Source: Ignavibacteriota bacterium (GTDB taxonomy: Bacteria > Bacteroidota > Ignavibacteria > Palsa-1295). Taken from it: a stretch of DNA of 64,000 bases. Under the pieces are notes generated by a model that was not told the origin of the DNA, did not search any database, and was given only the letters and a program-made list of their open reading frames with translations. A program made the translations under genes and the position numbers. The stretch lies in the NCBI GenBank assembly GCA_003151825.1, contig PLYO01000047.1, positions 1 to 64,000 of the forward strand, written 5' to 3'. This document shows, piece by piece, positions 1 through 64,000 of the stretch (positions are counted from its first letter, which is position 1; each line of letters starts with the position of its first letter).

Positions 1-144
1 TTCCACAAAAAACTCAGTAGAACCCTATCAGGGCAATGGCTAATATACGACATAAAAAACATAAAAGCAAGCATTCGGGACAAAAAAGTGAAATTTCTTT
101 CAGAAATTGGTGCCTATTGCCGAAACCCGGCCTTAATCGCGTAG

Positions 145-290
145 GTCGGCGCTTCCAGCCCGACTCCCCGCGTGGTGTCAGGCGCCCTCGCCTGACAGGC
201 CCCCCCGATGTAGCGCAGGCGTCCTCGCCTGTCCCCGGGATTGTGTGCTCGACCGATCTGGGGAACCGGCGAGGACGCCGGCGCTACATG
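145..290. repeat. REP-like hairpin cluster
   Basis: Four GC-rich imperfect palindromes lie in a row: 145-164, 177-196, and an inverted pair with arms 208-235 and 262-290. The last two arms (TGTAGCGC...GGCGTCCTCGCC type) match the arms that bound the RAYT transposase gene at 5640-6248. This is therefore probably a non-autonomous REP/REPIN unit mobilised by that enzyme. The rest of 1-507 holds no convincing gene. Confidence 0.75.
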
Positions 291-300
291 AGTACCGTTT

Positions 301-328
301 CATCTCTCATCTTTCATATTTCATCTTT
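301..328. repeat. 7-bp-period tandem array (CATCTTT-type)
   Basis: Four consecutive heptads, CATCTCT, CATCTTT, CATATTT and CATCTTT, sit directly after the REP cluster. This is one of several arrays in the window that share a 7-bp period but not the unit sequence. Confidence 0.7.
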
Positions 329-507
329 TCCCCGGCCATCCCCATCAAACTTTCCGACGCCAAAAAATACTACCAACCCTGCAAACGTTGCAAGCCGGGG
401 GAATGAAATCGACCCATAAAGAATATATTGTGCTAATCGAAGCAGAACATTCGGAAAACGTTGGAATTTTATGGACTCGATTTTGAAATTGAAAGCGTTA
501 TGGGTTT

Positions 508-1542
508 ATGACAAGAAAGGACACTGAGCCAATGCTGGATATCGCCGAGAGAGTATCTCTCAATACCAGTTTGGAATATCTCAAAGAACAATTTTCGCCG
601 ATAGCCGACAAGATCGAGAACTTCGACTCAACAAACTTGACCTTTGCAGGGCAGAAAAGCCTTAAGCAGATTCAAAAAGATTTTAAAGAGGTTTTGGCGG
701 GCAGTGTTGATTCAAAGCAGGTTCTACCCATCGGCCAAAGATTCTATACCTTTTTGCATACGGAGACTAAACCTGAAACGAAGAAAGACTGGCTATTAGA
801 TGCCAAGTGGCGCTTACCCCGCGAAACTGGAAGTTCAGGCCAATTAGTAGCCTTTCGAATCCGTCTGAAAATGCTCGCGCGAAATTTTTTCGGCGTGAAT
901 TCACCCTACGAGGCAGACATAGACGCAGTACAGTTTGTCGCGCCGCCGAATTCCCTTCGGGATTATACCAATCAAGATGCTATGCGCGATGGCACTGCCG
1001 CATTGATGGGGATTATTGATGTAATGCTTGCAGATCTCGAAATAAATGAAAGTAAGTTTTTTTGGGGAAATCCTTCCGAGCAAGGCGATGAATTTGGCAG
1101 AAGGGTCGAGGCTTACTTTGTCCTCTTTCCAGATCAAGAATTCAAGTCCCTCTCGACGAATGAGCAAACACACGTTGAGCAAATACTCTATGAATGGCAA
1201 GATATTATTGCAGCGATGTCGAGTCAAGATAAAATTTCACCCACGCAATTTGAAGCTGTGCAAAGGGAGGTTGAGCGACTTCGAAAGCTTATACCTTCTT
1301 CAAAAAAAGGGCAAATTTATCGCGGTATGGCAAAGGTAGCATCAATGATTTGGAAGGTTTCTAAACACCCAATCATACTATATTATTTGTTTCGATTGCT
1401 TTTCGTGCCTGGGCACTCTATTTTGCAGCCCAGCCCTCCTAGTGATCTTTCACTTCCTCCATTTTCTCCACCACAAAGCTACACAATTTCGCAGCCCGAT
1501 CCGCCAATTGATCTTTCACTTCCTCCGCTTACTCCACAATGA
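508..1542 (+). CDS. Hypothetical protein with proline-rich C-terminal repeat
   Basis: This 344-residue protein is not recognised. Residues 1-280 look soluble and helical. A hydrophobic stretch near residues 290-308 could be a membrane segment. The last ~40 residues hold two imperfect copies of a motif of the form QPxPPxDLSLPP, which is also visible as a DNA-level duplication (about 1433-1465 and 1494-1530). No signal peptide is evident. The downstream small membrane protein overlaps its stop codon by four bases, so the two are probably translationally coupled. No function can be assigned. Confidence 0.6.
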   Translation: MTRKDTEPMLDIAERVSLNTSLEYLKEQFSPIADKIENFDSTNLTFAGQKSLKQIQKDFKEVLAGSVDSKQVLPIGQRFYTFLHTETKPETKKDWLLDAKWRLPRETGSSGQLVAFRIRLKMLARNFFGVNSPYEADIDAVQFVAPPNSLRDYTNQDAMRDGTAALMGIIDVMLADLEINESKFFWGNPSEQGDEFGRRVEAYFVLFPDQEFKSLSTNEQTHVEQILYEWQDIIAAMSSQDKISPTQFEAVQREVERLRKLIPSSKKGQIYRGMAKVASMIWKVSKHPIILYYLFRLLFVPGHSILQPSPPSDLSLPPFSPPQSYTISQPDPPIDLSLPPLTPQ

Positions 1543-1748
1543 AAACGTCTCCACCCATGAAAACCATTTGGAAAGCAACCGCAGCGCTCGCCGTTTGGCT
1601 TGCGGCCCTTTATATTGCCGCTCGCGTCAATACGGACCGGGGGATATTCATGATTTTCTTAGATATGTCCGCCGTGGGTATCGTGGTGCTTGCCGTTCGG
1701 TGGTATCGGCAGCGTAAATTGGATAAAGCTGCAAAGAGGCTGCATTAA
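1539..1748 (+). CDS. Small two-helix membrane protein
   Basis: This 69-residue protein has two hydrophobic segments (about residues 11-28 and 36-54) followed by a basic tail rich in Arg and Lys. Its ATG overlaps the stop of the preceding gene (ATGA), which supports expression as a pair. An alternative ATG lies six codons downstream. The family is not recognised. Confidence 0.5.
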   Translation: MKTSPPMKTIWKATAALAVWLAALYIAARVNTDRGIFMIFLDMSAVGIVVLAVRWYRQRKLDKAAKRLH

Positions 1749-1829
1749 TCGAGGATCGAATTATTTCACAACCGTAACGTTTTCACTGCCGCACGTTCCA
1801 AGATTTACAAATCCCACCATAGTCCTGAC

Positions 1830-2444
1830 ATGGCAGAACACAACCCTAACGCACGCTTGGAAGCTTTTTCCGATGGCGTTTTCGCTATCGCGCTCACGCT
1901 GCTGGTGCTCGATATAAAGCTCCCCCCTTCGGAGAGCGTCCACACCACCGGCGACTTCTGGATGGCGCTGCTCCATATTGCTCCCTCCATCGCGGCGTTT
2001 CTGCTGAGTTTCGTCATTATTCTTATTACGTGGGTCAATCATCATGCGGCGTTCCAATTAGTGGATGGATCGTCCGTCTCCGGCACGTATGCCAATGGGT
2101 TCCTGCTGCTGACGGTGGTCATTCTTCCGTTCCCAACCAGCTTAGTGGGCGAGTATGTGCTGACCGATCACGCGGCGCCGGCAGTTATCCTGTACGTCGG
2201 CGTTCAGGCTCTTCAGGCCGTCGGCTGGATCTGGCTGGCGCATTCGGCACTACGGAATAACTTAGCGAAGCACGAACGAGCCAGGCTGCATATACTCAAG
2301 AACCTAAGCTATGGATATTATGCGCTTGGCATTTATAGCTTGTGTGCCGTGCTTGCGTTCTGGTTCCCACTTGCCATCGCCATTGTTACGATCGCCATCT
2401 GGGCCGGCTGGCTGGTGGCGGGAATGAATATGAAGCGCGTATAA
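1830..2444 (+). CDS. TMEM175-family (DUF1211) potassium channel
   Basis: This 204-residue polytopic membrane protein starts with the hallmark of the bacterial TMEM175 family: R9 followed by FSDGVFAIALTLL at residues 13-25, the pore-lining first helix. About six transmembrane helices can be drawn, the usual number for a single-repeat bacterial TMEM175. By family, it should form a tetrameric potassium-permeable channel in the inner membrane. A second, more diverged member lies at 11810-12544. The start has little upstream Shine-Dalgarno sequence, but the hallmark is so close to the N-terminus that the start is well fixed. Confidence 0.88.
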   Translation: MAEHNPNARLEAFSDGVFAIALTLLVLDIKLPPSESVHTTGDFWMALLHIAPSIAAFLLSFVIILITWVNHHAAFQLVDGSSVSGTYANGFLLLTVVILPFPTSLVGEYVLTDHAAPAVILYVGVQALQAVGWIWLAHSALRNNLAKHERARLHILKNLSYGYYALGIYSLCAVLAFWFPLAIAIVTIAIWAGWLVAGMNMKRV

Positions 2445-2449
2445 CCGCA

Positions 2450-3406
2450 CTACTTCACTTCCCGTATCTCCGGCCAGTCGAGAAACCAATCGGCAACGGC
2501 GGTGCTATCCCCATCAGGATGGTTATTGGTGATGAACTTCGTATGCCACACGCCAGCAAAATGCTTCGTAACCATCCGCCCATTTATTTTATCGACGCTC
2601 GTTATTTTCACCGACACGTCGGTGTCGGGTAAGTTTTGGTCAACGTCTGCTTTCACCGATTGCATCGTTGCATATCCCTTCAGCCACTCCACATAAGGAT
2701 GGGAAGCCTTGTATGAATCCGAGAGCATGGAATACGCATACTCTTTCGGAGATTTATAATTTGTTATGAACATTCCACCGAAACGGTAGTTGTCTGCGCC
2801 ATCGACAGCCTTATAAAATTCATCGACTGCTTCCCATGCTCTGCCTTTTTCCGGTTCTGTGATAAGGGAAAGAAATCGCACGGAGTCACGAATACCTATT
2901 ATGCGCTGATGATCTTCCGCACCCCAACAGCATTGTGCTTCCTCCCTGAGCCAGTGTGCGGTGATGATGTCCAGCGTATCTCCAAACAGGGAATCTATAT
3001 AATGCGGGCCGCCAGCACATCCTACGTATTTCGGTCCGTTTGGAGTCTGGAAAAAGAGAACGGCAGTAGCATAGGCTCCAGAACCACCAGAGAAAAGTGT
3101 GATAATGGCATCTTCACGACCGTCTTTATTGAAGTCAAGATATTTAATGTGAAAATCGGTAGTGTCTAAGGAACCGCCTTGATCGCTGTCTGGAACCACT
3201 CTGTAAGTAGCACGGAATTCACTCGCAATTGAATCATACTCAAAATGCACTTTATCATGAGCTAAAAGCGAGTCCCAATTTACTTTTCGAATCGAGGTAT
3301 CAAGTGAGGTAACTAAAGTGGCTTGCTGCGGCTTCTTGGTACACGAAGGCAGGAAGAACGCAAGTTCAAGCAGTATCGCAGCACCGAGAATAAATCGCAC
3401 AGTCAT
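2450..3406 (-). CDS. Putative lipoprotein, unknown function
   Basis: The 318-residue product has a hydrophobic signal ending in LPSC at about residues 19-22, a plausible lipobox, so it is probably a membrane-anchored lipoprotein. An aspartate-rich segment (DFNKDGREDAIITLF, about residues 93-107) resembles the calcium-binding loops of FG-GAP/VCBS-type repeats. The remainder is not recognised. It abuts the DUF2231-like gene with no spacer, so the two are probably co-transcribed. Confidence 0.6.
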   Translation of the reverse strand: MTVRFILGAAILLELAFFLPSCTKKPQQATLVTSLDTSIRKVNWDSLLAHDKVHFEYDSIASEFRATYRVVPDSDQGGSLDTTDFHIKYLDFNKDGREDAIITLFSGGSGAYATAVLFFQTPNGPKYVGCAGGPHYIDSLFGDTLDIITAHWLREEAQCCWGAEDHQRIIGIRDSVRFLSLITEPEKGRAWEAVDEFYKAVDGADNYRFGGMFITNYKSPKEYAYSMLSDSYKASHPYVEWLKGYATMQSVKADVDQNLPDTDVSVKITSVDKINGRMVTKHFAGVWHTKFITNNHPDGDSTAVADWFLDWPEIREVK

Positions 3407-3910
3407 CTACTTCTTCGTCGAATCTGTCGCCGGTGGTGCCGGAACCGGAAAGCTCGATTGTATCTCCGGATGCCGAATAAGCCCGCCCTGGTAGGCGGTT
3501 TTGGCAAAGGTGGCGACCTCGAACAATCCGCCGATAAGGCAGAGGATAACGATCCATTTGTTCGGTGATTTGTCGGTGGGGTTTCTCCATGCGAGAATAA
3601 GTCCCACAAGCGCGACCACCGCAAAGACGTAAGAAATATCTTTCGCCCAATCGGCTGCGGCGCTGTGCTCTTTAATAAGCGCGCGCTCGATGCCGGGAAC
3701 GTTCCTCATCTCCCGCGATGCGCCGCCGCCGGTGAGGTCGGAAACATACGCGGCAACGCCAAGCAGGATAAAACCGACGAGCGCAATCCGCTTTAATTCC
3801 GCACTCCGCCGAATCATCGCGTAAATCAGCAGCGCGAGCACAATAATGCTTCCCTCTACCGGGAAATGATTGACTAATAGATGAAGATGCGGCGGCGTGA
3901 AATCGAACAT
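3407..3910 (-). CDS. DUF2231-like membrane protein
   Basis: This 167-residue protein has four predicted membrane helices. Its N-terminus, PPHLHLLVNHFPVEG, is typical of a small membrane family in Bacteroidota and relatives related to DUF2231, where the histidines near the first helix could bind a metal or heme. The C-terminus is proline-rich and soluble. The gene ends exactly where the lipoprotein gene begins. A role in redox or cofactor handling is only a guess. Confidence 0.65.
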   Translation of the reverse strand: MFDFTPPHLHLLVNHFPVEGSIIVLALLIYAMIRRSAELKRIALVGFILLGVAAYVSDLTGGGASREMRNVPGIERALIKEHSAAADWAKDISYVFAVVALVGLILAWRNPTDKSPNKWIVILCLIGGLFEVATFAKTAYQGGLIRHPEIQSSFPVPAPPATDSTKK

Positions 3911-3943
3911 AAGTTTATCTTAGTTAAAATACCTTATGCAAAA

Positions 3944-4390
3944 TTACGAATTCTTTGCGGCCTTCCTATGAAAAAGCACATGATCGAGACTAAACAGCCC
4001 CGGCCCGGCAAATGTAACTGCCAGCGCCATAATGCCGAGCGAGAGCGCGTACTCGTACCCTCCCTGACCGAGCATGCCGTTCTTCAAATGCACGCCGATG
4101 ACCGCAACCGCCATATTGATGGTGATGGCAATTCCGAAGAATCGCGTCAGAAGACCCAATATCATCGCGATACCACCTAAAAATTCGGTGAATGCGGAAA
4201 GATACACAAGCCATGCCGGGATTCCGAGCGCAGTGCCCATTCCAGCGACCGTCGCGTCTAACCCTTTGCCGCCGAAAATGCCGAGCACTTTTTGCGCCCC
4301 GTGCGCAAACATGATCGCGCCCAGCGCGACGCGAATCACAAGCATCGCCGTGCCGATGAGTTTCTGGTTCGAATGAATGAATACCTTCAT
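3944..4390 (-). CDS. DoxX family membrane protein
   Basis: The product is a four-helix DoxX-type protein. Its first helix carries LVIRVALGAIMFAHGAQKV, followed by a glycine-rich loop, and the second by FTEFLGGIAMILGLLTRF; both are family hallmarks. DoxX/DoxD proteins are small quinone-associated or redox-related inner-membrane proteins. I chose the ATG at 4390 rather than 4435 because the extra 15 residues are charged and unlike the family. It may share a transcript with the two downstream minus-strand membrane genes. Confidence 0.85.
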   Translation of the reverse strand: MKVFIHSNQKLIGTAMLVIRVALGAIMFAHGAQKVLGIFGGKGLDATVAGMGTALGIPAWLVYLSAFTEFLGGIAMILGLLTRFFGIAITINMAVAVIGVHLKNGMLGQGGYEYALSLGIMALAVTFAGPGLFSLDHVLFHRKAAKNS

Positions 4391-4729
4391 ATTTCTAACT
4401 TCGGTTCGTTTCAAAACTTCATTTATTTGTTGCAACGAGCATTTTTCGCATTAGTTTCAACAAAAGAGACTTTTTGCACGAATTTGGAGCCAACGCCTAA
4501 GGCTCTTATTAATTCGTATTCATCATTAGCCCTTCGAATGACACTCTTGTCACAAACCAATGCCGTTTGAAACTTCGCGTGGGTTTTTGCGAATATAACA
4601 ACAATTCCAGAATTACCTATAGTAGGTGTTTCGGGAACACCAGACCTCTTGTTTGACGATCGAGCCGGGAGATGAATGGTCCTCTACCGGCCAAAAAGTG
4701 GGTATTTTAAGCAAAAAAATATGAATTTC
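4391..4729. other. Intergenic region, no gene seen
   Basis: The spacer between the divergent DoxX and sigma-factor genes holds no convincing ORF. A short hairpin, GGTGTT-TCGGG-AACACC, lies at 4625-4641. Confidence 0.5.
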
Positions 4730-4760
4730 TTGGAAGTGACCAAAATATTTCGTACTTTTG
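4730..4760 (+). promoter_or_regulatory. Bacteroidota-type promoter for the sigma-factor gene
   Basis: TTG at 4730-4732 and TACTTTTG at 4753-4760 are 20 bp apart, matching the -33/-7 (TTG, TAnnTTTG) consensus of Bacteroidota primary sigma factors. The predicted leader to the sigma gene at 4930 is about 160 nt. Confidence 0.6.
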
Positions 4761-4929
4761 CACCCAGAAATTCGGTGACGACGACGAGGTAAGGCGTAAA
4801 GAGCATTATTAACAGCGCTGGTTTCGTGAAAGAATCCCGCATTTTGCCTCTCATTCTCTTCTTGGAGACTTTGAGCGGGAGCAGCGGATAACGGCATGGA
4901 TAGCGAATAAAAGGCAAGGATAAAAGCGT

Positions 4930-5628
4930 ATGACACTCAGTGAATTAGACGAAAAAGGGATACGGGATCGACATCGCGACTTCGAGCGCGAGGCGATGCC
5001 GCATCTCAACGCGCTTTTTAATTTCGCGCTTCGCATGACCGGCGACCCCGACGACGCTAACGATCTCCTCCAGGAGACCTACATGAAGGCGTACCGCTTC
5101 TGGGATAAGTTCGAGCCTGGCACGAATTGCAAGGCGTGGCTTTTCCGCATCATGAAGAACTCCTACATCAACATTTACCGTAAGGAGTCGAAAGAGCCGG
5201 ATAAAGTCGATTACGAGGACATTCAGAATTTCTACAACACCATCCGCTCGGAGTACACCGACCCGAACGACATGGAAGCGCGCCTGTACCGTAATTTGCT
5301 GGACGACGATCTCACCAAAGCCGTCGAATCGCTGCCAGAGGATTTCCGGACGGTCGTGATCCTTTGCGACATCGAAGGATTTACCTATGAAGAGATCGCG
5401 GAGTTTGTCGATTGCCCAATCGGCACGGTTCGCTCGCGCCTGCATCGCGGACGAAAGCTGTTGCGCAACAAGCTCATCGAGTATGCCCGCGTGCGCGGCT
5501 ATAACGTGGATGAGGAACGCCACCGCAAGTCCGGCGGAATGTGGGACGAAGAAGACGGTGGTACGCTTATCGGCAAAGTAAGCGGCATGCCCATCGAGAA
5601 CGGGCATCGCAACGGGCACGGACGGTAA
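4930..5628 (+). CDS. Sigma-70 family (ECF-type) RNA polymerase sigma factor
   Basis: The 232-residue protein contains sigma region 2 (about residues 24-90, with the core-binding DANDLLQETYMKAY stretch at 42-55) and region 4 (about 130-185, with the helix-turn-helix EEIAEFVDCPIGTVRSRL). Region 3 is absent, as in ECF (group 4) sigma factors. A 35-residue tail rich in glycine and charged residues follows region 4. An AAGGA element sits about 9 nt before the ATG. No anti-sigma factor is adjacent; the next gene is a convergent transposase. The regulon cannot be deduced. Confidence 0.9.
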   Translation: MTLSELDEKGIRDRHRDFEREAMPHLNALFNFALRMTGDPDDANDLLQETYMKAYRFWDKFEPGTNCKAWLFRIMKNSYINIYRKESKEPDKVDYEDIQNFYNTIRSEYTDPNDMEARLYRNLLDDDLTKAVESLPEDFRTVVILCDIEGFTYEEIAEFVDCPIGTVRSRLHRGRKLLRNKLIEYARVRGYNVDEERHRKSGGMWDEEDGGTLIGKVSGMPIENGHRNGHGR

Positions 5629-5639
5629 GAAGTATTTTC

Positions 5640-6200
5640 TTACTCTGATGTAGCGCCGGCGTCCTCGCCGGTCCCCTTTTTCGAGTCGGTTCCATCCTCC
5701 TGCACGACTTCAATTCCTTCATACCATAACCACTTGTAATCCTCTGATTTTTCAACGAGTCCTGCCTTAACAGGATTTTCGATGAGATATTGATTGTAAT
5801 AATAAAACTCTTTCTCATCGCGTATGAGGTGATCGTCGCGTTCCGGCTGCCAGATGTGTCCGCGCGGGCCTTTCGATATTCGATGCGCGGTAAAGCTTTT
5901 TAGGCTATGAAATATTTTTTCGAGCGGAACGGCTTCTGACGCGCCAACGAGATGTGGTTCGATCAGCAGGTGCAGATGGTCGGGCATGACCACACAAGAA
6001 TGAAGTTTGAAGTCTCGCTTTGCGAGAAAGTAAATTGATTCAAGAATGGTGTCGCGTTCAGATTCCGAAAAGATCTTCTCCGTACTGGCATTCGTGGTGC
6101 AGAAATAAATCCTGCCGGGAATTTCATAATGAGGCCGTCTCCTTCGATAAATATTGAAATGAGGATTAACCGGTTGATCGGCCTTCTTGACAAGTTTCAT
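5640..6200 (-). CDS. REP-associated tyrosine transposase (RAYT, Y1 Tnp family)
   Basis: The protein (about 186 residues from the ATG at 6200) is a Y1 HUH-type transposase. The HUH motif is MPDHLHLLI (His75, His77). The tyrosine helix is YNQYLIENPVKAG, with Tyr138 as the likely nucleophile. RAYTs bind and nick REP hairpins as single-stranded DNA. The reading frame is open to 6347, but the extra N-terminal codons would translate the REP arm, so I reject that start. The C-terminal ~12 residues are encoded by the other arm. All expected motifs are present, so it may be active. Confidence 0.88.
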   Translation of the reverse strand: MKLVKKADQPVNPHFNIYRRRRPHYEIPGRIYFCTTNASTEKIFSESERDTILESIYFLAKRDFKLHSCVVMPDHLHLLIEPHLVGASEAVPLEKIFHSLKSFTAHRISKGPRGHIWQPERDDHLIRDEKEFYYYNQYLIENPVKAGLVEKSEDYKWLWYEGIEVVQEDGTDSKKGTGEDAGATSE

Positions 6201-6248
6201 CTTGTGATGACAGGGATGGGGGACCGGCGGGGACGCCGGCGCTACATG
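5640..6248 (-). mobile_element. RAYT transposase gene bounded by inverted REP arms
   Basis: The transposase gene is enclosed by inverted REP arms at 5648-5676 and 6218-6248. Both read ATGTAGCGCCGGCGTCC... outward to inward and match the arms at 208-235 and 262-290. The left arm forms the last codons of the gene. Confidence 0.78.
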
Positions 6249-6259
6249 CTTCGCATGTT

Positions 6260-8479
6260 TTATTTGATAACCTTTTTTGTGATGATCGTGCTGCCTATCT
6301 GCGCGCGCACGATATACATCCCCGCCGGAAGCCTGCTCGTCTGCCAATCGTAGCTGACATCCACGCGGAAACGATCTACTTCCCGTCCCAGCACATCGAA
6401 AACTTCGACATCGGCGGATGGCGCGCCTTCGATAAAAATGGTTACATCGCCAGAAGATGGGTTCGGCGCGATACTCAGCGAAATTTGCATCGGCGTGGCA
6501 TCAACAACGCCAGCAGTCCCAAACGTGAAGCATGTGTCCGTCTTATTTCCCGCGAGGTCGATTGCTTGTATGCAAAGCGTTTCTGGTTCCCCACTACCAT
6601 CAGAAACCAATGAGATCCATGCGGTTGGCAAGCCTCGAACAACTAAGTCAGGCGGATAACTTGCATCGATCCTTAAGTTTGCAAGGTTCGTGACAATAAT
6701 GGTGTCCAAACCTCGATCCCACGGTTGGTCGTCCGATATGTAAAATATCGGTCCAGCTGCAGTGTCGTATTTATTTCCTTTCTTGACAAGCGGTGCAAGG
6801 GTATCCGGAATCGTGCAATACTCATACTGCTCGACAGCGGAATTGCCAAGCGTATCGGTAATGGTAACCGTTGCCGATCCATTCAGCATCGAATCGATCA
6901 CGCAGACAGTATAAAATGTCGAATCTGCCCCCGCATGGTTCGGCGCAACGGAAAGACGCATGTTCGTCAATGTATCTGCAACCACGGAAAGCACTGGAAT
7001 CCGGATAGAGCCGGTATCGAAGGCCACGACCTCTGTGCAACGCGCATTGCAAAAGCTGCCATCGTAGCTGCCGAATTGGTACCGCACGGTCGTCATCGGG
7101 GTAATGTATGGTTTGTCCTCGCAATCGACAATGATCGGGCATGAGCATGGATTAATGCCACCTAATGGTTCCGAGAGAATTATGGCGGTAAGGTCGTAGC
7201 TCGAATCGGTCGAGCAGTGATAAAGTGCAGCGGCAAGGACGGTGTCTTCCCACGTAAAAGCAACAGCAGAGTGCGAGGGTATCTTCAATCCAGGTAAGTT
7301 TTGCGATTGCGAATAGCCATTATTGTCCGTGGGCAATGGCGAAACGATCTTGACCGGACCGCTTTGCGCCTGGGTCACGCTGTTCGTGATCGCCTGCGTG
7401 CCATTCGCGGAAACTTCACCGTAGGATTCCGTATTCCACACGACCGCATCGACCGGGAAACGATTTGGAACATACGAGCTATCATTCCATACGATATGAT
7501 CGGGATGAAACGTCATCGCTTGGAGGTTCCCGGCACACATCGGCATGCACGCCGGCGTGCCATAGCTGCCGCGGCCAAGCTCCAAGGTATCGCCCGCACC
7601 CACGCCGTTTGCCGGCCATTGGATGAGCAGGGCTTCATCCGTAACCGCGCTTGAGGGCGTGGCTGGAAATCCCCATGTATAATCGGGAGTACCAGCCACG
7701 ATCGTCGGCCAGTCAACAAACGTAAAGGTTGCGGGCTGCATGAGCCCCATCGGTTCGGGCGCGAGGCTGTCGTTATTGTATCCTACCCCCATTCCTCCGG
7801 TGGGAGGGCCTGACGTGTATCCAGGGAAAGCTCTATGACCGATGGGATATAAGGTCGCGACATAATAGGGCGGAATCGCCGCGATCGTCTGGTTCGGGAA
7901 CGAAAGCCAGTTGTCGATGTACCCATAGCGGGTGGTCACCGGCGCGTTATCATTCACGGTGTCTGGTGTAGAAATATCTATATCGAGAAGGTATTGTGCC
8001 TGTGCGCTCAGCGCAGAATCCTCGTGATTGCGAATGCTGAACTTATAAACAATCTGTCCCGAGCCCGCCAGTGGGAACGCGACGGGATAAATATCCTGAA
8101 CGATATCGAACGCATTCGGCCCTTCGGGCTGCCAAACGGTCTCGATTGTATCCGCGATTTTTTTCGTGGCGCCCTTTTCAAGATAAGCGGACGGAAAAGT
8201 CGGACTGGGCACAGGTGCAGGTGGTTTACTTGAGAGTGGAATATACCTATCGTTGGTATAATACTTGCCGTTCACGAGAACGGTGAGGAAGGACGTATTA
8301 TCGATGAAGGAGAGAGTGGCCTCGTGATTCGTACCGGCGTATAATTCCCGGACCAATCCCTGCCCATCGTTCGAAACGTCCGCTTCGACGTAGGCGTTGC
8401 TCGTCACGAATCCCTGCGCCCGCGTGGCAATCGGAGCGATGAAAAAAATAACGGCCACGACCAAAAGTTTTCCTGCCAT
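6260..8479 (-). CDS. Large secreted protein with type IX secretion sorting domain
   Basis: The ~739-residue protein starts with a clear signal peptide (hydrophobic core, cleavage near ATRAQG). It ends in a ~75-residue type A sorting domain: SIAPNPSSGDVTIFIEG, then DVLGREV, then LPAGMYIVRAQIG, finishing with a basic KKVIK. This is the signature of T9SS cargo delivered to the surface or medium. The middle is beta-rich with a Cys cluster (PCSCPIIVDCEDKP region), and no enzymatic motif was recognised. The ATG at 8479 is preceded by AAGGAAGG at good spacing and is preferred over an upstream GTG. Confidence 0.82.
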   Translation of the reverse strand: MAGKLLVVAVIFFIAPIATRAQGFVTSNAYVEADVSNDGQGLVRELYAGTNHEATLSFIDNTSFLTVLVNGKYYTNDRYIPLSSKPPAPVPSPTFPSAYLEKGATKKIADTIETVWQPEGPNAFDIVQDIYPVAFPLAGSGQIVYKFSIRNHEDSALSAQAQYLLDIDISTPDTVNDNAPVTTRYGYIDNWLSFPNQTIAAIPPYYVATLYPIGHRAFPGYTSGPPTGGMGVGYNNDSLAPEPMGLMQPATFTFVDWPTIVAGTPDYTWGFPATPSSAVTDEALLIQWPANGVGAGDTLELGRGSYGTPACMPMCAGNLQAMTFHPDHIVWNDSSYVPNRFPVDAVVWNTESYGEVSANGTQAITNSVTQAQSGPVKIVSPLPTDNNGYSQSQNLPGLKIPSHSAVAFTWEDTVLAAALYHCSTDSSYDLTAIILSEPLGGINPCSCPIIVDCEDKPYITPMTTVRYQFGSYDGSFCNARCTEVVAFDTGSIRIPVLSVVADTLTNMRLSVAPNHAGADSTFYTVCVIDSMLNGSATVTITDTLGNSAVEQYEYCTIPDTLAPLVKKGNKYDTAAGPIFYISDDQPWDRGLDTIIVTNLANLRIDASYPPDLVVRGLPTAWISLVSDGSGEPETLCIQAIDLAGNKTDTCFTFGTAGVVDATPMQISLSIAPNPSSGDVTIFIEGAPSADVEVFDVLGREVDRFRVDVSYDWQTSRLPAGMYIVRAQIGSTIITKKVIK

Positions 8480-8594
8480 AGACACCTTCCTTTGAAGTTT
8501 AAGAAATCCTTCGAAAATGCAACGGAATATTCCATGCTTTCAATCCCGCGCGGTTCCACTCAATTTTTACCCGGATTCCAGGAGCATATTAGCC

Positions 8595-8682
8595 GTAGTG
8601 GCGCGGTTCCCGCGCCTTTGGAGCAACGCACGAATTTTGCCTCATTTGGATAACAATAAGGCGGGGAAACCCCGCCACTACG
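8595..8682. repeat. Inverted repeat around the mntH stop codon
   Basis: Arms GTAGTGGCGCGGTTCCCGCGCC (8595-8616; given here only as a type) and its near-complement at 8660-8682 form an outward inverted pair, each arm also carrying an internal hairpin. The right arm contains the stop codon of the Nramp gene. Together it resembles a REP-like or terminator-like dispersed element. Confidence 0.65.
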
Positions 8683-10030
8683 AAGCAAACTGCTGATAAA
8701 TCAAATATGCATTCAGCCCCGCAATCGCCGCGACGACAGCCCATGCCAACACTTTCAGCCATAACCGGCTTGCAAATTCTCCCATCACCGTTTTTTTGCT
8801 TGTGAACATCACGAGCGGAACTGTCGCAAACGTAAGTTGCACCGAAAGCACGACCTGTGAGAGTAAAAGTAAATTGTAAATGGCATGGTTTTCAGCGTCC
8901 ACTCCGCCGCCGGTGTTGAGTGCGATGACAATCACTGCGGGAACGATTGCGAGGCTTCGCGTAATTAATCTGCGGAGCCAGGGCCGCACTCTAATTTGCA
9001 GAAATCCTTCCATCACTACTTGTCCGGCGAGCGTGCCGGTGATCGTCGAGGCCTGCCCGGATGCAAGGAGCGCAATCGCGAAGGCTAAACTTGCGAGGCT
9101 CGTGCCGAGCAGCGGCGTAAGCGTGTAATACGCCTGCTGAATTTCCGTTACAACTTTTCCATGCTCGAAAAAAACGGCTGCGGCCATTACGAGAATCGCA
9201 GCATTGACGAAAAACGCCAGATTGAGCGCAATGATCGTATCGAATGCATTGTATCTCAGCGCGGAACGAATTTCCTTGAACGACCGGCCAACCTTCCTCG
9301 ACTGCACCAAATGCGAATGCAAATAAAGATTATGCGGCATCACCGTCGCGCCTAAAATGCCGAGCGCGATATACAGGCTGCTGTTGGTAAGCTTTGGAGT
9401 CACTAATCCATGCGCGATGAGGGGCCACGCCGGATGCGAGAGGTAAATCTCATAGAGATAACACACGCTCATCGTCCCGATGAGCGCGAGTATTACAGCT
9501 TCGAGCAGACGCACGCCACGGCTTTGAAGTATAAGAATAATGAGCACATCGAGCGCCGTAATGAGCACCGCCGGAAGCAGCGCAATATGAAAGAGCAGAT
9601 TAATGGCAATGGCGCTGCCCAACACTTCCGCCAAATCGCAGGCGACGATAGCAACTTCCGCGATGATCCAGGAAAAGATGGTGGCGGGTTTCGAGAATCG
9701 TTCCCGACATAGCTGCGGCAAATCGCGGCCCGTCACGACGCCCAATCTGCTCGAAAGTATTTGCAGTAAAATCGCAATGAGATTGCTCGCGAGAATAACC
9801 CACAGCAGATCGTAATGGAACCGCGAGCCACCCTCGATGTCCGTCGCCCAATTGCCGGGGTCCATGTAGCCGATGGCTACTAAGAATGCCGGACCCGAAA
9901 AGGCAAACGTGCGCCGAATCAAGCCGCGCGATTTATGCGGCTCGATGGGACGCGGCTCCGCCCATTTGTGATCAGACTGAGTAGCCGTGCCCGATTCCCT
10001 TTGCAAAGCCGGAGCAATCTCGTCGATCAT
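8678..10030 (-). CDS. mntH: Nramp-family divalent metal (Mn/Fe) transporter
   Basis: The 450-residue, ~11-helix protein has the two Nramp metal-site motifs: DPGN at residues 57-60 in helix 1 and MPHN at 231-234 in helix 6. These provide Asp, Asn and Met ligands for Mn2+ or Fe2+, with proton-coupled import across the inner membrane expected. The ~40-residue N-terminal tail is longer than usual. Its start overlaps the stop of the DtxR-family repressor by four bases, giving a coupled mntR-mntH operon read leftwards. Manganese is the likelier substrate because of the MntR-like partner, but iron cannot be excluded. Confidence 0.92.
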   Translation of the reverse strand: MIDEIAPALQRESGTATQSDHKWAEPRPIEPHKSRGLIRRTFAFSGPAFLVAIGYMDPGNWATDIEGGSRFHYDLLWVILASNLIAILLQILSSRLGVVTGRDLPQLCRERFSKPATIFSWIIAEVAIVACDLAEVLGSAIAINLLFHIALLPAVLITALDVLIILILQSRGVRLLEAVILALIGTMSVCYLYEIYLSHPAWPLIAHGLVTPKLTNSSLYIALGILGATVMPHNLYLHSHLVQSRKVGRSFKEIRSALRYNAFDTIIALNLAFFVNAAILVMAAAVFFEHGKVVTEIQQAYYTLTPLLGTSLASLAFAIALLASGQASTITGTLAGQVVMEGFLQIRVRPWLRRLITRSLAIVPAVIVIALNTGGGVDAENHAIYNLLLLSQVVLSVQLTFATVPLVMFTSKKTVMGEFASRLWLKVLAWAVVAAIAGLNAYLIYQQFAS

Positions 10031-10674
10031 TTTACTCTTCCAAAAATTTGCTCTGCCGCTTCGGGCGCGAGCGCGACCGCTTCCCCGTTCACCACGATAT
10101 TAAACGGCCCGCCAAATGGCTGACGCCCATGAAATTCAATCGCGGCACCAGGAAGAAGTTCCAGCTTCGCTGCGTAGCGCAACAGGGCTGGGTCATCATT
10201 GAGGCGCGTGATAATGAGCGTCGAATTGGCCTCTGCGGTGTGAAGCGGAATCTCTTCGATGTCCGGCATACGCCCTTCGGCGGTGGGAATCGGATCGCCG
10301 TGTGGATCGAAATCGGGATGGCCGAGTTTTTCCGCGATACGTTCCTCGAACAGCGGACTGATATGATGCTCCAACCGCTCGGCTTCGGCGTGAACCTCGT
10401 CCCAATGATAGCCGAGTTCGCGCACGAGAAAGAGTTCGATGAGCCGGTGTTTCCGGATGGTTTGCAGCGCCGTCCGCGAACCGAACGGCGTGAGGTGAAT
10501 GCCCGTCGCCGGGTGAATGCGAACAAGCTTCAGCTTGACCAACCGCCGGAGCATTTTGCTCACCGCCGGCGCGCTCACGCCCACGCGAGCGGCAATATCG
10601 CGCGAGGAAATCTCGCCCCGCGAGCCGGCCTTGTAAATCGCCTTGATATAATCTTCGATGGATGGCGTATTCAT
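10027..10674 (-). CDS. mntR: DtxR/MntR-family metal-dependent repressor
   Basis: The 215-residue protein has an N-terminal winged helix (residues 1-65, recognition helix around VGVSAPAVSKMLRRL), a dimerisation/metal-binding region with conserved Glu and His residues (about 70-130), and a C-terminal FeoA/SH3-like domain (about 145-215). The last distinguishes long DtxR/IdeR-like members from the short Bacillus MntR. It would bind Mn2+ or Fe2+ and repress its own operon with the downstream Nramp transporter. A palindrome at 10686-10699, 12 bp upstream of the start, is a plausible operator. Confidence 0.88.
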   Translation of the reverse strand: MNTPSIEDYIKAIYKAGSRGEISSRDIAARVGVSAPAVSKMLRRLVKLKLVRIHPATGIHLTPFGSRTALQTIRKHRLIELFLVRELGYHWDEVHAEAERLEHHISPLFEERIAEKLGHPDFDPHGDPIPTAEGRMPDIEEIPLHTAEANSTLIITRLNDDPALLRYAAKLELLPGAAIEFHGRQPFGGPFNIVVNGEAVALAPEAAEQIFGRVK

Positions 10675-10685
10675 TCGAGGAAGAT

Positions 10686-10699
10686 TTAACCGTGGTTAA
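10686..10699. promoter_or_regulatory. Candidate MntR operator
   Basis: TTAACC-GT-GGTTAA is a perfect 6-bp inverted repeat with a 2-bp spacer just before the repressor start. Its form resembles DtxR-family boxes (TTAGG/TAACC half-sites). Autorepression of mntR-mntH is inferred. Confidence 0.55.
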
Positions 10700-10809
10700 T
10701 TACAAAGGATTCCGATAGTAAACATTTTTTGAGCTTGCCATTCCGAATCACGGAATGTTACTCTTGAACATGCCGTTAACTTTTTTCTAATCTTACTATT
10801 TCACAGGAT

Positions 10810-11571
10810 ATGATAAGCAAACACATTTCGCTCTTCTCCGCGATAACCGTTGTGCTTTTAATTGCAGGGTGCAAAGGCGATACCGGTCCAGCGGGGCCAT
10901 CGCTTACCGGCAACATGACCGGGTTCGTTACACTCTTCCAATCCGATGGGAGCGGAGCCACCGACAAGAGTGGCGTGACCGTCAGCATTCAAGGTACATC
11001 CCTTTCGGCGACAACGGACTCAACCGGCAAATGGTCTATGAACGGCCTTACTACGGGATCGTACACCGTTACTTATACAAAGGTGGGATACGGCATGACC
11101 GAGCAACAGGGTGTTCAGTTTGTTGGCGGGGATGAAGCATATTTTCTTGGAAAAATCCTCATGTCAGAACCTCCAAATTTTTCCGTGTCACTCGATCCAA
11201 TTAAAACAGTTGCCGATAGTAATGCTTTTGTAGTGTGGTTCAAAGTTAATGCGATGCAATGGACAGAAGTTTACGGGTTGATTGCCGTTGGAACCGATTC
11301 TAATGTTAATGGGGCCGATCCCACGAAATATCTTTTTTCCACAATGAGTTTAGTCGATAACTTTCTTGGGACCCCCGACACCAGCGCACAAGAGATCTCT
11401 ATCTCTGAATCGACCTTGCAGGCTGCTGGATTTATAAGCGGCGAGCCCGCCTATGTCGTAGTCTATCCACTTGGAACGAAATATTCCAGCTATCTCGATC
11501 ACACGACTGGCAGGACGGCCTACACTTCCCTCGGCGCGCCATCGAGCGTTATCCGGCTGATTGTGCCATAG
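10810..11571 (+). CDS. Lipoprotein with carboxypeptidase-regulatory-like domain
   Basis: The 253-residue product begins with a signal peptide ending in the lipobox LIAGC (Cys at about residue 21). It is followed by a short collagen-like stretch (KGDTGPAGP) and a carboxypeptidase-regulatory-like beta-sandwich (about residues 35-110, with TTDSTGKWSMNGLTTGSYTVTYTKVGY). The C-terminal ~140 residues form an unassigned domain. Such proteins are surface-anchored in Bacteroidota. The gene is divergent from mntR and shares its upstream region. Confidence 0.78.
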   Translation: MISKHISLFSAITVVLLIAGCKGDTGPAGPSLTGNMTGFVTLFQSDGSGATDKSGVTVSIQGTSLSATTDSTGKWSMNGLTTGSYTVTYTKVGYGMTEQQGVQFVGGDEAYFLGKILMSEPPNFSVSLDPIKTVADSNAFVVWFKVNAMQWTEVYGLIAVGTDSNVNGADPTKYLFSTMSLVDNFLGTPDTSAQEISISESTLQAAGFISGEPAYVVVYPLGTKYSSYLDHTTGRTAYTSLGAPSSVIRLIVP

Positions 11572-11666
11572 TTAACAGCCTCAAATCGTTCTCGGAACGA
11601 CAACCTCTCACGCGCCGTTTTTGGGCCGCATTTTGGCGAGATCACCAACCCCATTTAAGGGGCATC

Positions 11667-11751
11667 GGAGAGGTGGCAGAGTGGTCGAATGCGGCAGTCT
11701 CGAAAACTGTTGTACCTTCGGGTACCGTGAGTTCGAATCTCACCCTCTCCG
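11667..11751 (+). tRNA. tRNA-Ser (anticodon CGA)
   Basis: The sequence folds as a type II tRNA. The acceptor stem is GGAGAGG/CCTCTCC, and the anticodon stem is GCAGT/ACTGT around a loop with CGA at 11701-11703. There is a variable arm with a TACC-TTCG-GGTA hairpin, and the T-arm contains GTTCGAATC. CCA is not encoded after discriminator G11751. Confidence 0.95.
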
Positions 11752-11809
11752 CGACCGCGATTTACAGGATGGAAAGAATTTTCAGGATAGGCGCACTATT
11801 TTAAGAGAG

Positions 11810-12544
11810 CTATGGGGCGGGAAATAGCCTCGCATGAATCTCCTTTCGGCGTTTGCCGCTCCACGTGCCGTGAACCGCGCCGACGACTCCAAGCAGAGCA
11901 TAGGCCATCCCGGCAAATCCGATATACGGGCCTGGCAGAACATTGGCAAGCGTGAGCGAGATCAGACCCACGCCGCACATCAAAAACAGCTCCCTGATCT
12001 CATGTTTCGTATCCCAGAGTTCGAGTTCGGTAAGCTTCAGTTCGGTTCGCAAGCGATACGCATGAAGATACATGAGCCCGAATACCAGATACACCACGAT
12101 AAAACCTATCGCATAGATCGTAAATAATTCCGAGAGTTGATCGTAACTTGCGATCATCGTCTGAGCGTGTGGATCGATCACGCTTACCCACCAGGACTGG
12201 AAAATAAATTTCAGAGGATACGTCCAAAAGAGTACTACGAAGAGCAGCGTCATAGTAAGCACCATCGACGTCATGTCCTGAAGGTTATACCGGCGGTAGT
12301 ATTGATAGTGAAGATACCAGACTACCATCAACAGCACAAAGCAGGCCGAGAATGGAACGAAATCCCGAAGCCTCAAGAGCAGATCGTTATACGTTTTCGG
12401 AACTTCGGTCGAAACAATGAGCAGCGTGACGGCGAACGCAAAGACGGCGTCGCTCAGTCCTTCGATGCGCGAAATCTCCACGCCCCGCCAGCGAAATCCT
12501 TCTCTCGCGCCGAGCTTTTTAGTTGCCATTCGTTTGCTGAACAT
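11810..12544 (-). CDS. TMEM175-like membrane protein
   Basis: This 244-residue protein carries a diverged TMEM175 signature in its first helix (RIEGLSDAVFAFAVTLLIV from residue 26), followed by about five more membrane helices. The Phe-Ser-Asp of the canonical motif is Leu-Ser-Asp here. It is probably a potassium-permeable channel or relative. It is only distantly similar to the family member at 1830-2444, so they are unlikely to be recent duplicates. The start could also be the ATG at 12529. Confidence 0.78.
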   Translation of the reverse strand: MFSKRMATKKLGAREGFRWRGVEISRIEGLSDAVFAFAVTLLIVSTEVPKTYNDLLLRLRDFVPFSACFVLLMVVWYLHYQYYRRYNLQDMTSMVLTMTLLFVVLFWTYPLKFIFQSWWVSVIDPHAQTMIASYDQLSELFTIYAIGFIVVYLVFGLMYLHAYRLRTELKLTELELWDTKHEIRELFLMCGVGLISLTLANVLPGPYIGFAGMAYALLGVVGAVHGTWSGKRRKEIHARLFPAP

Positions 12545-12612
12545 TTAGTTAATCCGAGTCATCTCGATTTAAACAGTTGCCACTATTTCGCCGCTCGCCC
12601 GTCCGGCGGTAT

Positions 12613-12646
12613 GAAGAATCTCTTATTTGTCAACGAGAGATTCTTC
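12613..12646. repeat. Hairpin within a dispersed-repeat-like intergenic segment
   Basis: GAAGAATCTCT (12613-12623) and AGAGATTCTTC (12636-12646) form a perfect 11-bp stem. The flank continues with CGGCTCCG...GCTCAGGATGACA (to about 12711), a sequence style common in dispersed bacterial repeats. It may act as a terminator. Confidence 0.5.
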
Positions 12647-12775
12647 GGCTCCGTTCGTCCTCCAAGCATAGCCGGCGATGTGCGTCGGGCAAACTCCGCT
12701 CAGGATGACAATAATAAAAGTTTAATTAAAACCAACCCTTTACCCGCTTTTTAGGATCAGGGTCAAATTTCTTCG

Positions 12776-12783
12776 TATTTTTG
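12776..12783 (+). promoter_or_regulatory. Candidate -7 element for the DUF4199 gene
   Basis: TATTTTTG fits the TAnnTTTG -7 element and lies 44 bp before the ATG at 12827. No clear -33 TTG was found at the usual spacing. Confidence 0.4.
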
Positions 12784-12826
12784 GAGCGAAGATGAGTATG
12801 TTAACAAGCTCATCTCACATAACACT

Positions 12827-13342
12827 ATGGTAACAACAATATTATTCGGACTATACTGCGCGGGTGTGGCGATCGCGCTCACGCTCATTGAATACTTCAC
12901 TGGGATAGACAAAAGCGGAGCCGGTAGCTGGTTTGGCTTCCTCGGTACGCCGTTCTTCATCCTCTTTATTTGGATGGCGATGAAGGAACGCAAACAGGAC
13001 GATTACGGCGGCACGATCACGTATGGCCAATGCATCGGCACGGGCACGCTCGTCGGGCTGTTCGCCGGGATTGTGATGGCTATTTTCATGTACGTCTATT
13101 TCACCGCGATCAATCCCGGTTTTGTCGATTTTACGCTCCAGAAACAAGAGACGGCAATGCAGACAAAGCAAATGAGCGCCGAACAAGTGCAGGTTGCCAT
13201 GTCGATGGCGAAGACCTGGTTCGTCCCGATTGGGGTCGTGGGTGCGTTACTGGGAGATGTCATTTTTGCTTTGATTATTTCTCTGATCGCCGGCGCCTTC
13301 ATGAAGACGAAAGAAGGAGAATCGGAAATCAAGGCGGTGTAG
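12827..13342 (+). CDS. DUF4199 domain membrane protein
   Basis: The 171-residue protein has four membrane helices, with the conserved ITYGQCIGTGTLVGLFAGI segment between helices 2 and 3 and a soluble loop before the last helix. This is the DUF4199 arrangement, a family largely restricted to Bacteroidota and relatives. Its biochemical role is unknown. A TAnnTTTG-type promoter element lies shortly upstream. Confidence 0.85.
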   Translation: MVTTILFGLYCAGVAIALTLIEYFTGIDKSGAGSWFGFLGTPFFILFIWMAMKERKQDDYGGTITYGQCIGTGTLVGLFAGIVMAIFMYVYFTAINPGFVDFTLQKQETAMQTKQMSAEQVQVAMSMAKTWFVPIGVVGALLGDVIFALIISLIAGAFMKTKEGESEIKAV

Positions 13343-13360
13343 CCTTCGAAAAGCATCAAC

Positions 13361-13606
13361 ATGAGATTTCGGCTTAGCCGGCACGCCCGACGCCGTGTAC
13401 GTCTCTATCGAATCGATCTCGAAGCCGTGCAATCGAGCATACTCGCGCGCATCCGGCGCGATGGAATTCGCGTAAATGAGCGAATTAGTTACATCGACAA
13501 GAAATTACGAGTCGAAAATCAGCCGCTCAAAATCGTTTATGTTGTGGAACGAGAAACTATCACTATGGTCTCGGTGTATCCTCTTAAGAAAGGACGAGAT
13601 CAATGA
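13361..13606 (+). CDS. DUF4258-like small basic protein (toxin-like)
   Basis: This 81-residue protein begins RFRLSRHARRRV, like DUF4258 proteins, which belong to the RelE/BrnT-like barnase-fold toxin relatives. It has a C-terminal strand pattern (LKIVYVVERETITMVSVYPL). It overlaps the following DUF2283 gene by four bases (ATGA). The DUF4258-DUF2283 arrangement is commonly seen as a toxin-antitoxin-like pair. The toxic activity itself is inferred. Confidence 0.7.
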   Translation: MRFRLSRHARRRVRLYRIDLEAVQSSILARIRRDGIRVNERISYIDKKLRVENQPLKIVYVVERETITMVSVYPLKKGRDQ

Positions 13607-13818
13607 AAATATTTTATGATGACGAAGTCGATGCCGCCTACATCGAGTTATCCACGCAGCACCCGCAAGGAGTGATCGAACTCGCCGAGGGTGTCAATCT
13701 CGACGTGACGGAGGACCACCATATCGTCGGAATCGAGATTCTCGATGCTTCGAAAAAACTTGCAATCGAAACATTATATCGCTTAGAGATGGAACCGCCT
13801 ATGGCCCACGCTGCCTGA
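13603..13818 (+). CDS. DUF2283 protein (antitoxin-like partner)
   Basis: The 71-residue product shows the compact DUF2283 pattern: YDDEVDAAYIELS near the N-terminus, GVNLDVTEDHHIVGIEILDASK in the middle (an acidic beta-meander). It is translationally coupled to the DUF4258-like gene and sits 36 bp before dnaX. By analogy with other such pairs it may neutralise the upstream protein; this is inference. Confidence 0.8.
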   Translation: MKIFYDDEVDAAYIELSTQHPQGVIELAEGVNLDVTEDHHIVGIEILDASKKLAIETLYRLEMEPPMAHAA

Positions 13819-13854
13819 ACTCCGTTTTTTGGGGCACCCTCCGTTCACTCTTTT

Positions 13855-15561
13855 ATGTCCGAAACTTTCCAGGTAACAGCCCTTAAGTGGCGGCCCATGC
13901 GCTTCGATGACGTGGCCGGTCAGGATCACGTCACCCGCACGTTGAAAAACGCCATTGCATCGGGCCGTTTGGCCCATGCTTTTTTGTTTACCGGCCAGCG
14001 TGGCTGCGGCAAAACGACCGTCGCACGCATTCTTGCGAAAGCCGTCAATTGCCCGAACGCGGCCACGAATGGCTACGAGCCATGCAATCATTGCGAGAAC
14101 TGCCTCGCCATCACCGAAGGCCGCTCGATGGACGTGGCCGAAATAGATGGAGCATCGAACACCGGAGTCGATGATGTCCGAACGTTACGAGAGAATGTGA
14201 AATATCCGCCGCTTACGGGAAAATATAAAGTCGTTATCATTGACGAAGTTCACATGCTTTCGAACAACGCCTTCAATGCGCTCTTGAAGACGCTCGAAGA
14301 ACCGCCGCGCTATCTTATTTTTATCTTTGCCACGACCGAAGCGCAGAAAGTTCTGCCGACAATTCTCTCTCGTACACAGCGTTACGATTTTCGGCGTATT
14401 CAGCTCGAAGAGATCACGCGCCGCTTGCGAACCATCGCCGAAGCCGATGGCATTACCATCGAGGATGACGCGCTGCTTATCATCGCAAAGAAAGCCGATG
14501 GCTCGATGCGCGACGCGCAATCGCTGCTCGATCAGGTCATCGCCTATTGCGGGATGACGGTCGAGACTTCCCGCCTGCGCGAGGCGCTCAATCTCATCGA
14601 TCTCGATTTTTTCTTCGAAGTATCGGAAGCCATCGCCGGACGCGACCCCAAACGCGCGTTCGAACTAAGCGGCGAGATTATTTCGCGCGGTTACGATGTC
14701 GAAGAATTTTTTACGGGACTCCTCGAACATTTTCGAAATATCCTGACCGTCCAGATAACGAATTCCACCAAGTTAGTGGAAGTATCGAAAGCCCATCAGG
14801 AGCGTTATGCAGCTCATGCAAAGGAGTTTGTAGAAGCCGATCTTTTGCGGCTCATTCGTCTCGGCCAAAATGCTTTCGAACGATTGCGCGTAACGCACGA
14901 CCCGCGCATTGTGCTCGAAGTCGCGCTCGTCGAAATGATGCTGCTCGAGCGGGCGATGGAAATTTCGCAGTTGATCGAAGAAGTCCGCGCGCTGCGAGGA
15001 ACGGGTTCCGGGATCCGGGTTCCGGGATCCGAGGCGGCAATGCCAAAGATTCCATTACCGGAAAAAAAAAGTAATGGCGTAGCCGAATCCCGTTCTATTA
15101 CTCTCCCCACCTCGATTTCAAAACCCCGATCCTCGGAACCCGGAACCCGGAACCCAGAACCTGAGCCCAAAGAGACACTCGATGCGGAGACTATTGCCGC
15201 GCGCTGGGCGGAGTTCGGCGATTTCCTGAAAACAAAATCCCGTCCGCTCCACTCCATTCTTCCGGAACTGGAATTTTGCGGCGTTCGCCGCTCGACGATC
15301 TTTTTTGCAGTTCCCGGCCCAAGCGAAAGAGGGATGCTGATGAACATGAAGGACGAAATGCAGCTCGCGCTCCGGGAATTTTTTGGAGTTCCCCTGCAAT
15401 TCGAAGCCGGACAAAAAAGCGAAATGCGGACAAAAGCCGGTTCGCCTGTTGTGACCAATCCGGAGTTAATCGCGCAGACTATCTCAATTTCAAAACCTGC
15501 AGTCGAGGAACGATCGGAATTGGAACTCGCACTAATCGCATTAGGAGCCCAAGAAGTGTAG
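13855..15561 (+). CDS. dnaX: DNA polymerase III subunits tau/gamma
   Basis: The 568-residue protein is the clamp-loader ATPase. Walker A (TGQRGCGKTT) lies at residues 46-55, four zinc-ligand cysteines at 66, 77, 80 and 83, Walker B/DEVH at 130-133, and the sensor segment LSRTQRYDF follows. Domains I-III end near residue 370. The linker (about 375-440) holds two inverted heptad-repeat segments and an A9 tract at codons 403-405. Domain V follows to the end. Slippage at A9 would give a ~405-residue gamma-like protein. The stop codon lies inside an inverted repeat. Confidence 0.95.
   Translation: MSETFQVTALKWRPMRFDDVAGQDHVTRTLKNAIASGRLAHAFLFTGQRGCGKTTVARILAKAVNCPNAATNGYEPCNHCENCLAITEGRSMDVAEIDGASNTGVDDVRTLRENVKYPPLTGKYKVVIIDEVHMLSNNAFNALLKTLEEPPRYLIFIFATTEAQKVLPTILSRTQRYDFRRIQLEEITRRLRTIAEADGITIEDDALLIIAKKADGSMRDAQSLLDQVIAYCGMTVETSRLREALNLIDLDFFFEVSEAIAGRDPKRAFELSGEIISRGYDVEEFFTGLLEHFRNILTVQITNSTKLVEVSKAHQERYAAHAKEFVEADLLRLIRLGQNAFERLRVTHDPRIVLEVALVEMMLLERAMEISQLIEEVRALRGTGSGIRVPGSEAAMPKIPLPEKKSNGVAESRSITLPTSISKPRSSEPGTRNPEPEPKETLDAETIAARWAEFGDFLKTKSRPLHSILPELEFCGVRRSTIFFAVPGPSERGMLMNMKDEMQLALREFFGVPLQFEAGQKSEMRTKAGSPVVTNPELIAQTISISKPAVEERSELELALIALGAQEV
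15005..15161. repeat. Inverted pair of 7-bp-period arrays inside dnaX
   Basis: The left array (15005-15032) reads GTTCCGG/GATCCGG in four heptads. The right array (15134-15161) reads CGGAACC three times and CAGAACC once, the reverse complement of the left unit. Both are translated in frame within the dnaX linker. Confidence 0.8.
15052..15077 (+). promoter_or_regulatory. Candidate dnaX slippage/frameshift site (A9 in hairpin loop)
   Basis: CCATTAC (15052-15058) pairs with GTAATGG (15071-15077), leaving CGG plus nine adenines (15062-15070) in the loop. The zero frame reads GAA AAA AAA AGT. The -1 frame meets TAA at 15072 and the +1 frame meets TAG at 15080, so a slip in either direction ends translation at once. 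The location matches known tau/gamma slippage sites in Escherichia and Thermus dnaX. Confidence 0.7.
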
Positions 15562-15641
15562 GGACGTGCTGCGCACGTCCTGCGGGTCTGGAAAAAACAG
15601 TTTCGATTCCGTGGAGTCGGACGTGCGCAGCACGTCCCTAC
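15558..15641. repeat. Inverted repeat between dnaX and rpsT
   Basis: Arms at 15558-15580 and 15619-15641 are exact inverted copies (GTAGGGACGTGC...), each with an internal GACGTGC/GCACGTC palindrome. The element contains the dnaX stop codon and could serve as a bidirectional terminator between the convergent genes. Confidence 0.75.
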
Positions 15642-15647
15642 ATTAAA

Positions 15648-15899
15648 TCAGGCGATAGATTTGCCGACCGCCCGTGCCAGCTTCGATTTCTTATTCGCGG
15701 CGAAATTCTTGTGGACGAGTCCCTTCCGGGCGAGCTTATCCAAGCGGCTTTGGATCGTTTTGAGATCGGTGGATGGATTTGCCGCCGAGGCGTCAAATTC
15801 CTTCAATAATTTGCGTAATCCGACCTTTTGGCCTTTATTGGCCACGCGGCGTTTCTCCGAAAGTCGATCGCGGCGAACCGCTCCTTTGTGTTGAGGCAT
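15648..15899 (-). CDS. rpsT: 30S ribosomal protein bS20
   Basis: The 83-residue basic protein shows the bS20 pattern: an N-terminal basic helix (MPQHKGAVRRDRLSEKRRVAN) and a C-terminal KGLVHKNFAANKKSKLARAV stretch that contacts 16S rRNA. It is a monocistronic gene convergent with dnaX. The upstream region contains an inverted CGGGAATGAC-type repeat. Confidence 0.92.
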   Translation of the reverse strand: MPQHKGAVRRDRLSEKRRVANKGQKVGLRKLLKEFDASAANPSTDLKTIQSRLDKLARKGLVHKNFAANKKSKLARAVGKSIA

Positions 15900-15976
15900 G
15901 AATGAAGTTTATAGTAAAAAAAATGTCTGAATTGGAGCCGTCAAACGCCGGAAACGGCATGTTTAGTTCAGACTTT

Positions 15977-16056
15977 GTCATTCCCGCGAAAGCGGGAATC
16001 CAGATCCCGGCTTTGCGGTGTCCCGAGAACTGGATTCCCGCTTTCGCGGGAATGAC
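15977..16056. repeat. Inverted GTCATTCCCGCGAAAGCGGG repeat
   Basis: The arm at 15977-16003 and its exact inverted copy at 16030-16056 each contain the palindrome TTCCCGCGAAAGCGGGAA. The core is the widespread dRS3-like ATTCCC-n8-GGGAAT element. A second, partly decayed copy of the whole element lies at 26702-26782. Confidence 0.85.
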
Positions 16057-16093
16057 AATTCGATTTATCATACAAATTATATTGAGTCCCCAC

Positions 16094-17368
16094 CTACGTT
16101 TTCAATTTCCGTTTCTTCGCTGCCGGAAAAAGAACATTATTCAAAATCAAACGGTAGCCTGGGGAATTTTTATGCAGTCTCAAATCCGTTGGCGGGTCGC
16201 CGACCTGGTGCGTGTAGTCTTCCGGATCGTGGCCGCCATAGAAGCAGAAGAATCCTCGCCCGTATGTCGAGTAGAGATATTTCACCTGATCGGTTCCTTC
16301 GCGCTCGCCTAAGATGGTCACGCTTTTTTTAATTAGCTCTTTGTGAAAGGCCGTCGTCTGCCCCATGAAGCCTTTGACGACATTGGTGTGATCCTGCGTG
16401 AGCATCGTGGGAACCGGATCGTACTTCGCGGAAAAATCGAAGAGCGTGAAATAATCGTTCTCTTTCGGCCCGACTTCATTCGGCTGCACGTCGATGTCGC
16501 TGAACTCATACATGAAAGGATTCGGATCGACCTTGAAATTTTCGAACGCGAACGTCTTCGAATAATTGAGCTTCTTCTGAAAGTTCGGGTCGATGGGATC
16601 GCCATCGAAGACAGCATCGCAAATGTCGTCGTTTTCGGAGGCCAGTGCGATGTCGTAGGTGTCGGTCGCCGAACACATGGCGAACATAAACCCGCCGTTT
16701 GCCACAAACTCCTTGATCTTCCGCGCCACGGCTTTTTTCTCCTCGCTCACTTTGGTAAAGCCTAATTTTTTCGCTTCCGCTTCGAGCGTTCGCACCTGCG
16801 CCTGATACCACGGCGCGGCACTATAATTCCCGTAAAACTTCCCGTATTGTCCCGTGAAATCCTCGTGGTGCAAATGCAGCCAATCGTACTGCGAAAGCTT
16901 CCCGGCCATGACCTCATCGTCCCACACGCTTTCATAAGGAACTTCGGCATATTGCAGCGCCAGCGTCACGGCGTCGTCCCACGGCTGAAAACCCGGCGGA
17001 ATATAAACCGCGATCTTCGGCGCTTTTTCTAATTTCACCACATCCATGTTTTTATCCGCCTGCTGAACAAGCGCATAAATCGACTGCGCTCCGGAAGCAT
17101 CGACCGTCTCGAACGACACGCCCCGAATCCGGCACTCAGCCGCCAGCAAATCCGAATAATCGGCCATGAAGCTGCCGCCGCGATAATTCAGCAGCCAATC
17201 GACCGCAAGCCCTTTTTGCAATGCCCAAAATGTGATTCCGTAGGCTTTTAAATGGTCGGTTTGATCCAAATCCATCGGAATGAGGAGCTTGTTTTGCGCA
17301 AAACTGAGCGCGGGCGCAAGAATCAGGAGTGCCGTGACCAATGGCAGGAGGAATTTTCGAACATTCAT
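16094..17368 (-). CDS. Exported protein of the Bacteroidota 'asparagine synthetase B-like' family
   Basis: The 424-residue protein has a signal peptide (cleavage near LSFAQ). It closely follows a conserved Bacteroidota family whose database label is often asparagine synthetase B, with blocks such as QTDHLKAYGITFWALQKG, DWLLNYRGGSF, DWLHLHHEDFTGQYGKFYG and FMFAMCSATDT. It has no N-terminal Cys2 glutaminase and no PP-loop synthetase motif, so the label is almost certainly wrong. The fold may be glutamine-amidotransferase/flavodoxin-like, and the CSATD segment could be a nucleophile elbow. The function is unknown; the location is presumably the periplasm. Confidence 0.75.
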   Translation of the reverse strand: MNVRKFLLPLVTALLILAPALSFAQNKLLIPMDLDQTDHLKAYGITFWALQKGLAVDWLLNYRGGSFMADYSDLLAAECRIRGVSFETVDASGAQSIYALVQQADKNMDVVKLEKAPKIAVYIPPGFQPWDDAVTLALQYAEVPYESVWDDEVMAGKLSQYDWLHLHHEDFTGQYGKFYGNYSAAPWYQAQVRTLEAEAKKLGFTKVSEEKKAVARKIKEFVANGGFMFAMCSATDTYDIALASENDDICDAVFDGDPIDPNFQKKLNYSKTFAFENFKVDPNPFMYEFSDIDVQPNEVGPKENDYFTLFDFSAKYDPVPTMLTQDHTNVVKGFMGQTTAFHKELIKKSVTILGEREGTDQVKYLYSTYGRGFFCFYGGHDPEDYTHQVGDPPTDLRLHKNSPGYRLILNNVLFPAAKKRKLKT

Positions 17369-17482
17369 AGTAATACTAACTTAGCTCGTCGCAAAAGGAT
17401 TGCCAATTCAATTTTTTATTGGTTTAATTCTTTGTCATTTAGTGTTGCTGTATGGCGGAGCATTCCGCATTCTTTCCTTTCT

Positions 17483-18724
17483 TCAGATCAGCCACTTTTG
17501 CTCATATTCCTTGGCTTCGTAGGTGCCGGTCTGGATTTCATACTCGGTGGGTTCCTGACCTTTGGTGAAGATATGATTGGGATGTTGCTCGAAATACAGC
17601 CGCAACACACGCGATCGGGCCAGCGGAAGCAGCTCCCGGCCCAATTTCTGCGTTGCGCCTAACCACGGATCGGCGTGATAATCTGGAAGATCGTCCTGCT
17701 CTCGGAACCATTGATACTTCTCCAATTCGCTGCGAAATACCGGAACCTTCCGGTACGGCTCTCGTCTCCCGAAATTCCCACCACGCATTTGTGCTTCATG
17801 AACTATGCCCTTTTCCGCTTGTTTTTGAAGGTTTTCTTTTGTGGCTTCCTGTTTTCGATGCCGAATCAGGTGCTCGAACGGATCGTTCAGGCGCTGCACC
17901 GAACCCGCGTTTGCCGAGATAATCCCGAGCGCGCCTCGGCCCGGAATGCCCGCGGCAAGGTCGCGTTTTTGGTCGTGAGAAAAGACGACGATCGAAAGCC
18001 CCAGCTTTGAACGAAGTTCGAGCAGATCTTTGGACATCCGGTTTTTCGACTCGCGCGACATCGAAGCGAACTCGAACGAGTTCAGTACCACGACCGTGTG
18101 GCTTTTCTTCCGGCCACGATCTTCGATGTCGCGCTCCAGCCGTTCGATGTCCCAGGTGCCGAAGGGAACGTCGTGAATGAAAAGATTACCGAGGATACTC
18201 GGCTCCTTGCCGTGCTCTTCGTCGTCCGAATCGTCATCGGGGTCCTGCCATTCGTCATCGCCGGAGTCGTCGTCATCCTCGGTGAGAACTTCGTCGGCTT
18301 CGGCTTCCAACGACTCAAGGGACACAAGCGACGTAAAGGCCGTGGCGTCTGTGTCCGGAACGGTTTCCACGACCATTTCCGTCGCTGTAGTCCCTTCCGT
18401 CGTTGCACTCCCCACAAACGGCATCCCCGATTTCTCCAGCGCTTTCGAAAACGCCTCCTTCATCAGCGCGACGCCCGCGTAGGTGTTGACGTAGAGCACA
18501 TCGTCCTGCGGCCGCTCTTTTGCGATCTGGAACGCGATCTCCGCCGCGATGCGCGTATTTTTCCGGACATCGCGCGAAAGCACCAGCGTGAACGTATCGT
18601 TCAGCACTTCGACGCGGTCGTCGCCATCGGTATAGGTATAGAATGCGTTCGACACCGGCTCGCTCGGCATCGTCATCAGCGTTTCGAGCGTCAGCCGTCG
18701 CCGGTTTCGTGTAGAGTAGTACAT
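17483..18724 (-). CDS. RecA-fold-like protein lacking a P-loop, with acidic insertion
   Basis: This 413-residue protein resembles RecA/DnaB-type ATPases in layout. It has a strand-loop-helix at residues 46-69 followed by DVLYVNTYAG (75-84), a Walker-B-like strand (TVVVLNSFEF, 210-219) and LGLSIVVFSHD (241-251). The P-loop position reads LSRDVRKNTRIAAEIA and lacks the Gly-rich GKT. Between the two halves lies a very acidic insertion (about residues 139-172). The C-terminal third (270-413) is basic and unassigned. It may be an inactive RecA-like scaffold. It is monocistronic with its own promoter and leader. Confidence 0.5.
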   Translation of the reverse strand: MYYSTRNRRRLTLETLMTMPSEPVSNAFYTYTDGDDRVEVLNDTFTLVLSRDVRKNTRIAAEIAFQIAKERPQDDVLYVNTYAGVALMKEAFSKALEKSGMPFVGSATTEGTTATEMVVETVPDTDATAFTSLVSLESLEAEADEVLTEDDDDSGDDEWQDPDDDSDDEEHGKEPSILGNLFIHDVPFGTWDIERLERDIEDRGRKKSHTVVVLNSFEFASMSRESKNRMSKDLLELRSKLGLSIVVFSHDQKRDLAAGIPGRGALGIISANAGSVQRLNDPFEHLIRHRKQEATKENLQKQAEKGIVHEAQMRGGNFGRREPYRKVPVFRSELEKYQWFREQDDLPDYHADPWLGATQKLGRELLPLARSRVLRLYFEQHPNHIFTKGQEPTEYEIQTGTYEAKEYEQKWLI

Positions 18725-18767
18725 GGTCTGTTCCTTTATTTATGAATTTGAGTAAAAAACGCCATTT

Positions 18768-18810
18768 CTTTCTTAGAGAAATAGGTGCCCATATAAGATA
18801 CTCAAATATA
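18768..18810 (-). promoter_or_regulatory. Promoter element and GGCACC leader motif
   Basis: On the minus strand, TATATTTG (18803-18810) fits the TAnnTTTG -7 element. About where transcription would start lies GGGCACCTATTTCTCTAAG followed by AAAGAAAT, forming a TTTCT/AGAAA hairpin. Close relatives of this leader occur at 43609-43632 (before lnt) and 88-116. Confidence 0.45.
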
Positions 18811-19011
18811 ACACGCCAATATCAAAAATGTTTCAGGAACATAAAAATATTTTGAATTGCTGGGTGACATGGGTGCCTGACGCTGACGTTATAGATTAAA
18901 TACTTGCCCATCTCCTGAGCGCGACAATCCCCCACAGCCGATGGCCATGCCAATCGTATGCTATCCCAAAAGGCTGTGAACTGTTTAAGCGACCAATCGC
19001 TTTGATGTATT

Positions 19012-19269
19012 ATGATTCAGACACAAGTCGCATTACCCGAAAGGCTCGATCTACTTCTTGCCTCACTCGCCACGGATCAAGGAAAAAAGAAGGAAGATAT
19101 TATCGTCGATGCTGTGGAGGCTTACGTTCAAAAGCCTCGAACCCAGGAAGAAATCCTTGCATTACGGCGAGCAGGTTTCGGCATGTGGAAAGACAGAACC
19201 GACTTACCCGATTTCGACGCATTACGAAAAACAATGGATCGTAAGCTGAATTGGGACGATGACCGCTGA
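19012..19269 (+). CDS. vapB: Ribbon-helix-helix antitoxin (VapB-like)
   Basis: The 85-residue protein begins with a CopG/RHH pattern: a short strand (QTQVALPERLDLLLASLA) and two helices (KKKEDIIVDAVEAYV). The C-terminal acidic segment (RTDLPDFDALRKTMDRKL) would wrap the toxin. The gene overlaps the downstream PIN toxin by 11 bp, as is usual for vapBC. Autoregulation through the RHH domain is expected. Confidence 0.82.
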   Translation: MIQTQVALPERLDLLLASLATDQGKKKEDIIVDAVEAYVQKPRTQEEILALRRAGFGMWKDRTDLPDFDALRKTMDRKLNWDDDR

Positions 19270-19624
19270 TACCAACGTTCTGGTCGATGCTCTTCGCGGA
19301 AAAAACGACGCGATACTCTTCCTTGGCTCTTCTGAGTCAGTATTTTCCATCTCCGTCGTTTCAATGACCGAGTTGTACGCGGGTCTTCGTGATTCACGCG
19401 AGCTTCAGCAGCTACAGAAGTTTCTTACCTCCTTTGTGATACATCCTATAGATGAAACCATCGCAACAGCAGCAGGAAAATATCTCAATCAATATTCAAA
19501 ATCGCATAACCTTGGAATCGCCGATGCACTCATCGCAGCGACCGCATCCTCATTCAGCGAACAACTCGTCACGTTGAATACGAAGCATTTTCCGATGCTG
19601 CCCGATGTGTTGAGGCCATACTAA
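19259..19624 (+). CDS. vapC: PIN-domain ribonuclease toxin (VapC-like)
   Basis: The 121-residue PIN domain has the acidic metal-binding residues Asp4 (TADTNVLVD), Glu38 (SMTELYAG) and Asp89 (LGIADALIAA), and ends with the typical LVTLNTKHF segment where Asn replaces the often acidic fourth residue. VapC toxins cleave tRNA or rRNA with Mg2+. All key residues are intact, so it is likely functional. It is coupled to the upstream RHH antitoxin. Confidence 0.9.
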   Translation: MTADTNVLVDALRGKNDAILFLGSSESVFSISVVSMTELYAGLRDSRELQQLQKFLTSFVIHPIDETIATAAGKYLNQYSKSHNLGIADALIAATASSFSEQLVTLNTKHFPMLPDVLRPY

Positions 19625-19631
19625 TTGCGGT

Positions 19632-19838
19632 TCAGACAGCCCATCGCCTCAGCGCAACAATCCCCCACAATCCCTCTACAATGGCAAACGGAATCGAGCC
19701 GATAAGCACCGCATACGCGCTTGCACCGAAACACGAAAGAGCAAACACAAGCCGCCACGCCTTCGCCCGTTTATCGAGCAGGTACGAGAGGAACATCATC
19801 GTAACGCAGGTGAAACCGAAGGCTTCGGTGGTGCTCAA
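19632..19838 (-). CDS. Small conserved-type membrane protein
   Basis: The 68-residue product has two to three membrane helices (GFTCVTMMFLSYLLDKR, WRLVFALSCFGASAYAVLIG, FAIVEGLWGIVALRRW), a pattern seen in a family of small bacterial membrane proteins of unknown function. The start is taken as the TTG at 19838, whose TTGA overlaps the stop of the ferritin-like gene. A longer frame reaching 20258 is a shadow of that gene in its upstream part. Confidence 0.6.
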   Translation of the reverse strand: MSTTEAFGFTCVTMMFLSYLLDKRAKAWRLVFALSCFGASAYAVLIGSIPFAIVEGLWGIVALRRWAV

Positions 19839-20152
19839 TCCTTCACCGATTCTTCCGCTTCGCTGCCTTCGGCGACGATGTTGCCGCTTGTAAATAAAAT
19901 TCCTTGAAGAATTTCGCGCCAGCGTGGGGTTTTGCGGAGCAGGAATTCCAAGTCCATGCCGAAATGCTTGAACTCCTCCTTCTGCGCGCTCCGCATGATC
20001 GCTTTCGCTGTCGCGTCGGTTTCGACGGACATGCGTTGCTCGTACCAGCCAATGGCCTCCGCTTCCTCGGTGAGCGAAGTAATCATGCGTGCGAAGGTGC
20101 GTGTTTTTGCCGAAAGTTCGTTCGGCGGTTCGTGATATTGTGTTGTTGCCAT
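19835..20152 (-). CDS. Encapsulated-ferritin-like protein
   Basis: The 105-residue protein resembles EncFtn half-ferritins. A first helix reads ITSLTEEAEAIGWYEQR, with the Glu pair and Trp of the ferroxidase region. A second reads AQKEEFKHFGMDLEFLLR, where a Glu and His match the E..H metal ligands. The C-terminal WREILQGILFTSGNIVA also fits. EncFtn assembles as a ring of dimers and oxidises iron inside encapsulin shells. No encapsulin gene is nearby and no typical cargo-loading peptide is visible at the C-terminus. The upstream in-frame extension to 20239 is rejected because MATTQYHEPPNEL matches the usual N-terminus. Confidence 0.75.
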   Translation of the reverse strand: MATTQYHEPPNELSAKTRTFARMITSLTEEAEAIGWYEQRMSVETDATAKAIMRSAQKEEFKHFGMDLEFLLRKTPRWREILQGILFTSGNIVAEGSEAEESVKD

Positions 20153-20172
20153 GGTACAAATATACGGAATTT

Positions 20173-20856
20173 TCAGTACGCAAGCTTCGGAAACCACTCT
20201 GTCCCGCGTCCTTGGGGGGTGTAGTCGAACATATTCCACACGGGCCAGATAATGTCAACGTGGCGCATATTCTGGCCCGGATCGGAGGGCGCGAAAAGAA
20301 GTTCCGTCGCGTAGGTGTGAAAAATTCCCTCCGGCGTTTTCTGGAATACGTTTAGGATGGGCGATTGACCGCCCTTTTCGTTCTCGCCAAAATAATCGCG
20401 GTTGTACGTGTTGGAAAATGAGGAAAGCAACCGCACGTTCTTCCATCCGCGCGCACCGGCCCATTTCAATGTTTTTTCGATCGGCGCTTTCGTGACCACG
20501 ACAAAATTCACCCGGTCACGAATGTGGGGCGTCGAGCCATCGAGACCATCCACGATCGAAGTGCAGCTCGGGCAGGCATTCTCGTCATCGGGATGGTACA
20601 TCATACTATAGATAATGAGCGTCGGTTTGCCGGGAGCGAATAGTTCCGAGAATTTCACTTTGAGCGGCTGGCCGTTCACGATTTCATCGAACACGTAATC
20701 CTCCTTCAGCTTTCCGCCGATGGGCAGCTCGCGCCGCATTTGGGCGACGCGCTCCGTGTGCCGGCGCAGCGCGATCTCTTCTTCGAGCAGCGTATTTCTG
20801 GCAATGCGATAATTCTGGTCCTCGTTGGGGAATTGTTTGGTATGGAGTTCTGGCAT
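20173..20856 (-). CDS. DUF899 thioredoxin-like protein
   Basis: The 227-residue protein has the DUF899 layout: an N-terminal helix (ARNTLLEEEIALRRHTERVAQMRRELP), then a thioredoxin-like core with PTLIIYSMMYHPDDENACPSCTSIVDGLDG, and a C-terminal YTPQGRG segment. The CPSC pair occupies the thioredoxin CXXC position, so a redox role is plausible. The start at 20856 is chosen because the family begins just before this helix; the longer frame to 21210 overlaps the TPR gene. The ferritin-like gene follows within 20 bp, which suggests a joint oxidative-stress or iron unit. Confidence 0.82.
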   Translation of the reverse strand: MPELHTKQFPNEDQNYRIARNTLLEEEIALRRHTERVAQMRRELPIGGKLKEDYVFDEIVNGQPLKVKFSELFAPGKPTLIIYSMMYHPDDENACPSCTSIVDGLDGSTPHIRDRVNFVVVTKAPIEKTLKWAGARGWKNVRLLSSFSNTYNRDYFGENEKGGQSPILNVFQKTPEGIFHTYATELLFAPSDPGQNMRHVDIIWPVWNMFDYTPQGRGTEWFPKLAY

Positions 20857-20873
20857 GATAGTAGATTTGAAAA

Positions 20874-22841
20874 TTAAAACGCATCCCCTCGCAACTTGCG
20901 CGCCCGGTCGCGGGCATCGTTGACGAAATTGGAATTGGGATAGCGCTCGAGGAAATCTTCGTAAAGCTTCTGGGCGCGGGCTTTGTCGTGGAGATCGCGC
21001 TCGACAATTTCCGCTTCGCGGAACGCGGCAACATCTAAGAGCGGGCTGGAAAGCATTTTCGTTTGCATCGAATCGAGTTCCCGAATGGCGTCTTCCGCGC
21101 GGCCCAGTTTTACAAGCACTCCGGCGCTTCGGAGCGCGGCGCGATCGGCGAGCGGAGCGTTGATTTCTGTGTCGATGATGGCGCGGTAATTCGCTTCGGC
21201 CACATCCCATTTATGAGCCTGCTCGGCAAGCGCGGCCTCAGCGAAATGCTTGAGCGAGGGCAACCCACCGGCGGTGTTGCTCCCTTCGACGATGCCGGCA
21301 AGCTCGATTGCTTTGTTGGCGTAATCGCTCGATGGATCCGCCGCAACTTGTTCCAGCAGCGCGGACGCAGAATCGAACTGCATCTGATAATAACACCCAA
21401 GCGCGCGATCGTACAGGATACGATTGCGGACTTCTTTTTCGTTTGGCACATGACTCGTTCCCAGTCTCACCTCGATCTGTTGCAGCCGGGACGCGGCCAG
21501 CGGGAAATCTCCCGAAGCATAGGCAAGATCGACTAATCCGAACGCCGCCTGCCGCATGGGGTCGCTGAGTCCGCCTTTGGTACGGGCAAGCACTGCTTGA
21601 TAATCTTTCGTTGCGCGGGGTAGATCGAAGCGTTCGGAATACGCAAGGCCGCCGGCATGTGCGAGCGCATCGAGCGCGAACTCGTTCGTCGGCGCGTGTG
21701 CGGCAAAATCTTCATATTTCGTAATGAGACCTGAGATGGAATCTTTATCCATGGAGTTCGAAAGATAATATGCTTCCCATGTTTTTAGCGATCCGAGTTC
21801 GGCCTGCGCGACGTAATACTCTTGCCCGCGATTAGCTTTGAGGCGCCGCGAAGCTTCGGCATACGCTTTGGCGGCAACATCGAGCGCGCCTTCGCCGCGC
21901 GCGCGATCGGCAAATTGTAATAGTTCCGGGCCTTCGTTACCGGGTGGCGCAGTGCTTCCAGCCTGCGATTGGGAAAGATCGTCAAGCTGGATAATCGTTT
22001 GGAGTGCCTTCGCGTAGTCCTTTCGCTCGCCATAGAGCCATGCCAGCAGGCGCAGATTGGCGCGGGTCGGTCCACCGACAGAGGGATCGTCCGCAGCGGC
22101 GATCTCGCGTTCGAGCGCCATGAGCACGGTTGCGCGAGAGAGCGAATCGGTCAGGTATTCTGCAAGACGCTGCTCGACCATCCCCACATTCCCTTCGCCC
22201 GATTTCAGGATGGCGATAAATTCTTTCGAAGCACGGCCGAATTCTCCCAAGCGCAGATAGAGTCCGGCGATTTGGCTCGAACAAATATCGGCGTCGCCCG
22301 AAGATGCTTTTCGCATTTCATCGAGCAAAGCAAGCGCGTCCTGATTGTAGGAAACATCCATCATCGCATAGACGATGGGAAACAGGCTAGCGCAATCCTT
22401 TGCGTTGACTTGCTGCTCGGCTTTTTGAAACGCGGCGAGCGATGCGGGCCGTTTATTCATCCACGCCTCGATACGCGCGGAAAGCAGAAGCATATCGAGC
22501 GAGCTATCGACAGCAAGGCGCCGATTTACGATTTTTTCGGCATCCTCATAGTGCCTCAGCGTAACCAACGACCGGACGTACCCCTCGAACACATTCCCAT
22601 CGTTTTGGTTAAGCGTATAAAGCTCGCCATAGATACGCGCGGCGTTCGTGGGATCGCGGTTTTCTTCATAGACTTGGGCATACCGTAGCTTTTGCGCATA
22701 CTCCGCCGGACTCATGCGCGGTGCATCGCGCGGCTCGTCAGAATCCTGCGCACGCGCGAATATGGGCAGCATACATAGTGCTGCCACTAAAAAAGCCATC
22801 AGTCCCATCGGACGCATGCGTCCCATAAACGATTGTTTCAT
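20874..22841 (-). CDS. Exported tetratricopeptide-repeat protein
   Basis: The ~655-residue protein has a signal peptide (GLMAFLVAALCMLPIFARAQ). It is otherwise built of helical TPR-like repeats, for example AQKLRYAQVYEENRDPTNAARIYGELYTLN near the N-terminus and DLHDKARAQKLYEDFLERYPNSNFVNDARDRAR at the end, the latter typical of YbgF/BamD-like repeats. It probably scaffolds periplasmic or outer-membrane assemblies. The ATG at 22841 is preferred to the longer frame from 22889. It lies 17 bp upstream of the DUF899 gene and may share its transcript. Confidence 0.8.
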   Translation of the reverse strand: MKQSFMGRMRPMGLMAFLVAALCMLPIFARAQDSDEPRDAPRMSPAEYAQKLRYAQVYEENRDPTNAARIYGELYTLNQNDGNVFEGYVRSLVTLRHYEDAEKIVNRRLAVDSSLDMLLLSARIEAWMNKRPASLAAFQKAEQQVNAKDCASLFPIVYAMMDVSYNQDALALLDEMRKASSGDADICSSQIAGLYLRLGEFGRASKEFIAILKSGEGNVGMVEQRLAEYLTDSLSRATVLMALEREIAAADDPSVGGPTRANLRLLAWLYGERKDYAKALQTIIQLDDLSQSQAGSTAPPGNEGPELLQFADRARGEGALDVAAKAYAEASRRLKANRGQEYYVAQAELGSLKTWEAYYLSNSMDKDSISGLITKYEDFAAHAPTNEFALDALAHAGGLAYSERFDLPRATKDYQAVLARTKGGLSDPMRQAAFGLVDLAYASGDFPLAASRLQQIEVRLGTSHVPNEKEVRNRILYDRALGCYYQMQFDSASALLEQVAADPSSDYANKAIELAGIVEGSNTAGGLPSLKHFAEAALAEQAHKWDVAEANYRAIIDTEINAPLADRAALRSAGVLVKLGRAEDAIRELDSMQTKMLSSPLLDVAAFREAEIVERDLHDKARAQKLYEDFLERYPNSNFVNDARDRARKLRGDAF

Positions 22842-22917
22842 CGAACGAGAAGTTAAAATTACAAGAAATCCAACTTGCGCAACGCGCAATCGGTTTCAAC
22901 GGAGTTGTGAGGGAAAT

Positions 22918-24057
22918 TTAATGCAGAATGAGCAGCCGCTGAACCTCATGCGCTGCTCCCGCTTGAAAGGCAAGCGAATATACCCCACTACTCAGAGAAG
23001 AGACATCCAGCGGAAGTTCGTGCCAGCCAATAGCCGCGCTGACATGATCGACTGAACGCACAAGATTCCCAGCCGCATTGTAAAGCCGAAATTGAACGTG
23101 TTCTGGCGGAGCAGTACGATCGGAGATGAAATAAGATATGCTCGTGCTTTGTATAGCCGGGTTTTGTGTAATTTGCATCACGCTGCTTGCAGGCGTAACG
23201 CCCGTCCCCACAAGCGGCACGCATGTGTCGATGACACGCAGTTCACCCGTATCGGTCATAATAACAGGCTCGAAGGGTTCATTAATGCCCAACCCGACAT
23301 TGGAACAAGTAAAGGCCGATGTAGTGAAGACCGGCGCATCGCTCAGGACATAAAAAATGAGTCTTAAAATTTCACCCGGACCATGCAGGGTGTCCGTGCT
23401 GGAAACACCGGTAATATGCACACTTCCAGCAATCGTGATGATTTTGGTAAGTCTCCAGGCCGGTGAAGGTGTGCGCGCCCCATTTTGAATGTCGATTAAT
23501 TCGAGCAGGTTATCATTATACTGAATGTCTTCTTGAAATGATTGAATGGGGCTGAGCGAGCCATTCAGGCTATCGGTTACCACTTGCGAGATAACAATAT
23601 TCGAATCCGCATAGACAAGATAGTTTTGTGCGATCGAAAGGTGCGCAACGATGGACGGATGACCCTCCCCCGTGAGCAACACGGATTGCGAATACAGATT
23701 GCCGCTCATGTCGCTATCCGTGATAACGACAGTGCTTTGTTGCGGGCCAGCAGCGTTCGGCGTAAAGGTCGCACGATAGGTAATGGTGTCACCCACGCCA
23801 AGCCAATAGTGCGACGGGCCTTGCACCGAAAACTCGACGTTGTTCGACCATCGGACGCCATCGATGTACGCGGGAGCGCCGCCGGTATCCGTAAGTATAA
23901 AGGTGTGCGTGCTGGCCTCGCCGATGATGACCGTTCCAAAATCGACCGTGTCGGGAATGCAATCGAGATCGGGGTTGCCAGCGGCAAAAGAGCTATTCGC
24001 GAATACGAAAGCAAACGCAACGGCCACTATGACGATATGGAAGCTCCGGTAGAACAT
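22918..24057 (-). CDS. T9SS cargo with choice-of-anchor and cohesin-like domains
   Basis: The ~379-residue protein has a signal peptide (VIVAVAFAFVFANSSFAAG). An Ig-like choice-of-anchor/ASPM-SPD2-Hydin domain follows (about 35-130: DTVDFGTVIIGEASTHTFILTDTGG), then a cohesin-like domain (about 140-280), and a C-terminal sorting domain (VQFRLYNAAGNLV, LSSGVYSLAFQAG, RLLILH). It is likely secreted by the type IX system and involved in adhesion or surface structure. The ATG at 24057 is preferred over an upstream TTG. Confidence 0.78.
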   Translation of the reverse strand: MFYRSFHIVIVAVAFAFVFANSSFAAGNPDLDCIPDTVDFGTVIIGEASTHTFILTDTGGAPAYIDGVRWSNNVEFSVQGPSHYWLGVGDTITYRATFTPNAAGPQQSTVVITDSDMSGNLYSQSVLLTGEGHPSIVAHLSIAQNYLVYADSNIVISQVVTDSLNGSLSPIQSFQEDIQYNDNLLELIDIQNGARTPSPAWRLTKIITIAGSVHITGVSSTDTLHGPGEILRLIFYVLSDAPVFTTSAFTCSNVGLGINEPFEPVIMTDTGELRVIDTCVPLVGTGVTPASSVMQITQNPAIQSTSISYFISDRTAPPEHVQFRLYNAAGNLVRSVDHVSAAIGWHELPLDVSSLSSGVYSLAFQAGAAHEVQRLLILH

Positions 24058-24144
24058 CTTCAAGAATGCTATAAGCAAATCCGCCCAGTGAAGTTCCCGA
24101 ATGTCTCGTTCTATTGAAATAGAGACAGGAGCCTCGTGTGCTCT

Positions 24145-24645
24145 CTAATGGTATTTTATTTCGAATTTTTCCCGGAGCGCTTCCGAAACGGCGCGCGGCA
24201 CGAAGCCTGTCACGTCCTTGCCATAACGCGCAAGCTCGCGGATGATCGTGGAATTCAGATACGTGTATTCCTCATGCGGCATGAGAAAAACGGTGGTGAG
24301 CGCGGGCGCGAGCTTCCGGTTCATCAGCGCCATTTGGAATTCATATTCAAAATCGCTCATCGCGCGCAGGCCGCGGACGACCGCCGTGGCGCCCTTCGCG
24401 ACCGCATACTCCACAAGCAGCCCGTGAAATGCATCGGCGCGGATATTGGTACGCTCCGGGTAGCATTCGGCAAGGCTTCGCTCGATGAGCATGAGCCGCT
24501 CCGGCTCCGTAAAAAGCGGCGACTTTTGGCTGTTGCGCGCAAGCGCGACAATGACCTCATCGAACAATTCGCTCGAACGCGCGATAATGTCTAAGTGACC
24601 GTTCGTGATCGGGTCGAACGTGCCGGGATAAATGGCAATCTTCAT
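24145..24645 (-). CDS. coaD: Phosphopantetheine adenylyltransferase
   Basis: The 166-residue protein has the nucleotidyltransferase motif YPGTFDPITNGHLDI (residues 6-20, with the T/HxGH-type His) and the C-terminal YLNSTIIRELARYGKDVTGFVP motif. It transfers AMP from ATP to 4'-phosphopantetheine, the penultimate step of coenzyme A synthesis, in the cytoplasm. Length and motifs are normal. Its ATG overlaps the stop of rsmD (ATGA), a common rsmD-coaD arrangement. Confidence 0.96.
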   Translation of the reverse strand: MKIAIYPGTFDPITNGHLDIIARSSELFDEVIVALARNSQKSPLFTEPERLMLIERSLAECYPERTNIRADAFHGLLVEYAVAKGATAVVRGLRAMSDFEYEFQMALMNRKLAPALTTVFLMPHEEYTYLNSTIIRELARYGKDVTGFVPRAVSEALREKFEIKYH

Positions 24646-25205
24646 AGAACTGGAATCGAGGTGGAATGTTTCTGGAAGATGGAAAAGCTCGCTTCGCCCG
24701 CATTTAGCTCCCGCAGCAGCTTTGAGCCTTCCGCTAAAACGATGCTATCGGTCGAACGGTGCTCGATAATGCAAATCCCATTACGCGCAGTTTTTTCCAG
24801 AAGCAAGGTTGGCAAGAGTTCGCGTGAATGCTCATCCTCATACGGCGCATCGGCGAAAAGGAGATCGAATTGCTTCGATTGCTTGCGAAGGAATGCGAGC
24901 ACATCGGAATGGAAGACGGCAACGCGATCCTTAACGTCAAGGCTCTTTGCATTGGCATCGATGGCAAGGATGGCACGGCGATCCCGCTCGACAAGCGTGG
25001 CATGTTGCGCGCCACGGCTGAGAGCCTCGAAGGCAAACGCTCCGGAACCGGCATACAGATCGAGCACCCGTATTCCGTTAAACACGATAAGATTATTCAG
25101 CACATTGAAGAGCGATTCCCGCGCGCGATCGGTCGTGGGACGTGTGGCTGTGCCTTTGGGGGATTGCAACTGACGGCTTCGAAATTCACCAGCAATGATG
25201 CGCAT
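24642..25205 (-). CDS. rsmD: 16S rRNA (guanine-N2)-methyltransferase RsmD
   Basis: The 187-residue protein has the RsmD N-terminus (MRIIAGEFRSRQLQSPKG), the SAM-binding VLDLYAGSGAFAFEALSRGA (about 47-66), and the catalytic motif DAPY (LLFADAPYEDE), a variant of the usual DPPY. It methylates G966 of 16S rRNA (E. coli numbering). It is coupled to coaD by a 4-bp overlap. The Ala in the catalytic motif is tolerated in some family members. Confidence 0.93.
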   Translation of the reverse strand: MRIIAGEFRSRQLQSPKGTATRPTTDRARESLFNVLNNLIVFNGIRVLDLYAGSGAFAFEALSRGAQHATLVERDRRAILAIDANAKSLDVKDRVAVFHSDVLAFLRKQSKQFDLLFADAPYEDEHSRELLPTLLLEKTARNGICIIEHRSTDSIVLAEGSKLLRELNAGEASFSIFQKHSTSIPVL

Positions 25206-25232
25206 GTCCGCTTCTCAAGATTGAGACAAGAA

Positions 25233-25787
25233 TTACAATACCTTTTCGATGCGAGCCGTTACGTCGTCCACGGTTCCCAATCCATCGACAAGTTTCACGC
25301 CGCGAGATTTTTCGTAAAAGGTTTTCACCGGCTCGGTCTGCGCGTTATAGACTTCGAGGCGGTGCCGGATGGTCTCGGCAGTATCGTCCTTGCGGCCTTG
25401 CTCGAGTCCGCGCTTAACCATGCGGTCGATAAGTTCCTGCTCGGGCGCGGTGAGCATGACGATGCGGACTTCGTGAATAGCCAGCTCGCGGAAGAGATCG
25501 TCCAGCGCGCGGGCTTGTTCGAGCGTGCGGGGAAAGCCGTCGAGCAGAAAGCCTTTGGATTCCGTAGATTCGAGCACTTCGCGCACCAGGCCGATAATAA
25601 TGTCATCGGGAACAAGCCCGCCGGACTCGACGAAGCCTTTCGCGGTCATGCCGAGCGGAGTGCCTTCGGCAATGGCCGAGCGAAGCATATCGCCCGTGGA
25701 AATATGGAGCAGATCGTGCGTGGCCGCAAGCCGCATAGCCTGCGTGCCCTTGCCCACGCCCGGAGGGCCGAATAAAATGAGGTTCAT
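25233..25787 (-). CDS. adk: Adenylate kinase (short-lid form)
   Basis: The 184-residue enzyme has the P-loop GPPGVGKGT (residues 7-15), STGDMLR, the AMP-binding GFLLDGFPRT, and the catalytic arginines near RGLEQGRKDD. The LID domain is reduced to a short loop without zinc cysteines, the short Adk form. It interconverts ATP, ADP and AMP. It is 27 bp upstream of rsmD and likely co-transcribed, giving adk-rsmD-coaD. Confidence 0.96.
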   Translation of the reverse strand: MNLILFGPPGVGKGTQAMRLAATHDLLHISTGDMLRSAIAEGTPLGMTAKGFVESGGLVPDDIIIGLVREVLESTESKGFLLDGFPRTLEQARALDDLFRELAIHEVRIVMLTAPEQELIDRMVKRGLEQGRKDDTAETIRHRLEVYNAQTEPVKTFYEKSRGVKLVDGLGTVDDVTARIEKVL

Positions 25788-25894
25788 GTCTATGGCGAAG
25801 CGTTGTTATTGTTCGTAAGAATCGCTGCGGTGTAAACTCGCCGGGGGGTGGGTTGGTTTACAAAAATTATCCTGGGAGTGGCTTCGTTGGATTG

Positions 25895-25900
25895 TATAAT
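25895..25900 (+). promoter_or_regulatory. TATAAT-type -10 element for the BI-1 gene
   Basis: A perfect TATAAT lies 81 bp before the BI-1 start in the spacer divergent from adk. No clear -35 box was found at 17 bp, so this remains a candidate. Confidence 0.35.
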
Positions 25901-25981
25901 GTTCAAAAAGTGGGACTTGCCGCGTTGTGGACGATGCCAGGCAGGATGAAACTACGCCAGCCGAATTTCGTTTTAAGGTTT

Positions 25982-26689
25982 ATGGAAAATGTTGCAAATC
26001 CTGTTTATTCGTTCACGCCGGAAGCGCTTGAATTAGTTGGCACGGCGCGGCTGGCGTATGTCCGCAAAGTCTATTCGTATTTTGCCATCGCGGTCGCGAG
26101 CGCCATTACGGGCACGCTGCTGGCGATGAATACGGGTCTGGCGTTCTCGTTCGCGCATGCGCCGATCGTGGGCATCCTCGTTTTTTTCGGCTCCATCTGG
26201 TTCGCCTCTCGGAGCGCGAACAATCCTTCGCGCGCCGTGCCGACGCTTTCGGTGGCGACCTTCGTGAGCGGCCTCTTTGTCGCGCCGATGCTCTATGCCA
26301 TCGCGCACGGCTATATTCGCGGCACGAGCACCGGAACGATCTACGACGCGCTCATCCTCACCGGCTCGATTTTCGGCGGGCTGACGCTCTATACGTTCGT
26401 CTCGAAAAAAGATTTTTCCTACATGGGCGCAAGCCTTTCGATCGGACTCTTTATGCTGATCGGCGTGATGTTCGTCAATATTTTCGTCCAATCGACGACG
26501 CTCGATCTTGGCCTTTCGATTATCGGCGTCATCATCTTTTCGGGATTTATATTAGTGGATACGTCGCGCATCCTCCGGCGCGCGCATGAGACGCCGCCGA
26601 CCTTAGCCGCGCTCAGCCTGTATCTCGATTTCCTGAACCTGTTCCTCATGCTGCTCCGTTTGATGAGCGGCGGACGCAATAGGAGTTAA
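25982..26689 (+). CDS. Bax inhibitor-1/YccA family membrane protein
   Basis: The 235-residue protein has seven membrane helices with the BI-1 pattern: an N-terminal arginine-containing helix (ARLAYVRKVYSYFAIAVASA), then paired helices, and a last segment with LYLDFLNLFLMLLRLM. The conserved aspartates in the C-terminal half (DTSRILRRA, LDFLNLF) fit the pH-sensing pair of BI-1 calcium-leak channels. The start at 25982 is preferred over the longer frame from 25853, whose N-terminus is unlike the family. Confidence 0.88.
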   Translation: MENVANPVYSFTPEALELVGTARLAYVRKVYSYFAIAVASAITGTLLAMNTGLAFSFAHAPIVGILVFFGSIWFASRSANNPSRAVPTLSVATFVSGLFVAPMLYAIAHGYIRGTSTGTIYDALILTGSIFGGLTLYTFVSKKDFSYMGASLSIGLFMLIGVMFVNIFVQSTTLDLGLSIIGVIIFSGFILVDTSRILRRAHETPPTLAALSLYLDFLNLFLMLLRLMSGGRNRS

Positions 26690-26701
26690 AAGTCTCTTCC
26701 T

Positions 26702-26782
26702 GTCATTCCCGCGAAAGCGGAAGTCCAGGTCTTTAATTACCAGTAATGCCAAAACTGGATTCCCGCTTTCGCGGGAATGACA
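26702..26782. repeat. Decayed copy of the GTCATTCCCGCGAAAGCGG inverted repeat
   Basis: Arms at 26702-26727 and 26755-26782 correspond to those at 15977-16056. The left arm carries changes (GGAAGTCCAG instead of GGAATCCAG) and the spacer is different, showing an independent or older insertion. Confidence 0.8.
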
Positions 26783-26797
26783 TTGTTTACCGCGATC

Positions 26798-26871
26798 GGG
26801 CCCTTAGCTCAGTTGGTTAGAGCAGTCGACTCATAATCGATTGGTCGCAGGTTCAAGTCCTGCAGGGCCCA
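26798..26871 (+). tRNA. tRNA-Ile2 (anticodon CAT)
   Basis: The 74-nt sequence folds with the acceptor stem GGGCCC(T)/(A)GGGCCC and a GCTC/GAGC D-arm. Anticodon CAT is at 26832-26834, and the T-arm contains GGTTCAAGTCC. The stems resemble E. coli tRNA-Ile2 (GACTCATAATCG, TTGGTCGC) more than initiator or elongator tRNA-Met, so the wobble C would be converted to lysidine by TilS. CCA is not encoded. Confidence 0.85.
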
Positions 26872-26878
26872 CTTTTTT

Positions 26879-26911
26879 AATTACGAATTTCAAATTACGA
26901 ATTACGAATTG
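26879..26911. repeat. 7-bp-period array (AATTACG-type) after tRNA-Ile2
   Basis: The heptads AATTACG, AATTTCA, AATTACG, AATTACG and part of a fifth run from the tRNA to the end of fmt. The reverse complement of the unit (CGTAATT) is the same as the unit in the array at 63567-63601. Confidence 0.8.
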
Positions 26912-27849
26912 GGGAGATGGAACAGGGCGGCATTTCCTCGAAGAAATTCTTCGGTTGACATGGCGCGCTTTCCTTCGCGTTGCAGTTCCGTGATTTCTAA
27001 CGCATCGGTTGAAGTTCCGAAAAATATTCGCTTCGAATCCTCCGAGATTCGAAATGCTCCGGGAAGAATTCCTTGCGGAGCATCCGGCGCAATGTGGCTT
27101 CGAAGCAACTTCAGATGGTGACCGCTGACTTCTGTATAAGCAGCTGGATATGGCGAAAGCCCGCGAATGAAATTGTGAACTTGATCTACGGGTTGATTGA
27201 AATTTACGATACAATCTTTGGGAAAAATCTTGGGAGCATTGGTGGCGAAACCGGATGGCTGATCGACGGGATGAAGCGTACCATCAGCAAGCCCGTGCAG
27301 GGTTTCTAAAGCGGCATCCGCGCCGAGCACCATGAGGCGGTCATGCAACTCACCGGCGGTTTCATCGGGGCCGATAGGGATGGATTTTGCAAGCAGGATT
27401 TTGCCGGTATCCACCTTCTCATCGAGCAAGAAGGTCGTGATTCCCGTTTCCTTCTCGCCGCGAATAATCGCCCAGTTAATCGGCGCCGCGCCGCGATACT
27501 TCGGGAGCAACGAAGCGTGAATGTTGAACGCGCCGAGCCTCGGAATCGTAAACACTTCTTTCGGGAGTATTTTATACGCCACGACGACGAAGACATCCGC
27601 GTTCAATCTCCGCAATTGTTCCAAAAATTCAGGATCGCGGTGCTTCGCCGGGGTGAGAACCGGAATATTCAATTCCATCGCGGTTTCCTCGACCGAGCTA
27701 CGATGTAATTTCATTCCGCGTCCGCTAAGCTTCGGCGGGGTGGTCACAACGGAAACGATCTCCTCGCCACGACCCACCAGTTCGCGCAATATATACGCCG
27801 CAAATTCCGGCGTACCAAAAAAAACGATGCGAAGCCCAGAAGTTCTCAT
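26902..27849 (-). CDS. fmt: Methionyl-tRNA formyltransferase
   Basis: The 315-residue enzyme has the Rossmann start RIVFFGTPEFAAYILREL, the formyl-folate site with Asn-His-Asp (GAFNIHASLLPKYRGAAPINWAI; Asp in EKVDTGKIL), and the C-terminal OB-like domain. It formylates initiator Met-tRNA using 10-formyl-THF. Its last codons run into a heptad array. Its ATG overlaps the stop of the upstream TIR-like gene, so an essential housekeeping gene is coupled to an accessory gene; the usual def neighbour is absent. Confidence 0.95.
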   Translation of the reverse strand: MRTSGLRIVFFGTPEFAAYILRELVGRGEEIVSVVTTPPKLSGRGMKLHRSSVEETAMELNIPVLTPAKHRDPEFLEQLRRLNADVFVVVAYKILPKEVFTIPRLGAFNIHASLLPKYRGAAPINWAIIRGEKETGITTFLLDEKVDTGKILLAKSIPIGPDETAGELHDRLMVLGADAALETLHGLADGTLHPVDQPSGFATNAPKIFPKDCIVNFNQPVDQVHNFIRGLSPYPAAYTEVSGHHLKLLRSHIAPDAPQGILPGAFRISEDSKRIFFGTSTDALEITELQREGKRAMSTEEFLRGNAALFHLPNS

Positions 27850-28481
27850 ATCGACGATGTTGACTGGCGATCGAGCCAGACCTTAACAACGTTTGTAAAA
27901 TCCGCGAATGGTAGTTCACCGGTATCGTAATGGAATTCTCCCGCAATGGCCTCCATATCGTTTTGAAATTGAGAGTACCATTCGGTAATTCGTACTGCTC
28001 CCGGCAATTTCCGAGTCAGCGTCCATGGACTTGCAACCAACCAGTTCCGAATACATTGAATGGCGCGAAGCGGATCGTTATGATGGGCTTTAATATCCTG
28101 GCCGGAAATATCCGAAAGTGTTGTATCGTATCGATTATCGTCGGAGTCGAGCACTAACAGCGATTTCTCTCGGTGCCAGGACTTGCCGAACTTTCGGCAC
28201 GCGAGATCCAAACCGAATTCGAATGGCATATTAAAGCGTGGATAAGCTCCTTCTGACAATTGAACTCTCGAAATATCGTGGATTCCATACCGGCAGGATC
28301 CAATGATGTCTAAAATTTTCTCGATGCGATAGTGCGCGGTGTTAAAACTTTCGTCCGCACGGCGTGGCTCCAGCCTACAGATTTGCAAGGTAAAAATAAT
28401 CGCTTCAACAATCGGCCGATAATCGGAGTCGAAGGGACAATTAATAAAAACCGAATAATCGAATTGAATGGGTTTAGCCAC
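27846..28481 (-). CDS. TIR-like/deoxyribosyltransferase-like domain protein
   Basis: The 211-residue protein starts with a Rossmann-like segment (FDYSVFINCPFDSDYRPIVEAI). It carries RIEKILDIIGSCRYGIHDISR and FNMPFEFGLDLAC, in which Glu is placed like the catalytic glutamate of TIR NADases or nucleoside 2-deoxyribosyltransferases. Proteins of this shape recur as accessory, possibly defence-related, genes. The enzymatic role is inferred from the pattern only. It lies between a DUF2188 gene and fmt and overlaps fmt by four bases. Confidence 0.5.
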   Translation of the reverse strand: MAKPIQFDYSVFINCPFDSDYRPIVEAIIFTLQICRLEPRRADESFNTAHYRIEKILDIIGSCRYGIHDISRVQLSEGAYPRFNMPFEFGLDLACRKFGKSWHREKSLLVLDSDDNRYDTTLSDISGQDIKAHHNDPLRAIQCIRNWLVASPWTLTRKLPGAVRITEWYSQFQNDMEAIAGEFHYDTGELPFADFTNVVKVWLDRQSTSSI

Positions 28482-28511
28482 AATCTCTTAAATAATAAGA
28501 AAAGCAGCATA

Positions 28512-28823
28512 TCATCGCCCTCGCCGGGAGATGACAGCATCGACTGCTGCTTCAATTTCTTCGATAGAAAAACGTCCCTTGCCAGGAGAAGCATGATAAA
28601 CAGGGTAATCTTTGCCCTCGATAACAAGAGTGGCAAAAAGACGCTCGGCATTTTCTCGCGCTTTTTTTATGGCTTCAGCCTTGGAGGAGAATGTAAAAAC
28701 GCGCCCGTTAGGCACAAAAACCTCCCACTTGCCTCCCGAATGACTCACGCGAACCTGCCGATGAACTGGCTTGGGGTCAAATCCGTTGGCGCGCATGGAT
28801 TTTTTCAAACTTGGTCTTTCCAT
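28512..28823 (-). CDS. DUF2188-like small protein
   Basis: The 103-residue protein has the DUF2188-like core: GGKWEVFVPNGRVFTFSSKAEAIKKARENAER followed by LVIEGKDYPVYHASPGKG. A basic N-terminus precedes it. Such proteins are small beta-alpha units of unknown function. It lies 30 bp upstream of the TIR-like gene, so the two may form one accessory pair. Confidence 0.65.
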   Translation of the reverse strand: MERPSLKKSMRANGFDPKPVHRQVRVSHSGGKWEVFVPNGRVFTFSSKAEAIKKARENAERLFATLVIEGKDYPVYHASPGKGRFSIEEIEAAVDAVISRRGR

Positions 28824-28860
28824 AAATTATACTAACATTCCGTCAACAAAACCGTTCTCG

Positions 28861-30756
28861 TTATTTCAACAACACCATTTTTCGCGTAACCGTCGCGGCG
28901 GCGGTTTTCACTTTGTAGAAATAAATTCCCGTCGGCCAACTCGCGGCGTCGAGATCATACGCATGACGGCCCGCCGCAAGCTTTTCGTCCACGAGCACGG
29001 CTACTTCGCGGCCCATCATATCGAAGATGGAAAGCCGCACCGTTTCCGGTTTCGTGAGCCGGAACGCGATGACGGTCGCGGTATCGAAGGGATATGGCTC
29101 GTTTTGCTCGACAAACACATCGCGGTTCGGAGCGTATTCTAATTTTACCGGGACGGTATAAACGGGCGGCTCTTTGTCGTTAAAACCGAGGATGGCAATG
29201 CGATAAAACAAGTCGATGTCGCCATTGAAGGCTGGCAAATCTTCGGACGCATGGTAGATTGCTCTAGAAATAATGGGCAGTCCGCGTTTCACAGTTTTCA
29301 TGCCGTGCTTTGCTTCGATGGACAGCACTTTTTCGAAGGGGCTGTCCGGGCCGGCGCGCCGTTCAAGTGTGTATTGCTTCACGCCGAGTTCGCTTGCAAC
29401 ATTCCATGTCAGCGAGACGCGCGTCGGCGAAAGAAGTTCCGCATCCAGCATGGCCGGTTCCGGCGCGACGGGCGAAGTCGTCTCGCGGATGGCGGCGGCG
29501 CTATCAAGCGAGAAAGACACCGGCGCCGTCTCGCTCACGCTCGATCGCGCGGTGGCGCCATAATCATCGAAATGAAAAACGGCAAACGCTCGGCGAGCGG
29601 TATCGCGATAGGATGTTGCAATATCGCGCTGAAACTCCGATGCGTCACGATAAGGTGATTTCAATAGTCGCAGCTCGTCTATAGAGAAATCGTTATTCGT
29701 TTTGGTGGAATCGCCGATTGCGAGTGAGATAATATTCTTGAACAAGGACGCCGAAGCATGTCCCGTTGCCGGCGGCGCGGCGTCCACAAACAAACGAAGA
29801 TACCCAAGCGAATCCTTCGAGAGCACGAGATTATGCCAGACGCCATCGTTCGAAACCGAGCGCGAGGCAAGCAGAACATGCGGTTTCGTCCCGGCAAAAT
29901 TAAGCGATACCTGCCCAAGCAGCCCAATGACAAGCCTTATCTCGCTGCTATCCTCCGATTGCATGCGCAGAAGGTTCTGCTCGTAACCCGTCGTTCGAAA
30001 CCAAAGCTGAACGGAGAATGGATGCTGAAAATAACCCTGAAGCAATTCGGGTCGCCGGTGGAATTCTGCTATCGCTCGCTTCCCGCCATCCATCACCAGC
30101 GCGCGCGATGCGCGGGGAACCCGCTCCATCTCTACCGAAGCGATGAACCGCTTGGACGTAATCTCGTTAAGCGAAAAATCGTATCTGGAAGGAAAGACCA
30201 TCCGCCAGTTCATGTTCACGGGGACGGGCTTCTTTGTTTTGGGATCGATTTCCGTAGGCGCGTCGGGATTTGTGCGTTCGACGAGCGCGGCTTTTACGGT
30301 TACGCTTTTGTTCGCGGCCTTTCCACCCAAAGGATTAGTGGTAAATACGATGAAGTAGGCCATGCCATCCGCGTCGGGGTCGAAATCTTCGGAGTAATCG
30401 GCGAGCGCAACCGCCGCATGGCCGGACTCTTTCGAAAGCAGCGATGTAACTTCCGCGAACGGAGCAAGCTTTACCGCATGATCGCTGCCGGCTTCGACAC
30501 GCCAGGCGCGTTTGAACTTCCAGGATTCGGGATACTCGACGGCCAGCGTTCGATCGATGTCCGTTTCGCGCGCGCTCGCGGAAACGAGGATGGTAATGTC
30601 GTCACCCGCAGGGATTTGCTCCGGCCCACGCACGAATGCGATTTCGCCACTCGCGCACGCCGTTGCTGGGCTTAGGGTAAGGGGTAATGGGTAAAGGGTA
30701 ACGGATAGAATGAAGCCAAGCCAATAACGCTTTGTTCGTGTATAACCGTTATCCAC
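28861..30756 (-). CDS. T9SS cargo with LamG-like domain
   Basis: The ~631-residue protein has a signal peptide whose hydrophobic core (FILSVTLYPLPLTLSPATACA) is encoded by a 7-bp-period repeat array. A concanavalin/LamG-like domain follows at about 230-380 (FSVQLWFRTTGYEQN, NNDFSIDELRLLKSPY), then a fibronectin-like region, and a type A sorting domain (VRLSIFDMMGREVAVLVDEKLAAGRHAYDL, PTGIYFYKV, RKMVLLK). It should be secreted by the type IX system. The only initiator is a GTG at 30756 within a second repeat array. Confidence 0.8.
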   Translation of the reverse strand: MDNGYTRTKRYWLGFILSVTLYPLPLTLSPATACASGEIAFVRGPEQIPAGDDITILVSASARETDIDRTLAVEYPESWKFKRAWRVEAGSDHAVKLAPFAEVTSLLSKESGHAAVALADYSEDFDPDADGMAYFIVFTTNPLGGKAANKSVTVKAALVERTNPDAPTEIDPKTKKPVPVNMNWRMVFPSRYDFSLNEITSKRFIASVEMERVPRASRALVMDGGKRAIAEFHRRPELLQGYFQHPFSVQLWFRTTGYEQNLLRMQSEDSSEIRLVIGLLGQVSLNFAGTKPHVLLASRSVSNDGVWHNLVLSKDSLGYLRLFVDAAPPATGHASASLFKNIISLAIGDSTKTNNDFSIDELRLLKSPYRDASEFQRDIATSYRDTARRAFAVFHFDDYGATARSSVSETAPVSFSLDSAAAIRETTSPVAPEPAMLDAELLSPTRVSLTWNVASELGVKQYTLERRAGPDSPFEKVLSIEAKHGMKTVKRGLPIISRAIYHASEDLPAFNGDIDLFYRIAILGFNDKEPPVYTVPVKLEYAPNRDVFVEQNEPYPFDTATVIAFRLTKPETVRLSIFDMMGREVAVLVDEKLAAGRHAYDLDAASWPTGIYFYKVKTAAATVTRKMVLLK

Positions 30757-30773
30757 TATTCACTATCAACTAT
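30674..30773. repeat. Two 7-bp-period arrays at the start of a secreted-protein gene
   Basis: Array one (30674-30701) reads AGGGTAA, GGGGTAA, TGGGTAA, AGGGTAA. Array two (30753-30773) reads CCACTAT, TCACTAT, CAACTAT. The first encodes part of the signal peptide of the T9SS cargo gene; the second contains its GTG start and reaches the nuoI stop codon. Confidence 0.8.
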
Positions 30774-31289
30774 TTAGTTCCGCATCTTCGCCAGATAATC
30801 GAGGCGGTCCTGTAGCTGGGCTTTGGGAACGAGAAGCTTATCTTTGCCGAAAATGCCGTCCGCCGGATCGCGGAAGGAAAGCTCGTAGTCCTTGCTCATG
30901 ATGATCGCTTCTTCGGGGCAGACTTCCTCGCAATACCCGCAAAAAATGCAGCGCAGCATGTTGATTTCGAATACGACGGGATAGCGTTCCTTCAAAAGTT
31001 CCGTCTCGCTCGCGCGGACCTCGATGGCAAGCGGCGGGCATACTCGGGAGCATAGCCCGCACGCCACACAGCGTTCGACACCATTATCTTCCACCACAAG
31101 CACGGGCCGTCCGCGAAACGAAGCCGGCGGATCCCACCGCTCTTCGGGATATTGCCGCGTGAATTTCGGGCGAAAAAGATGCTTGAACGTCGTGAACAGC
31201 CCGCGAAAAATTTCGGGAAGATACAGCTTTTCCCAAAGCGTCAGCGTGCGCCGCGTGGAGGGGTTGTTATATTTGGTTTGGTGTGGCAT
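30774..31289 (-). CDS. nuoI: NADH-quinone oxidoreductase subunit I
   Basis: The ~171-residue protein has two 4Fe-4S motifs, [12 protein letters not shown] and [12 protein letters not shown], which carry clusters N6a and N6b of complex I. The N-terminus ([22 protein letters not shown]) is the usual membrane-apposed helix. The ATG at 31289 fits the family better than 31307. It is read in the same direction as nuoH and nuoG but is separated from nuoH by a DUF4160/DUF2442 pair, and it has its own leader element at 31299-31336. nuoJ-N are not in the window. Confidence 0.94.
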
Positions 31290-31298
31290 TTCGAAAAA

Positions 31299-31336
31299 TT
31301 GAAACAATTAAAATAGGGACATTTATTCCCTCAATC
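31299..31336 (-). promoter_or_regulatory. Leader element before nuoI, shared with nuoG
   Basis: The 38-bp segment matches the one before nuoG (34882-34919) at about 28 positions. Read towards the gene it is GATTGAGGGAATAAATGTCC followed by TGTTTCAA. It forms a GGGA/TCCC hairpin. It is probably a promoter-proximal or mRNA leader signal. Confidence 0.5.
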
Positions 31337-31377
31337 ATTTATCGTAAGCGTATAGCTTCGAGTGACGCGCATTGAAG

Positions 31378-31680
31378 CTACCCTCTTTTCTTTGTCCATT
31401 CCTCGGCAGCTTTGAGCCATGCCGGACGGTATTCGTCCCAATAATAGAGCGTTTCGGGATCGAAATCAGCGCCATTGGGCCACACGATCGTAGGAACTTC
31501 AGAATCAATGTGGACTTGCCGGAACAATGCTTTGTCGCGGAGCGGAGCGTAAATTTCTCCGAACAACACGCCATCGAGATCGACCACATTCTCCTTCCCA
31601 TCTTCATAGGTGAGGCGCAAGGCATAGTCTCCGACGATTTTAACGTCTCGAATTTTATGGATTTCGTGTCGTTCTTTCAT
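31378..31680 (-). CDS. DUF2442 protein
   Basis: The 100-residue protein matches the DUF2442 layout: IRDVKIVGDYALRLTYEDGKENVVDL near the N-terminus, FRQVHIDSEVPTIVWPNGADFDPETLYY near the end. It is coupled to the upstream DUF4160 gene by a 4-bp overlap. DUF4160-DUF2442 pairs are widespread accessory modules with a toxin-antitoxin-like organisation, with DUF2442 the candidate antitoxin. The function is not established. Confidence 0.85.
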   Translation of the reverse strand: MKERHEIHKIRDVKIVGDYALRLTYEDGKENVVDLDGVLFGEIYAPLRDKALFRQVHIDSEVPTIVWPNGADFDPETLYYWDEYRPAWLKAAEEWTKKRG

Positions 31681-31949
31681 TTTCGCAATGGTTCGATCGT
31701 TTCTGGTTTCTTCTCACTCATGATACGCTCCCAATTTTGTAAGAGTTCCTCTTTGTGAAGCTCAGCCCAGGCCATGACCAATCGCTCATGACGAACAGGA
31801 AGTGAGCTTTCAAGAACCTCAATGGGGTCGAGCGCAATAACAGCAGAATCGTCCTGCACATACGCGTGAAAATGGGGCCGATGATGTTTCACCTCCCGTT
31901 CGTAGTACATACGAATAATAATTCCAAAGAATCTGCTGATCTCGGGCAT
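31677..31949 (-). CDS. DUF4160 protein
   Basis: The 90-residue protein matches DUF4160: MPEISRFFGIIIRMYYEREVKHHRPHFHAYVQDDSAVIAL, with the conserved HHxPHFHA histidine cluster that could bind metal. The gene lies between nuoH and nuoI and is coupled to the DUF2442 gene. Toxin-like activity is inferred from the organisation only. Confidence 0.87.
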   Translation of the reverse strand: MPEISRFFGIIIRMYYEREVKHHRPHFHAYVQDDSAVIALDPIEVLESSLPVRHERLVMAWAELHKEELLQNWERIMSEKKPETIEPLRK

Positions 31950-31991
31950 GAATCTATTTAGAAAGATCTATTCAGTAATGCAAAAACAAGG

Positions 31992-33011
31992 TTATTGCAT
32001 CAAATACATTTTCTCAAGCGCCGTAAAAATAATGTTAACGATTCCCAGCGGCAGCAGCACTTTCCAGCCCAAGTCCATCAGTTGATCGTAGCGAAAACGC
32101 GGGATCGACCAGCGCACCCAGATAAAGACGAACAAGAGTCCCAGCACTTTCAGCACAAACGCCGCAACGCCGATAATCGTCATGGCAAGCGGCGGAAGGC
32201 CGAGCGTATCGACAAAGGGCATGTTCCAGCCGCCTAAGAATAAAACCGTTATCACCGCGCTGGCCGTGATGATATTCGCATACTCGGCAAGGAAAAAGAG
32301 CGCGAATTTCATGGAACTATATTCCGTATGATAGCCGCCGACTAATTCCGGTTCGGCTTCCGGAAGATCGAATGGCAGCCGGTTCGTTTCCGCATAAGAC
32401 GAGACGAAAAAAAGCAAAAATCCAATCGGTGCGCGAATGATATTCCATAACCCGTTCGATTGCGAGGCGATAATCGTATTGAGATCGAGCGAACCGCAGA
32501 GCATGACTACGCTGAGGAGACCTAAACCAAGCGTCAGTTCATAGCTAATCATCTGCGCGCTCGAACGAATGCCGCCAAGCAGCGAATATTTCGATCCGCT
32601 CGACCACCCCGCGAGCGTAATCCCATATACACCAAGCGATGTGAGCGCCACGATGAAGAGCACTCCGATATTGATGCCCGAAGCAATCGTCAAGGCTACG
32701 GCTCGGGTACCGAGCATGAGCGTGCCGCCAAACGGAATGACCGCCAGCACGGTAAACGCCACCGTAATGGAAATCACGGGCGCGACCCAATGGAACCATT
32801 TTTGCGACATTGCCGGCTCGATGTCCTCTTTGAGCAAAAGCTTCAGCACATCCGCGAGCGGCTGCAAAAGGCCGAGCGGCCCGACGCGGTTCGGCCCGAC
32901 GCGATCCTGCACCCACGCGCTGATCCAGCGTTCGAGCAAGACCGTGTACGACACCGCCGTCAACACGACGAAGAGAATAATCGTGATTTTTACGAGTGCT
33001 TCAATAACCAT
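31992..33011 (-). CDS. nuoH: NADH-quinone oxidoreductase subunit H
   Basis: The 339-residue protein has eight or more membrane helices and the NuoH signatures: ERWISAWVQDRVGPNRVGPLGLLQPLAD near the N-terminus, and RLPFDLPEAEPELVGGYHTEYSSMKFA in the centre, with conserved acidic residues in the quinone channel. It links the hydrophilic arm of complex I to the membrane arm. It follows nuoG after an 83-bp spacer that contains an inverted pair of heptad arrays. Confidence 0.96.
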   Translation of the reverse strand: MVIEALVKITIILFVVLTAVSYTVLLERWISAWVQDRVGPNRVGPLGLLQPLADVLKLLLKEDIEPAMSQKWFHWVAPVISITVAFTVLAVIPFGGTLMLGTRAVALTIASGINIGVLFIVALTSLGVYGITLAGWSSGSKYSLLGGIRSSAQMISYELTLGLGLLSVVMLCGSLDLNTIIASQSNGLWNIIRAPIGFLLFFVSSYAETNRLPFDLPEAEPELVGGYHTEYSSMKFALFFLAEYANIITASAVITVLFLGGWNMPFVDTLGLPPLAMTIIGVAAFVLKVLGLLFVFIWVRWSIPRFRYDQLMDLGWKVLLPLGIVNIIFTALEKMYLMQ

Positions 33012-33021
33012 ATTAAAAAAT

Positions 33022-33095
33022 ATGAATTATGAATGATGAATTATGAAGAGATCCATTTCATCATTCATAATTCCTCATTTGTCATTCATCATTGT
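33022..33095. repeat. Inverted pair of 7-bp-period arrays between nuoG and nuoH
   Basis: The left array (33022-33049) reads ATGAATT, ATGAATG, ATGAATT, ATGAAGA. The right array (33061-33095) reads TCATTCA, TAATTCC, TCATTTG, TCATTCA, TCATTGT, roughly the reverse complement. The transcript could form a long imperfect hairpin between the two cistrons. Confidence 0.8.
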
Positions 33096-34861
33096 CAAAG
33101 TATTACGCTCCCCACACTTTCGATTTGCTCCGACTCCGATTGATACACTTCGCGGTAGATCGGCTGTTGTGTCACACGCGCCACGCGGCCATCCGATACC
33201 GGATGTCCGAGATCGCCGAGCGTTTCGTAGGACATTCCTTTGAATTCCGGAACGAGTTCAGCGATTTCATCGAATACATCTTCGGTATGAAGATATTTCC
33301 AATTCATTCCCAACGCATTCGCGACAAATTGCACCAGCCGCCATCCCTCGCGGGCGTCGCGTTTGCTCGATCGCGCCCATTTGTCGTAGGGCGAGCCGAA
33401 CCGGTCGAGCCGCGACATGTGGAGTTGGTCCCTGCCACGCATATAATACTCCGTTGTGACCGCGGGGCGCATCTGCTGCGCCCATCCCTCGAAGTTTACG
33501 ATAACGCCATCGCGTTCAGCCCATTGCGATGCGGGAAATACGACATCTGCTCTTCGCGAAGTCACGCTCTCGTTCGAGGCATGACACGCGAAGAATTCCA
33601 CGTCTTCAAAGGCTTCGAGAAGCTGTGGATCGGCAAGGAAATCGTCCGCAAGCGCAAAGACTGCTTTGATTTTTCGAGCGCGCAGTAATTCGAGCACAGT
33701 CATTTCGGCTTCGCGCTCGCCGTGAATATGCTGGTAATGCTCGTCGGCCACGCAGCCGGTGAACGTTGCGCCGAAAGCGTTTGGCGTTCTATCGGCTTTG
33801 AGAAGCAACCGCTCGTCTTGGCCGACGAAATGCGGAATGAACGGAATGGAATGCTTCCCGAATTTCTCTTTCGCAAGCTTCGCCATCGCGTAGTTATCCT
33901 CGACTGTCGCATACGCCGAGCCAAGAATCAATACTTCGTTTTTATGATATTTCGAAAGCTCTTGCGCAATCTTTCGCGCGGCTGCATCGTAATCGGTTGG
34001 CTGTTGAAGGCCATTCGCGTCTTTCATGCGCGGGCCATCGATGCGGTTTTCGTTGACGGGAGGGTAGGCGTTCAAACGCCCGTGATCGCACATCCAATAG
34101 CCATTGACATTCGGATTATTGCGCGGCTCCAGGCGAAGAATTTCGTTGTTGCGAACGCCAACGCGGATGCTGCACCCGCGCGAGCAACCCGGACACACCG
34201 AATCCGTAAACGACATATCCCACACGCGCGCTTTGAAGCGAAAATCGCGGCTCGTCAGCGCACCCACCGGACAAATATCGATCACGTTCATCGACATATT
34301 ATTGTCGAAGCCTTCTTCGGGATTCGAAACGATCGTCACATGGTCGCCGCGATTGACGAAGGTGAGGACGGGCTGCTGGGCGATCTCATCGGCAAATCGA
34401 ATACAGCGCGAGCACGAAATGCACCGCTCGGCATCGAAGAGAACTTGCGGACCGAGTGCGACACGCTTATCTTTGTGAACTTTTTCCTCGACAAACCGCG
34501 AAATGCCGCGCGAGTGATCGAAGGCATAATCCTGAAGCTTGCACTGGCCGGCTTCGTCGCAAATCGGGCAGTCGAGCGGATGATTGATGAGGAGGAATTC
34601 CATGATGTCCTCGCGGCCTTTGGTCGCCGGCTCGGAGAGCGATTTGACGACCATGCCCTCGGCAATCGGCGTGGCGCACGCGATTTGCAGCTTCGGCATC
34701 TTTTCGACTTCGACCAAACACATGCGGCAATTGCCCGCGACGGTCAGCGCGGGATGCCAGCAAAAATGCGGGATGTCCATCCCATGCTCGAGCGCGACCT
34801 GAATGATCGTCTGCCCCGCCTGGGCTTCGTATTCGTTTCCGTCGATGGTGATTTTTGGCAT
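33095..34861 (-). CDS. nuoG: NADH-quinone oxidoreductase subunit G
   Basis: The 588-residue protein has the 2Fe-2S domain (CWHPALTVAGNCRMC), the N5-type region (HPLDCPICDEAGQCKLQD), the CISCSRCIRF and ICPVGALT 4Fe-4S motifs, then CPGCSRGCSI and a molybdopterin-oxidoreductase-like domain. It is shorter than the ~900-residue proteobacterial form, as in Bacteroidota and Chlorobiota. It carries electrons within the hydrophilic arm of complex I. It is the first nuo gene here; nuoE/F are not adjacent. A leader element at 34882-34919 precedes it. Confidence 0.95.
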   Translation of the reverse strand: MPKITIDGNEYEAQAGQTIIQVALEHGMDIPHFCWHPALTVAGNCRMCLVEVEKMPKLQIACATPIAEGMVVKSLSEPATKGREDIMEFLLINHPLDCPICDEAGQCKLQDYAFDHSRGISRFVEEKVHKDKRVALGPQVLFDAERCISCSRCIRFADEIAQQPVLTFVNRGDHVTIVSNPEEGFDNNMSMNVIDICPVGALTSRDFRFKARVWDMSFTDSVCPGCSRGCSIRVGVRNNEILRLEPRNNPNVNGYWMCDHGRLNAYPPVNENRIDGPRMKDANGLQQPTDYDAAARKIAQELSKYHKNEVLILGSAYATVEDNYAMAKLAKEKFGKHSIPFIPHFVGQDERLLLKADRTPNAFGATFTGCVADEHYQHIHGEREAEMTVLELLRARKIKAVFALADDFLADPQLLEAFEDVEFFACHASNESVTSRRADVVFPASQWAERDGVIVNFEGWAQQMRPAVTTEYYMRGRDQLHMSRLDRFGSPYDKWARSSKRDAREGWRLVQFVANALGMNWKYLHTEDVFDEIAELVPEFKGMSYETLGDLGHPVSDGRVARVTQQPIYREVYQSESEQIESVGSVIL

Positions 34862-34881
34862 GATGTAAGATTTGTTGAGGT

Positions 34882-34919
34882 TTGAAACAGTGATAGAGGG
34901 AAGATTTATCCCCTGAATC
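34882..34919 (-). promoter_or_regulatory. Leader element before nuoG, shared with nuoI
   Basis: Read towards nuoG the segment is GATTCAGGGGATAAATCTTC followed by ACTGTTTCAA. It aligns without gaps to 31299-31336 and retains the GGG/CCC hairpin despite base changes. It lies 20-60 bp before the nuoG start. Confidence 0.5.
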
Positions 34920-35016
34920 GTATTTCTTCATCTTCGGAACGTGTTCGCGCATGGGGCACTAATACCTACGAAAATTAGTTTAAATTAGTAGTATATTTAA
35001 GGGGATTGGCAACGTA

Positions 35017-35349
35017 ATGGAAGAATCGCTGAAGCTTGCTACGAATGACCTTCTGAGAATCGCCGAGCGAATGCATCAGAGCATTCCTGAAAACGAAGTA
35101 GCGCGCGCGTCGCTCGAAGAGTTCAATCGCTGCGGCTTCGATTGGAAAAAAGGGCAATCGCGCACAGTTGATGTCGTGGATTTTCTGCGAGAAGCCATGC
35201 CGGAAGCCATTGCTGAAAAAGCGATCTATTTTTTTGCGCAACCCCTCGATCCGAAACTAACGGAAGGCGTTAAACAAGAAAAGCAAAAATACTCCTGGGA
35301 TGCTTTCGCAGCGGGAGTCGAACAACTCATCCAACAGAATGCCCATTGA
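35017..35349 (+). CDS. Hypothetical protein
   Basis: The 110-residue soluble protein is acidic and helical, with no recognised motif. It is divergent from nuoG and overlaps the downstream methyltransferase start by about 11 bp, suggesting co-expression. No function is proposed. Confidence 0.5.
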   Translation: MEESLKLATNDLLRIAERMHQSIPENEVARASLEEFNRCGFDWKKGQSRTVDVVDFLREAMPEAIAEKAIYFFAQPLDPKLTEGVKQEKQKYSWDAFAAGVEQLIQQNAH

Positions 35350-36085
35350 GCTTGGCAAGCCCGCCGATTATGGGCAATTTATTTTGGAGCGCCGGTACTC
35401 GCTTGCGAAGTCGTACGCTCGCGATGCGCTCGCGCGGGGCGGATTCTATCTCGATGTAGGCTGTGGCAATGGTGCGCAAACCATACTCTTTGCAAAGCAT
35501 TTCAATGCATGGATGGGAGTGGATGTCGAGCCAGGACGCCTTGACGAATTCCGCCGCGAGTTAGAGCGAGGAGAATATGAAGTCGCCTCGAAACCGCATA
35601 AAATTCTTTGTTACGAAGGAGAAAGAATCCCTCTCGAAGACGGCTCAGTAGATGTTCTGACCTGCATCGAAGTAATAGAGCATACTCAGAACGATTCGGC
35701 GACAATCCGCGAGCTTCTGCGCGTTCTCAAGCCGGGCGGGACGGCGATCATTACAGTCCCGAACAAATGGTGGATATTCGAGACTCACGGCGCGAGCCTT
35801 CCCCTCCTGCCGTGGAACCGAGTGCCATTTTTCTCGTGGCTACCGAAACGCATTCATTCGAAATATGCGAAAGCACGAATTTATCGGAGAAGCCAAATTG
35901 AATCGCTCGTTTGCGCCGGCGGATTTGAAATTATCAACAGTGTTTATGTTACTGCGCCGATGGACATGTTGAAACCCGCCATACTGCAAACCCTGGTCCG
36001 TAAGTCATTCTTCCGGAACGATGCGACTTCGATTCCATTTCTCTCCACTGCAGTGATGATCGTCGCAACAAAACCAAATCACTGA
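35339..36085 (+). CDS. Class I SAM-dependent methyltransferase
   Basis: The 248-residue protein has SAM motif I at about residues 36-45 (YLDVGCGNGAQTILFAKHF), an acidic motif II, and motif post-I/IV (VDVLTCIEVIEHTQ; LRVLKPGGTAIITVPNKW), typical of Methyltransf_11/UbiE-like enzymes. The substrate is unknown; the neighbouring glycosyltransferase suggests a surface-glycan or lipid role. The ATG at 35339 is chosen because the longer frame from 35300 has an unrelated N-terminus. Confidence 0.82.
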   Translation: MPIELGKPADYGQFILERRYSLAKSYARDALARGGFYLDVGCGNGAQTILFAKHFNAWMGVDVEPGRLDEFRRELERGEYEVASKPHKILCYEGERIPLEDGSVDVLTCIEVIEHTQNDSATIRELLRVLKPGGTAIITVPNKWWIFETHGASLPLLPWNRVPFFSWLPKRIHSKYAKARIYRRSQIESLVCAGGFEIINSVYVTAPMDMLKPAILQTLVRKSFFRNDATSIPFLSTAVMIVATKPNH

Positions 36086-36431
36086 TGCTCGAAACCGCAA
36101 CTCAGCAATCCCGCATAAGAAAACTCAAATCCGTCGAAGCGTAACGGCCAACGACCAGCATGATTTCGGCTATCAACAAGGACTCGACGTTCGGCATATC
36201 GTATCGTATCGTATCTTCGTGTCAAGGGCGTGCCTTTCGCGAATAAAAATAGTTGCGAAATCGGCTGTGGCGAGGGCGGAATTCTCGCCGCGCAGGCCGA
36301 TGAAGGTGCAGCTTACTCGCTCGTCATTGATATTCGCCAGAAAGCGATAGACCGGGCTGTGATTATTTTTCACGCTCTTCAGATTAACTCCGAATTCATG
36401 AGGTAACGAATCAGCCCACTCCTGCTGCATG
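36086..36431. other. Gene-free decayed stretch
   Basis: No convincing complete gene is visible. A 5-bp tandem (ATCGT units) occurs at about 36199-36218. Minus-strand frames here may be downstream debris of the relic at 36432-36612. Confidence 0.4.
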
Positions 36432-36612
36432 GTGAGAGAAATTCGATTTCGTCACCGGCCGCGATATACTCTTTGTTCTTATACCCCGAGCCGTTACCCG
36501 CGTTCGTTTCGTCGAGCACTTTATACCCATTCGATACAATTATCTCCACTCCGATCGGCACCAGTGCCACATGGTTATCGTCTTGCTTAATCCATAGGGA
36601 GCACCAAAACAA
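36432..36612 (-). pseudogene. Relic resembling alanine dehydrogenase N-terminus
   Basis: The minus-strand frame encodes LWIKQDDNHVALVPIGVEII and then VLDETNAGNGSGYKNKEYIAAGDEI, matching the start of alanine dehydrogenase/PNT proteins (ExRVALTPxGVxxLxxxGHxVLVExGAGxGSGFxDxEYxxAGA). The match ends after ~55 residues and no dehydrogenase continuation is found in any frame, so it is a truncated remnant. Confidence 0.45.
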
Positions 36613-36669
36613 GCGAACAGGAGTTTCGGCTGCGCGAACCCTCCCTTTCGACTTTGTGTATTATCCCCA

Positions 36670-38016
36670 GTGCCCAATTCAGAAAAAAAATACGTTCTCT
36701 TTATTTCCTACTACTTTCCGCCGGCCGGGGGAGCGGGGGTGCAGCGCATACTGAAATTCCTGAAATATCTCGGCGAGTTCGGCTGGACTCCCATCGCGCT
36801 CGTTCCGCAAAACCCAGAATATCCCGCGCGGGATGAATCGCTCCAAAACGAACTCCCTGCCGATCTCATCGTCCGCTATGCGCCAATTTTCGAGCCGTAC
36901 GAACTCTACCGGAAATTTACCGGAGAGCAAAAGGGTGTTCCCATCGATATCAACGTGAAGAAGGAAGCGGGTGCCTCGCGCTCGATGAGCGAGCGATTCG
37001 CGGAATTTATTCGCGCTACAATTTTCATTCCCGATGCGCGTATTGGATGGCTGCTCTCGGCTGTGAAGGAGGGTCGAAATATTTTGCGCGAATATCCTGT
37101 CCGGGCGATTTATTCATCGTCGCCGCCATACACGCCCGCGCTCGTTGCGCGCAGGTTGCACCGCATCTCGAAGATTCCCTGGGTTGCCGGCTTTCGCGAT
37201 CCGTGGACGGGCTTCCATAACACCCCAGGCCGTTGGTTTTTGCCGCGATTGCTCGACCGCTCGCTGGAACGGTCCGTTTTTACGGAGGCAAATCTGGTCG
37301 AAGTTGCGTGGAAGGGAATTATGCGGGATGCAACCGAAAAATATCCAGCATTGCCGCGCGAGAAATTTATCCATATTCCCAATGGCTTCGACAGCGCGGA
37401 TTTTCCGGAGCCGGATATGGCCAAGCGGGCCATTCATCCGAATAATGCGAAGTGTACGATTACATATTCCGGCTCGCTCTATGGCCCGCGCAACCCCCGC
37501 AGTTTTTTGCAGGCGGTGGAATTGCTTATCGAGCGGCGAGAAATAGATCCCGCAAAAATGTCGCTCCGATTCGTCGGGCGGTTCGGTGCGCAAATTCACG
37601 ACATGCTCGACCGTCCGCTCGTTCGATCGATGATCGAAAACATCGAGTACGTCCCACATGCCCGCGCGGTGGAACTATTGCTCGAAAGCGACGCGCTGCT
37701 CCTCATTGTCGATGACGTAGCTTCGGTCGCCGAGATCGTTCCAGGCAAAGTGTATGAATATCTGGGCGCGGCGCGGCCCATCCTTGCCATTGCTCCGCCG
37801 GAAGGGGCCATCGGCGATTTGCTCCGCGAGACCGGCGCGGGCGAAACCGTGCTGCAATCCGATATCGAAGGCCAGGCTCGACTCATCAAACGCATCTATG
37901 ACGATTGGACGCTCGGACGTTCGAGCTTTGCGATGAACCTCGCTGCCATCTCACACTACGAGCGCCGCGAAGCCACGCGAACGCTCGCCGGGCTATTCGA
38001 TTCGCTTACCCAATGA
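36670..38016 (+). CDS. Glycosyltransferase family 4-like protein
   Basis: The 448-residue protein has a GT-B fold pattern. The N-terminal domain begins LFISYYFPPAGGAGVQRILKF and includes IPWVAGFRDPW. The C-terminal domain includes CTITYSGSLYGPRNP and ends with EIVPGKVYEYLGAARPILAIAPPEGAI, where the nucleotide-sugar-binding Glu region lies. It likely transfers a sugar in surface polysaccharide or lipid synthesis. The start is a GTG at 36670. Its stop overlaps the prmC start (ATGA). Confidence 0.85.
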   Translation: MPNSEKKYVLFISYYFPPAGGAGVQRILKFLKYLGEFGWTPIALVPQNPEYPARDESLQNELPADLIVRYAPIFEPYELYRKFTGEQKGVPIDINVKKEAGASRSMSERFAEFIRATIFIPDARIGWLLSAVKEGRNILREYPVRAIYSSSPPYTPALVARRLHRISKIPWVAGFRDPWTGFHNTPGRWFLPRLLDRSLERSVFTEANLVEVAWKGIMRDATEKYPALPREKFIHIPNGFDSADFPEPDMAKRAIHPNNAKCTITYSGSLYGPRNPRSFLQAVELLIERREIDPAKMSLRFVGRFGAQIHDMLDRPLVRSMIENIEYVPHARAVELLLESDALLLIVDDVASVAEIVPGKVYEYLGAARPILAIAPPEGAIGDLLRETGAGETVLQSDIEGQARLIKRIYDDWTLGRSSFAMNLAAISHYERREATRTLAGLFDSLTQ

Positions 38017-38879
38017 CGTGGAAGGATTCTCTCGATCGCGCCACGCAGAAGCTTGCAGATGCGGGCGTCGAGGACGCCAGAGCAAATGCGGAATATCTCG
38101 CGGCGCATATACTTTCTCTCAACAGCAGATCGGAATTGCGTGCTCTGCTCAATCGAGCAATGCCCGATTCCCAGGCGGATGCTTTCCATCAACTTATTGC
38201 TCGCCGCGCGTGCCGCGAACCGCTGCAATATATTCTTGGCGAGTGGGAATTCTTTGGTTTGCCAATCAAAGTTGGTTCCGAAGCTCTGATTCCTCGTCCC
38301 GAAACGGAAATTCTTGTCGAGCAGGCATTGAGTGATGCGGCAAAAATGCCTGCGAACCTTTCCATTCTCGATCTTGGCACCGGCACGGGCTGCATTGCGC
38401 TGGCGATAGCGAAGCATTTGCCCTCTGCATCTGTTGTTGGAATTGATATAAGTTCCGGGGCAGCCGAACTTGCGCGAGCGAATGCACGGCTCCTTAGCAT
38501 TTCCAATGTACGTTTTCAAATCGGCGATATTTTTTCCGATGCTTGGCTGAAATCGATTCCCGCAACATACGATCTGATCGTGTCGAACCCTCCTTACATA
38601 AGCATAGCAGCATTTGAGATGCTCGAACCCGAGCTGGGGCGCTTCGAGCCGCGCCTTGCGCTCACGGACGAGTCGGACGGCCTCACGTTCTATAAGCGCA
38701 TCGCCCAGCTTGCTCCGAAACTTCTTACAACGCGCGGAAAACTCCTCGTCGAGATAGGGTACGGCGCATCCGATGCGGTGGTGGAGATCATGCGCTCCGC
38801 CGGGTTGGATGTGATAAGAGTTGTGAACGATCTGGCCGGAATTCCGAGGGTGGTTGTGGCGGGATTGTCTCTTACGTGA
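38013..38879 (+). CDS. prmC: Peptide chain release factor N5-glutamine methyltransferase
   Basis: The 288-residue protein has the PrmC N-terminal helical domain (DARANAEYLAAHIL), IPRPETEILVEQAL, SAM motif ILDLGTGTGCIALAIAKHLP and the catalytic NPPY (IVSNPPYIS). It methylates the GGQ glutamine of release factors. The ATG at 38013 overlaps the upstream stop; the longer frame from 37905 lies inside the glycosyltransferase gene. A hairpin terminator follows at 38886. Confidence 0.94.
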   Translation: MTWKDSLDRATQKLADAGVEDARANAEYLAAHILSLNSRSELRALLNRAMPDSQADAFHQLIARRACREPLQYILGEWEFFGLPIKVGSEALIPRPETEILVEQALSDAAKMPANLSILDLGTGTGCIALAIAKHLPSASVVGIDISSGAAELARANARLLSISNVRFQIGDIFSDAWLKSIPATYDLIVSNPPYISIAAFEMLEPELGRFEPRLALTDESDGLTFYKRIAQLAPKLLTTRGKLLVEIGYGASDAVVEIMRSAGLDVIRVVNDLAGIPRVVVAGLSLT

Positions 38880-38885
38880 ACGCTC

Positions 38886-38911
38886 AAAAATGGTCTATTA
38901 GGGCCATTTTT
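38886..38911 (+). terminator. Intrinsic terminator after prmC
   Basis: AAAAATGG(TC) and (GG)CCATTTTT form a stem around TATTAG with a U-run at the end, 7 bp after the prmC stop. Confidence 0.6.
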
Positions 38912-38917
38912 CAGCAA

Positions 38918-38933
38918 TGGCACGATATTAGCT
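38918..38933 (+). promoter_or_regulatory. Sigma-54-type promoter upstream of rpoN
   Basis: TGGCACGATATTAGCT has GG (38919-38920) and GC (38931-38932) separated by 10 bp, matching the -24/-12 consensus (TGGCAC-n5-TTGC) with one deviation (TAGC). Transcription would begin near 38944, giving a ~47-nt leader to rpoN. Confidence 0.6.
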
Positions 38934-38990
38934 GTTCTTAGCACCGCCCACGTGGAATTCTATTGGAATTTATAGCCTTACTAAAGGCAG

Positions 38991-40601
38991 ATGCTACAGC
39001 TTCGCCAAAGCCAATCGCTGCAACAGCGGCTTACACCGCAGCAGGTTCAATATCTGAAGCTGCTGCAATTGCCGATCCTTGCGCTCGAGCAACGCATCAA
39101 ATCGGAGATCGAGGAGAACCCGATGCTCGAAGAAAGTTCCGAGGACGAAGAACGCGAAGATCAGGTCTCGGAGGATTCGGCGGGCGATGCGGTGGAGATG
39201 GAAGACAGTCCGGAGCTGGAACGACCGGGAGCAGCCATAGAAGGCGCACTGGAACTAACCGCGCCAGACACGGCGGCCGAGCACGCGTTGCAACGCACCC
39301 GCGAAAACGAAGAGCGATTGCGCGAAGCACAGACCGAGCCTTCGAACGAGTATTCCATCGAGGATTACCTCAACGACGATACGGAGGGTTTCAAAACCCC
39401 TACGTCCAACTCCTCGGATGAGGATCGGGACGAGCTTCCGCGCGCCGCCTCGGAATCGTTCCTCGAATCGCTATACAATCAAATCACGATGCTCGATTTG
39501 CCGGATCGTCATCGCGCGCTGGCGGAAGAAATCGTCGGCTCGATCGATGAGGACGGTTACCTTCGCGTTCCGCTCGAACAAATCGCGCACGACGCCGGGG
39601 TATCGTTTGGCGAAGAATACACCACGGCCGAAGCGGAAGCGGTCCTCCGAAAAATTCAGAAGCTCGATCCCATTGGCGTCGCCGCGCGGGATTTGCGCGA
39701 GTGCCTTACGATTCAGCTCGATGTGATGTCGAATCACAATCCCGCGCGCGAGATTGCCCGGCACATTATTCACGATCGCTTCGATGATTTTGTCAACAAG
39801 CGCTTTACCGCGCTCGCGCGGCATCTGGGGATGGAGGTACACGACCTGAAGCCGGCCATCGATCTCATTCAGCACCTCAATCCCAAACCCGGCGCGGCCG
39901 CCGGCGATAGTGGAGAAGGAGTCCATTATATCACCGCCGATTTTTATATCGAGAAAACACCGGACGGGAAGGATTTTACCATCACGCTGAACGAACGCGG
40001 CGTGCCACCGCTCCGCGTCAATGCCGCCTACAAAGATCTGATCCGCAAACAAGCGCCCGAACACGGAAAATCGCTGACGCCGGAGGCAAAAGATTTTATC
40101 AAGAAGAAATTCGACGCCGCGAAATTCTTCATCCTGGCGATTTACCAGCGCCGCGAGACGATGATGCGCGTAATGCACTCAATCGTCACGCATCAGCGCG
40201 CGTTTTTTGAGCAGGGTGAAAAATTCCTCAAGCCGCTCATCTACAAAACGATCGCCGAGGACATCGGCATGGACATTTCGACGATCTGCCGTGTCGTCAA
40301 CGGAAAATATTGCCAGAGCGATTTTGGCGTGTTCGAACTCCGGTACTTCTTTTCGGAGTCAATCCCAACGCACTTGGGCGAGGGCGGCGAGCACTCGGGC
40401 GGCGAAGCCGTCGCGAACAAAGTGGTGAAATCCCGCATCAAAGAAATCATCGAAGCCGAGTCCGGCGGCGACCCGCTTTCGGACGAAAAAATCTTGCAGA
40501 TCATCAACGCCGAAGGCTTCGATGTCGCACGCCGCACCGTCGCCAAATACCGCGAGCAAATGAATATCCCCGTCGCGCGGCTGCGGAAGAAGTTGATCTG
40601 A
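38991..40601 (+). CDS. rpoN: RNA polymerase sigma-54 factor
   Basis: The 536-residue protein has the Gln/Leu-rich region I (LQLRQSQSLQQRLTPQQVQYLKLLQLP), an acidic region II (about 45-130), the core-binding domain, the helix-turn-helix (about 420-450, ISTICRVVNGKYCQ) and the RpoN box near residue 515 (ARRTVAKYRE). It directs transcription from -24/-12 promoters and needs AAA+ activators, none of which is in the window. A -24/-12 site before the gene suggests autoregulation. Its last 32 bp are repeated at 41208-41239. Confidence 0.97.
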   Translation: MLQLRQSQSLQQRLTPQQVQYLKLLQLPILALEQRIKSEIEENPMLEESSEDEEREDQVSEDSAGDAVEMEDSPELERPGAAIEGALELTAPDTAAEHALQRTRENEERLREAQTEPSNEYSIEDYLNDDTEGFKTPTSNSSDEDRDELPRAASESFLESLYNQITMLDLPDRHRALAEEIVGSIDEDGYLRVPLEQIAHDAGVSFGEEYTTAEAEAVLRKIQKLDPIGVAARDLRECLTIQLDVMSNHNPAREIARHIIHDRFDDFVNKRFTALARHLGMEVHDLKPAIDLIQHLNPKPGAAAGDSGEGVHYITADFYIEKTPDGKDFTITLNERGVPPLRVNAAYKDLIRKQAPEHGKSLTPEAKDFIKKKFDAAKFFILAIYQRRETMMRVMHSIVTHQRAFFEQGEKFLKPLIYKTIAEDIGMDISTICRVVNGKYCQSDFGVFELRYFFSESIPTHLGEGGEHSGGEAVANKVVKSRIKEIIEAESGGDPLSDEKILQIINAEGFDVARRTVAKYREQMNIPVARLRKKLI

Positions 40602-40630
40602 ACTTCTTTTCGTTTTGACTTGTAGAGACA

Positions 40631-40957
40631 TTGATTATGATTACACCCGGGATTCCTCTTCGCATGATCGTTTTTAAGGGACGAAATGAATGGACGATGA
40701 TCTGTTTAGAGACGTACATCGCCGTTCAAGCGTCCGTCTGGGAAGACCTCGAAACCAAAATGCGCGATGCCACGCAACTGTATTTTCAATCCTTTAGCGC
40801 GGAAGCCATCGAACAAGGCGAATACATTCGCATGGCTCCATTATCTTATCGGTTGCTCTGGTCTTTTCGTTCAGGGTTCCTTGGCCTGACGAAGCTTATC
40901 TCCGGCCCGCTCCGAGCCACCTACGATCCGTTGCACGCCCGATTGCAATTTGCCTAA
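40631..40957 (+). CDS. HicB-like antitoxin candidate
   Basis: The 108-residue protein precedes a HicA-like toxin and overlaps it by 8 bp. The N-terminal strand pattern (MIVFKGRNEWTMICLETYIAVQASVWEDLETKMRDATQLYF) is compatible with a HicB-type RNase-H-like fold, but it lacks clear HicB signature residues and a DNA-binding tail. An alternative ATG lies at 40664. The assignment rests mainly on context. Confidence 0.45.
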   Translation: MIMITPGIPLRMIVFKGRNEWTMICLETYIAVQASVWEDLETKMRDATQLYFQSFSAEAIEQGEYIRMAPLSYRLLWSFRSGFLGLTKLISGPLRATYDPLHARLQFA

Positions 40958-41201
40958 GAAGTTTCCCGCCCTGACGCCGGATGACGTCGTTGCCATTCTG
41001 AATTCGAATGGCTTTGCTCGCACGGCATTTCGTGGAAGCCACGCCCAATATGAGAATGGCCAGCGGAAAGTTACCGTCGATATGGCGATTAAAGATTTCA
41101 ACTCCTATCTCATCAAGTCGATGATTGCTCAATCCGGCCTGACCCGCGAAGCGTTTTACGGCGCAACCAAATCGACCGCGAAAAAGATCGGCCGACGATA
41201 A
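40950..41201 (+). CDS. hicA: HicA-family mRNA interferase toxin
   Basis: The 83-residue protein shows the HicA pattern: LTPDDVVAILNSNGFARTAFRGSHAQYENGQRKVTVDM, with the catalytic His in RGSHAQY, followed by a strand and a basic tail. HicA folds as a dsRNA-binding domain that cleaves mRNA. The start is a TTG at 40950 overlapping the end of the HicB-like gene. The pair is flanked by direct repeats of the rpoN 3' end. Confidence 0.78.
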   Translation: MPKKFPALTPDDVVAILNSNGFARTAFRGSHAQYENGQRKVTVDMAIKDFNSYLIKSMIAQSGLTREAFYGATKSTAKKIGRR

Positions 41202-41256
41202 AGTAAAAATATTCCCGTCGCGCGGCTCCGGAAGAAGTTAGTGTATTCTGGTCACC

Positions 41257-41283
41257 CCCTCGAAAACGCGCTGTTTTCGAGGG
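41257..41283. terminator. Hairpin after the rpoN-end repeat
   Basis: CCCTCGAAAAC (41257-41267) and GTTTTCGAGGG (41273-41283) form a perfect 11-bp stem with a 5-nt loop. No U-run follows, so it may be a processing or protective structure rather than a terminator. Confidence 0.5.
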
Positions 41284-41356
41284 ATTTCCCCCCAAAATGT
41301 GTGAATGTTGTAACATTTTTCCAAAATTTTGTAACACTTTCGAATATCCCTTTTAT

Positions 41357-41513
41357 TATTTTTGCACTATGCGTTTGGTGGCCAGGAATTTGGACAACCG
41401 TCGTTGTTCATAGTGACTCGCTGCCGATCGCAGAGACGGCCCCTCTGGTTTGCATAATGAGGGGCGAGTTAAGAAAAAGGAAAAGGACGATTGGCGGCAG
41501 CCATTCGTCCTTT
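41357..41513 (+). ncRNA. Candidate small RNA transcription unit
   Basis: TATTTTTG (41357-41364) fits the Bacteroidota -7 element. Two copies of TTGTAACA lie 21 bp apart just upstream (41308, 41329). Downstream there is a GCCCCTC/GAGGGGC hairpin near 41438-41466, then an intrinsic terminator at 41482-41513. There is no ORF with a good start inside. A transcript of ~140 nt is predicted. Confidence 0.35.
41482..41513. terminator. Bidirectional intrinsic terminator
   Basis: AAAGGACGA (41482-41490) pairs with TCGTCCTTT (41505-41513), with T-rich sequence on both sides. It can end the minus-strand gene at 41536 and any plus-strand transcript from the 41357 promoter. Confidence 0.65.
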
Positions 41514-41535
41514 ATTATTTTAAAAGGCATAAAAA

Positions 41536-41775
41536 CTATTCCTCGCCGTGCTTGGCGGCGGTGGTGAGATCTTTTTCGATCTCCGTAATGTCGCCGGGTT
41601 CCAGTTTGGTGGTGCCGAGCATGTGATCTTGCCACGCACCATAGATGATGGGCATGACAGGCTGCTCGATTTTCCCATCGCGAATGTCCCTGGACCGCCT
41701 AATCGCCCACCGAATAACGAAAAACCACACGACGGCAAAAATCCCCATCGCGATAAGTGTTTGTGTTGTAAACAT
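41536..41775 (-). CDS. Small single-pass membrane protein
   Basis: The 79-residue protein has one membrane helix (about residues 7-25), then a basic segment (RWAIRRSRDIRDGK) and an acidic C-terminus. It is not recognised. A GGGCACCTATT motif lies upstream at 41801-41812. The start codon region is duplicated at 42100-42124. Confidence 0.55.
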   Translation of the reverse strand: MFTTQTLIAMGIFAVVWFFVIRWAIRRSRDIRDGKIEQPVMPIIYGAWQDHMLGTTKLEPGDITEIEKDLTTAAKHGEE

Positions 41776-42124
41776 GTCTCTATAATTGCCCGGAACCCAT
41801 AATAGGTGCCCGTGGCCTTAGCTCCGTAGGAGCGTTATCTTTGTAGCCGTGGGTTTCAACCCACGGTTTGATACACAAATATTTTTCATAGCTCCGTCAG
41901 GAGCGATATATTCCCGCCGGTTAATATGCCGCTCCTATGGAGCTTTAATTCGATTGGCTTTTCTCAACCCCCGGTTGAAACCGGAGGCTACAAAGATGGC
42001 GCTCCTACGGAGCTAAAGACGGAATGCGGCCTGAGCGGGGCAGCCTGAGACGGGCGGCGGCGAAAACCCCGCCGGAATGAATACCATTGGTACGGGCAGC
42101 ATGCCTCTATCATTGCCCGGAACC
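41773..42124. repeat. Composite inverted-repeat cluster with flanking direct repeats
   Basis: 41773-41797 and 42100-42123 are ~24-bp direct repeats (CATG(T/C)CTCTAT(A/C)ATTGCCCGGAACC). Between them lie inverted modules: TAGCTCCGTAGGAGCG at about 41819 and its inverted form ending about 42016, and GTGGGTTTCAACCCAC at about 41849. A further GTTGAAACC-type copy lies at about 41973, with two more CTCC(T)-GAGCG hairpins between. No gene is inside. Confidence 0.65.
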
Positions 42125-42197
42125 ATCCTCCACATTGGACACACACCACGCGTGGGAACCGCTGTGTTTGATTTCCATCAGAGGAATTAGTTGAAAT

Positions 42198-42950
42198 TTA
42201 TTCGGACTCGAATGCGATCTTAATGGCATGGTCGATTCGCTCAGCTATATCCGCGTTGTAATGTCGTATTTCGCGAATAAACTCTCGAGTTGTTGCATAC
42301 AGCGTATTACGAAGTTCAGTGGGATCAATTTTACGAACGAGAGTATCACCTAAGGTCATAAGTTCTTCGGAAGGTAGCCGGTCAGCCCCACGCGACTGCG
42401 CATGAGGTAAACCGAAACGAATGCATCGCAATGCGATGACATGATCGCGAAGACCATTGAGCCAAAACGCGGCATGCCATAGTCGTCCCCGCGCAATTGC
42501 CGAATTTGTATGGAGTATATGATGCCATCCCCATCCGATCATGTCGGTGATATTGGGTCCCGGAAATTCCGTGCGTTCTATCGCCATTCCGAAATTCAAC
42601 TTAAAATTCGGTCCGAGCGCGCCGAACTGCGATGCAGGACTTACCGAGAGATCCATCTCAAGAGCATTTGAAAAAAGGATGACACGATATATCCACTCCC
42701 CACGCAGTACGTCAAAAAAATGGGCAACGCTAAAGTCGCAATCGAGGATTTGAGTCCAATCATCCAATACTTGCTTAACGGAAATGCCGTCCTTAATACC
42801 AAAGGTAATATCAATGTCGGAATAACGATCATGGATGTTCTCTGCAACCGAACCGATGTCAGCACAACCCGTGGTGCGCTCGTCGGAACGAGCAATAGAA
42901 ATTATTCGTGATCGTACCTGCTGTCGATCTTCATGTGTGAAGCGATTCAT
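42198..42950 (-). CDS. Nucleotidyltransferase-fold protein
   Basis: The 250-residue protein has a polymerase-beta-type motif: GCADIGSVAENIHDRYSDIDITFGI (about residues 28-52), with a GS and a DxD pair that would bind Mg2+ and nucleotide, and later the acidic ALEMDLSV strand. The C-terminal half is helical. It resembles AadK/kanamycin-type or DUF4037-like enzymes that adenylylate small molecules. The substrate is unknown and a resistance role should not be assumed. Confidence 0.7.
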   Translation of the reverse strand: MNRFTHEDRQQVRSRIISIARSDERTTGCADIGSVAENIHDRYSDIDITFGIKDGISVKQVLDDWTQILDCDFSVAHFFDVLRGEWIYRVILFSNALEMDLSVSPASQFGALGPNFKLNFGMAIERTEFPGPNITDMIGWGWHHILHTNSAIARGRLWHAAFWLNGLRDHVIALRCIRFGLPHAQSRGADRLPSEELMTLGDTLVRKIDPTELRNTLYATTREFIREIRHYNADIAERIDHAIKIAFESE

Positions 42951-43225
42951 GGTGCAAAATTACAGGTATTTTCACTCGGACCACCGTTGAAACCGAATTT
43001 ATACTGTCCCGAGTTGCGCGACGGAATTTCCAGAGACCGATCGCTATTTCAGCGGCTTGTGGCTTTGTTGCGCTTCGGAGTTTTTACAGTGGATCGGAGT
43101 GACGTCCTTCGGCAGGCTCACGGCGGCTCCGCCACTGAGTCGGGCTGGAAGCGCCGATCAGTCGGCAAGTTCAGGGCAGGCGCTGCAAAAATAAAATGTT
43201 GAAATCAGTTCAAAAAAGCCAGCAT
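42951..43225. other. Intergenic region, no gene seen
   Basis: The spacer between the nucleotidyltransferase gene and the structured region has no frame with convincing codon use. Confidence 0.4.
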
Positions 43226-43522
43226 GTGCCCAAACGGGCACCTTTTGGAGAAAAACTTTGTTCTATATATATGGGGGGTTCATATCCGAAGGCGAATTGG
43301 CCTTCGGTCCTATCAATATTACACCCCCTATCCGCGAGCGTTGAGAGTGTAAACAGTCCGCTGCAAGTACAGGCATGACTGATCCCTGCACAATGAAATC
43401 AAATGGCGCCTGAGGGCGATCAAAAAGTCCTGAGCGGGTGTACCCTTAGCTTAGGGGACATTGATCGCCGGAGTTCTTTGAAAATGTATTGTGGCCTGTT
43501 GTAGTGTACTTTACGACAGGCC
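43226..43522 (+). ncRNA. Structured intergenic region, possible ncRNA
   Basis: Four strong hairpins occur without an ORF: GTGCCC/GGGCAC (43226-43241, followed by CTTTT), CCGAAGGC/GCCTTCGG (43286-43307), GGCGATCAA/TTGATCGCC (43415-43469, with an inner TACCCTTAGCTTAGGGGA stem), and GGCCTGTTGTA/TACGACAGGCC (43493-43522). They are unrelated to the dispersed repeats. No match to tmRNA, RNase P or SRP RNA cores was seen. Confidence 0.35.
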
Positions 43523-43608
43523 ATTAGCCGCTTTGGTGGCAACAAAAATAGCGAAAATGGCTTGGAAACGAAGAGTGGTCAGGAACTCTGCAAGAAAGAA
43601 AAACGGCA

Positions 43609-43632
43609 CCTATTTCCTTAAGAAAGAGGTTG
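43609..43632 (+). promoter_or_regulatory. GGCACC leader motif before lnt
   Basis: GGCACCTATTTCCTTAAGAAAG lies ~12 bp before the lnt start (given as a motif, with the TTTC/GAAA hairpin in its second half). It matches the minus-strand leader at 18768-18792 at nearly all positions. Confidence 0.45.
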
Positions 43633-43642
43633 CATCATTTAA

Positions 43643-45373
43643 ATGCTCTCTCGCCGTAACCGATACCTTCTCGCCATTCTTTCCGGGCTGTTGCTTGGCC
43701 TCGCGTTTCCACCGACGGGGCTTGCCGGCGGAATGCTGGCATTCATTGCGCTCGTGCCGCTCCTCGTTGCGCTGGAAAACGGAACCCGTTTACGCGAGGC
43801 ATTCAAGATCGGCTGGGTTGCGATGTTTGTTCTCGGTCTGGTTTCGAATTATTGGGTCGGCGGTTGGAAGTCGATGAGCGAAGTCGATCCGTTTCTGATG
43901 GTGGGCGGAGTTCTGCTTGCTATCGTGCATCCTTTTTTTCTTGTGCTTCCATGGCTGTTGTACGATGTTGTTCGCCGCCGTTTTGGGCGCACCGCCGCGC
44001 TGTATTCGCTGCCGGTTCTTCAGGCGGGATTCGAATATGCGCATTCCTTCGGCGATCTCGCGTATCCGTGGCTCAACCTCTATAATACGCAAACCTATAA
44101 TCTCGCCTTCGATCAGTTTATCGAATTCAGCGGGCCATATTTGCTGAGTATGATTATCGTGCTGGTGAATGTGGAGATTTTTCAGACGATTTTTCCTTTT
44201 CGTGGGACGGATGGGTCTAATGGGACGAATAGGGTTTTGCGACATTTGGCCGTTTTGGTTCTTTTGGTCGTTTTACCTTGTTTGTATGGTTCCCAGGCAA
44301 TACAAGAGCACGAAATTTCCCGCGCTTCGCTGCGTGTGACCATCGTGCAGCCCAATATCGATCCCTGGGCCAAATGGTACACCGATGAAGCGCGCACGCT
44401 CGATACCAATTTTCAGGCGACGATCACCGCACTCCGCGCCAACCATGACTCGACCGATCTCGTCATCTGGCCGGAAACGGCGATTACATTTTACATCACG
44501 TCCCCCGCGAAATCGTATGAGCTTGGGGAGTTGTATAAATTTATTGCAGCAATGCGTCATGCCTTGCTCACGGGATTTCCGGATCGTGCAACCTACATTG
44601 AAGGTCAGGATTCAATCCCTAAAGATGCAGTGTATGCCGGAGCAAGCGGCGTCTATTACCGAAGCTGGAATGCCGCGATGCTGGCCTATCCATTGCCGGA
44701 TGGTGCGATGCACCGTGAGGCATATCACAAGCAAAAGTTAGTTCCGCTTGGCGAGCATATTCCATTCGTTCAGGATTTTCCGTTTTTGGGCAAGTGGTTT
44801 CAATGGGGTGTTGGAATTGGAAGCTGGAATTATGGGGAGGGTTATGAACCATTAAAACTTCCTCTGCGACTGAAAAACACCACCCCCCGACGCATGATCG
44901 ATCATGCGTCGCCCCCTCCTCTTTCAGAGGAGGGGGAGTTTGATACGCTTCGTATCACTCCAACGATTTGTTACGAGTCGATCTATCCGAGCTTCGTTCG
45001 GCATTTTGTCGAGCATGGCGCAAACATGCTGGCGGTCATCACGAACGATGGCTGGTATGGACGAAGCTCCGGCCCGTATCAGCACGAGCAATTTGCGGTG
45101 CTCCGCGCAATCGAGAATAGACGATGGGTGGTCCGGTGCGCTAATACTGGAATCTCGGCGGTGATAGACGATCGCGGGCGCTACGTGAAGGAACTTCCAC
45201 TCTTTATCTCCGGCTCGATCACTGAGCGCGTACCGCTCATGGAGCGAAAGACGCTTTATGTGCGATGGGGAGATTACATTGCCATTCCTGCGACGATGTA
45301 TTCGATTGTTATTTTAGTCTTTGCATTATTGGCGTGGATCATGAGGCGTTTTCACAAGCAACCAAAAGTGTGA
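43643..45373 (+). CDS. lnt: Apolipoprotein N-acyltransferase
   Basis: The 576-residue protein has N-terminal membrane helices (1-220) and a nitrilase domain with the catalytic triad Glu278 (WPETAI), Lys365 (YHKQKLVPLG) and Cys443 (TICYESIYP). It N-acylates lipoproteins in the inner membrane, the last step of lipoprotein maturation. It is longer than most homologues because of a ~20-residue in-frame insertion (about 412-432) encoded by two palindromes just before the catalytic Cys, and a small nonamer array at residues 188-197. Its stop overlaps the next gene's GTG. Confidence 0.94.
   Translation: MLSRRNRYLLAILSGLLLGLAFPPTGLAGGMLAFIALVPLLVALENGTRLREAFKIGWVAMFVLGLVSNYWVGGWKSMSEVDPFLMVGGVLLAIVHPFFLVLPWLLYDVVRRRFGRTAALYSLPVLQAGFEYAHSFGDLAYPWLNLYNTQTYNLAFDQFIEFSGPYLLSMIIVLVNVEIFQTIFPFRGTDGSNGTNRVLRHLAVLVLLVVLPCLYGSQAIQEHEISRASLRVTIVQPNIDPWAKWYTDEARTLDTNFQATITALRANHDSTDLVIWPETAITFYITSPAKSYELGELYKFIAAMRHALLTGFPDRATYIEGQDSIPKDAVYAGASGVYYRSWNAAMLAYPLPDGAMHREAYHKQKLVPLGEHIPFVQDFPFLGKWFQWGVGIGSWNYGEGYEPLKLPLRLKNTTPRRMIDHASPPPLSEEGEFDTLRITPTICYESIYPSFVRHFVEHGANMLAVITNDGWYGRSSGPYQHEQFAVLRAIENRRWVVRCANTGISAVIDDRGRYVKELPLFISGSITERVPLMERKTLYVRWGDYIAIPATMYSIVILVFALLAWIMRRFHKQPKV
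44203..44238. repeat. 9-bp-period array inside lnt
   Basis: TGGGACGGA, TGGGTCTAA, TGGGACGAA, TAGGGTTTT are four nonamers in frame, encoding GTDGSNGTNR in a loop between membrane and catalytic domains. Confidence 0.65.
44888..44936. repeat. Double-palindrome insertion inside lnt
   Basis: A perfect 24-bp palindrome (44888-44911, CGACGCATGATC and its complement) is followed directly by CCCCCTCCTCT-TTC-AGAGGAGGGGG (44912-44936), a perfect 11-bp stem. Both are translated in frame as RRMIDHASPPPLSEEGE. Confidence 0.85.
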
Positions 45374-46545
45374 AGCACCCAAACAACCGGCTCGCAATTG
45401 TTACTCAGGACCCTGCCAATTATGGCGGCGTGCTTCGCTTGGTGGAGTATATTTATCGCCGTGCTGAATCCGTTGGTCTCGAACCGGTTATACTTCATTA
45501 TGGGAAGTATTCAGATCATCCCGAGCTTCATTCCTCGTTTGCCAATCTTCTTCGAGGCGAAATAAATTTCCGCCCGAAGGAGAAGCAATACAACTTCCGG
45601 GGAATGCGAGCACGAGCCATTGGCGCGTGGCTTCCGGAATGGGAACCGCAGCGCATTCGATCTAACGCGCTCTGGCGCAACGCACTTTTGGAATACGATT
45701 CCTTTATGCTCATAGCTGGTTCTGCTCATGCGGGTCTGGCGCTCGCAGAAAACGGGAAAAAGTTTTTAGCCTGGGTGTCGTCCACGGTGGAAGAGGATCG
45801 CCGCGCGCGGCTTGCTCATACTCCATCCGCATTCCTGGAACGATTGGGATTGCCGAGTATTCTTCGCGCCGAGCGGCACGTCCACGAAACTGCTTCGCGC
45901 CTGCTTGCCGTAAGCCGGGATACTGAGCAGCATCTAACGAAAATTACAGATCGACATGTGGAAGTCTGGCCGTTTCCCGTCGATACCGTAAAATTTAGTC
46001 CGGCACCGGCAGCGGATTCCAATACTTTTCCGCGCTTTCTATTTGTAGGCCGCGCACACGATCCTCGAAAGCGGATCGGGTTATTTCTTGCGTCGTGCGA
46101 GACACTTCGCAAAGAGCACCCTGAACTTGGGTTTACGGCATCGATCGTCTCTTCAAAAATCGCTGCGCCAGATGATCTACATTTCCCAATCGAGTGGCTA
46201 TCGGACGCATCCGAAGCAGAGTTGATCGAGCACTACCGCTCTTCGACTGCTCTTGTTCTCACGAGCGAGCAGGAGGGCCTTGGCATTGCGGCGATGGAAG
46301 CGATGGCTTGCGGCACCCCGGTTATCTCGACGCGCTGCGGCGGCCCGGAAACATTTATCGAGGATGGCGTGAGCGGCTTCTTCGTGGAAGACGATCCGAA
46401 AACCATCGCTCGGCGCATGTTTGAATTAGCAACGGATGTGTCCGCGCACGCGCGCATGGGCGGAGCTGCTCATACGCGCATCGAAGATGAATTCAGCGAG
46501 CGGGTATGGAATGAAAAATTCGAAAAACTGCTCCGAGGTGTGTGA
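45370..46545 (+). CDS. Glycosyltransferase family 4
   Basis: The 391-residue protein has a GT-B fold with FLFVGRAHDPRKRIGLFL at the start of the C-terminal domain and the GT4 motif EQEGLGIAAMEAMACGTPVIST plus CGGPETFIEDGVSGFFVEDD, including the donor-phosphate-binding Glu residues. It likely builds surface glycan. The start is a GTG at 45370 overlapping the lnt stop (GTGA), so it is coupled to lnt; the longer frame from 45265 lies in lnt. Confidence 0.9.
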   Translation: MKHPNNRLAIVTQDPANYGGVLRLVEYIYRRAESVGLEPVILHYGKYSDHPELHSSFANLLRGEINFRPKEKQYNFRGMRARAIGAWLPEWEPQRIRSNALWRNALLEYDSFMLIAGSAHAGLALAENGKKFLAWVSSTVEEDRRARLAHTPSAFLERLGLPSILRAERHVHETASRLLAVSRDTEQHLTKITDRHVEVWPFPVDTVKFSPAPAADSNTFPRFLFVGRAHDPRKRIGLFLASCETLRKEHPELGFTASIVSSKIAAPDDLHFPIEWLSDASEAELIEHYRSSTALVLTSEQEGLGIAAMEAMACGTPVISTRCGGPETFIEDGVSGFFVEDDPKTIARRMFELATDVSAHARMGGAAHTRIEDEFSERVWNEKFEKLLRGV

Positions 46546-46797
46546 GTTCTTGAACATCGTTGTGTTAAACAATCGTATTTTTCTATAAAGATCGAACCGG
46601 AAAGAATTTTGGGCGGTTTTAACGCTTCGAATCCGAGTCCGAAGAAATCCGTCTTACTTTGGAACAAAGGATTAAACGAAGGTGGCCCGTCACCACTCAA
46701 AGCTTAGTTATCGGTACGATCTCCGGCGCCGCGGAAGATGGTTCGTCATCCGTTGGCGGCATGTTTGCTCAAAGGATTTGCTAACATATACAATCGA
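46546..46797. other. Intergenic region, nothing distinctive
   Basis: The 250-bp spacer before the esterase gene holds no recognised gene or structure. Confidence 0.4.
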
Positions 46798-47892
46798 ATG
46801 CGTCTTAGACACTACCTCGCATCCTCTTTCGTCGTCGTCAGTATCAATTTTTTTTATTCTCCCGTTCACGCGCAAGCCAGCGACGCATACGAATTCGTAT
46901 GCGCGGACTGGCATTTAGCCGGCATTTCGGAAAGCCAAAACGACTGGCCCACGGCGATAAGCTATTATCAGAAGGTGCTCCAGGAAAGCCTGCCGCTGCC
47001 GCTCGACGTTCGCGAGTGGTACCGCGGGACTGCGTTCTACGGCATCGCCCGCTGCGCATGCCGTTCGGGGAAAGATTCGACCGCCGTCCGCTCGGCACTC
47101 GCCAAAGCCTTTGCGCATCATTTTTGGAATTTCGCGCTCGTTCAAGAAGATTCCGTGATGCTGGCATGTTCCGGCCGCATGTGGCTCGATTCCGAATCGC
47201 AATTATGGACCGGTGTCTTAAATGACGAACGCCCGCTCTGGCGAGAGCAAACGCCGATTATTTTCTACCCTGCGGGCTACGATTCGACTGCCAGATGGCC
47301 GCTTCTCATAGCGCTCCATGGCGGCAATGGCAATTACGAGAGCTTCGCCGAGCACTGGCGGGGCATGGCGAATAATTTGAGATCTGTTATCGTCATACCC
47401 GCCGGAGTCTTCCGTGAATCGCAGATTACAAATTCGTGGGGTTCGGACATGAGCCTCGTCGAAAAGCCGATTGTGGATCTCGTGAAGGAATTTACCTCGA
47501 AGCATTTGGCGGACCCGTCCCAAATCTATCTTACCGGATTTTCGCAGGGCGCTCAAGCTGCAATCGAATTAACCGTATTACGGCCCGATATTTTTCGGGG
47601 AGCCATCGCGATGTCGGGATTTGTCGATCGCGTTATTTCGGATTCCATCCTTCGAAAAGCTCACGACCGGAGCGTTCGTATTTATGCGATGAGCGGCGAA
47701 TATGAAGACCCCCTCTTTCATAGCGAGATCGATATCTTTCACACCCGTTGCGCCCAGGCGAGCATTCCGTTCGAATTAAGTGTGCTTCCAGGCATGACTC
47801 ACGAGGTTCCTTTGGATTTTCATTCGCAATTTCTCCGAGCCTGGAATTGGGTACGGCCATCCTCGCAAGCCATTGGCAAGCGTGAAGGATAA
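46798..47892 (+). CDS. Exported alpha/beta hydrolase (esterase-like)
   Basis: The ~364-residue protein has a signal peptide (LASSFVVVSINFFYSPVHAQ) and an N-terminal ~130-residue helical region with TPR-like pattern. An alpha/beta hydrolase domain follows: oxyanion segment LIALHGGNGNYESF, nucleophile elbow YLTGFSQGAQAAIE (Ser in GFSQG), and a C-terminal His in GMTHEVP. It resembles phospholipase/carboxylesterase or PHB-depolymerase-like enzymes. The substrate is unknown. The ATG at 46798 is chosen because it directly precedes the signal peptide. Confidence 0.82.
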   Translation: MRLRHYLASSFVVVSINFFYSPVHAQASDAYEFVCADWHLAGISESQNDWPTAISYYQKVLQESLPLPLDVREWYRGTAFYGIARCACRSGKDSTAVRSALAKAFAHHFWNFALVQEDSVMLACSGRMWLDSESQLWTGVLNDERPLWREQTPIIFYPAGYDSTARWPLLIALHGGNGNYESFAEHWRGMANNLRSVIVIPAGVFRESQITNSWGSDMSLVEKPIVDLVKEFTSKHLADPSQIYLTGFSQGAQAAIELTVLRPDIFRGAIAMSGFVDRVISDSILRKAHDRSVRIYAMSGEYEDPLFHSEIDIFHTRCAQASIPFELSVLPGMTHEVPLDFHSQFLRAWNWVRPSSQAIGKREG

Positions 47893-47973
47893 CGCGAACC
47901 CTCTCATCCATTGCGGCGTTTGACGCGAGTGACGGCAAAAACGGATGCCTTCACCCAAGATTCAGACTAAATT

Positions 47974-48177
47974 ATGGCAAAACAACAAACTTTTGGCGAT
48001 AAATTAAAGAAGCAGTCACACGAGCGTATCGAGTTCGTGCCGCAGCTTGGCAAAAAAGCGAAATTAAGCCCCGTCCGGCTTATTGGCGTATCTAAAAGCG
48101 CAACGGGCTATAAATTCGAGGACCGCATCGCGCGTCTGGCCGAGCCAGAAGGCGGCGGAGAAGCGATCATTATCTAA
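47974..48177 (+). CDS. Small conserved-type hypothetical protein
   Basis: The 67-residue basic protein begins MAKQQTFGDKLKKQ, an N-terminus I associate with a small conserved family of Bacteroidota/Chlorobiota. No domain or function is known to me. It is followed by an inverted repeat array and then the BtuF-like gene. Confidence 0.6.
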   Translation: MAKQQTFGDKLKKQSHERIEFVPQLGKKAKLSPVRLIGVSKSATGYKFEDRIARLAEPEGGGEAIII

Positions 48178-48255
48178 GTGCTGAAGTGCTAAAGTGCTGA
48201 GTTCTTACGAACAAGCATAATCAAAAGCACTTTAGCACTTAGCACTTCAGCACTT
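48177..48255. repeat. Inverted pair of AAGTGCT arrays
   Basis: The left array (48177-48200) has three AAGTGCT(G/A) units of 8 bp. The right array (48224-48255) has AGCACTT units with 7-8 bp spacing, the reverse complement. The pair can form a long hairpin between two genes and may end transcription. Confidence 0.78.
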
Positions 48256-48260
48256 TCCCC

Positions 48261-49190
48261 ATGCGTATCGTTTCTCTTCTTCCGAGCACAACGGAAATTT
48301 GCTTTGCGCTGGGTCTGGGCGATATGGTCGTTGGCGTTACCCATGAATGCGACTATCCCACGGAAGCTCTCGCCAAACCGAAAGTCACTTCCTCGGTTGC
48401 GCACGATGGTCTTAGCAGCAGGGAAATAGACGCGCTGGTTCGCACGCAATTAGATGGATCTGGCTCGATCTATACTCTGGACGCGCAAAAGCTCGAAGAA
48501 CTCCAGCCCGATCTCATTCTGACACAGCGGTTATGCACGGTCTGCGCGGTTTCGATCGAGCAAGTTCAGGAAATAGCCTCGACGCTTAGCTCCAAGCCGC
48601 AGGTTGTGAATATCGAGCCTCGGAGCATGGGCGAAGTATGGGCGAGCTTTCGAAAAATTGCGCAAATTTGCGATAGCGCGGCATATTGCGCACCCATCAT
48701 TGTGGCGCTCGAAGCACGTTACCGGAATGTGCTGAATCTTGTCCGTGGGCTTAGTGAGCCAACCCCGAAGGTCATGCTCTTAGAATGGATCGACCCGCCG
48801 TTTGCAAGCGGCCATTGGATTCCGGAAATCGTGGAAAAAGCCGGTGGAAAGAACACTGTTTCGTTCAGGGAGCGGCCATCTCGCGAGATTTCCTGGACGG
48901 AAGTATGGCAATCGAATGCGGATTTCATCGTTTTTGCGGCTTGCGGCATGGGGGTCGGGTGGCAAAAAAAAGAAATCGAAATTATCTTGGGTGAACAAGG
49001 GTTAAGTGGCCTCGCCGGAGAATCGGTGGGCATGCCGAAAATATGGATTTGCGATGGATCGCACTATTTTTCGAGGCCCGGACCGCGCTTAGTCGAAACG
49101 ACCGAACTTCTCGCAACCATCCTGCATCCTGAATTGAAGGCCGAATTTGGCTCGAAATTCCGTTCTGGAGTGGATTACGAAAAATTTTAA
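48261..49190 (+). CDS. BtuF-like cobalamin-binding protein
   Basis: The 309-residue protein has the helical-backbone substrate-binding fold (TroA/BtuF type): [33 protein letters not shown] at the start, [21 protein letters not shown] in the middle and a second lobe with [12 protein letters not shown]. It lacks a signal peptide, as in a cytoplasmic subclass annotated as cobalamin-binding protein. It may salvage corrinoids or act in their transfer. No BtuCD genes are adjacent. Confidence 0.85.
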
Positions 49191-49192
49191 TT

Positions 49193-49534
49193 ATGGCTCA
49201 ACAACGAACTACAACAATGACCGGCGGACGGAACGGGCAGTCGAGAAACGGCAGCCGCGATTCGCGTCAGGGTAATAACCAAAACGGTTATGGCCGCAAC
49301 CAAAACCAGCGCGAACCGATCAGGATTAAGCCCGATCCGCTCAAGCTGCGAGATATTACCTATCTCGATTACCGCGATATTCGTATTCTCGAGCGTTTCC
49401 TGAACGATCGCGGCAAATTGCTGCCGAACCGTATTACAGCGGTAAGCGCCAAAGGACAACGCACGCTCGAAACCGCCGTGAAACACGCGCGCCATTTGGC
49501 ACTGTTGCCATTCGTCGCAGAAGGAATGAAATAA
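49193..49534 (+). CDS. rpsR: 30S ribosomal protein bS18
   Basis: The 113-residue protein has the bS18 core ([56 protein letters not shown]) after a ~48-residue Asn/Gly/Arg/Gln-rich N-terminal extension that is longer than usual (E. coli bS18 is 75 residues). It follows the BtuF-like gene by 2 bp and precedes rpmB. The usual rpsF and ssb neighbours are absent. Confidence 0.94.
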
Positions 49535-49556
49535 TACATAAAAGAAAGAAAAGATC

Positions 49557-49772
49557 ATGTCACGAGTTTGCGAATTAACGGGCGCACGAACCCACGCCGG
49601 AAATCATGTATCTCATGCGGTCAACCGCACGAAGAAAAGGATTCTGCCGAACCTTCAAACCAAACGGATTTGGGATGTCGAGGAAGGCAAGTTCATCACC
49701 ATTCGCGCGACCGCGCGGGCCTTGCGGACGCTCGATAAAAAAGGGCTTCGCGCAATGCGGCAAGGCGCCTAA
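49557..49772 (+). CDS. rpmB: 50S ribosomal protein bL28
   Basis: The 71-residue protein has the bL28 pattern: MSRVCELTGARTHAGNHVSHAVNRTKKRILPNL, followed by KRIWDVEEGKFITIRATARALRTLDKKGL. It carries the single Cys of the non-zinc-ribbon type. It lies 22 bp after rpsR, so the pair is probably one transcript. Confidence 0.95.
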   Translation: MSRVCELTGARTHAGNHVSHAVNRTKKRILPNLQTKRIWDVEEGKFITIRATARALRTLDKKGLRAMRQGA

Positions 49773-49831
49773 TCATCTTTTTTCGTTGACGGACTGGCGC
49801 GGCCCGGTAAAACGGCGCGCCATTACTGTTT

Positions 49832-50914
49832 ATGGCTATTGCCTCGCTTAAACCCATCGAATTATTTTTCCGGCGAGCGTTTCTCTGGGGGTTGGGACGC
49901 ATGGGACAAACGGGACAAAAGCGGCTTCATGCTGAATTTACTATCCCGGAATCTCCATCCATTCTACTTTTAAGGCAGGATCGGTTGGGTGATGTGCTGA
50001 TGAGCACGTTTTTTCTCGCCGCGCTACGGGAGCGTTATCCCAGCTCTCGCCTGGCGATCTTGCTCGGAAAAAATAATTGGGAAGTTATTCCGCTGTTACC
50101 ATTTCCGTGCGAGACATTTCTTTACAGCAAAAATATGTTCGCGGATATGAAAATGCTACGCATGATCCGCCAAGAAAAATTCGATGTCGTGATTGATTTG
50201 ACCGATAAAGCCAGCGTCACCTCTTCCCTTTTGATGAGCGTTATCGCCCCGAAGCTGCGCATCGGTATTGAAAAAGAAAACAGCGTTATCTATGACATCG
50301 CCGTTCCTCGGCCAAGCCAGACGGAAATCCATATCACGCAGCGGATTGCGGAATTGCTGCGGCCGTTTGGCATTGACCCAACGACGGTTGACAAGCGGCC
50401 TCGATTGCGGTTAACGGCTATACGACAAAAGGGACGCATAGGACTAAATGTATCATCGAGAACTCCTGAACGATCTGCGCCAGCAGCAGCGAGTGCGGAA
50501 ATTGCTAAAGGAGTGCTGAAGCTTGGCTTTTCGGAAGTGCTCGTTTTTGCCGCGCCGCATGACCGGCAGCGTGGGGAAGAAAGCGTCCGAATTGCGCGCG
50601 ATTCACGCGTTCATCTTGCGGAAAGCAAGTCAACATTTGCGGAATTTGCGGAGCAGATTGCAAGTTGCGAATATCTCATCACGGCAGATACTTCCGTCAT
50701 TCAAATCGCAGCGGCGGCGGGCATTCCGATGGTGCTGATGTTCAAGCCCATGTACGATGAGCACCCCTGGACGCCAGTCGGCGTAGATTTCGAAATCCAC
50801 ACCCAATATCCCACGCTCGCGGCGCTCGAACCACAGCCGGTGCTTACGCTGTTCCAACGGCTTCTGGAACGAACTTCTCCCGCAATCGTATTCGATACTG
50901 AGAAATCCTCCTAA
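49832..50914 (+). CDS. Glycosyltransferase family 9 (heptosyltransferase-like)
   Basis: The 360-residue protein has the GT9 start SILLLRQDRLGDVLMSTFFLAALRERYP and the C-terminal ADTSVIQIAAAAGIPMVLMF motif, both hallmarks of ADP-heptose:LPS heptosyltransferases. It likely adds a sugar to the lipid A core on the cytoplasmic face. It is 10 bp before an MsbA-type exporter. Two 9-bp-period arrays (49893-49919 and 50422-50448) lie within it. Confidence 0.9.
   Translation: MAIASLKPIELFFRRAFLWGLGRMGQTGQKRLHAEFTIPESPSILLLRQDRLGDVLMSTFFLAALRERYPSSRLAILLGKNNWEVIPLLPFPCETFLYSKNMFADMKMLRMIRQEKFDVVIDLTDKASVTSSLLMSVIAPKLRIGIEKENSVIYDIAVPRPSQTEIHITQRIAELLRPFGIDPTTVDKRPRLRLTAIRQKGRIGLNVSSRTPERSAPAAASAEIAKGVLKLGFSEVLVFAAPHDRQRGEESVRIARDSRVHLAESKSTFAEFAEQIASCEYLITADTSVIQIAAAAGIPMVLMFKPMYDEHPWTPVGVDFEIHTQYPTLAALEPQPVLTLFQRLLERTSPAIVFDTEKSS
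49893..49919. repeat. 9-bp-period arrays inside the GT9 gene
   Basis: TGGGACGCA, TGGGACAAA, CGGGACAAA form three in-frame nonamers. A weaker related array (ACGACAAAA, GGGACGCAT, AGGACTAAA) lies at 50422-50448. The unit resembles the array in lnt at 44203. Confidence 0.65.
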
Positions 50915-50923
50915 ACGCACCTC

Positions 50924-52774
50924 ATGCTCTACCGACTCTATCGCCGTCTGCTGCCATTCGCGAAACCGTATCGCGTGAAGATGGTCGTCTCGTCGATTTT
51001 TAACATTCTCGGCAATTTTGTCGGAAGTGTAAATATGTTGGCCTTGTTGCCAATCGTCAGTATTGTCATTGGCGAGCCGAACGCTTCCTTGGGTGGCAGC
51101 ATAAAAGGCGGCGCGGCATTCTTGCAGAAGTTCAGCAATCTTTTTATCGTCACGTCAGCCGGCGGAGCGATCGATCATACGGCCTCGCTCTTTCGCATTG
51201 CCGCATTTGTATTTGGCACCTACGTTCTGAAGAATATCTTCCAATATGCCAGCGGGTATATGATGGCGCTTGTCGAAAACGGCATGTCTCGAAGCCTTCG
51301 CGATGCGGTATTCGAAAAGCTTTCGACGCTTTCGCTCGATTATTATTACGACCGCAAATCAGGCATACTTCTCAGCCGGCTGACGAACGATGTGAACTCC
51401 GTCAATAGCACGCTCTCGTCGAGCATCATGACGCTGATCGGCCAGCCGGTGCAATTCGCTGTTTTTTTGACAGCAATGATTGTCATCAATGTGAAGATGA
51501 CGCTTATCTCGCTCGTGATTGCGGCGCTCAGCCTGTATCTCGTAAAATTGTTCGGGACGACGCTCAAAAAAATGGCACAGCGGCTCCAAAATTTGCAGGG
51601 CGATATTCTGAGCGTTGCGCAGGAAATGATTTCCGGTATTAAAGTCGTGAAATCGTTTGGGATGGAACGGTATGAAGTGCGCCGGTTCAAAACCGAAACA
51701 GAAAAGCATTACAATGGCAGCCGGCGGATCGCGCGCGTTCGGTTAGTCACGAGTCCACTCAACGAAATGCTGGCGGTGCTCGGGTTCATTGGACTGCTTT
51801 GGTTTGGCGGCGAGGAAGTGTTTGCAGGCCACATGCTCGGCAGCCAGTTGATTTTTTTCTTGGTCGCGCTCATTCAACTTATGCAGCCCGTCCGCAGCAT
51901 CAGCGATTTGAATACGCGCCTGTATGAAGGCTCGGCCTCGGCGGAAAATCTTTTTGCCATTTTGGATGCCCAGCCGAGCGTCAAAGGCGGCGAAGTGATA
52001 GCTTCGCGCGTTATCAATCAGCCCATTGTGTTCGATGATGTTTCGTTCCATTACAAGACGGTGACAGAGAATGCCGTCGATCACTTGGACTTGGAAATTT
52101 ATCCCAACGAAGTGCTGGCCTTGGTTGGCCCGAGCGGCGCGGGAAAGACCACGCTCGTCGATTTGCTTGTGCGCTTTTACGATCCGACTTTGGGAAAAAT
52201 CCTTCTCGGCGGGCGCGATATTCGCGATTACGAATTCGAAAGCCTGCGCGCGCTCTTCGGCATCGTTACGCAGGACACGCTGCTGTTTCACGATACGATT
52301 CTGAACAATATCGCGTATGGCAATCGGGATGCCTCGACACAGATGATTTACGAGGCTGCCAAAGCCGCGAATGCGCATGATTTCATCATGCAAATGCCGG
52401 ATGGCTACGAGACCATTGCAGGAGATCGCGGGGTCCGGCTGTCTGGCGGGCAGCGGCAGCGCATTGCTATCGCGCGCGCGCTGCTGAAAGATCCGCCAAT
52501 CCTTATTTTCGACGAAGCCACGAGCGCGCTCGACACCGAAAGCGAAATGCTTGTGCAGCAGGCCATCCAAAATTTATTGCATCGCCGCACGGCCGTCGTT
52601 ATCGCGCATCGGCTTTCGACCATCCAGCAAGCCGACCGCATTGCCGTCATGGATAAAGGCCGAATCGTCGAAATGGGCAGCCATGCGGAATTGCTATCCG
52701 ATAAGAACGGACTGTATCACCGGCTCTATACCATTCAATCGCGCGCAGGGACGGAAGCAGTGATAACACTCTGA
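50924..52774 (+). CDS. msbA: MsbA-type ABC transporter (ATPase/permease)
   Basis: The 616-residue half-transporter has six membrane helices (1-340) and a C-terminal ATPase with Walker A GPSGAGKTT (402-410), Q-loop, signature LSGGQRQRIAIARALL, Walker B ILIFDEATS and switch His in VVIAHRLSTIQ. As a homodimer it would flip lipid A-core or another lipid-linked glycan across the inner membrane. The gene follows the GT9 by 9 bp. A decayed copy of its 3' end lies at 53714-53793. Confidence 0.9.
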   Translation: MLYRLYRRLLPFAKPYRVKMVVSSIFNILGNFVGSVNMLALLPIVSIVIGEPNASLGGSIKGGAAFLQKFSNLFIVTSAGGAIDHTASLFRIAAFVFGTYVLKNIFQYASGYMMALVENGMSRSLRDAVFEKLSTLSLDYYYDRKSGILLSRLTNDVNSVNSTLSSSIMTLIGQPVQFAVFLTAMIVINVKMTLISLVIAALSLYLVKLFGTTLKKMAQRLQNLQGDILSVAQEMISGIKVVKSFGMERYEVRRFKTETEKHYNGSRRIARVRLVTSPLNEMLAVLGFIGLLWFGGEEVFAGHMLGSQLIFFLVALIQLMQPVRSISDLNTRLYEGSASAENLFAILDAQPSVKGGEVIASRVINQPIVFDDVSFHYKTVTENAVDHLDLEIYPNEVLALVGPSGAGKTTLVDLLVRFYDPTLGKILLGGRDIRDYEFESLRALFGIVTQDTLLFHDTILNNIAYGNRDASTQMIYEAAKAANAHDFIMQMPDGYETIAGDRGVRLSGGQRQRIAIARALLKDPPILIFDEATSALDTESEMLVQQAIQNLLHRRTAVVIAHRLSTIQQADRIAVMDKGRIVEMGSHAELLSDKNGLYHRLYTIQSRAGTEAVITL

Positions 52775-52803
52775 ACCTATTCTCTTCGAGAGGCAACTAT
52801 TTC

Positions 52804-53661
52804 GTGCCAACTACGACTGACGCGACCGGCAATACGCTGCTCGATGTGCTGACTCCTTATGAAGCTCCATTTTTTACGATGGAGCGCTGGGGTCCGGCAT
52901 CCGATGGCGGGTACGTCGTCCCCGCGGAAGTGATGCGTCAAGCAAACGTTCTTGTCTCAGGCGGTGTAAGCGATAACGTCGAGTTCGAAGCGCGGGTCGC
53001 GCGCGAAGCGACGGATATCCGCATTGGACTATTCGACCATACTATTTCAAAGGCTCCAGACCACACTCCTTCGAACGCCACTTGGCACCGGCTTGGCCTT
53101 GGCGACGAGCCGGGATTTATCTCGCTCGAAGAAGCGGCGTTGTTGTCCGGCGCAAAACCGGACGAACCCGTGGCTCTGAAGCTCGACATCGAATCGTCGG
53201 AATGGGAGCTTTTAGCAACGACACCAGCCACATTCTGGGAACGGGTAACGGTCCTGATGATCGAGTTACATGGTCTCGACCGCATCACGGACTGGAGCCG
53301 GTATGCGCGCCTCTTAGGGAACCTTAAATCGCATTTACTGCTTATTCATCTTCACGGCAACAATTACGCCCGCGTGGTACACTTAAAGCGGGAAGGCATT
53401 GAAATCCCCATTGTAATGGAAGCCACGTATATCAATCGAAAACTTATTCCTTCCAGCCATCGGCCCGAAGTATGGAATCATGGCGCTCCGACACTTATAG
53501 ACCGCCCAAATAATCCGCAGATTATAGACATTGCGTTCGATTTTTGGCTCGACCGCAAAAAAAGTGGCGTGAGACGCTTCCTGAAGCGCATTGGCCTTTA
53601 CCTCTTGCCCTGGCGCGTGAGGAAAAATATTCGCCTGAATTTTACTCCCAAAAGCCGTTAG
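52804..53661 (+). CDS. FkbM-like methyltransferase
   Basis: The 285-residue protein has the FkbM-type pattern: SDGGYVVPAEV, NVLVSGGVSDNVEFEARVA (SAM region), and KLDIESSEWELLATTP, the DxE motif typical of FkbM family proteins. A basic C-terminus follows. It likely methylates a sugar of the surface glycan. The start is a GTG at 52804. It lies between msbA and a fragment of the msbA 3' end. Confidence 0.72.
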   Translation: MPTTTDATGNTLLDVLTPYEAPFFTMERWGPASDGGYVVPAEVMRQANVLVSGGVSDNVEFEARVAREATDIRIGLFDHTISKAPDHTPSNATWHRLGLGDEPGFISLEEAALLSGAKPDEPVALKLDIESSEWELLATTPATFWERVTVLMIELHGLDRITDWSRYARLLGNLKSHLLLIHLHGNNYARVVHLKREGIEIPIVMEATYINRKLIPSSHRPEVWNHGAPTLIDRPNNPQIIDIAFDFWLDRKKSGVRRFLKRIGLYLLPWRVRKNIRLNFTPKSR

Positions 53662-53713
53662 CGGAGAAACGTCCAAAGGGCACATCTTAGCAAAGGGCGT
53701 TGTTCTCTCACAT

Positions 53714-53793
53714 GATGTTAAGAAGGCCTTTATTACCGGCCCTACACCATTCAATCCCGCGCGGGGGAACGGAAGCGGTGATTACATTATAAG
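53714..53793 (+). pseudogene. Decayed copy of the msbA 3' end
   Basis: This segment aligns with 52700-52774. It retains TACACCATTCAATC (msbA: TATACCATTCAATC) and, after a frameshift in a G-run, codons for GTEAVITL and a stop, identical to the MsbA C-terminus. The copy is ~80% identical and not expressed as a protein. Confidence 0.8.
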
Positions 53794-53795
53794 CT

Positions 53796-54764
53796 ATGAA
53801 TCCATCCATCTCATCGACAGGACTGATTCTTCCCAACGAGCCGCCGCCGCGTCCACGGCTGAAAGGGTGTATCGTTAAATACGAAGACTGCTTTGCGCCA
53901 ATGTATTATTATTGGTCGGCTCGGCTCGGGATGGGAACCTATCCTTCTCGAAAGCAATGGGAAGACGTCGTGATCGTGCAGGCGTTGTGGGAACGAGGAT
54001 GTCTTGCCCCCGGTAAGACTGCTATTGGATTCGGAGTAGGCAAAGAACGTATGGCCGCGCTCTTTGCAAGCTATGGCTGCAATGTGCTGGCGACCGATCA
54101 GGCGCTCACGCCCCAATCGCAAGCGGTTTGGCAGAATACCGGTCAACTCTCCACCAATAAGCAAGAACTATTTTTCCCCGACATTATAGACTGGGAGGCC
54201 TTCGACGCGAATGTCGAATTCGAGAATTGCGACATGAACGATATTCCAGCGAGCTATCGGAACCGATTCGATTTCACCTACTCTGCGTGCTCGCTCGATC
54301 ATCTTGGGACGATTACCCACGGAATGAAATTCATCGAAAATTCGCTCAAATGCCTGAAGCCGGGCGGCTGGGCGATTCACACGACTGAGTATAATGTTGG
54401 CTCGAACGAGCGCACCATCGAACGTGGCGCCACGGTGTATTGGAGAAAAAAAGATATTGAAGAGCTAACCCGGATTCTTCGCAAGAAGGGCTATTTCGTC
54501 GAGGATACGGATTTCTCTCGCGGTACGCATGCCGAAAATTATGCGGTCGATCATCCTCCGTATAAAGAGCATCACACAATCCTTTTCGCGGCGGGCCAAA
54601 CGATTTCCTCGATTCTCGTCATGGCGCAGCGCCCCGAAACGATGACTGCCATCTCGGACAACGATGGAATCGAATTTCCGTTCATCGGAAAGACTCATAG
54701 TTCGTTTATGGCGCGTCTGAAGCGACATATCCGGAAGCGGCTGAGGGAAACATGGTTGAGCTGA
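53796..54764 (+). CDS. SAM-dependent methyltransferase of the glycan cluster
   Basis: The 322-residue protein has TAIGFGVGKERMAALFASYGCNVLATDQA (SAM motif I region), FTYSACSLDHLG (motif IV) and SLKCLKPGGWAIHTTEYNV (post motif). A class I methyltransferase acting on a glycan or lipid is likely. It overlaps the next gene by 13 bp, and its neighbours on both sides are FkbM-type genes. Confidence 0.82.
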   Translation: MNPSISSTGLILPNEPPPRPRLKGCIVKYEDCFAPMYYYWSARLGMGTYPSRKQWEDVVIVQALWERGCLAPGKTAIGFGVGKERMAALFASYGCNVLATDQALTPQSQAVWQNTGQLSTNKQELFFPDIIDWEAFDANVEFENCDMNDIPASYRNRFDFTYSACSLDHLGTITHGMKFIENSLKCLKPGGWAIHTTEYNVGSNERTIERGATVYWRKKDIEELTRILRKKGYFVEDTDFSRGTHAENYAVDHPPYKEHHTILFAAGQTISSILVMAQRPETMTAISDNDGIEFPFIGKTHSSFMARLKRHIRKRLRETWLS

Positions 54765-55657
54765 ACACACGTGAAAATAGCCGGTTGATTGTCACAGCGG
54801 TTCCAACCGCCGTGTATATTCGCGCGAACCGTGCTGAACAGGATCGCTATGTCATCGATGAAGTAATTACGCGCGACACATACCGGTTGCGGAATATGAA
54901 ACAAAGAGGTTTCGAGCCTGAAACGATTGTCTCTATTGGTTCACATATCGGAACGTTCGAAGTGATTGCTCATGCCTTGTGGCCCGAGGCACGGATCGTT
55001 TCGGTCGAGCCGAATAAAGAGTCTTTTGCAATATTGCAACGGAATGCTCCCTTTGCATCGGCTTATAATGTTGCTATTACGTATAAGACTCAGGGAATTT
55101 TTTGCGATAATGAGGTTTCTACCGGTGGCGGGTTTATTTCGACAAAGGAAGAATTCGAACACATTCCGGAATACGATTCCACGTCGGGTTTGGTAGCTGA
55201 AAAAATTGAACATGGGTCCGTCTATCATATCGCGGATGAAAATATTGACCGCATGACCTTCGAGGACCTCATTCGAGCCGAGCATCTGTCAAAGATCGAT
55301 TTGCTCAAGCTCGATTGCGAAGGCGGAGAGTGGGGCATCATTGAGCATCTACCCATACCGGGCCTCGACATCCGCTATCTTGTCGGGGAGTGGCATGGAG
55401 TCAGAGAATTTGCAGGACGTAGGTACCATGATTTTGTAAAAGCCGCCAGCGCAGTATTACCACACCTTACCTTTCACGGTCCTCGGCCGGAAGAGACGTA
55501 CGATTGCCCCTGGGGACCGTTCTTCTCTTTCCCCGACGATGAACCCATGATCGACCCCGACCACCGCCCGAGCACTCTGAAACAGGGCCATATCCATACG
55601 CCCTTTCTGAAAAGGGTCAAACGATGGTTGATAAAGAGAATTCCACAAGATGAATAA
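54752..55657 (+). CDS. FkbM family methyltransferase
   Basis: The 301-residue protein has ETIVSIGSHIGTFEVIAHALWPEARIVSVEPN (SAM motif I plus the VEP signature) and LLKLDCEGGEWGII, the classic FkbM motif. It would O-methylate a sugar. It overlaps the upstream methyltransferase, so the two are co-expressed. Confidence 0.88.
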   Translation: MVELNTRENSRLIVTAVPTAVYIRANRAEQDRYVIDEVITRDTYRLRNMKQRGFEPETIVSIGSHIGTFEVIAHALWPEARIVSVEPNKESFAILQRNAPFASAYNVAITYKTQGIFCDNEVSTGGGFISTKEEFEHIPEYDSTSGLVAEKIEHGSVYHIADENIDRMTFEDLIRAEHLSKIDLLKLDCEGGEWGIIEHLPIPGLDIRYLVGEWHGVREFAGRRYHDFVKAASAVLPHLTFHGPRPEETYDCPWGPFFSFPDDEPMIDPDHRPSTLKQGHIHTPFLKRVKRWLIKRIPQDE

Positions 55658-55670
55658 TTAGCTTCATCGA

Positions 55671-56540
55671 TTATTTCTGGGTCATTTCTTCTCGTTTCGA
55701 TTCGTGGCCAACGTGCGCGGCTGCCACAAAAATGGCGACGCGATAATCCATTGCCTGCAACCGACGCGAGTAGTACCAGTCTTCCACGCCCCATTCGTGA
55801 AAACCCTGTCCGATCGGCGGAGCGCCGAACTCCGAGAAAAAGCTCGTAGAATAAAAATTAAACCCACCGTTGAAGGTGGAACGAATCTTAATTTCCTCCG
55901 GCCCAGCGGGAAGATCAACCTGTATCCGTTTGACCGTTGGGTGATTTCTTTCCTCAACATCGTTATCAAGCATGCTGATGGCTTTTATCCGTTCTTCGCG
56001 CAATGTGGAGAGAAGATGAATCGCGGGGGCAACAAAGGGCCGCTCGATCTCGAGGTCGTCATCGAGCCATGCAATGTATGCAGGCGATTCCAATGAGAGG
56101 AGTTTGAGCGCCTGATTAATAGCAAAACTCTTTTGCCATTGCGGAACGTCTTTGAAGGTATTTAGTAGCACTTTATTTATTTCGCCTTTTTCCAGCAACT
56201 CCGCCAGCGCGTGGCGCGTGCCATCGGTGCTTCCGTTGTCGATGACGAGAATGGGTAAGTTCGGCTCATGCCGGCGCAGCGTCGCCAAGGTTCGCACAGC
56301 CATATCCTTTCGATTGAAGGTGAACATGATCGCCCAAGTCTTCGAGTTATCCCGGTTTCCTTCGAATTCGGGCATCCCGCGGACGAGGCGATTCTCTACT
56401 CGTATGAACGCCGCGTTTACGGCACCCTGCATTTCTTCCCGGTTCCGGTGCAATAGCCGTTTGGTACGTTTGTAATACAGCCAAAATGAAAGGATACTCA
56501 CAGCCGTGAGGGAAAACAATGCGATAATGACGATATCCAT
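55671..56540 (-). CDS. Glycosyltransferase family 2 with N-terminal anchor
   Basis: The 289-residue protein has one membrane helix (residues 4-22) and a GT-A domain: IMFTFNRKDMAVRTLATLRRHEPNLPILVIDNGSTDG, the metal-binding IAWLDDDLEIERPF, and the acceptor region WGVEDWYYSRRLQ. It is read opposite to the cluster, which may reflect later insertion or a separate promoter. The acceptor is unknown. Confidence 0.85.
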   Translation of the reverse strand: MDIVIIALFSLTAVSILSFWLYYKRTKRLLHRNREEMQGAVNAAFIRVENRLVRGMPEFEGNRDNSKTWAIMFTFNRKDMAVRTLATLRRHEPNLPILVIDNGSTDGTRHALAELLEKGEINKVLLNTFKDVPQWQKSFAINQALKLLSLESPAYIAWLDDDLEIERPFVAPAIHLLSTLREERIKAISMLDNDVEERNHPTVKRIQVDLPAGPEEIKIRSTFNGGFNFYSTSFFSEFGAPPIGQGFHEWGVEDWYYSRRLQAMDYRVAIFVAAAHVGHESKREEMTQK

Positions 56541-56690
56541 TACTTATCGAAAAAATAGAAATAGTGAATTCAGCGAATTTGAACATTCGAAATGGAACAA
56601 AAGGGCCGTTTGTTAGCTTTAGATTTCTCTATTCTTAACATTATTTGAACGCTACATTTAACCAGGAAAATCCATTAAACAAATCAATCC

Positions 56691-57431
56691 ATGGACCTCA
56701 AAGATAGTGTGCTTTCGGAAGCGGGAGAGTTCCGCGACCTTGTTACCCGTATCTACGATAGCTGGTTGCATGGGCCTTCCGATAGAGAAATTCTCGGCAC
56801 GGCTATTCAGCCAGGCGATCAACTCTCCGAAATGATCCAGGGCAAAGAAAGCTATGCGTGGTATCGCGCGCTCGGCCTGGTACTTCGGCCTCATATTCAT
56901 GCGGAGATCGGTGTCCGCTTCGGTTATTCGACGTATGCCATTGCCGATGGCGGCAAACTTCAACCGTTTACTGCCCATGGATGGGATGCGCAGAATTACG
57001 ATGTCCAATCGAGCCCAATTGCACGCAAACTGGGGTGTTTTGCGGATATTCGCGATGCGGATAGCCAGGCATTGCAAACACTTGGCATGAACGATACCTT
57101 CGATACCTTTAGCGTGGACGGCGATCACTCCGAAGAAGGAGCCTATCACGATTTGGAACTCGCCTTCGAAGCGACGAAGCACGGTGGGTGGATTCTTGTA
57201 GACGATGTGCGTGGGCTATATTATCCCGCGCATCCTCCCGTGACGCGAGCCGTGGCCCGGTTTATGAAAATTAGGAATCAGAAAGGATTTTTTCTTCCCA
57301 CGTACCGAGGTCTGACGTGCATTCACGTCGATAAATTTGCTCCGCCACCTCCGAGTGCAACTACGGTTTTTATCCGAAGACTAAAGAAAAATCTACCGCG
57401 CATTTTTCTTCCAACCCGATGGAGTTGGTGA
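56691..57431 (+). CDS. Class I methyltransferase (Methyltransf_24-like)
   Basis: The 246-residue protein has HAEIGVRFGYSTYAIADGGK (motif I), TFDTFSVDGDHSEEGAYHDLELAFEATKHGGWILVDDV (motif IV/V), characteristic of Methyltransf_24/CmcI-like enzymes with metal-binding Asp. A substrate in glycan modification is likely. It precedes the GT9 gene by 7 bp. Confidence 0.8.
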   Translation: MDLKDSVLSEAGEFRDLVTRIYDSWLHGPSDREILGTAIQPGDQLSEMIQGKESYAWYRALGLVLRPHIHAEIGVRFGYSTYAIADGGKLQPFTAHGWDAQNYDVQSSPIARKLGCFADIRDADSQALQTLGMNDTFDTFSVDGDHSEEGAYHDLELAFEATKHGGWILVDDVRGLYYPAHPPVTRAVARFMKIRNQKGFFLPTYRGLTCIHVDKFAPPPPSATTVFIRRLKKNLPRIFLPTRWSW

Positions 57432-57438
57432 GAAAACA

Positions 57439-58860
57439 TTGATGGAACCTTTATCCGTGAATCCGCCGGAACAACTCTCGCCCCGAGAGCTGGAGTATAT
57501 TGAGCGATATACGAAACAGATGCGAAAGATTGGCCGAACCCGCAAGCGGGTTCGCGAATCCCTTTGGCATCGCATCCTCAAATGGGTCGAAGGAATCAAT
57601 CGAAGGGCTATTTACAGCATCTTTCGCCACTTCTTCCAGAATGACGAACTTCCTAAGCGGCTCGATCCATCCAAAGTTCATAGTATCTTCGTTATTCCGT
57701 TCGGCGGCGCGATTGGCGACATGCTCGTGGCTATTCCACTTTTCCATGCCATCAAACGGCATCTCCCGCATTGCAAGATCGGCACGTTCATTACGGAGCG
57801 CAATAGATCGCTGCTTCGCTCGGATTCCTCAGTAGATGAAGCCTATCCTATTCGAGATAAGCGTTCGTTCCAAAATATTCGAGAAATTCTTCGTGCCAGG
57901 CGCTCGGGTTACGATGTGGTCATTAACATGCACATTCACGGAATGACGGAGTATGGGCTGATCGCGAATGCCATATCCCCTCGTGGCGCGAAAGTAAGCT
58001 GGACACATGCCAGAGGACGACTCTATCGGACGCTCTATAACAATCTTATTCCTTATGAGCGCGATTCGATGCAGGAGGCGCAGATGGGCCTCGTGATGCT
58101 CGAATCCGTGATTGCCTTAGAAAAGCCCATCGAGCAATGGGAATCGCGTCCGACGCTTATCGTTTCGGATGCCACGCGGGTAACGGTAAAGGAACAAATT
58201 ACTTCGACACTCGAACAACTTGGGGCTTCATGGTATATTCATTTTAATCTCCAGGCGAGGCATCCAAAGCGGGAGTGGGGGTTGGAAAACACGGTCACCT
58301 TCGCGCGCAGGTTTTTGGACTGCTACCCCGATGGCGCAATCTTTTTCTCCGCTTCGCCTATTATGCGCCATGCAATCGAGCAGCGCATTAAAGAGTTGCC
58401 GCTCCCACGCACCGTCTTCTTTCCGACGTCCTTCGACCTCCATGAGGTGGCCACGCTGGTGGCAAATTCAAAGTTAGTGATTACTCCGGACACAGCAGTC
58501 ACTCATTTTGCAAGCGCAAGCAATCGCCCCGTGCTCGTGTTGCACCCGGGACTCATTCGGCTCCCTCTGGAATGGGCCGCTCTGCAAGTTCCATCTTATA
58601 TTCTTGCCCCCTCCGCCCGAGATATGGGCACGATTGAAATTCCTGTCGATGAGGTATGGGAGGCTGCGTGCAGCCTCCTCGATGGAGTAAGGACTGCCAC
58701 TGCCACCAGCGTCGGACTGCACCCCGATAACGACCCATTATTTCAGGAAGCTAACGCTGCCGAGCCTCTTGCCAGCCTGATCAATCGTTCCTCCGTGCCA
58801 CGGATATTCACCGATGATATCCCTGGGCCAATCCCAATGGCGTCGTCCCCCGCACCCTAA
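57439..58860 (+). CDS. Glycosyltransferase family 9
   Basis: The 473-residue protein has a ~75-residue basic N-terminal extension, then the GT9 core: SIFVIPFGGAIGDMLVAIPLFHAIKRHLP, YDVVINMHIHG, and the C-terminal VITPDTAVTHFASASNRPVLVLHPG. The last residues (Pro-rich) are unrelated to the family. It probably transfers heptose or another sugar to a surface glycan. It is 4 bp from the following GT9, a likely paralogue. Confidence 0.87.
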   Translation: MMEPLSVNPPEQLSPRELEYIERYTKQMRKIGRTRKRVRESLWHRILKWVEGINRRAIYSIFRHFFQNDELPKRLDPSKVHSIFVIPFGGAIGDMLVAIPLFHAIKRHLPHCKIGTFITERNRSLLRSDSSVDEAYPIRDKRSFQNIREILRARRSGYDVVINMHIHGMTEYGLIANAISPRGAKVSWTHARGRLYRTLYNNLIPYERDSMQEAQMGLVMLESVIALEKPIEQWESRPTLIVSDATRVTVKEQITSTLEQLGASWYIHFNLQARHPKREWGLENTVTFARRFLDCYPDGAIFFSASPIMRHAIEQRIKELPLPRTVFFPTSFDLHEVATLVANSKLVITPDTAVTHFASASNRPVLVLHPGLIRLPLEWAALQVPSYILAPSARDMGTIEIPVDEVWEAACSLLDGVRTATATSVGLHPDNDPLFQEANAAEPLASLINRSSVPRIFTDDIPGPIPMASSPAP

Positions 58861-58864
58861 TTCC

Positions 58865-60043
58865 ATGCCCATCCTCGATCGTTTATCTGAAGCTCGTTTT
58901 CGGCGCCGCTCGCTTTCGCGCTTCGATTCGCGGTTCCGCGAATGGGTTCGGCGCATCGAAAAAAAAATCAAGTTTTTACTCTCCAGCCCACTGGGTTTTT
59001 TGCTCCATCCTAAGCGCGCGAAGACACCACTGCCGCTTTCCGCAGTCTCCAGCATTCTTATTCTCCGATATGACGCGCTGGGCGATGCCGTGCTGACGAC
59101 GCCCCTTTGGCGTTCGCTCAAACGCCTCGCGCCGCATATCCGCATCGGCGTTGCGGCAAGCGCAAGAAACCGCGCTCTCCTCGACCCCGACCCGGACATC
59201 GACGACGTCTTTATTTTTTCGAAAACTCCATCCTTTCCACTGCTCCGTGAACTGTTTCGCGCGCGTAGAACAAAATGGGACATCGTGCTCAATCTTTATT
59301 TTCACGATAAAACACGCGGAGCTATTTATTCGAAAATTGCCGCGCCGAACGGTATCAGCGTAACGATCGTGCGAGAAAAGAAAGAAAAATATCTCAGACT
59401 CTATTCCGCAGTAGGTGAGCGGCCCCCGATTCCTACGCCGATGGTACAGCAGAATTTATTGGTACTGAAAGAAGCGCTCGATCTTCCGATCGATGTTACG
59501 GCGGAGCGGCCATCCCTTCCCGAATTTCCGGAAATTGACAGAACATTCAAGAAAGAACTCGACGCAGTTTTGCGAAAATCTGGTAAAACGGATTACCTCA
59601 TCATCAATACGGACGCTTCACAGTTGTACAAGGAGTGGGGCGTGGAACATTCTGTCGCACTCGCGCGGCGCATTGTGAGTAACTGGCCGAAATGCCATGT
59701 TTTTCTTTCGAGCGCGCCGGCTCGAGCGGAAAATGTTCGCAAGCTTCTTGGCTCTGGAGAGAGCGGAATATCCTACCTTGAAACACCCTCCATTCTTCAT
59801 CTTGCCGTTGCCGTCCGCCATGCGGTTGCGGTGGTGAGTCCCGATACGTCCGTCATCCATTTCGCGACGGCGCAAGATGTCCCGGTTGTCGGCTTATATT
59901 TAGAACCCAATGAATTCCTGCCCTATGCATCAGCCTCCCGTGTCTTATTCGCACCGGATGGCAAAATGGCAACAGGAATTAGTATTGACGATGTTTTTCA
60001 GACGCTCGAAGATCTGCTTGCGGAGACAAGCTCCGCGTCGTAG
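58865..60043 (+). CDS. Glycosyltransferase family 9
   Basis: The ~392-residue protein has SILILRYDALGDAVLTTPLWRSLKRLAPHIRIG, WDIVLNLYFHD and VVSPDTSVIHFATAQDVPVVGLYL, the GT9 donor-site signature. A basic N-terminal extension (~60 residues) resembles the one in the preceding GT9, suggesting paralogy. The ATG at 58865 is preferred over 58814, which overlaps the upstream gene. Confidence 0.88.
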   Translation: MPILDRLSEARFRRRSLSRFDSRFREWVRRIEKKIKFLLSSPLGFLLHPKRAKTPLPLSAVSSILILRYDALGDAVLTTPLWRSLKRLAPHIRIGVAASARNRALLDPDPDIDDVFIFSKTPSFPLLRELFRARRTKWDIVLNLYFHDKTRGAIYSKIAAPNGISVTIVREKKEKYLRLYSAVGERPPIPTPMVQQNLLVLKEALDLPIDVTAERPSLPEFPEIDRTFKKELDAVLRKSGKTDYLIINTDASQLYKEWGVEHSVALARRIVSNWPKCHVFLSSAPARAENVRKLLGSGESGISYLETPSILHLAVAVRHAVAVVSPDTSVIHFATAQDVPVVGLYLEPNEFLPYASASRVLFAPDGKMATGISIDDVFQTLEDLLAETSSAS

Positions 60044-60047
60044 GCGC

Positions 60048-61655
60048 TCAATAATAGAGCACATACGAGCGATACACTCGCGCATGGGAAAAAACTTGCC
60101 GGAGCTTTGAAGTAAGCGTGCCCCACAACGCCGCTTCGCTTGTGGGCCGATGATAGAAACGATCTTCAAATCGAGTAATTACTGCAATTTCTCTCGCGGA
60201 ATCGGGGAGATAGTAATTCATTGCCGCGCTGTCCCATGTTATGGCACGAGATGTTTTGCTGGGAACCCAGCCTAACATCCAACCATCCGTGTAATAGGCA
60301 AGCTGCGGCGCGTATTCCTCATTCGGAAAATCTGGATGAATGATCACGATGCGTGATTTTGCGGGAAGCGTGTTGACGATATTCGCAATTTGTTCGGCGC
60401 CATTTTGATACACCTTCTCTTGAATCGAAAAAAGATGTCCGATTGCTAAGGCAAGGAGCAATGCCGAAAAACCAACGGCCATTCTGGACTTGGCTTCGGA
60501 GTATTTCATTGCCACAATTCCGAGGGCAATCGTTAGTCCAAACGCGGCGACGCCTTCGGGTCGAACAATAAAATCGTTCCACGGAAACCGGCCCGTGAGA
60601 AATAATCGAACTTGCTCGCTCGCGGACCATGCGATGACGAGAAGCGATACAGTCAGCAAAAAAAGTTTGCGCCACCCGGAAGGAAGTTCCTCTGCATTAT
60701 CCCAGCATGATCCCATAAGGATCGCTCCGGGCGTAAGCAGGATCATGGCAAAGTGCGGCATCCGTGTGCCAACGATTTGGAGCCCCACGAGCAACGTCAC
60801 AAGCCACGCGAGCGATGCAACCGTAAGTCGGTTTGAATTCCTGAAAAAGAACGCCACCACGAGAAGCGGCATCGCCACGATGAGCCGGTTTAGATAATAC
60901 CACCACGCCAATTTCGAAGGCGCATAATGGCCCTCGCCGAGCGTCAGGAGCGAGGCTGTCACATGTTGCCAATAATCCGCGTGGCGCACGGACATCATGA
61001 TAAACCATGGCGCTGCAATCGCAAGCCCGATAATAACCGCAAGCAAAACATGGCATATCGCCCGCAGCTTGCAAATCGCCCACGGAAGAAGAAGAAAAAA
61101 AGGAATGACGAAAAGCGCAAAGCCAAATTTCGTGAGCAAGCCCAGACCTAACGTCGCGCCGCTCAGAGTCGTAAAACCAAAGCCATCCTGCTCAATGGCC
61201 AATACTAAAAAATAAATCGAAGCAACGCCAAAAAAAAGAATGAAGCACTCCATTTGCGCCAGATGGCTGAACTGAAGAAATAGATCGGATGCCGCAACGG
61301 AAACCGCCGCGATAAGCGCCGCGCCGGGCGAAGCGAATCTTCGAAGCAATAGCCATAAAAAATAAATTGAAGCGGACGCCGCGAGCGCCACCGGGAACCG
61401 AATGGCAAACGTCGAGTTCCCAAAAACATACTGCGAGAGAGCAATCAGCCAGACTCCGAATGGCGGATGTGTTGCGGAATACAAATGCCCGACGGCGTAT
61501 GATGTTTGGTCGAGCCATGCGCCAAACTTTAGGCACGCCGCCGCACGGATGACATAGAGCGATTCATCCCACGGCTGGATTTCGCCAATGCCCAGCCGAA
61601 TGAACGGGAGCAGACAAGCAACGGCCAGCAACAGAGCCGGTAATCGTCGATTCAT
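60048..61655 (-). CDS. Glycosyltransferase family 39-like (ArnT/PMT type)
   Basis: The ~535-residue polytopic protein has the GT39 pattern: an N-terminal helix then GIGEIQPWDESLYVIRA (the Asp-Glu pair in the first periplasmic loop), HPPFGVWLIALSQYVFG, and more than 10 membrane helices followed by a C-terminal soluble region. It would transfer a sugar from polyprenyl phosphate on the periplasmic side. The ATG at 61655 overlaps the stop of the S2P gene by one base (TAATG). Confidence 0.85.
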   Translation of the reverse strand: MNRRLPALLLAVACLLPFIRLGIGEIQPWDESLYVIRAAACLKFGAWLDQTSYAVGHLYSATHPPFGVWLIALSQYVFGNSTFAIRFPVALAASASIYFLWLLLRRFASPGAALIAAVSVAASDLFLQFSHLAQMECFILFFGVASIYFLVLAIEQDGFGFTTLSGATLGLGLLTKFGFALFVIPFFLLLPWAICKLRAICHVLLAVIIGLAIAAPWFIMMSVRHADYWQHVTASLLTLGEGHYAPSKLAWWYYLNRLIVAMPLLVVAFFFRNSNRLTVASLAWLVTLLVGLQIVGTRMPHFAMILLTPGAILMGSCWDNAEELPSGWRKLFLLTVSLLVIAWSASEQVRLFLTGRFPWNDFIVRPEGVAAFGLTIALGIVAMKYSEAKSRMAVGFSALLLALAIGHLFSIQEKVYQNGAEQIANIVNTLPAKSRIVIIHPDFPNEEYAPQLAYYTDGWMLGWVPSKTSRAITWDSAAMNYYLPDSAREIAVITRFEDRFYHRPTSEAALWGTLTSKLRQVFSHARVYRSYVLYY

Positions 61656-62692
61656 TATTGGATGACGAGCGGCGATGGAGTGAAACACAATACGAAAATA
61701 ACGATCGTTGCAAAGCCTATAATTTTTCTTCGAAGATCAAGCGGACTTTCATCTTCGCTTGGCGGATGGCGAAAACGGATAATAAACGTTGTGAGCAGTG
61801 CCCAGAGCAGCCACGTCTCGCCGCCGGGAATGGAAATGGCATGAAGCCACGCGGGAGCACCGTCCCACGAAGTAGAAATTGTGGCGGGAATGCTGAGAAG
61901 AAACAGCACGCACGCCGTGCCTTCGCCGATCCATTTATGCAATCTGCGGCCCAGCAGCGTGTAGGTCAAATGCCCGCCGTCGAGTTGACCGATGGGAAGT
62001 AAATTAAGCGCGGTCACAAAGATGCCAAACCATCCCGCGCACAGCATCGGATAATGATACACTTCCGACATCGGTGGCATATAGCCGTTAGGATTTGCGA
62101 ACAATTTCTGCATTCCGCTAAAAAAAAGCGTCTTGCCAAAAGATAGTTCCATCGTTCCGGGCTGCACGGCTTCGTTCGGATAGCCGGGATGGATATGCTG
62201 CAAATACTCGATGCCCGGCAGCGTGGCAAACCCAACGGCGAGCATACCCATGCAAGCGATAAATCCCGCAATCGGCCCCGCGACGCCAATATCGAACATC
62301 ACTTTATTAGATGGCACGCGCGAGCGTGTTCGAATGACCGCGCCGAAGGTGCCAAAATTGATCGAGCCAAGCTGATAGCCGGGATACGGTATGTAAAACG
62401 GCAGCGTCGCATCGACGCCATGAATACGCGCGGCGATAAAATGTCCGAATTCATGCGCCGTGAGAAAAAGCATGATGAGCGTCGCGTATTCGAAGCCGAG
62501 ATGCAGATTCGAAAGATCGCCAATGTCCCGGACGCCGCGCCACTCTTCGCCGGCAACGCACGTCGTGAAATAGGTGGCAAGGAAAAGCACGACATGCAGC
62601 CACAGCCGCTGCTTGCCGAGCGCTCGATCTAAGAACCGCTCGTCGGCCCTCGTTGCTTTGGGAGATTGCGTCGTATCAGAATCCACGGACAT
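61655..62692 (-). CDS. Site-2 protease family (M50) membrane metalloprotease
   Basis: The 345-residue protein has HEFGH at residues 80-84 within a membrane helix (zinc ligands His80, His84 and catalytic Glu81) and a distal NLLPIGQLDGGH motif (Asp as third ligand). About seven helices are present. Such proteases cleave membrane-bound regulators such as anti-sigma factors; no substrate is adjacent. It overlaps the upstream outer-membrane-type gene by 17 bp. Confidence 0.9.
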   Translation of the reverse strand: MSVDSDTTQSPKATRADERFLDRALGKQRLWLHVVLFLATYFTTCVAGEEWRGVRDIGDLSNLHLGFEYATLIMLFLTAHEFGHFIAARIHGVDATLPFYIPYPGYQLGSINFGTFGAVIRTRSRVPSNKVMFDIGVAGPIAGFIACMGMLAVGFATLPGIEYLQHIHPGYPNEAVQPGTMELSFGKTLFFSGMQKLFANPNGYMPPMSEVYHYPMLCAGWFGIFVTALNLLPIGQLDGGHLTYTLLGRRLHKWIGEGTACVLFLLSIPATISTSWDGAPAWLHAISIPGGETWLLWALLTTFIIRFRHPPSEDESPLDLRRKIIGFATIVIFVLCFTPSPLVIQ

Positions 62693-63602
62693 CCATTTGT
62701 AAATTTATCGTGCTCCGCTTCGCGCCTCCATCGGTTCCAGCCCAGGAGGCGCCATATTGGTAATAAAGTTGAAGGTCGAATATATCTTCCCCAATCCGTT
62801 CTTCGTCATATGAGAGACGTTCCGCACGCACGCCGCCCGTTATGTTCGGCCAGACCGGCCCATCTCCTGATGATGCGAAAAGGTAGAACGAAGAACGATT
62901 CCAGATCATTGGGCTCAGATCGGCTCCCGCTTGGACGCTTTTCCAGGTTTCCCACGGCACTTCGGCAAAGCGCCATGTAATTACCGCTGGGACTGAAATC
63001 CAGGGATCGACAACCGTCACCTGATGAAAGAGGACGCGCATTCCGCCTGAGACTGAAACATCGGGCGCTAGGAGCCACTCGCGATCCAGCTCGGCAAATT
63101 CGCGGCTATAGTGGCTGCTGGAGCCTCCAACGACCGTATCTTTGCCATCGACATCATGGGAACTGATATGGCTCAGGCGCAAACGCCAGAGGGCGCCATT
63201 CGAATGTTCGGGCCAGGTAAAAAACGAGCCAAAGAAAAAATCGGCCGTCTCGACTGGGAACCGGAAATCGGGAAGTATCCTCAGACGCGCCCAGGTTGAT
63301 CCTTCTAAGCCAAGATAAGATTTGCCGAATCGAAAAATGGGCCGCCCGTATCCCATTTGCAGCCACATCGACCGGTTCGTTAGCTCTTTTACCATGTCGA
63401 ATCGGTTCGGATCGAGAAAAAGCGCGGGGTCTTCCTCCCAGAGTGTACGCACTTGATAGGCACTCGATTGCGGATACCAATACGCAACCTGTCCCTTCGC
63501 GAATTCTGGAACTAAAAAAATGACAGCAAAAGCTGCGATGCGCCAAAGCGTCGGTTCATTTCTCCTAATTCGTAATTCGTAATTCGTAATTCGTAATTTC
63601 AA
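62676..63602 (-). CDS. Putative outer-membrane protein (DUF1207-like)
   Basis: The ~308-residue protein has a hydrophobic signal (RIAAFAVIFLVPEFAKGQ) and a beta-rich body with alternating aromatic residues (FPVETADFFFGSFFTWP, LRLSHISSHDVDG, HYSREFAELDREW, GGMRVLFHQVTVVDP), as in DUF1207-type outer-membrane beta-barrels. The only start is a TTG at 63602 that overlaps the upstream GT2 stop. The first ~14 residues (KLRITNYELRIR) are a translated 7-bp-period array. Confidence 0.6.
   Translation of the reverse strand: MKLRITNYELRIRRNEPTLWRIAAFAVIFLVPEFAKGQVAYWYPQSSAYQVRTLWEEDPALFLDPNRFDMVKELTNRSMWLQMGYGRPIFRFGKSYLGLEGSTWARLRILPDFRFPVETADFFFGSFFTWPEHSNGALWRLRLSHISSHDVDGKDTVVGGSSSHYSREFAELDREWLLAPDVSVSGGMRVLFHQVTVVDPWISVPAVITWRFAEVPWETWKSVQAGADLSPMIWNRSSFYLFASSGDGPVWPNITGGVRAERLSYDEERIGEDIFDLQLYYQYGASWAGTDGGAKRSTINLQMDVRGF
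63567..63601. repeat. 7-bp-period array (AATTCGT-type) at a gene start
   Basis: Four AATTCGT heptads and AATTTCA form the N-terminal codons of the outer-membrane-type gene. The units are the reverse complement of those at 26879. Confidence 0.82.
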
Positions 63603-64000
63603 TGCTTATATACCCTCCCTTTCCATTTCACATTTTTTTGCGCCATCATGATGGGCATGGAAAAGACGAAAAACAGAAGATAAATCTCGTACGCCAGAAA
63701 ATATTTCAGGAGCGACAGTTTATGTGTCCGGATGAGAACGGGAAGAATGATGCATAAGTCCGCCCCGCATTTTATTCCAATCGTTAGGATGGCTATCATC
63801 GGTGGAAGCATAAAAAACGCCAGGATCACGGCAAGATGAGCGAGCAACGCCATAATAAAAATAACATATCCGACGAATTTCAATCCCTCGCCACCCTTCA
63901 CCCATCGGTGCTTCTGCCGCCACCACGATTTGAAATCCGGGCAGGGCTCGCTCATGACGACAAGATCGGGATGAAGTGGGAATCTTACTTTCCATTGCGC
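63599..64000 (-). CDS. Glycosyltransferase family 2, C-terminal part (partial)
   Basis: The frame continues past the window edge. The visible ~133 residues include CPDFKSWWRQKHRWVKGG, matching the Q(R/x)xRW motif of processive GT2 enzymes, then three or four membrane helices and a basic tail. It is probably a cellulose-synthase-like or glycan-chain glycosyltransferase. It overlaps the following gene start by four bases. Confidence 0.8.
   Translation of the reverse strand, partial: AQWKVRFPLHPDLVVMSEPCPDFKSWWRQKHRWVKGGEGLKFVGYVIFIMALLAHLAVILAFFMLPPMIAILTIGIKCGADLCIILPVLIRTHKLSLLKYFLAYEIYLLFFVFSMPIMMAQKNVKWKGRVYKH

Follow-up and report, generated by a model that had tools for sequence, protein, structure and literature searches.

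The dnaX gene in a 64,000-nt stretch of DNA from an Ignavibacteriota bacterium (class Ignavibacteria; hereafter, the window) carries a run of nine adenines (A9) within an intact reading frame. This raises the question of whether one gene encodes both a long, tau-like and a short, gamma-like clamp-loader subunit, and whether RNA polymerase, the ribosome or a hairpin enclosing the run would be responsible.

Results

The A9 tract lies in the linker of an intact dnaX gene

The full-length tau-like ORF occupies positions 13855–15561 on the forward strand and encodes 568 aa in 568 codons (TIGR02397, E 9.5e-134; Pfam DNA_pol3_delta2, ATPase lid and gamma3). Domain III covers residues 239–373 by its Pfam match, and the A9 tract (15062–15070, +) begins in codon 403, in the linker after this domain. 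It spans codons 403–405 and the first base of codon 406, and is read in the tau frame as GAA AAA AAA AGT. Both alternative frames close shortly after it, the −1 frame at TAA 15072–15074 (+) and the +1 frame at TAG 15080–15082 (+), 1 and 9 nt from the tract. In simulated transcripts the unshifted message gave tau of 568 aa and 63.3 kDa. An A10 transcript (or a −1 ribosomal shift) gave a gamma-like product of 406 aa and 45.6 kDa ending in PLPEKKK, and an A8 transcript gave 408 aa and 45.8 kDa ending in EKKVMA. The original observation of the tract, both stops and a 7-bp pairing around the tract was exact; it had predicted a gamma-like protein of about 405 residues.

The genome search found one other exact A9 in the window (58959–58967), in frame and close to the start of an ORF resembling a glycosyltransferase (58814–60043, +). 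Two inverted repeats follow dnaX on its 3′ side (15558–15645 and 15978–16059, starting GTAGGGACGTGCTGCGCACGTCC and GTCATTCCCGCGAAAGCGGGAATCC) and flank a putative ribosomal protein S20 gene (15648–15899, −). They are perhaps dispersed palindromic repeats or terminators.

The tract is conserved within the genus

The source genome (3.59 Mb) has 41 exact A9 runs on both strands, and about 7e-4 would be expected in a 120-nt stretch of sense strand. Genomes of the genus have from 5 to 41 such runs (both strands), which corresponds to about 1e-4 to 7e-4 per 120-nt sense stretch. Nevertheless, six of the seven genus genomes, including that of the window, have the tract in the dnaX linker. It is exactly A9 in all six although its flanks have diverged. 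The genomes of G002 and G004 have just five A9 runs each, this one among them. The core GAAAAAAAAAGTRA is retained in five of the six, the tau-frame peptide at the tract is EKKS or EKKT, and the −1 stop lies 1–4 nt past the tract in every one. With such a low genomic expectation and this recurrence in relatives, the dnaX A9 is far beyond chance.

Comparison with relatives had been proposed as the check on both the tract and the hairpin; the A9 is conserved in the genus but the hairpin occurs in no other genus genome. The tract is also absent from the dnaX site in one of the six other genus members (G003) and in four of the five genomes sampled from the rest of the family. This loss in close relatives counts against the original prediction, but the class-wide pattern still favours a function.

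A-tracts recur at one place in dnaX across the class

We surveyed dnaX from 148 genomes of the class (24 families, 83 genera), counting runs of at least nine A as tracts. Such a tract was found just after domain III (about codons 377–403) in 74 of the 148 genomes, 16 of the 24 families and 43 of the 83 genera, and its length was A9 in 51 genomes, A10 in 22 and A11 in one. It lies near codon 380 in most families and at 394–403 in the genus of the window. None of the 148 genes has a run of nine or more A in codons 1–359. Of the 78 such runs in dnaX reading frames, 75 fall at codons 360–420. Synonymous-codon shuffles kept a tract in 20 of 148 genomes on average (maximum 29), a generous null because lysines are retained. 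All three codon registers are used (40, 17 and 17 of the 74 tracts), and therefore the A-run itself is kept rather than one peptide.

For 81% of tracts, stops in both alternative frames follow within 30 nt, compared with 18% of random control positions in the linkers of the same genes, and the +1 frame closes early (median 14 nt after the tract versus 40 nt at control positions). The long frame stays open in 71 of the 74. These signals come from non-independent events, so no combined probability is given.

On the DnaX tree the tract changed state at least 28 times, compared with an average of 50 and a minimum of 42 for shuffled labels. The tract is therefore inherited but turns over, and it is dispensable in many lineages. 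Low GC content was considered as a cause and rejected: the medians differ little (46.5% in tract-bearing and 49.6% in tract-less genomes), the GC-rich families f8 and f12 have the tract and the AT-rich family f16 does not. A GC-rich relative (G025, locus L017) has a G8 run at codon 390, the usual place of the tract, with the other frames closed at 3 and 11 nt; its close relative G043 does not have this run. Beyond the phylum, similarly placed A-tracts were found in named records of Raymondbacteria (A9, L060) and Fibrobacteres (A10, L052), and Desulfobulbaceae dnaX records have A9–A11 at a similar place (L079, L097, L098, L108 and L110).

The hairpin around the tract is specific to one genome

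In the window the A9 is enclosed by a perfect 7-bp hairpin, CCATTAC/GTAATGG (15052–15077, +; arms 15052–15058 and 15071–15077), with a 12-nt loop composed of CGG and the A9. Its energy in isolation is −5.2 kcal/mol, and it is absent from the minimum-free-energy folds of 15040–15090 (z −1.0) and of 14995–15170. The longest enclosing stem in the other tract-bearing genomes of the genus is 2–3 bp. Among the 74 tract genomes, the enclosing stem reaches 7 bp or more in two (0.25 expected), but these come from unrelated lineages and thus do not reflect conservation. A search for the exact string CCATTAC-A9-GTAATGG returned nothing, as expected with CGG between arm and tract. The position of the hairpin would also prevent it from acting. 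Its 3′ arm would not yet be transcribed while RNA polymerase is on the tract, and its 5′ arm would already be inside the ribosome channel during decoding of the tract, so that it could not serve as a downstream barrier. The hairpin had been put forward as the unusual feature of this site; being specific to one genome, not the preferred fold and misplaced to stimulate slippage, it is judged an incidental coincidence.

A larger inverted repeat also encloses the A9 (arms 15004–15034 and 15131–15161, +), built of GGGTTCC/GGGATCC heptamers. Its 31-nt arms are 90% complementary, lie in the coding linker and are translated in frame, and the fold energy of the region is −78.6 kcal/mol (z −6.9). It was considered as a stimulator of slippage and rejected, since it is specific to this genome, not common to the genus, and meets the same positional objection as the small hairpin; it too is judged incidental. 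A few other copies of the heptamer arrays occur in the genome, including G000:C22:52355-52385, G000:C17:23103-23139 and G000:C16:58492-58505, and those on C22 and C17 also seem to lie within long open frames.

An apparent ribosomal cassette replaces the tract in one genus

In most lineages lacking the tract (G003, f2, f13 and f14 among them) the scans gave no evident substitute signal. Genus g31 of family f16 has no A-tract, but at dnaX codons 387–414 it has an apparent −1 ribosomal frameshift cassette in all six readable genomes (G047, G056, G077, G138, G094 and G100; loci L024, L029, L211, L214, L219 and L230, respectively). The anatomy is that of such a cassette: GGAGG or a near match 11–12 nt upstream, the slippery sequence A_AAT_TTT, an immediate −1 TAA, a 5–6-nt spacer and a C5/G5 hairpin (CCCCC-loop-GGGGG). 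Its presence at the same place in a genus without the tract suggests selection for gamma.

In three other class genomes the arrangement looks reversed. In G076 (L233), G098 (L252) and G146 (L250) the zero frame stops 9 nt past an A10, and the −1 frame is open for 644, 305 and 125 nt, respectively. These are candidates for two-ORF dnaX genes in which tau would need slippage, or for homopolymer or single-base assembly errors.

Discussion

Our data indicate that one dnaX gene probably yields a long and a short protein by means of a conserved A-tract. We consider it likely that the A9 is a programmed transcriptional slippage site of the Thermus thermophilus type, producing gamma from the tau gene. 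RNA polymerase would slip on the nine A's, so that dnaX mRNAs would differ in their number of A's. Transcripts with nine A's (or nine plus 3n) would be translated into tau of 568 aa, and those with other counts would end at TAA 15072 or TAG 15080 to give a gamma-like subunit of about 406–409 aa. The gamma-like subunit would retain domains I–III and lack the C-terminal part, through which tau of E. coli binds the polymerase and the helicase. The surrounding hairpin would have no role. The original proposal of gamma by slippage on the A9 is thus supported, since the tract is conserved at a characteristic place and free in register, and the alternative frames after it are closed; the part assigned to the hairpin is not supported. 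From these patterns we infer that slippage takes place, that it is chiefly RNA polymerase that slips rather than the ribosome, and that the cell makes and uses gamma.

Alternatively, −1 ribosomal frameshifting of the E. coli kind, which leaves the mRNA unchanged, could be the main source of the short product. The tract contains a legal in-frame X_XXY_YYZ heptamer (GA A_AAA_AAA GT, followed by AAG TAA, a close −1 stop), the −1 stop is the nearest one in the genus, and g31 has a ribosomal cassette at the same place in dnaX. However, in the genus no Shine-Dalgarno-like match upstream of the tract exceeded 3 nt, and no conserved stem was found downstream. The 50 nt downstream of the A9 fold at −4.8 kcal/mol, compared with −19.7 kcal/mol in E. 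coli dnaX (L175); absolute energies were used for this comparison and upstream and downstream z-scores were set aside as uninformative, because even E. coli dnaX, the control, scored z −0.15. A −1 ribosomal shift has no need of a +1 frame that closes early, nor of tract lengths kept at 9–11 when seven A's are enough for the ribosome. Early +1 closure, free register and runs of 9–11 favour polymerase slippage, as in Thermus, and frameshifting by the ribosome as the main route seems rather unlikely to us.

We think it very unlikely that the A9 lacks a programmed use, whether as an A-rich stretch due to chance or as a site of replication slippage (phase variation). Whole families and one genus member do without the tract, and lysine-rich linkers favour A-runs, as the shuffles show. 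Against chance or phase variation stand recurrence at one place only, stops enriched in both frames, a length of exactly A9 in all six tract-bearing genus genomes and a long frame that almost always stays open. Least probable of all, to the point of being hardly credible, is the suggestion that slippage is stimulated in a new way, by a hairpin that holds the A9 in its loop. The pairing is perfect over 7 bp and G062, an unrelated genome, also has an enclosing stem of 7 bp, but the short stems elsewhere in the genus, the predicted fold and the position of the arms relative to polymerase and ribosome all speak against it.

Returning to programmed slippage, we lean slightly towards a broader reading, in which gamma from dnaX is under lasting selection while the mechanism behind it turns over. 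A-tract slippage would move within the linker, be lost and regained and sometimes change from tau-by-default to gamma-by-default, and a ribosomal cassette would have replaced the tract in one genus.

According to a 2012 review, most bacteria do not have dnaX frameshift signatures and may not make gamma (PMC3290774). In contrast, half of the sampled class genomes carry a dnaX slippage signature. This signature needs no RNA structure, and with an intact tau ORF it can readily escape notice. The finding is relevant to the debate over what gamma does, and a natural comparison becomes available between related lineages that use slippage, ribosomal shifting or neither of the two. Our search of the open-access literature found no paper joining Kapabacteria and dnaX. 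Within the open literature searched, a Thermus-type site is new for this group. Slippage in dnaX is already known and the kind is ordinary; the extent in the class and the turnover are what stand out, and among searchable papers this extent and the swap to a ribosomal cassette look unreported.

The closest known system is that of Thermus thermophilus, where dnaX has an A9 slippage tract and 50% of the product is short (PMC1088944). As in that account, the window has a sense-strand A9 late in an intact tau ORF, and both other frames stop nearby (PMC1088944). The window shows the sequence features of the Thermus type: at least nine A's after domain III, full tau in the unshifted frame, close stops in both shifted frames and conservation independent of register. 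The phylum and the linker sequence are different, slippage is a prediction here, and the tract of this genome happens to sit inside a hairpin judged incidental. The two-ORF dnaX genes that carry A10 or A9 runs, found by GeneTack in Chloroherpeton (A9), Chlorobium and others (PMC3711429), likewise have the A-run at the gamma/tau boundary, but there tau requires the shift and in the window gamma does; G076, G098 and G146 resemble this two-ORF type. The −1 programmed frameshift of E. coli concerns the same gene and a similar linker position, and gamma also ends a few codons from an A-rich slippery site. E. coli dnaX (L175) combines A_AAA_AAG with an upstream Shine-Dalgarno-like stimulator (GGAG) and a downstream stem-loop, and the window has neither of these two stimulators.
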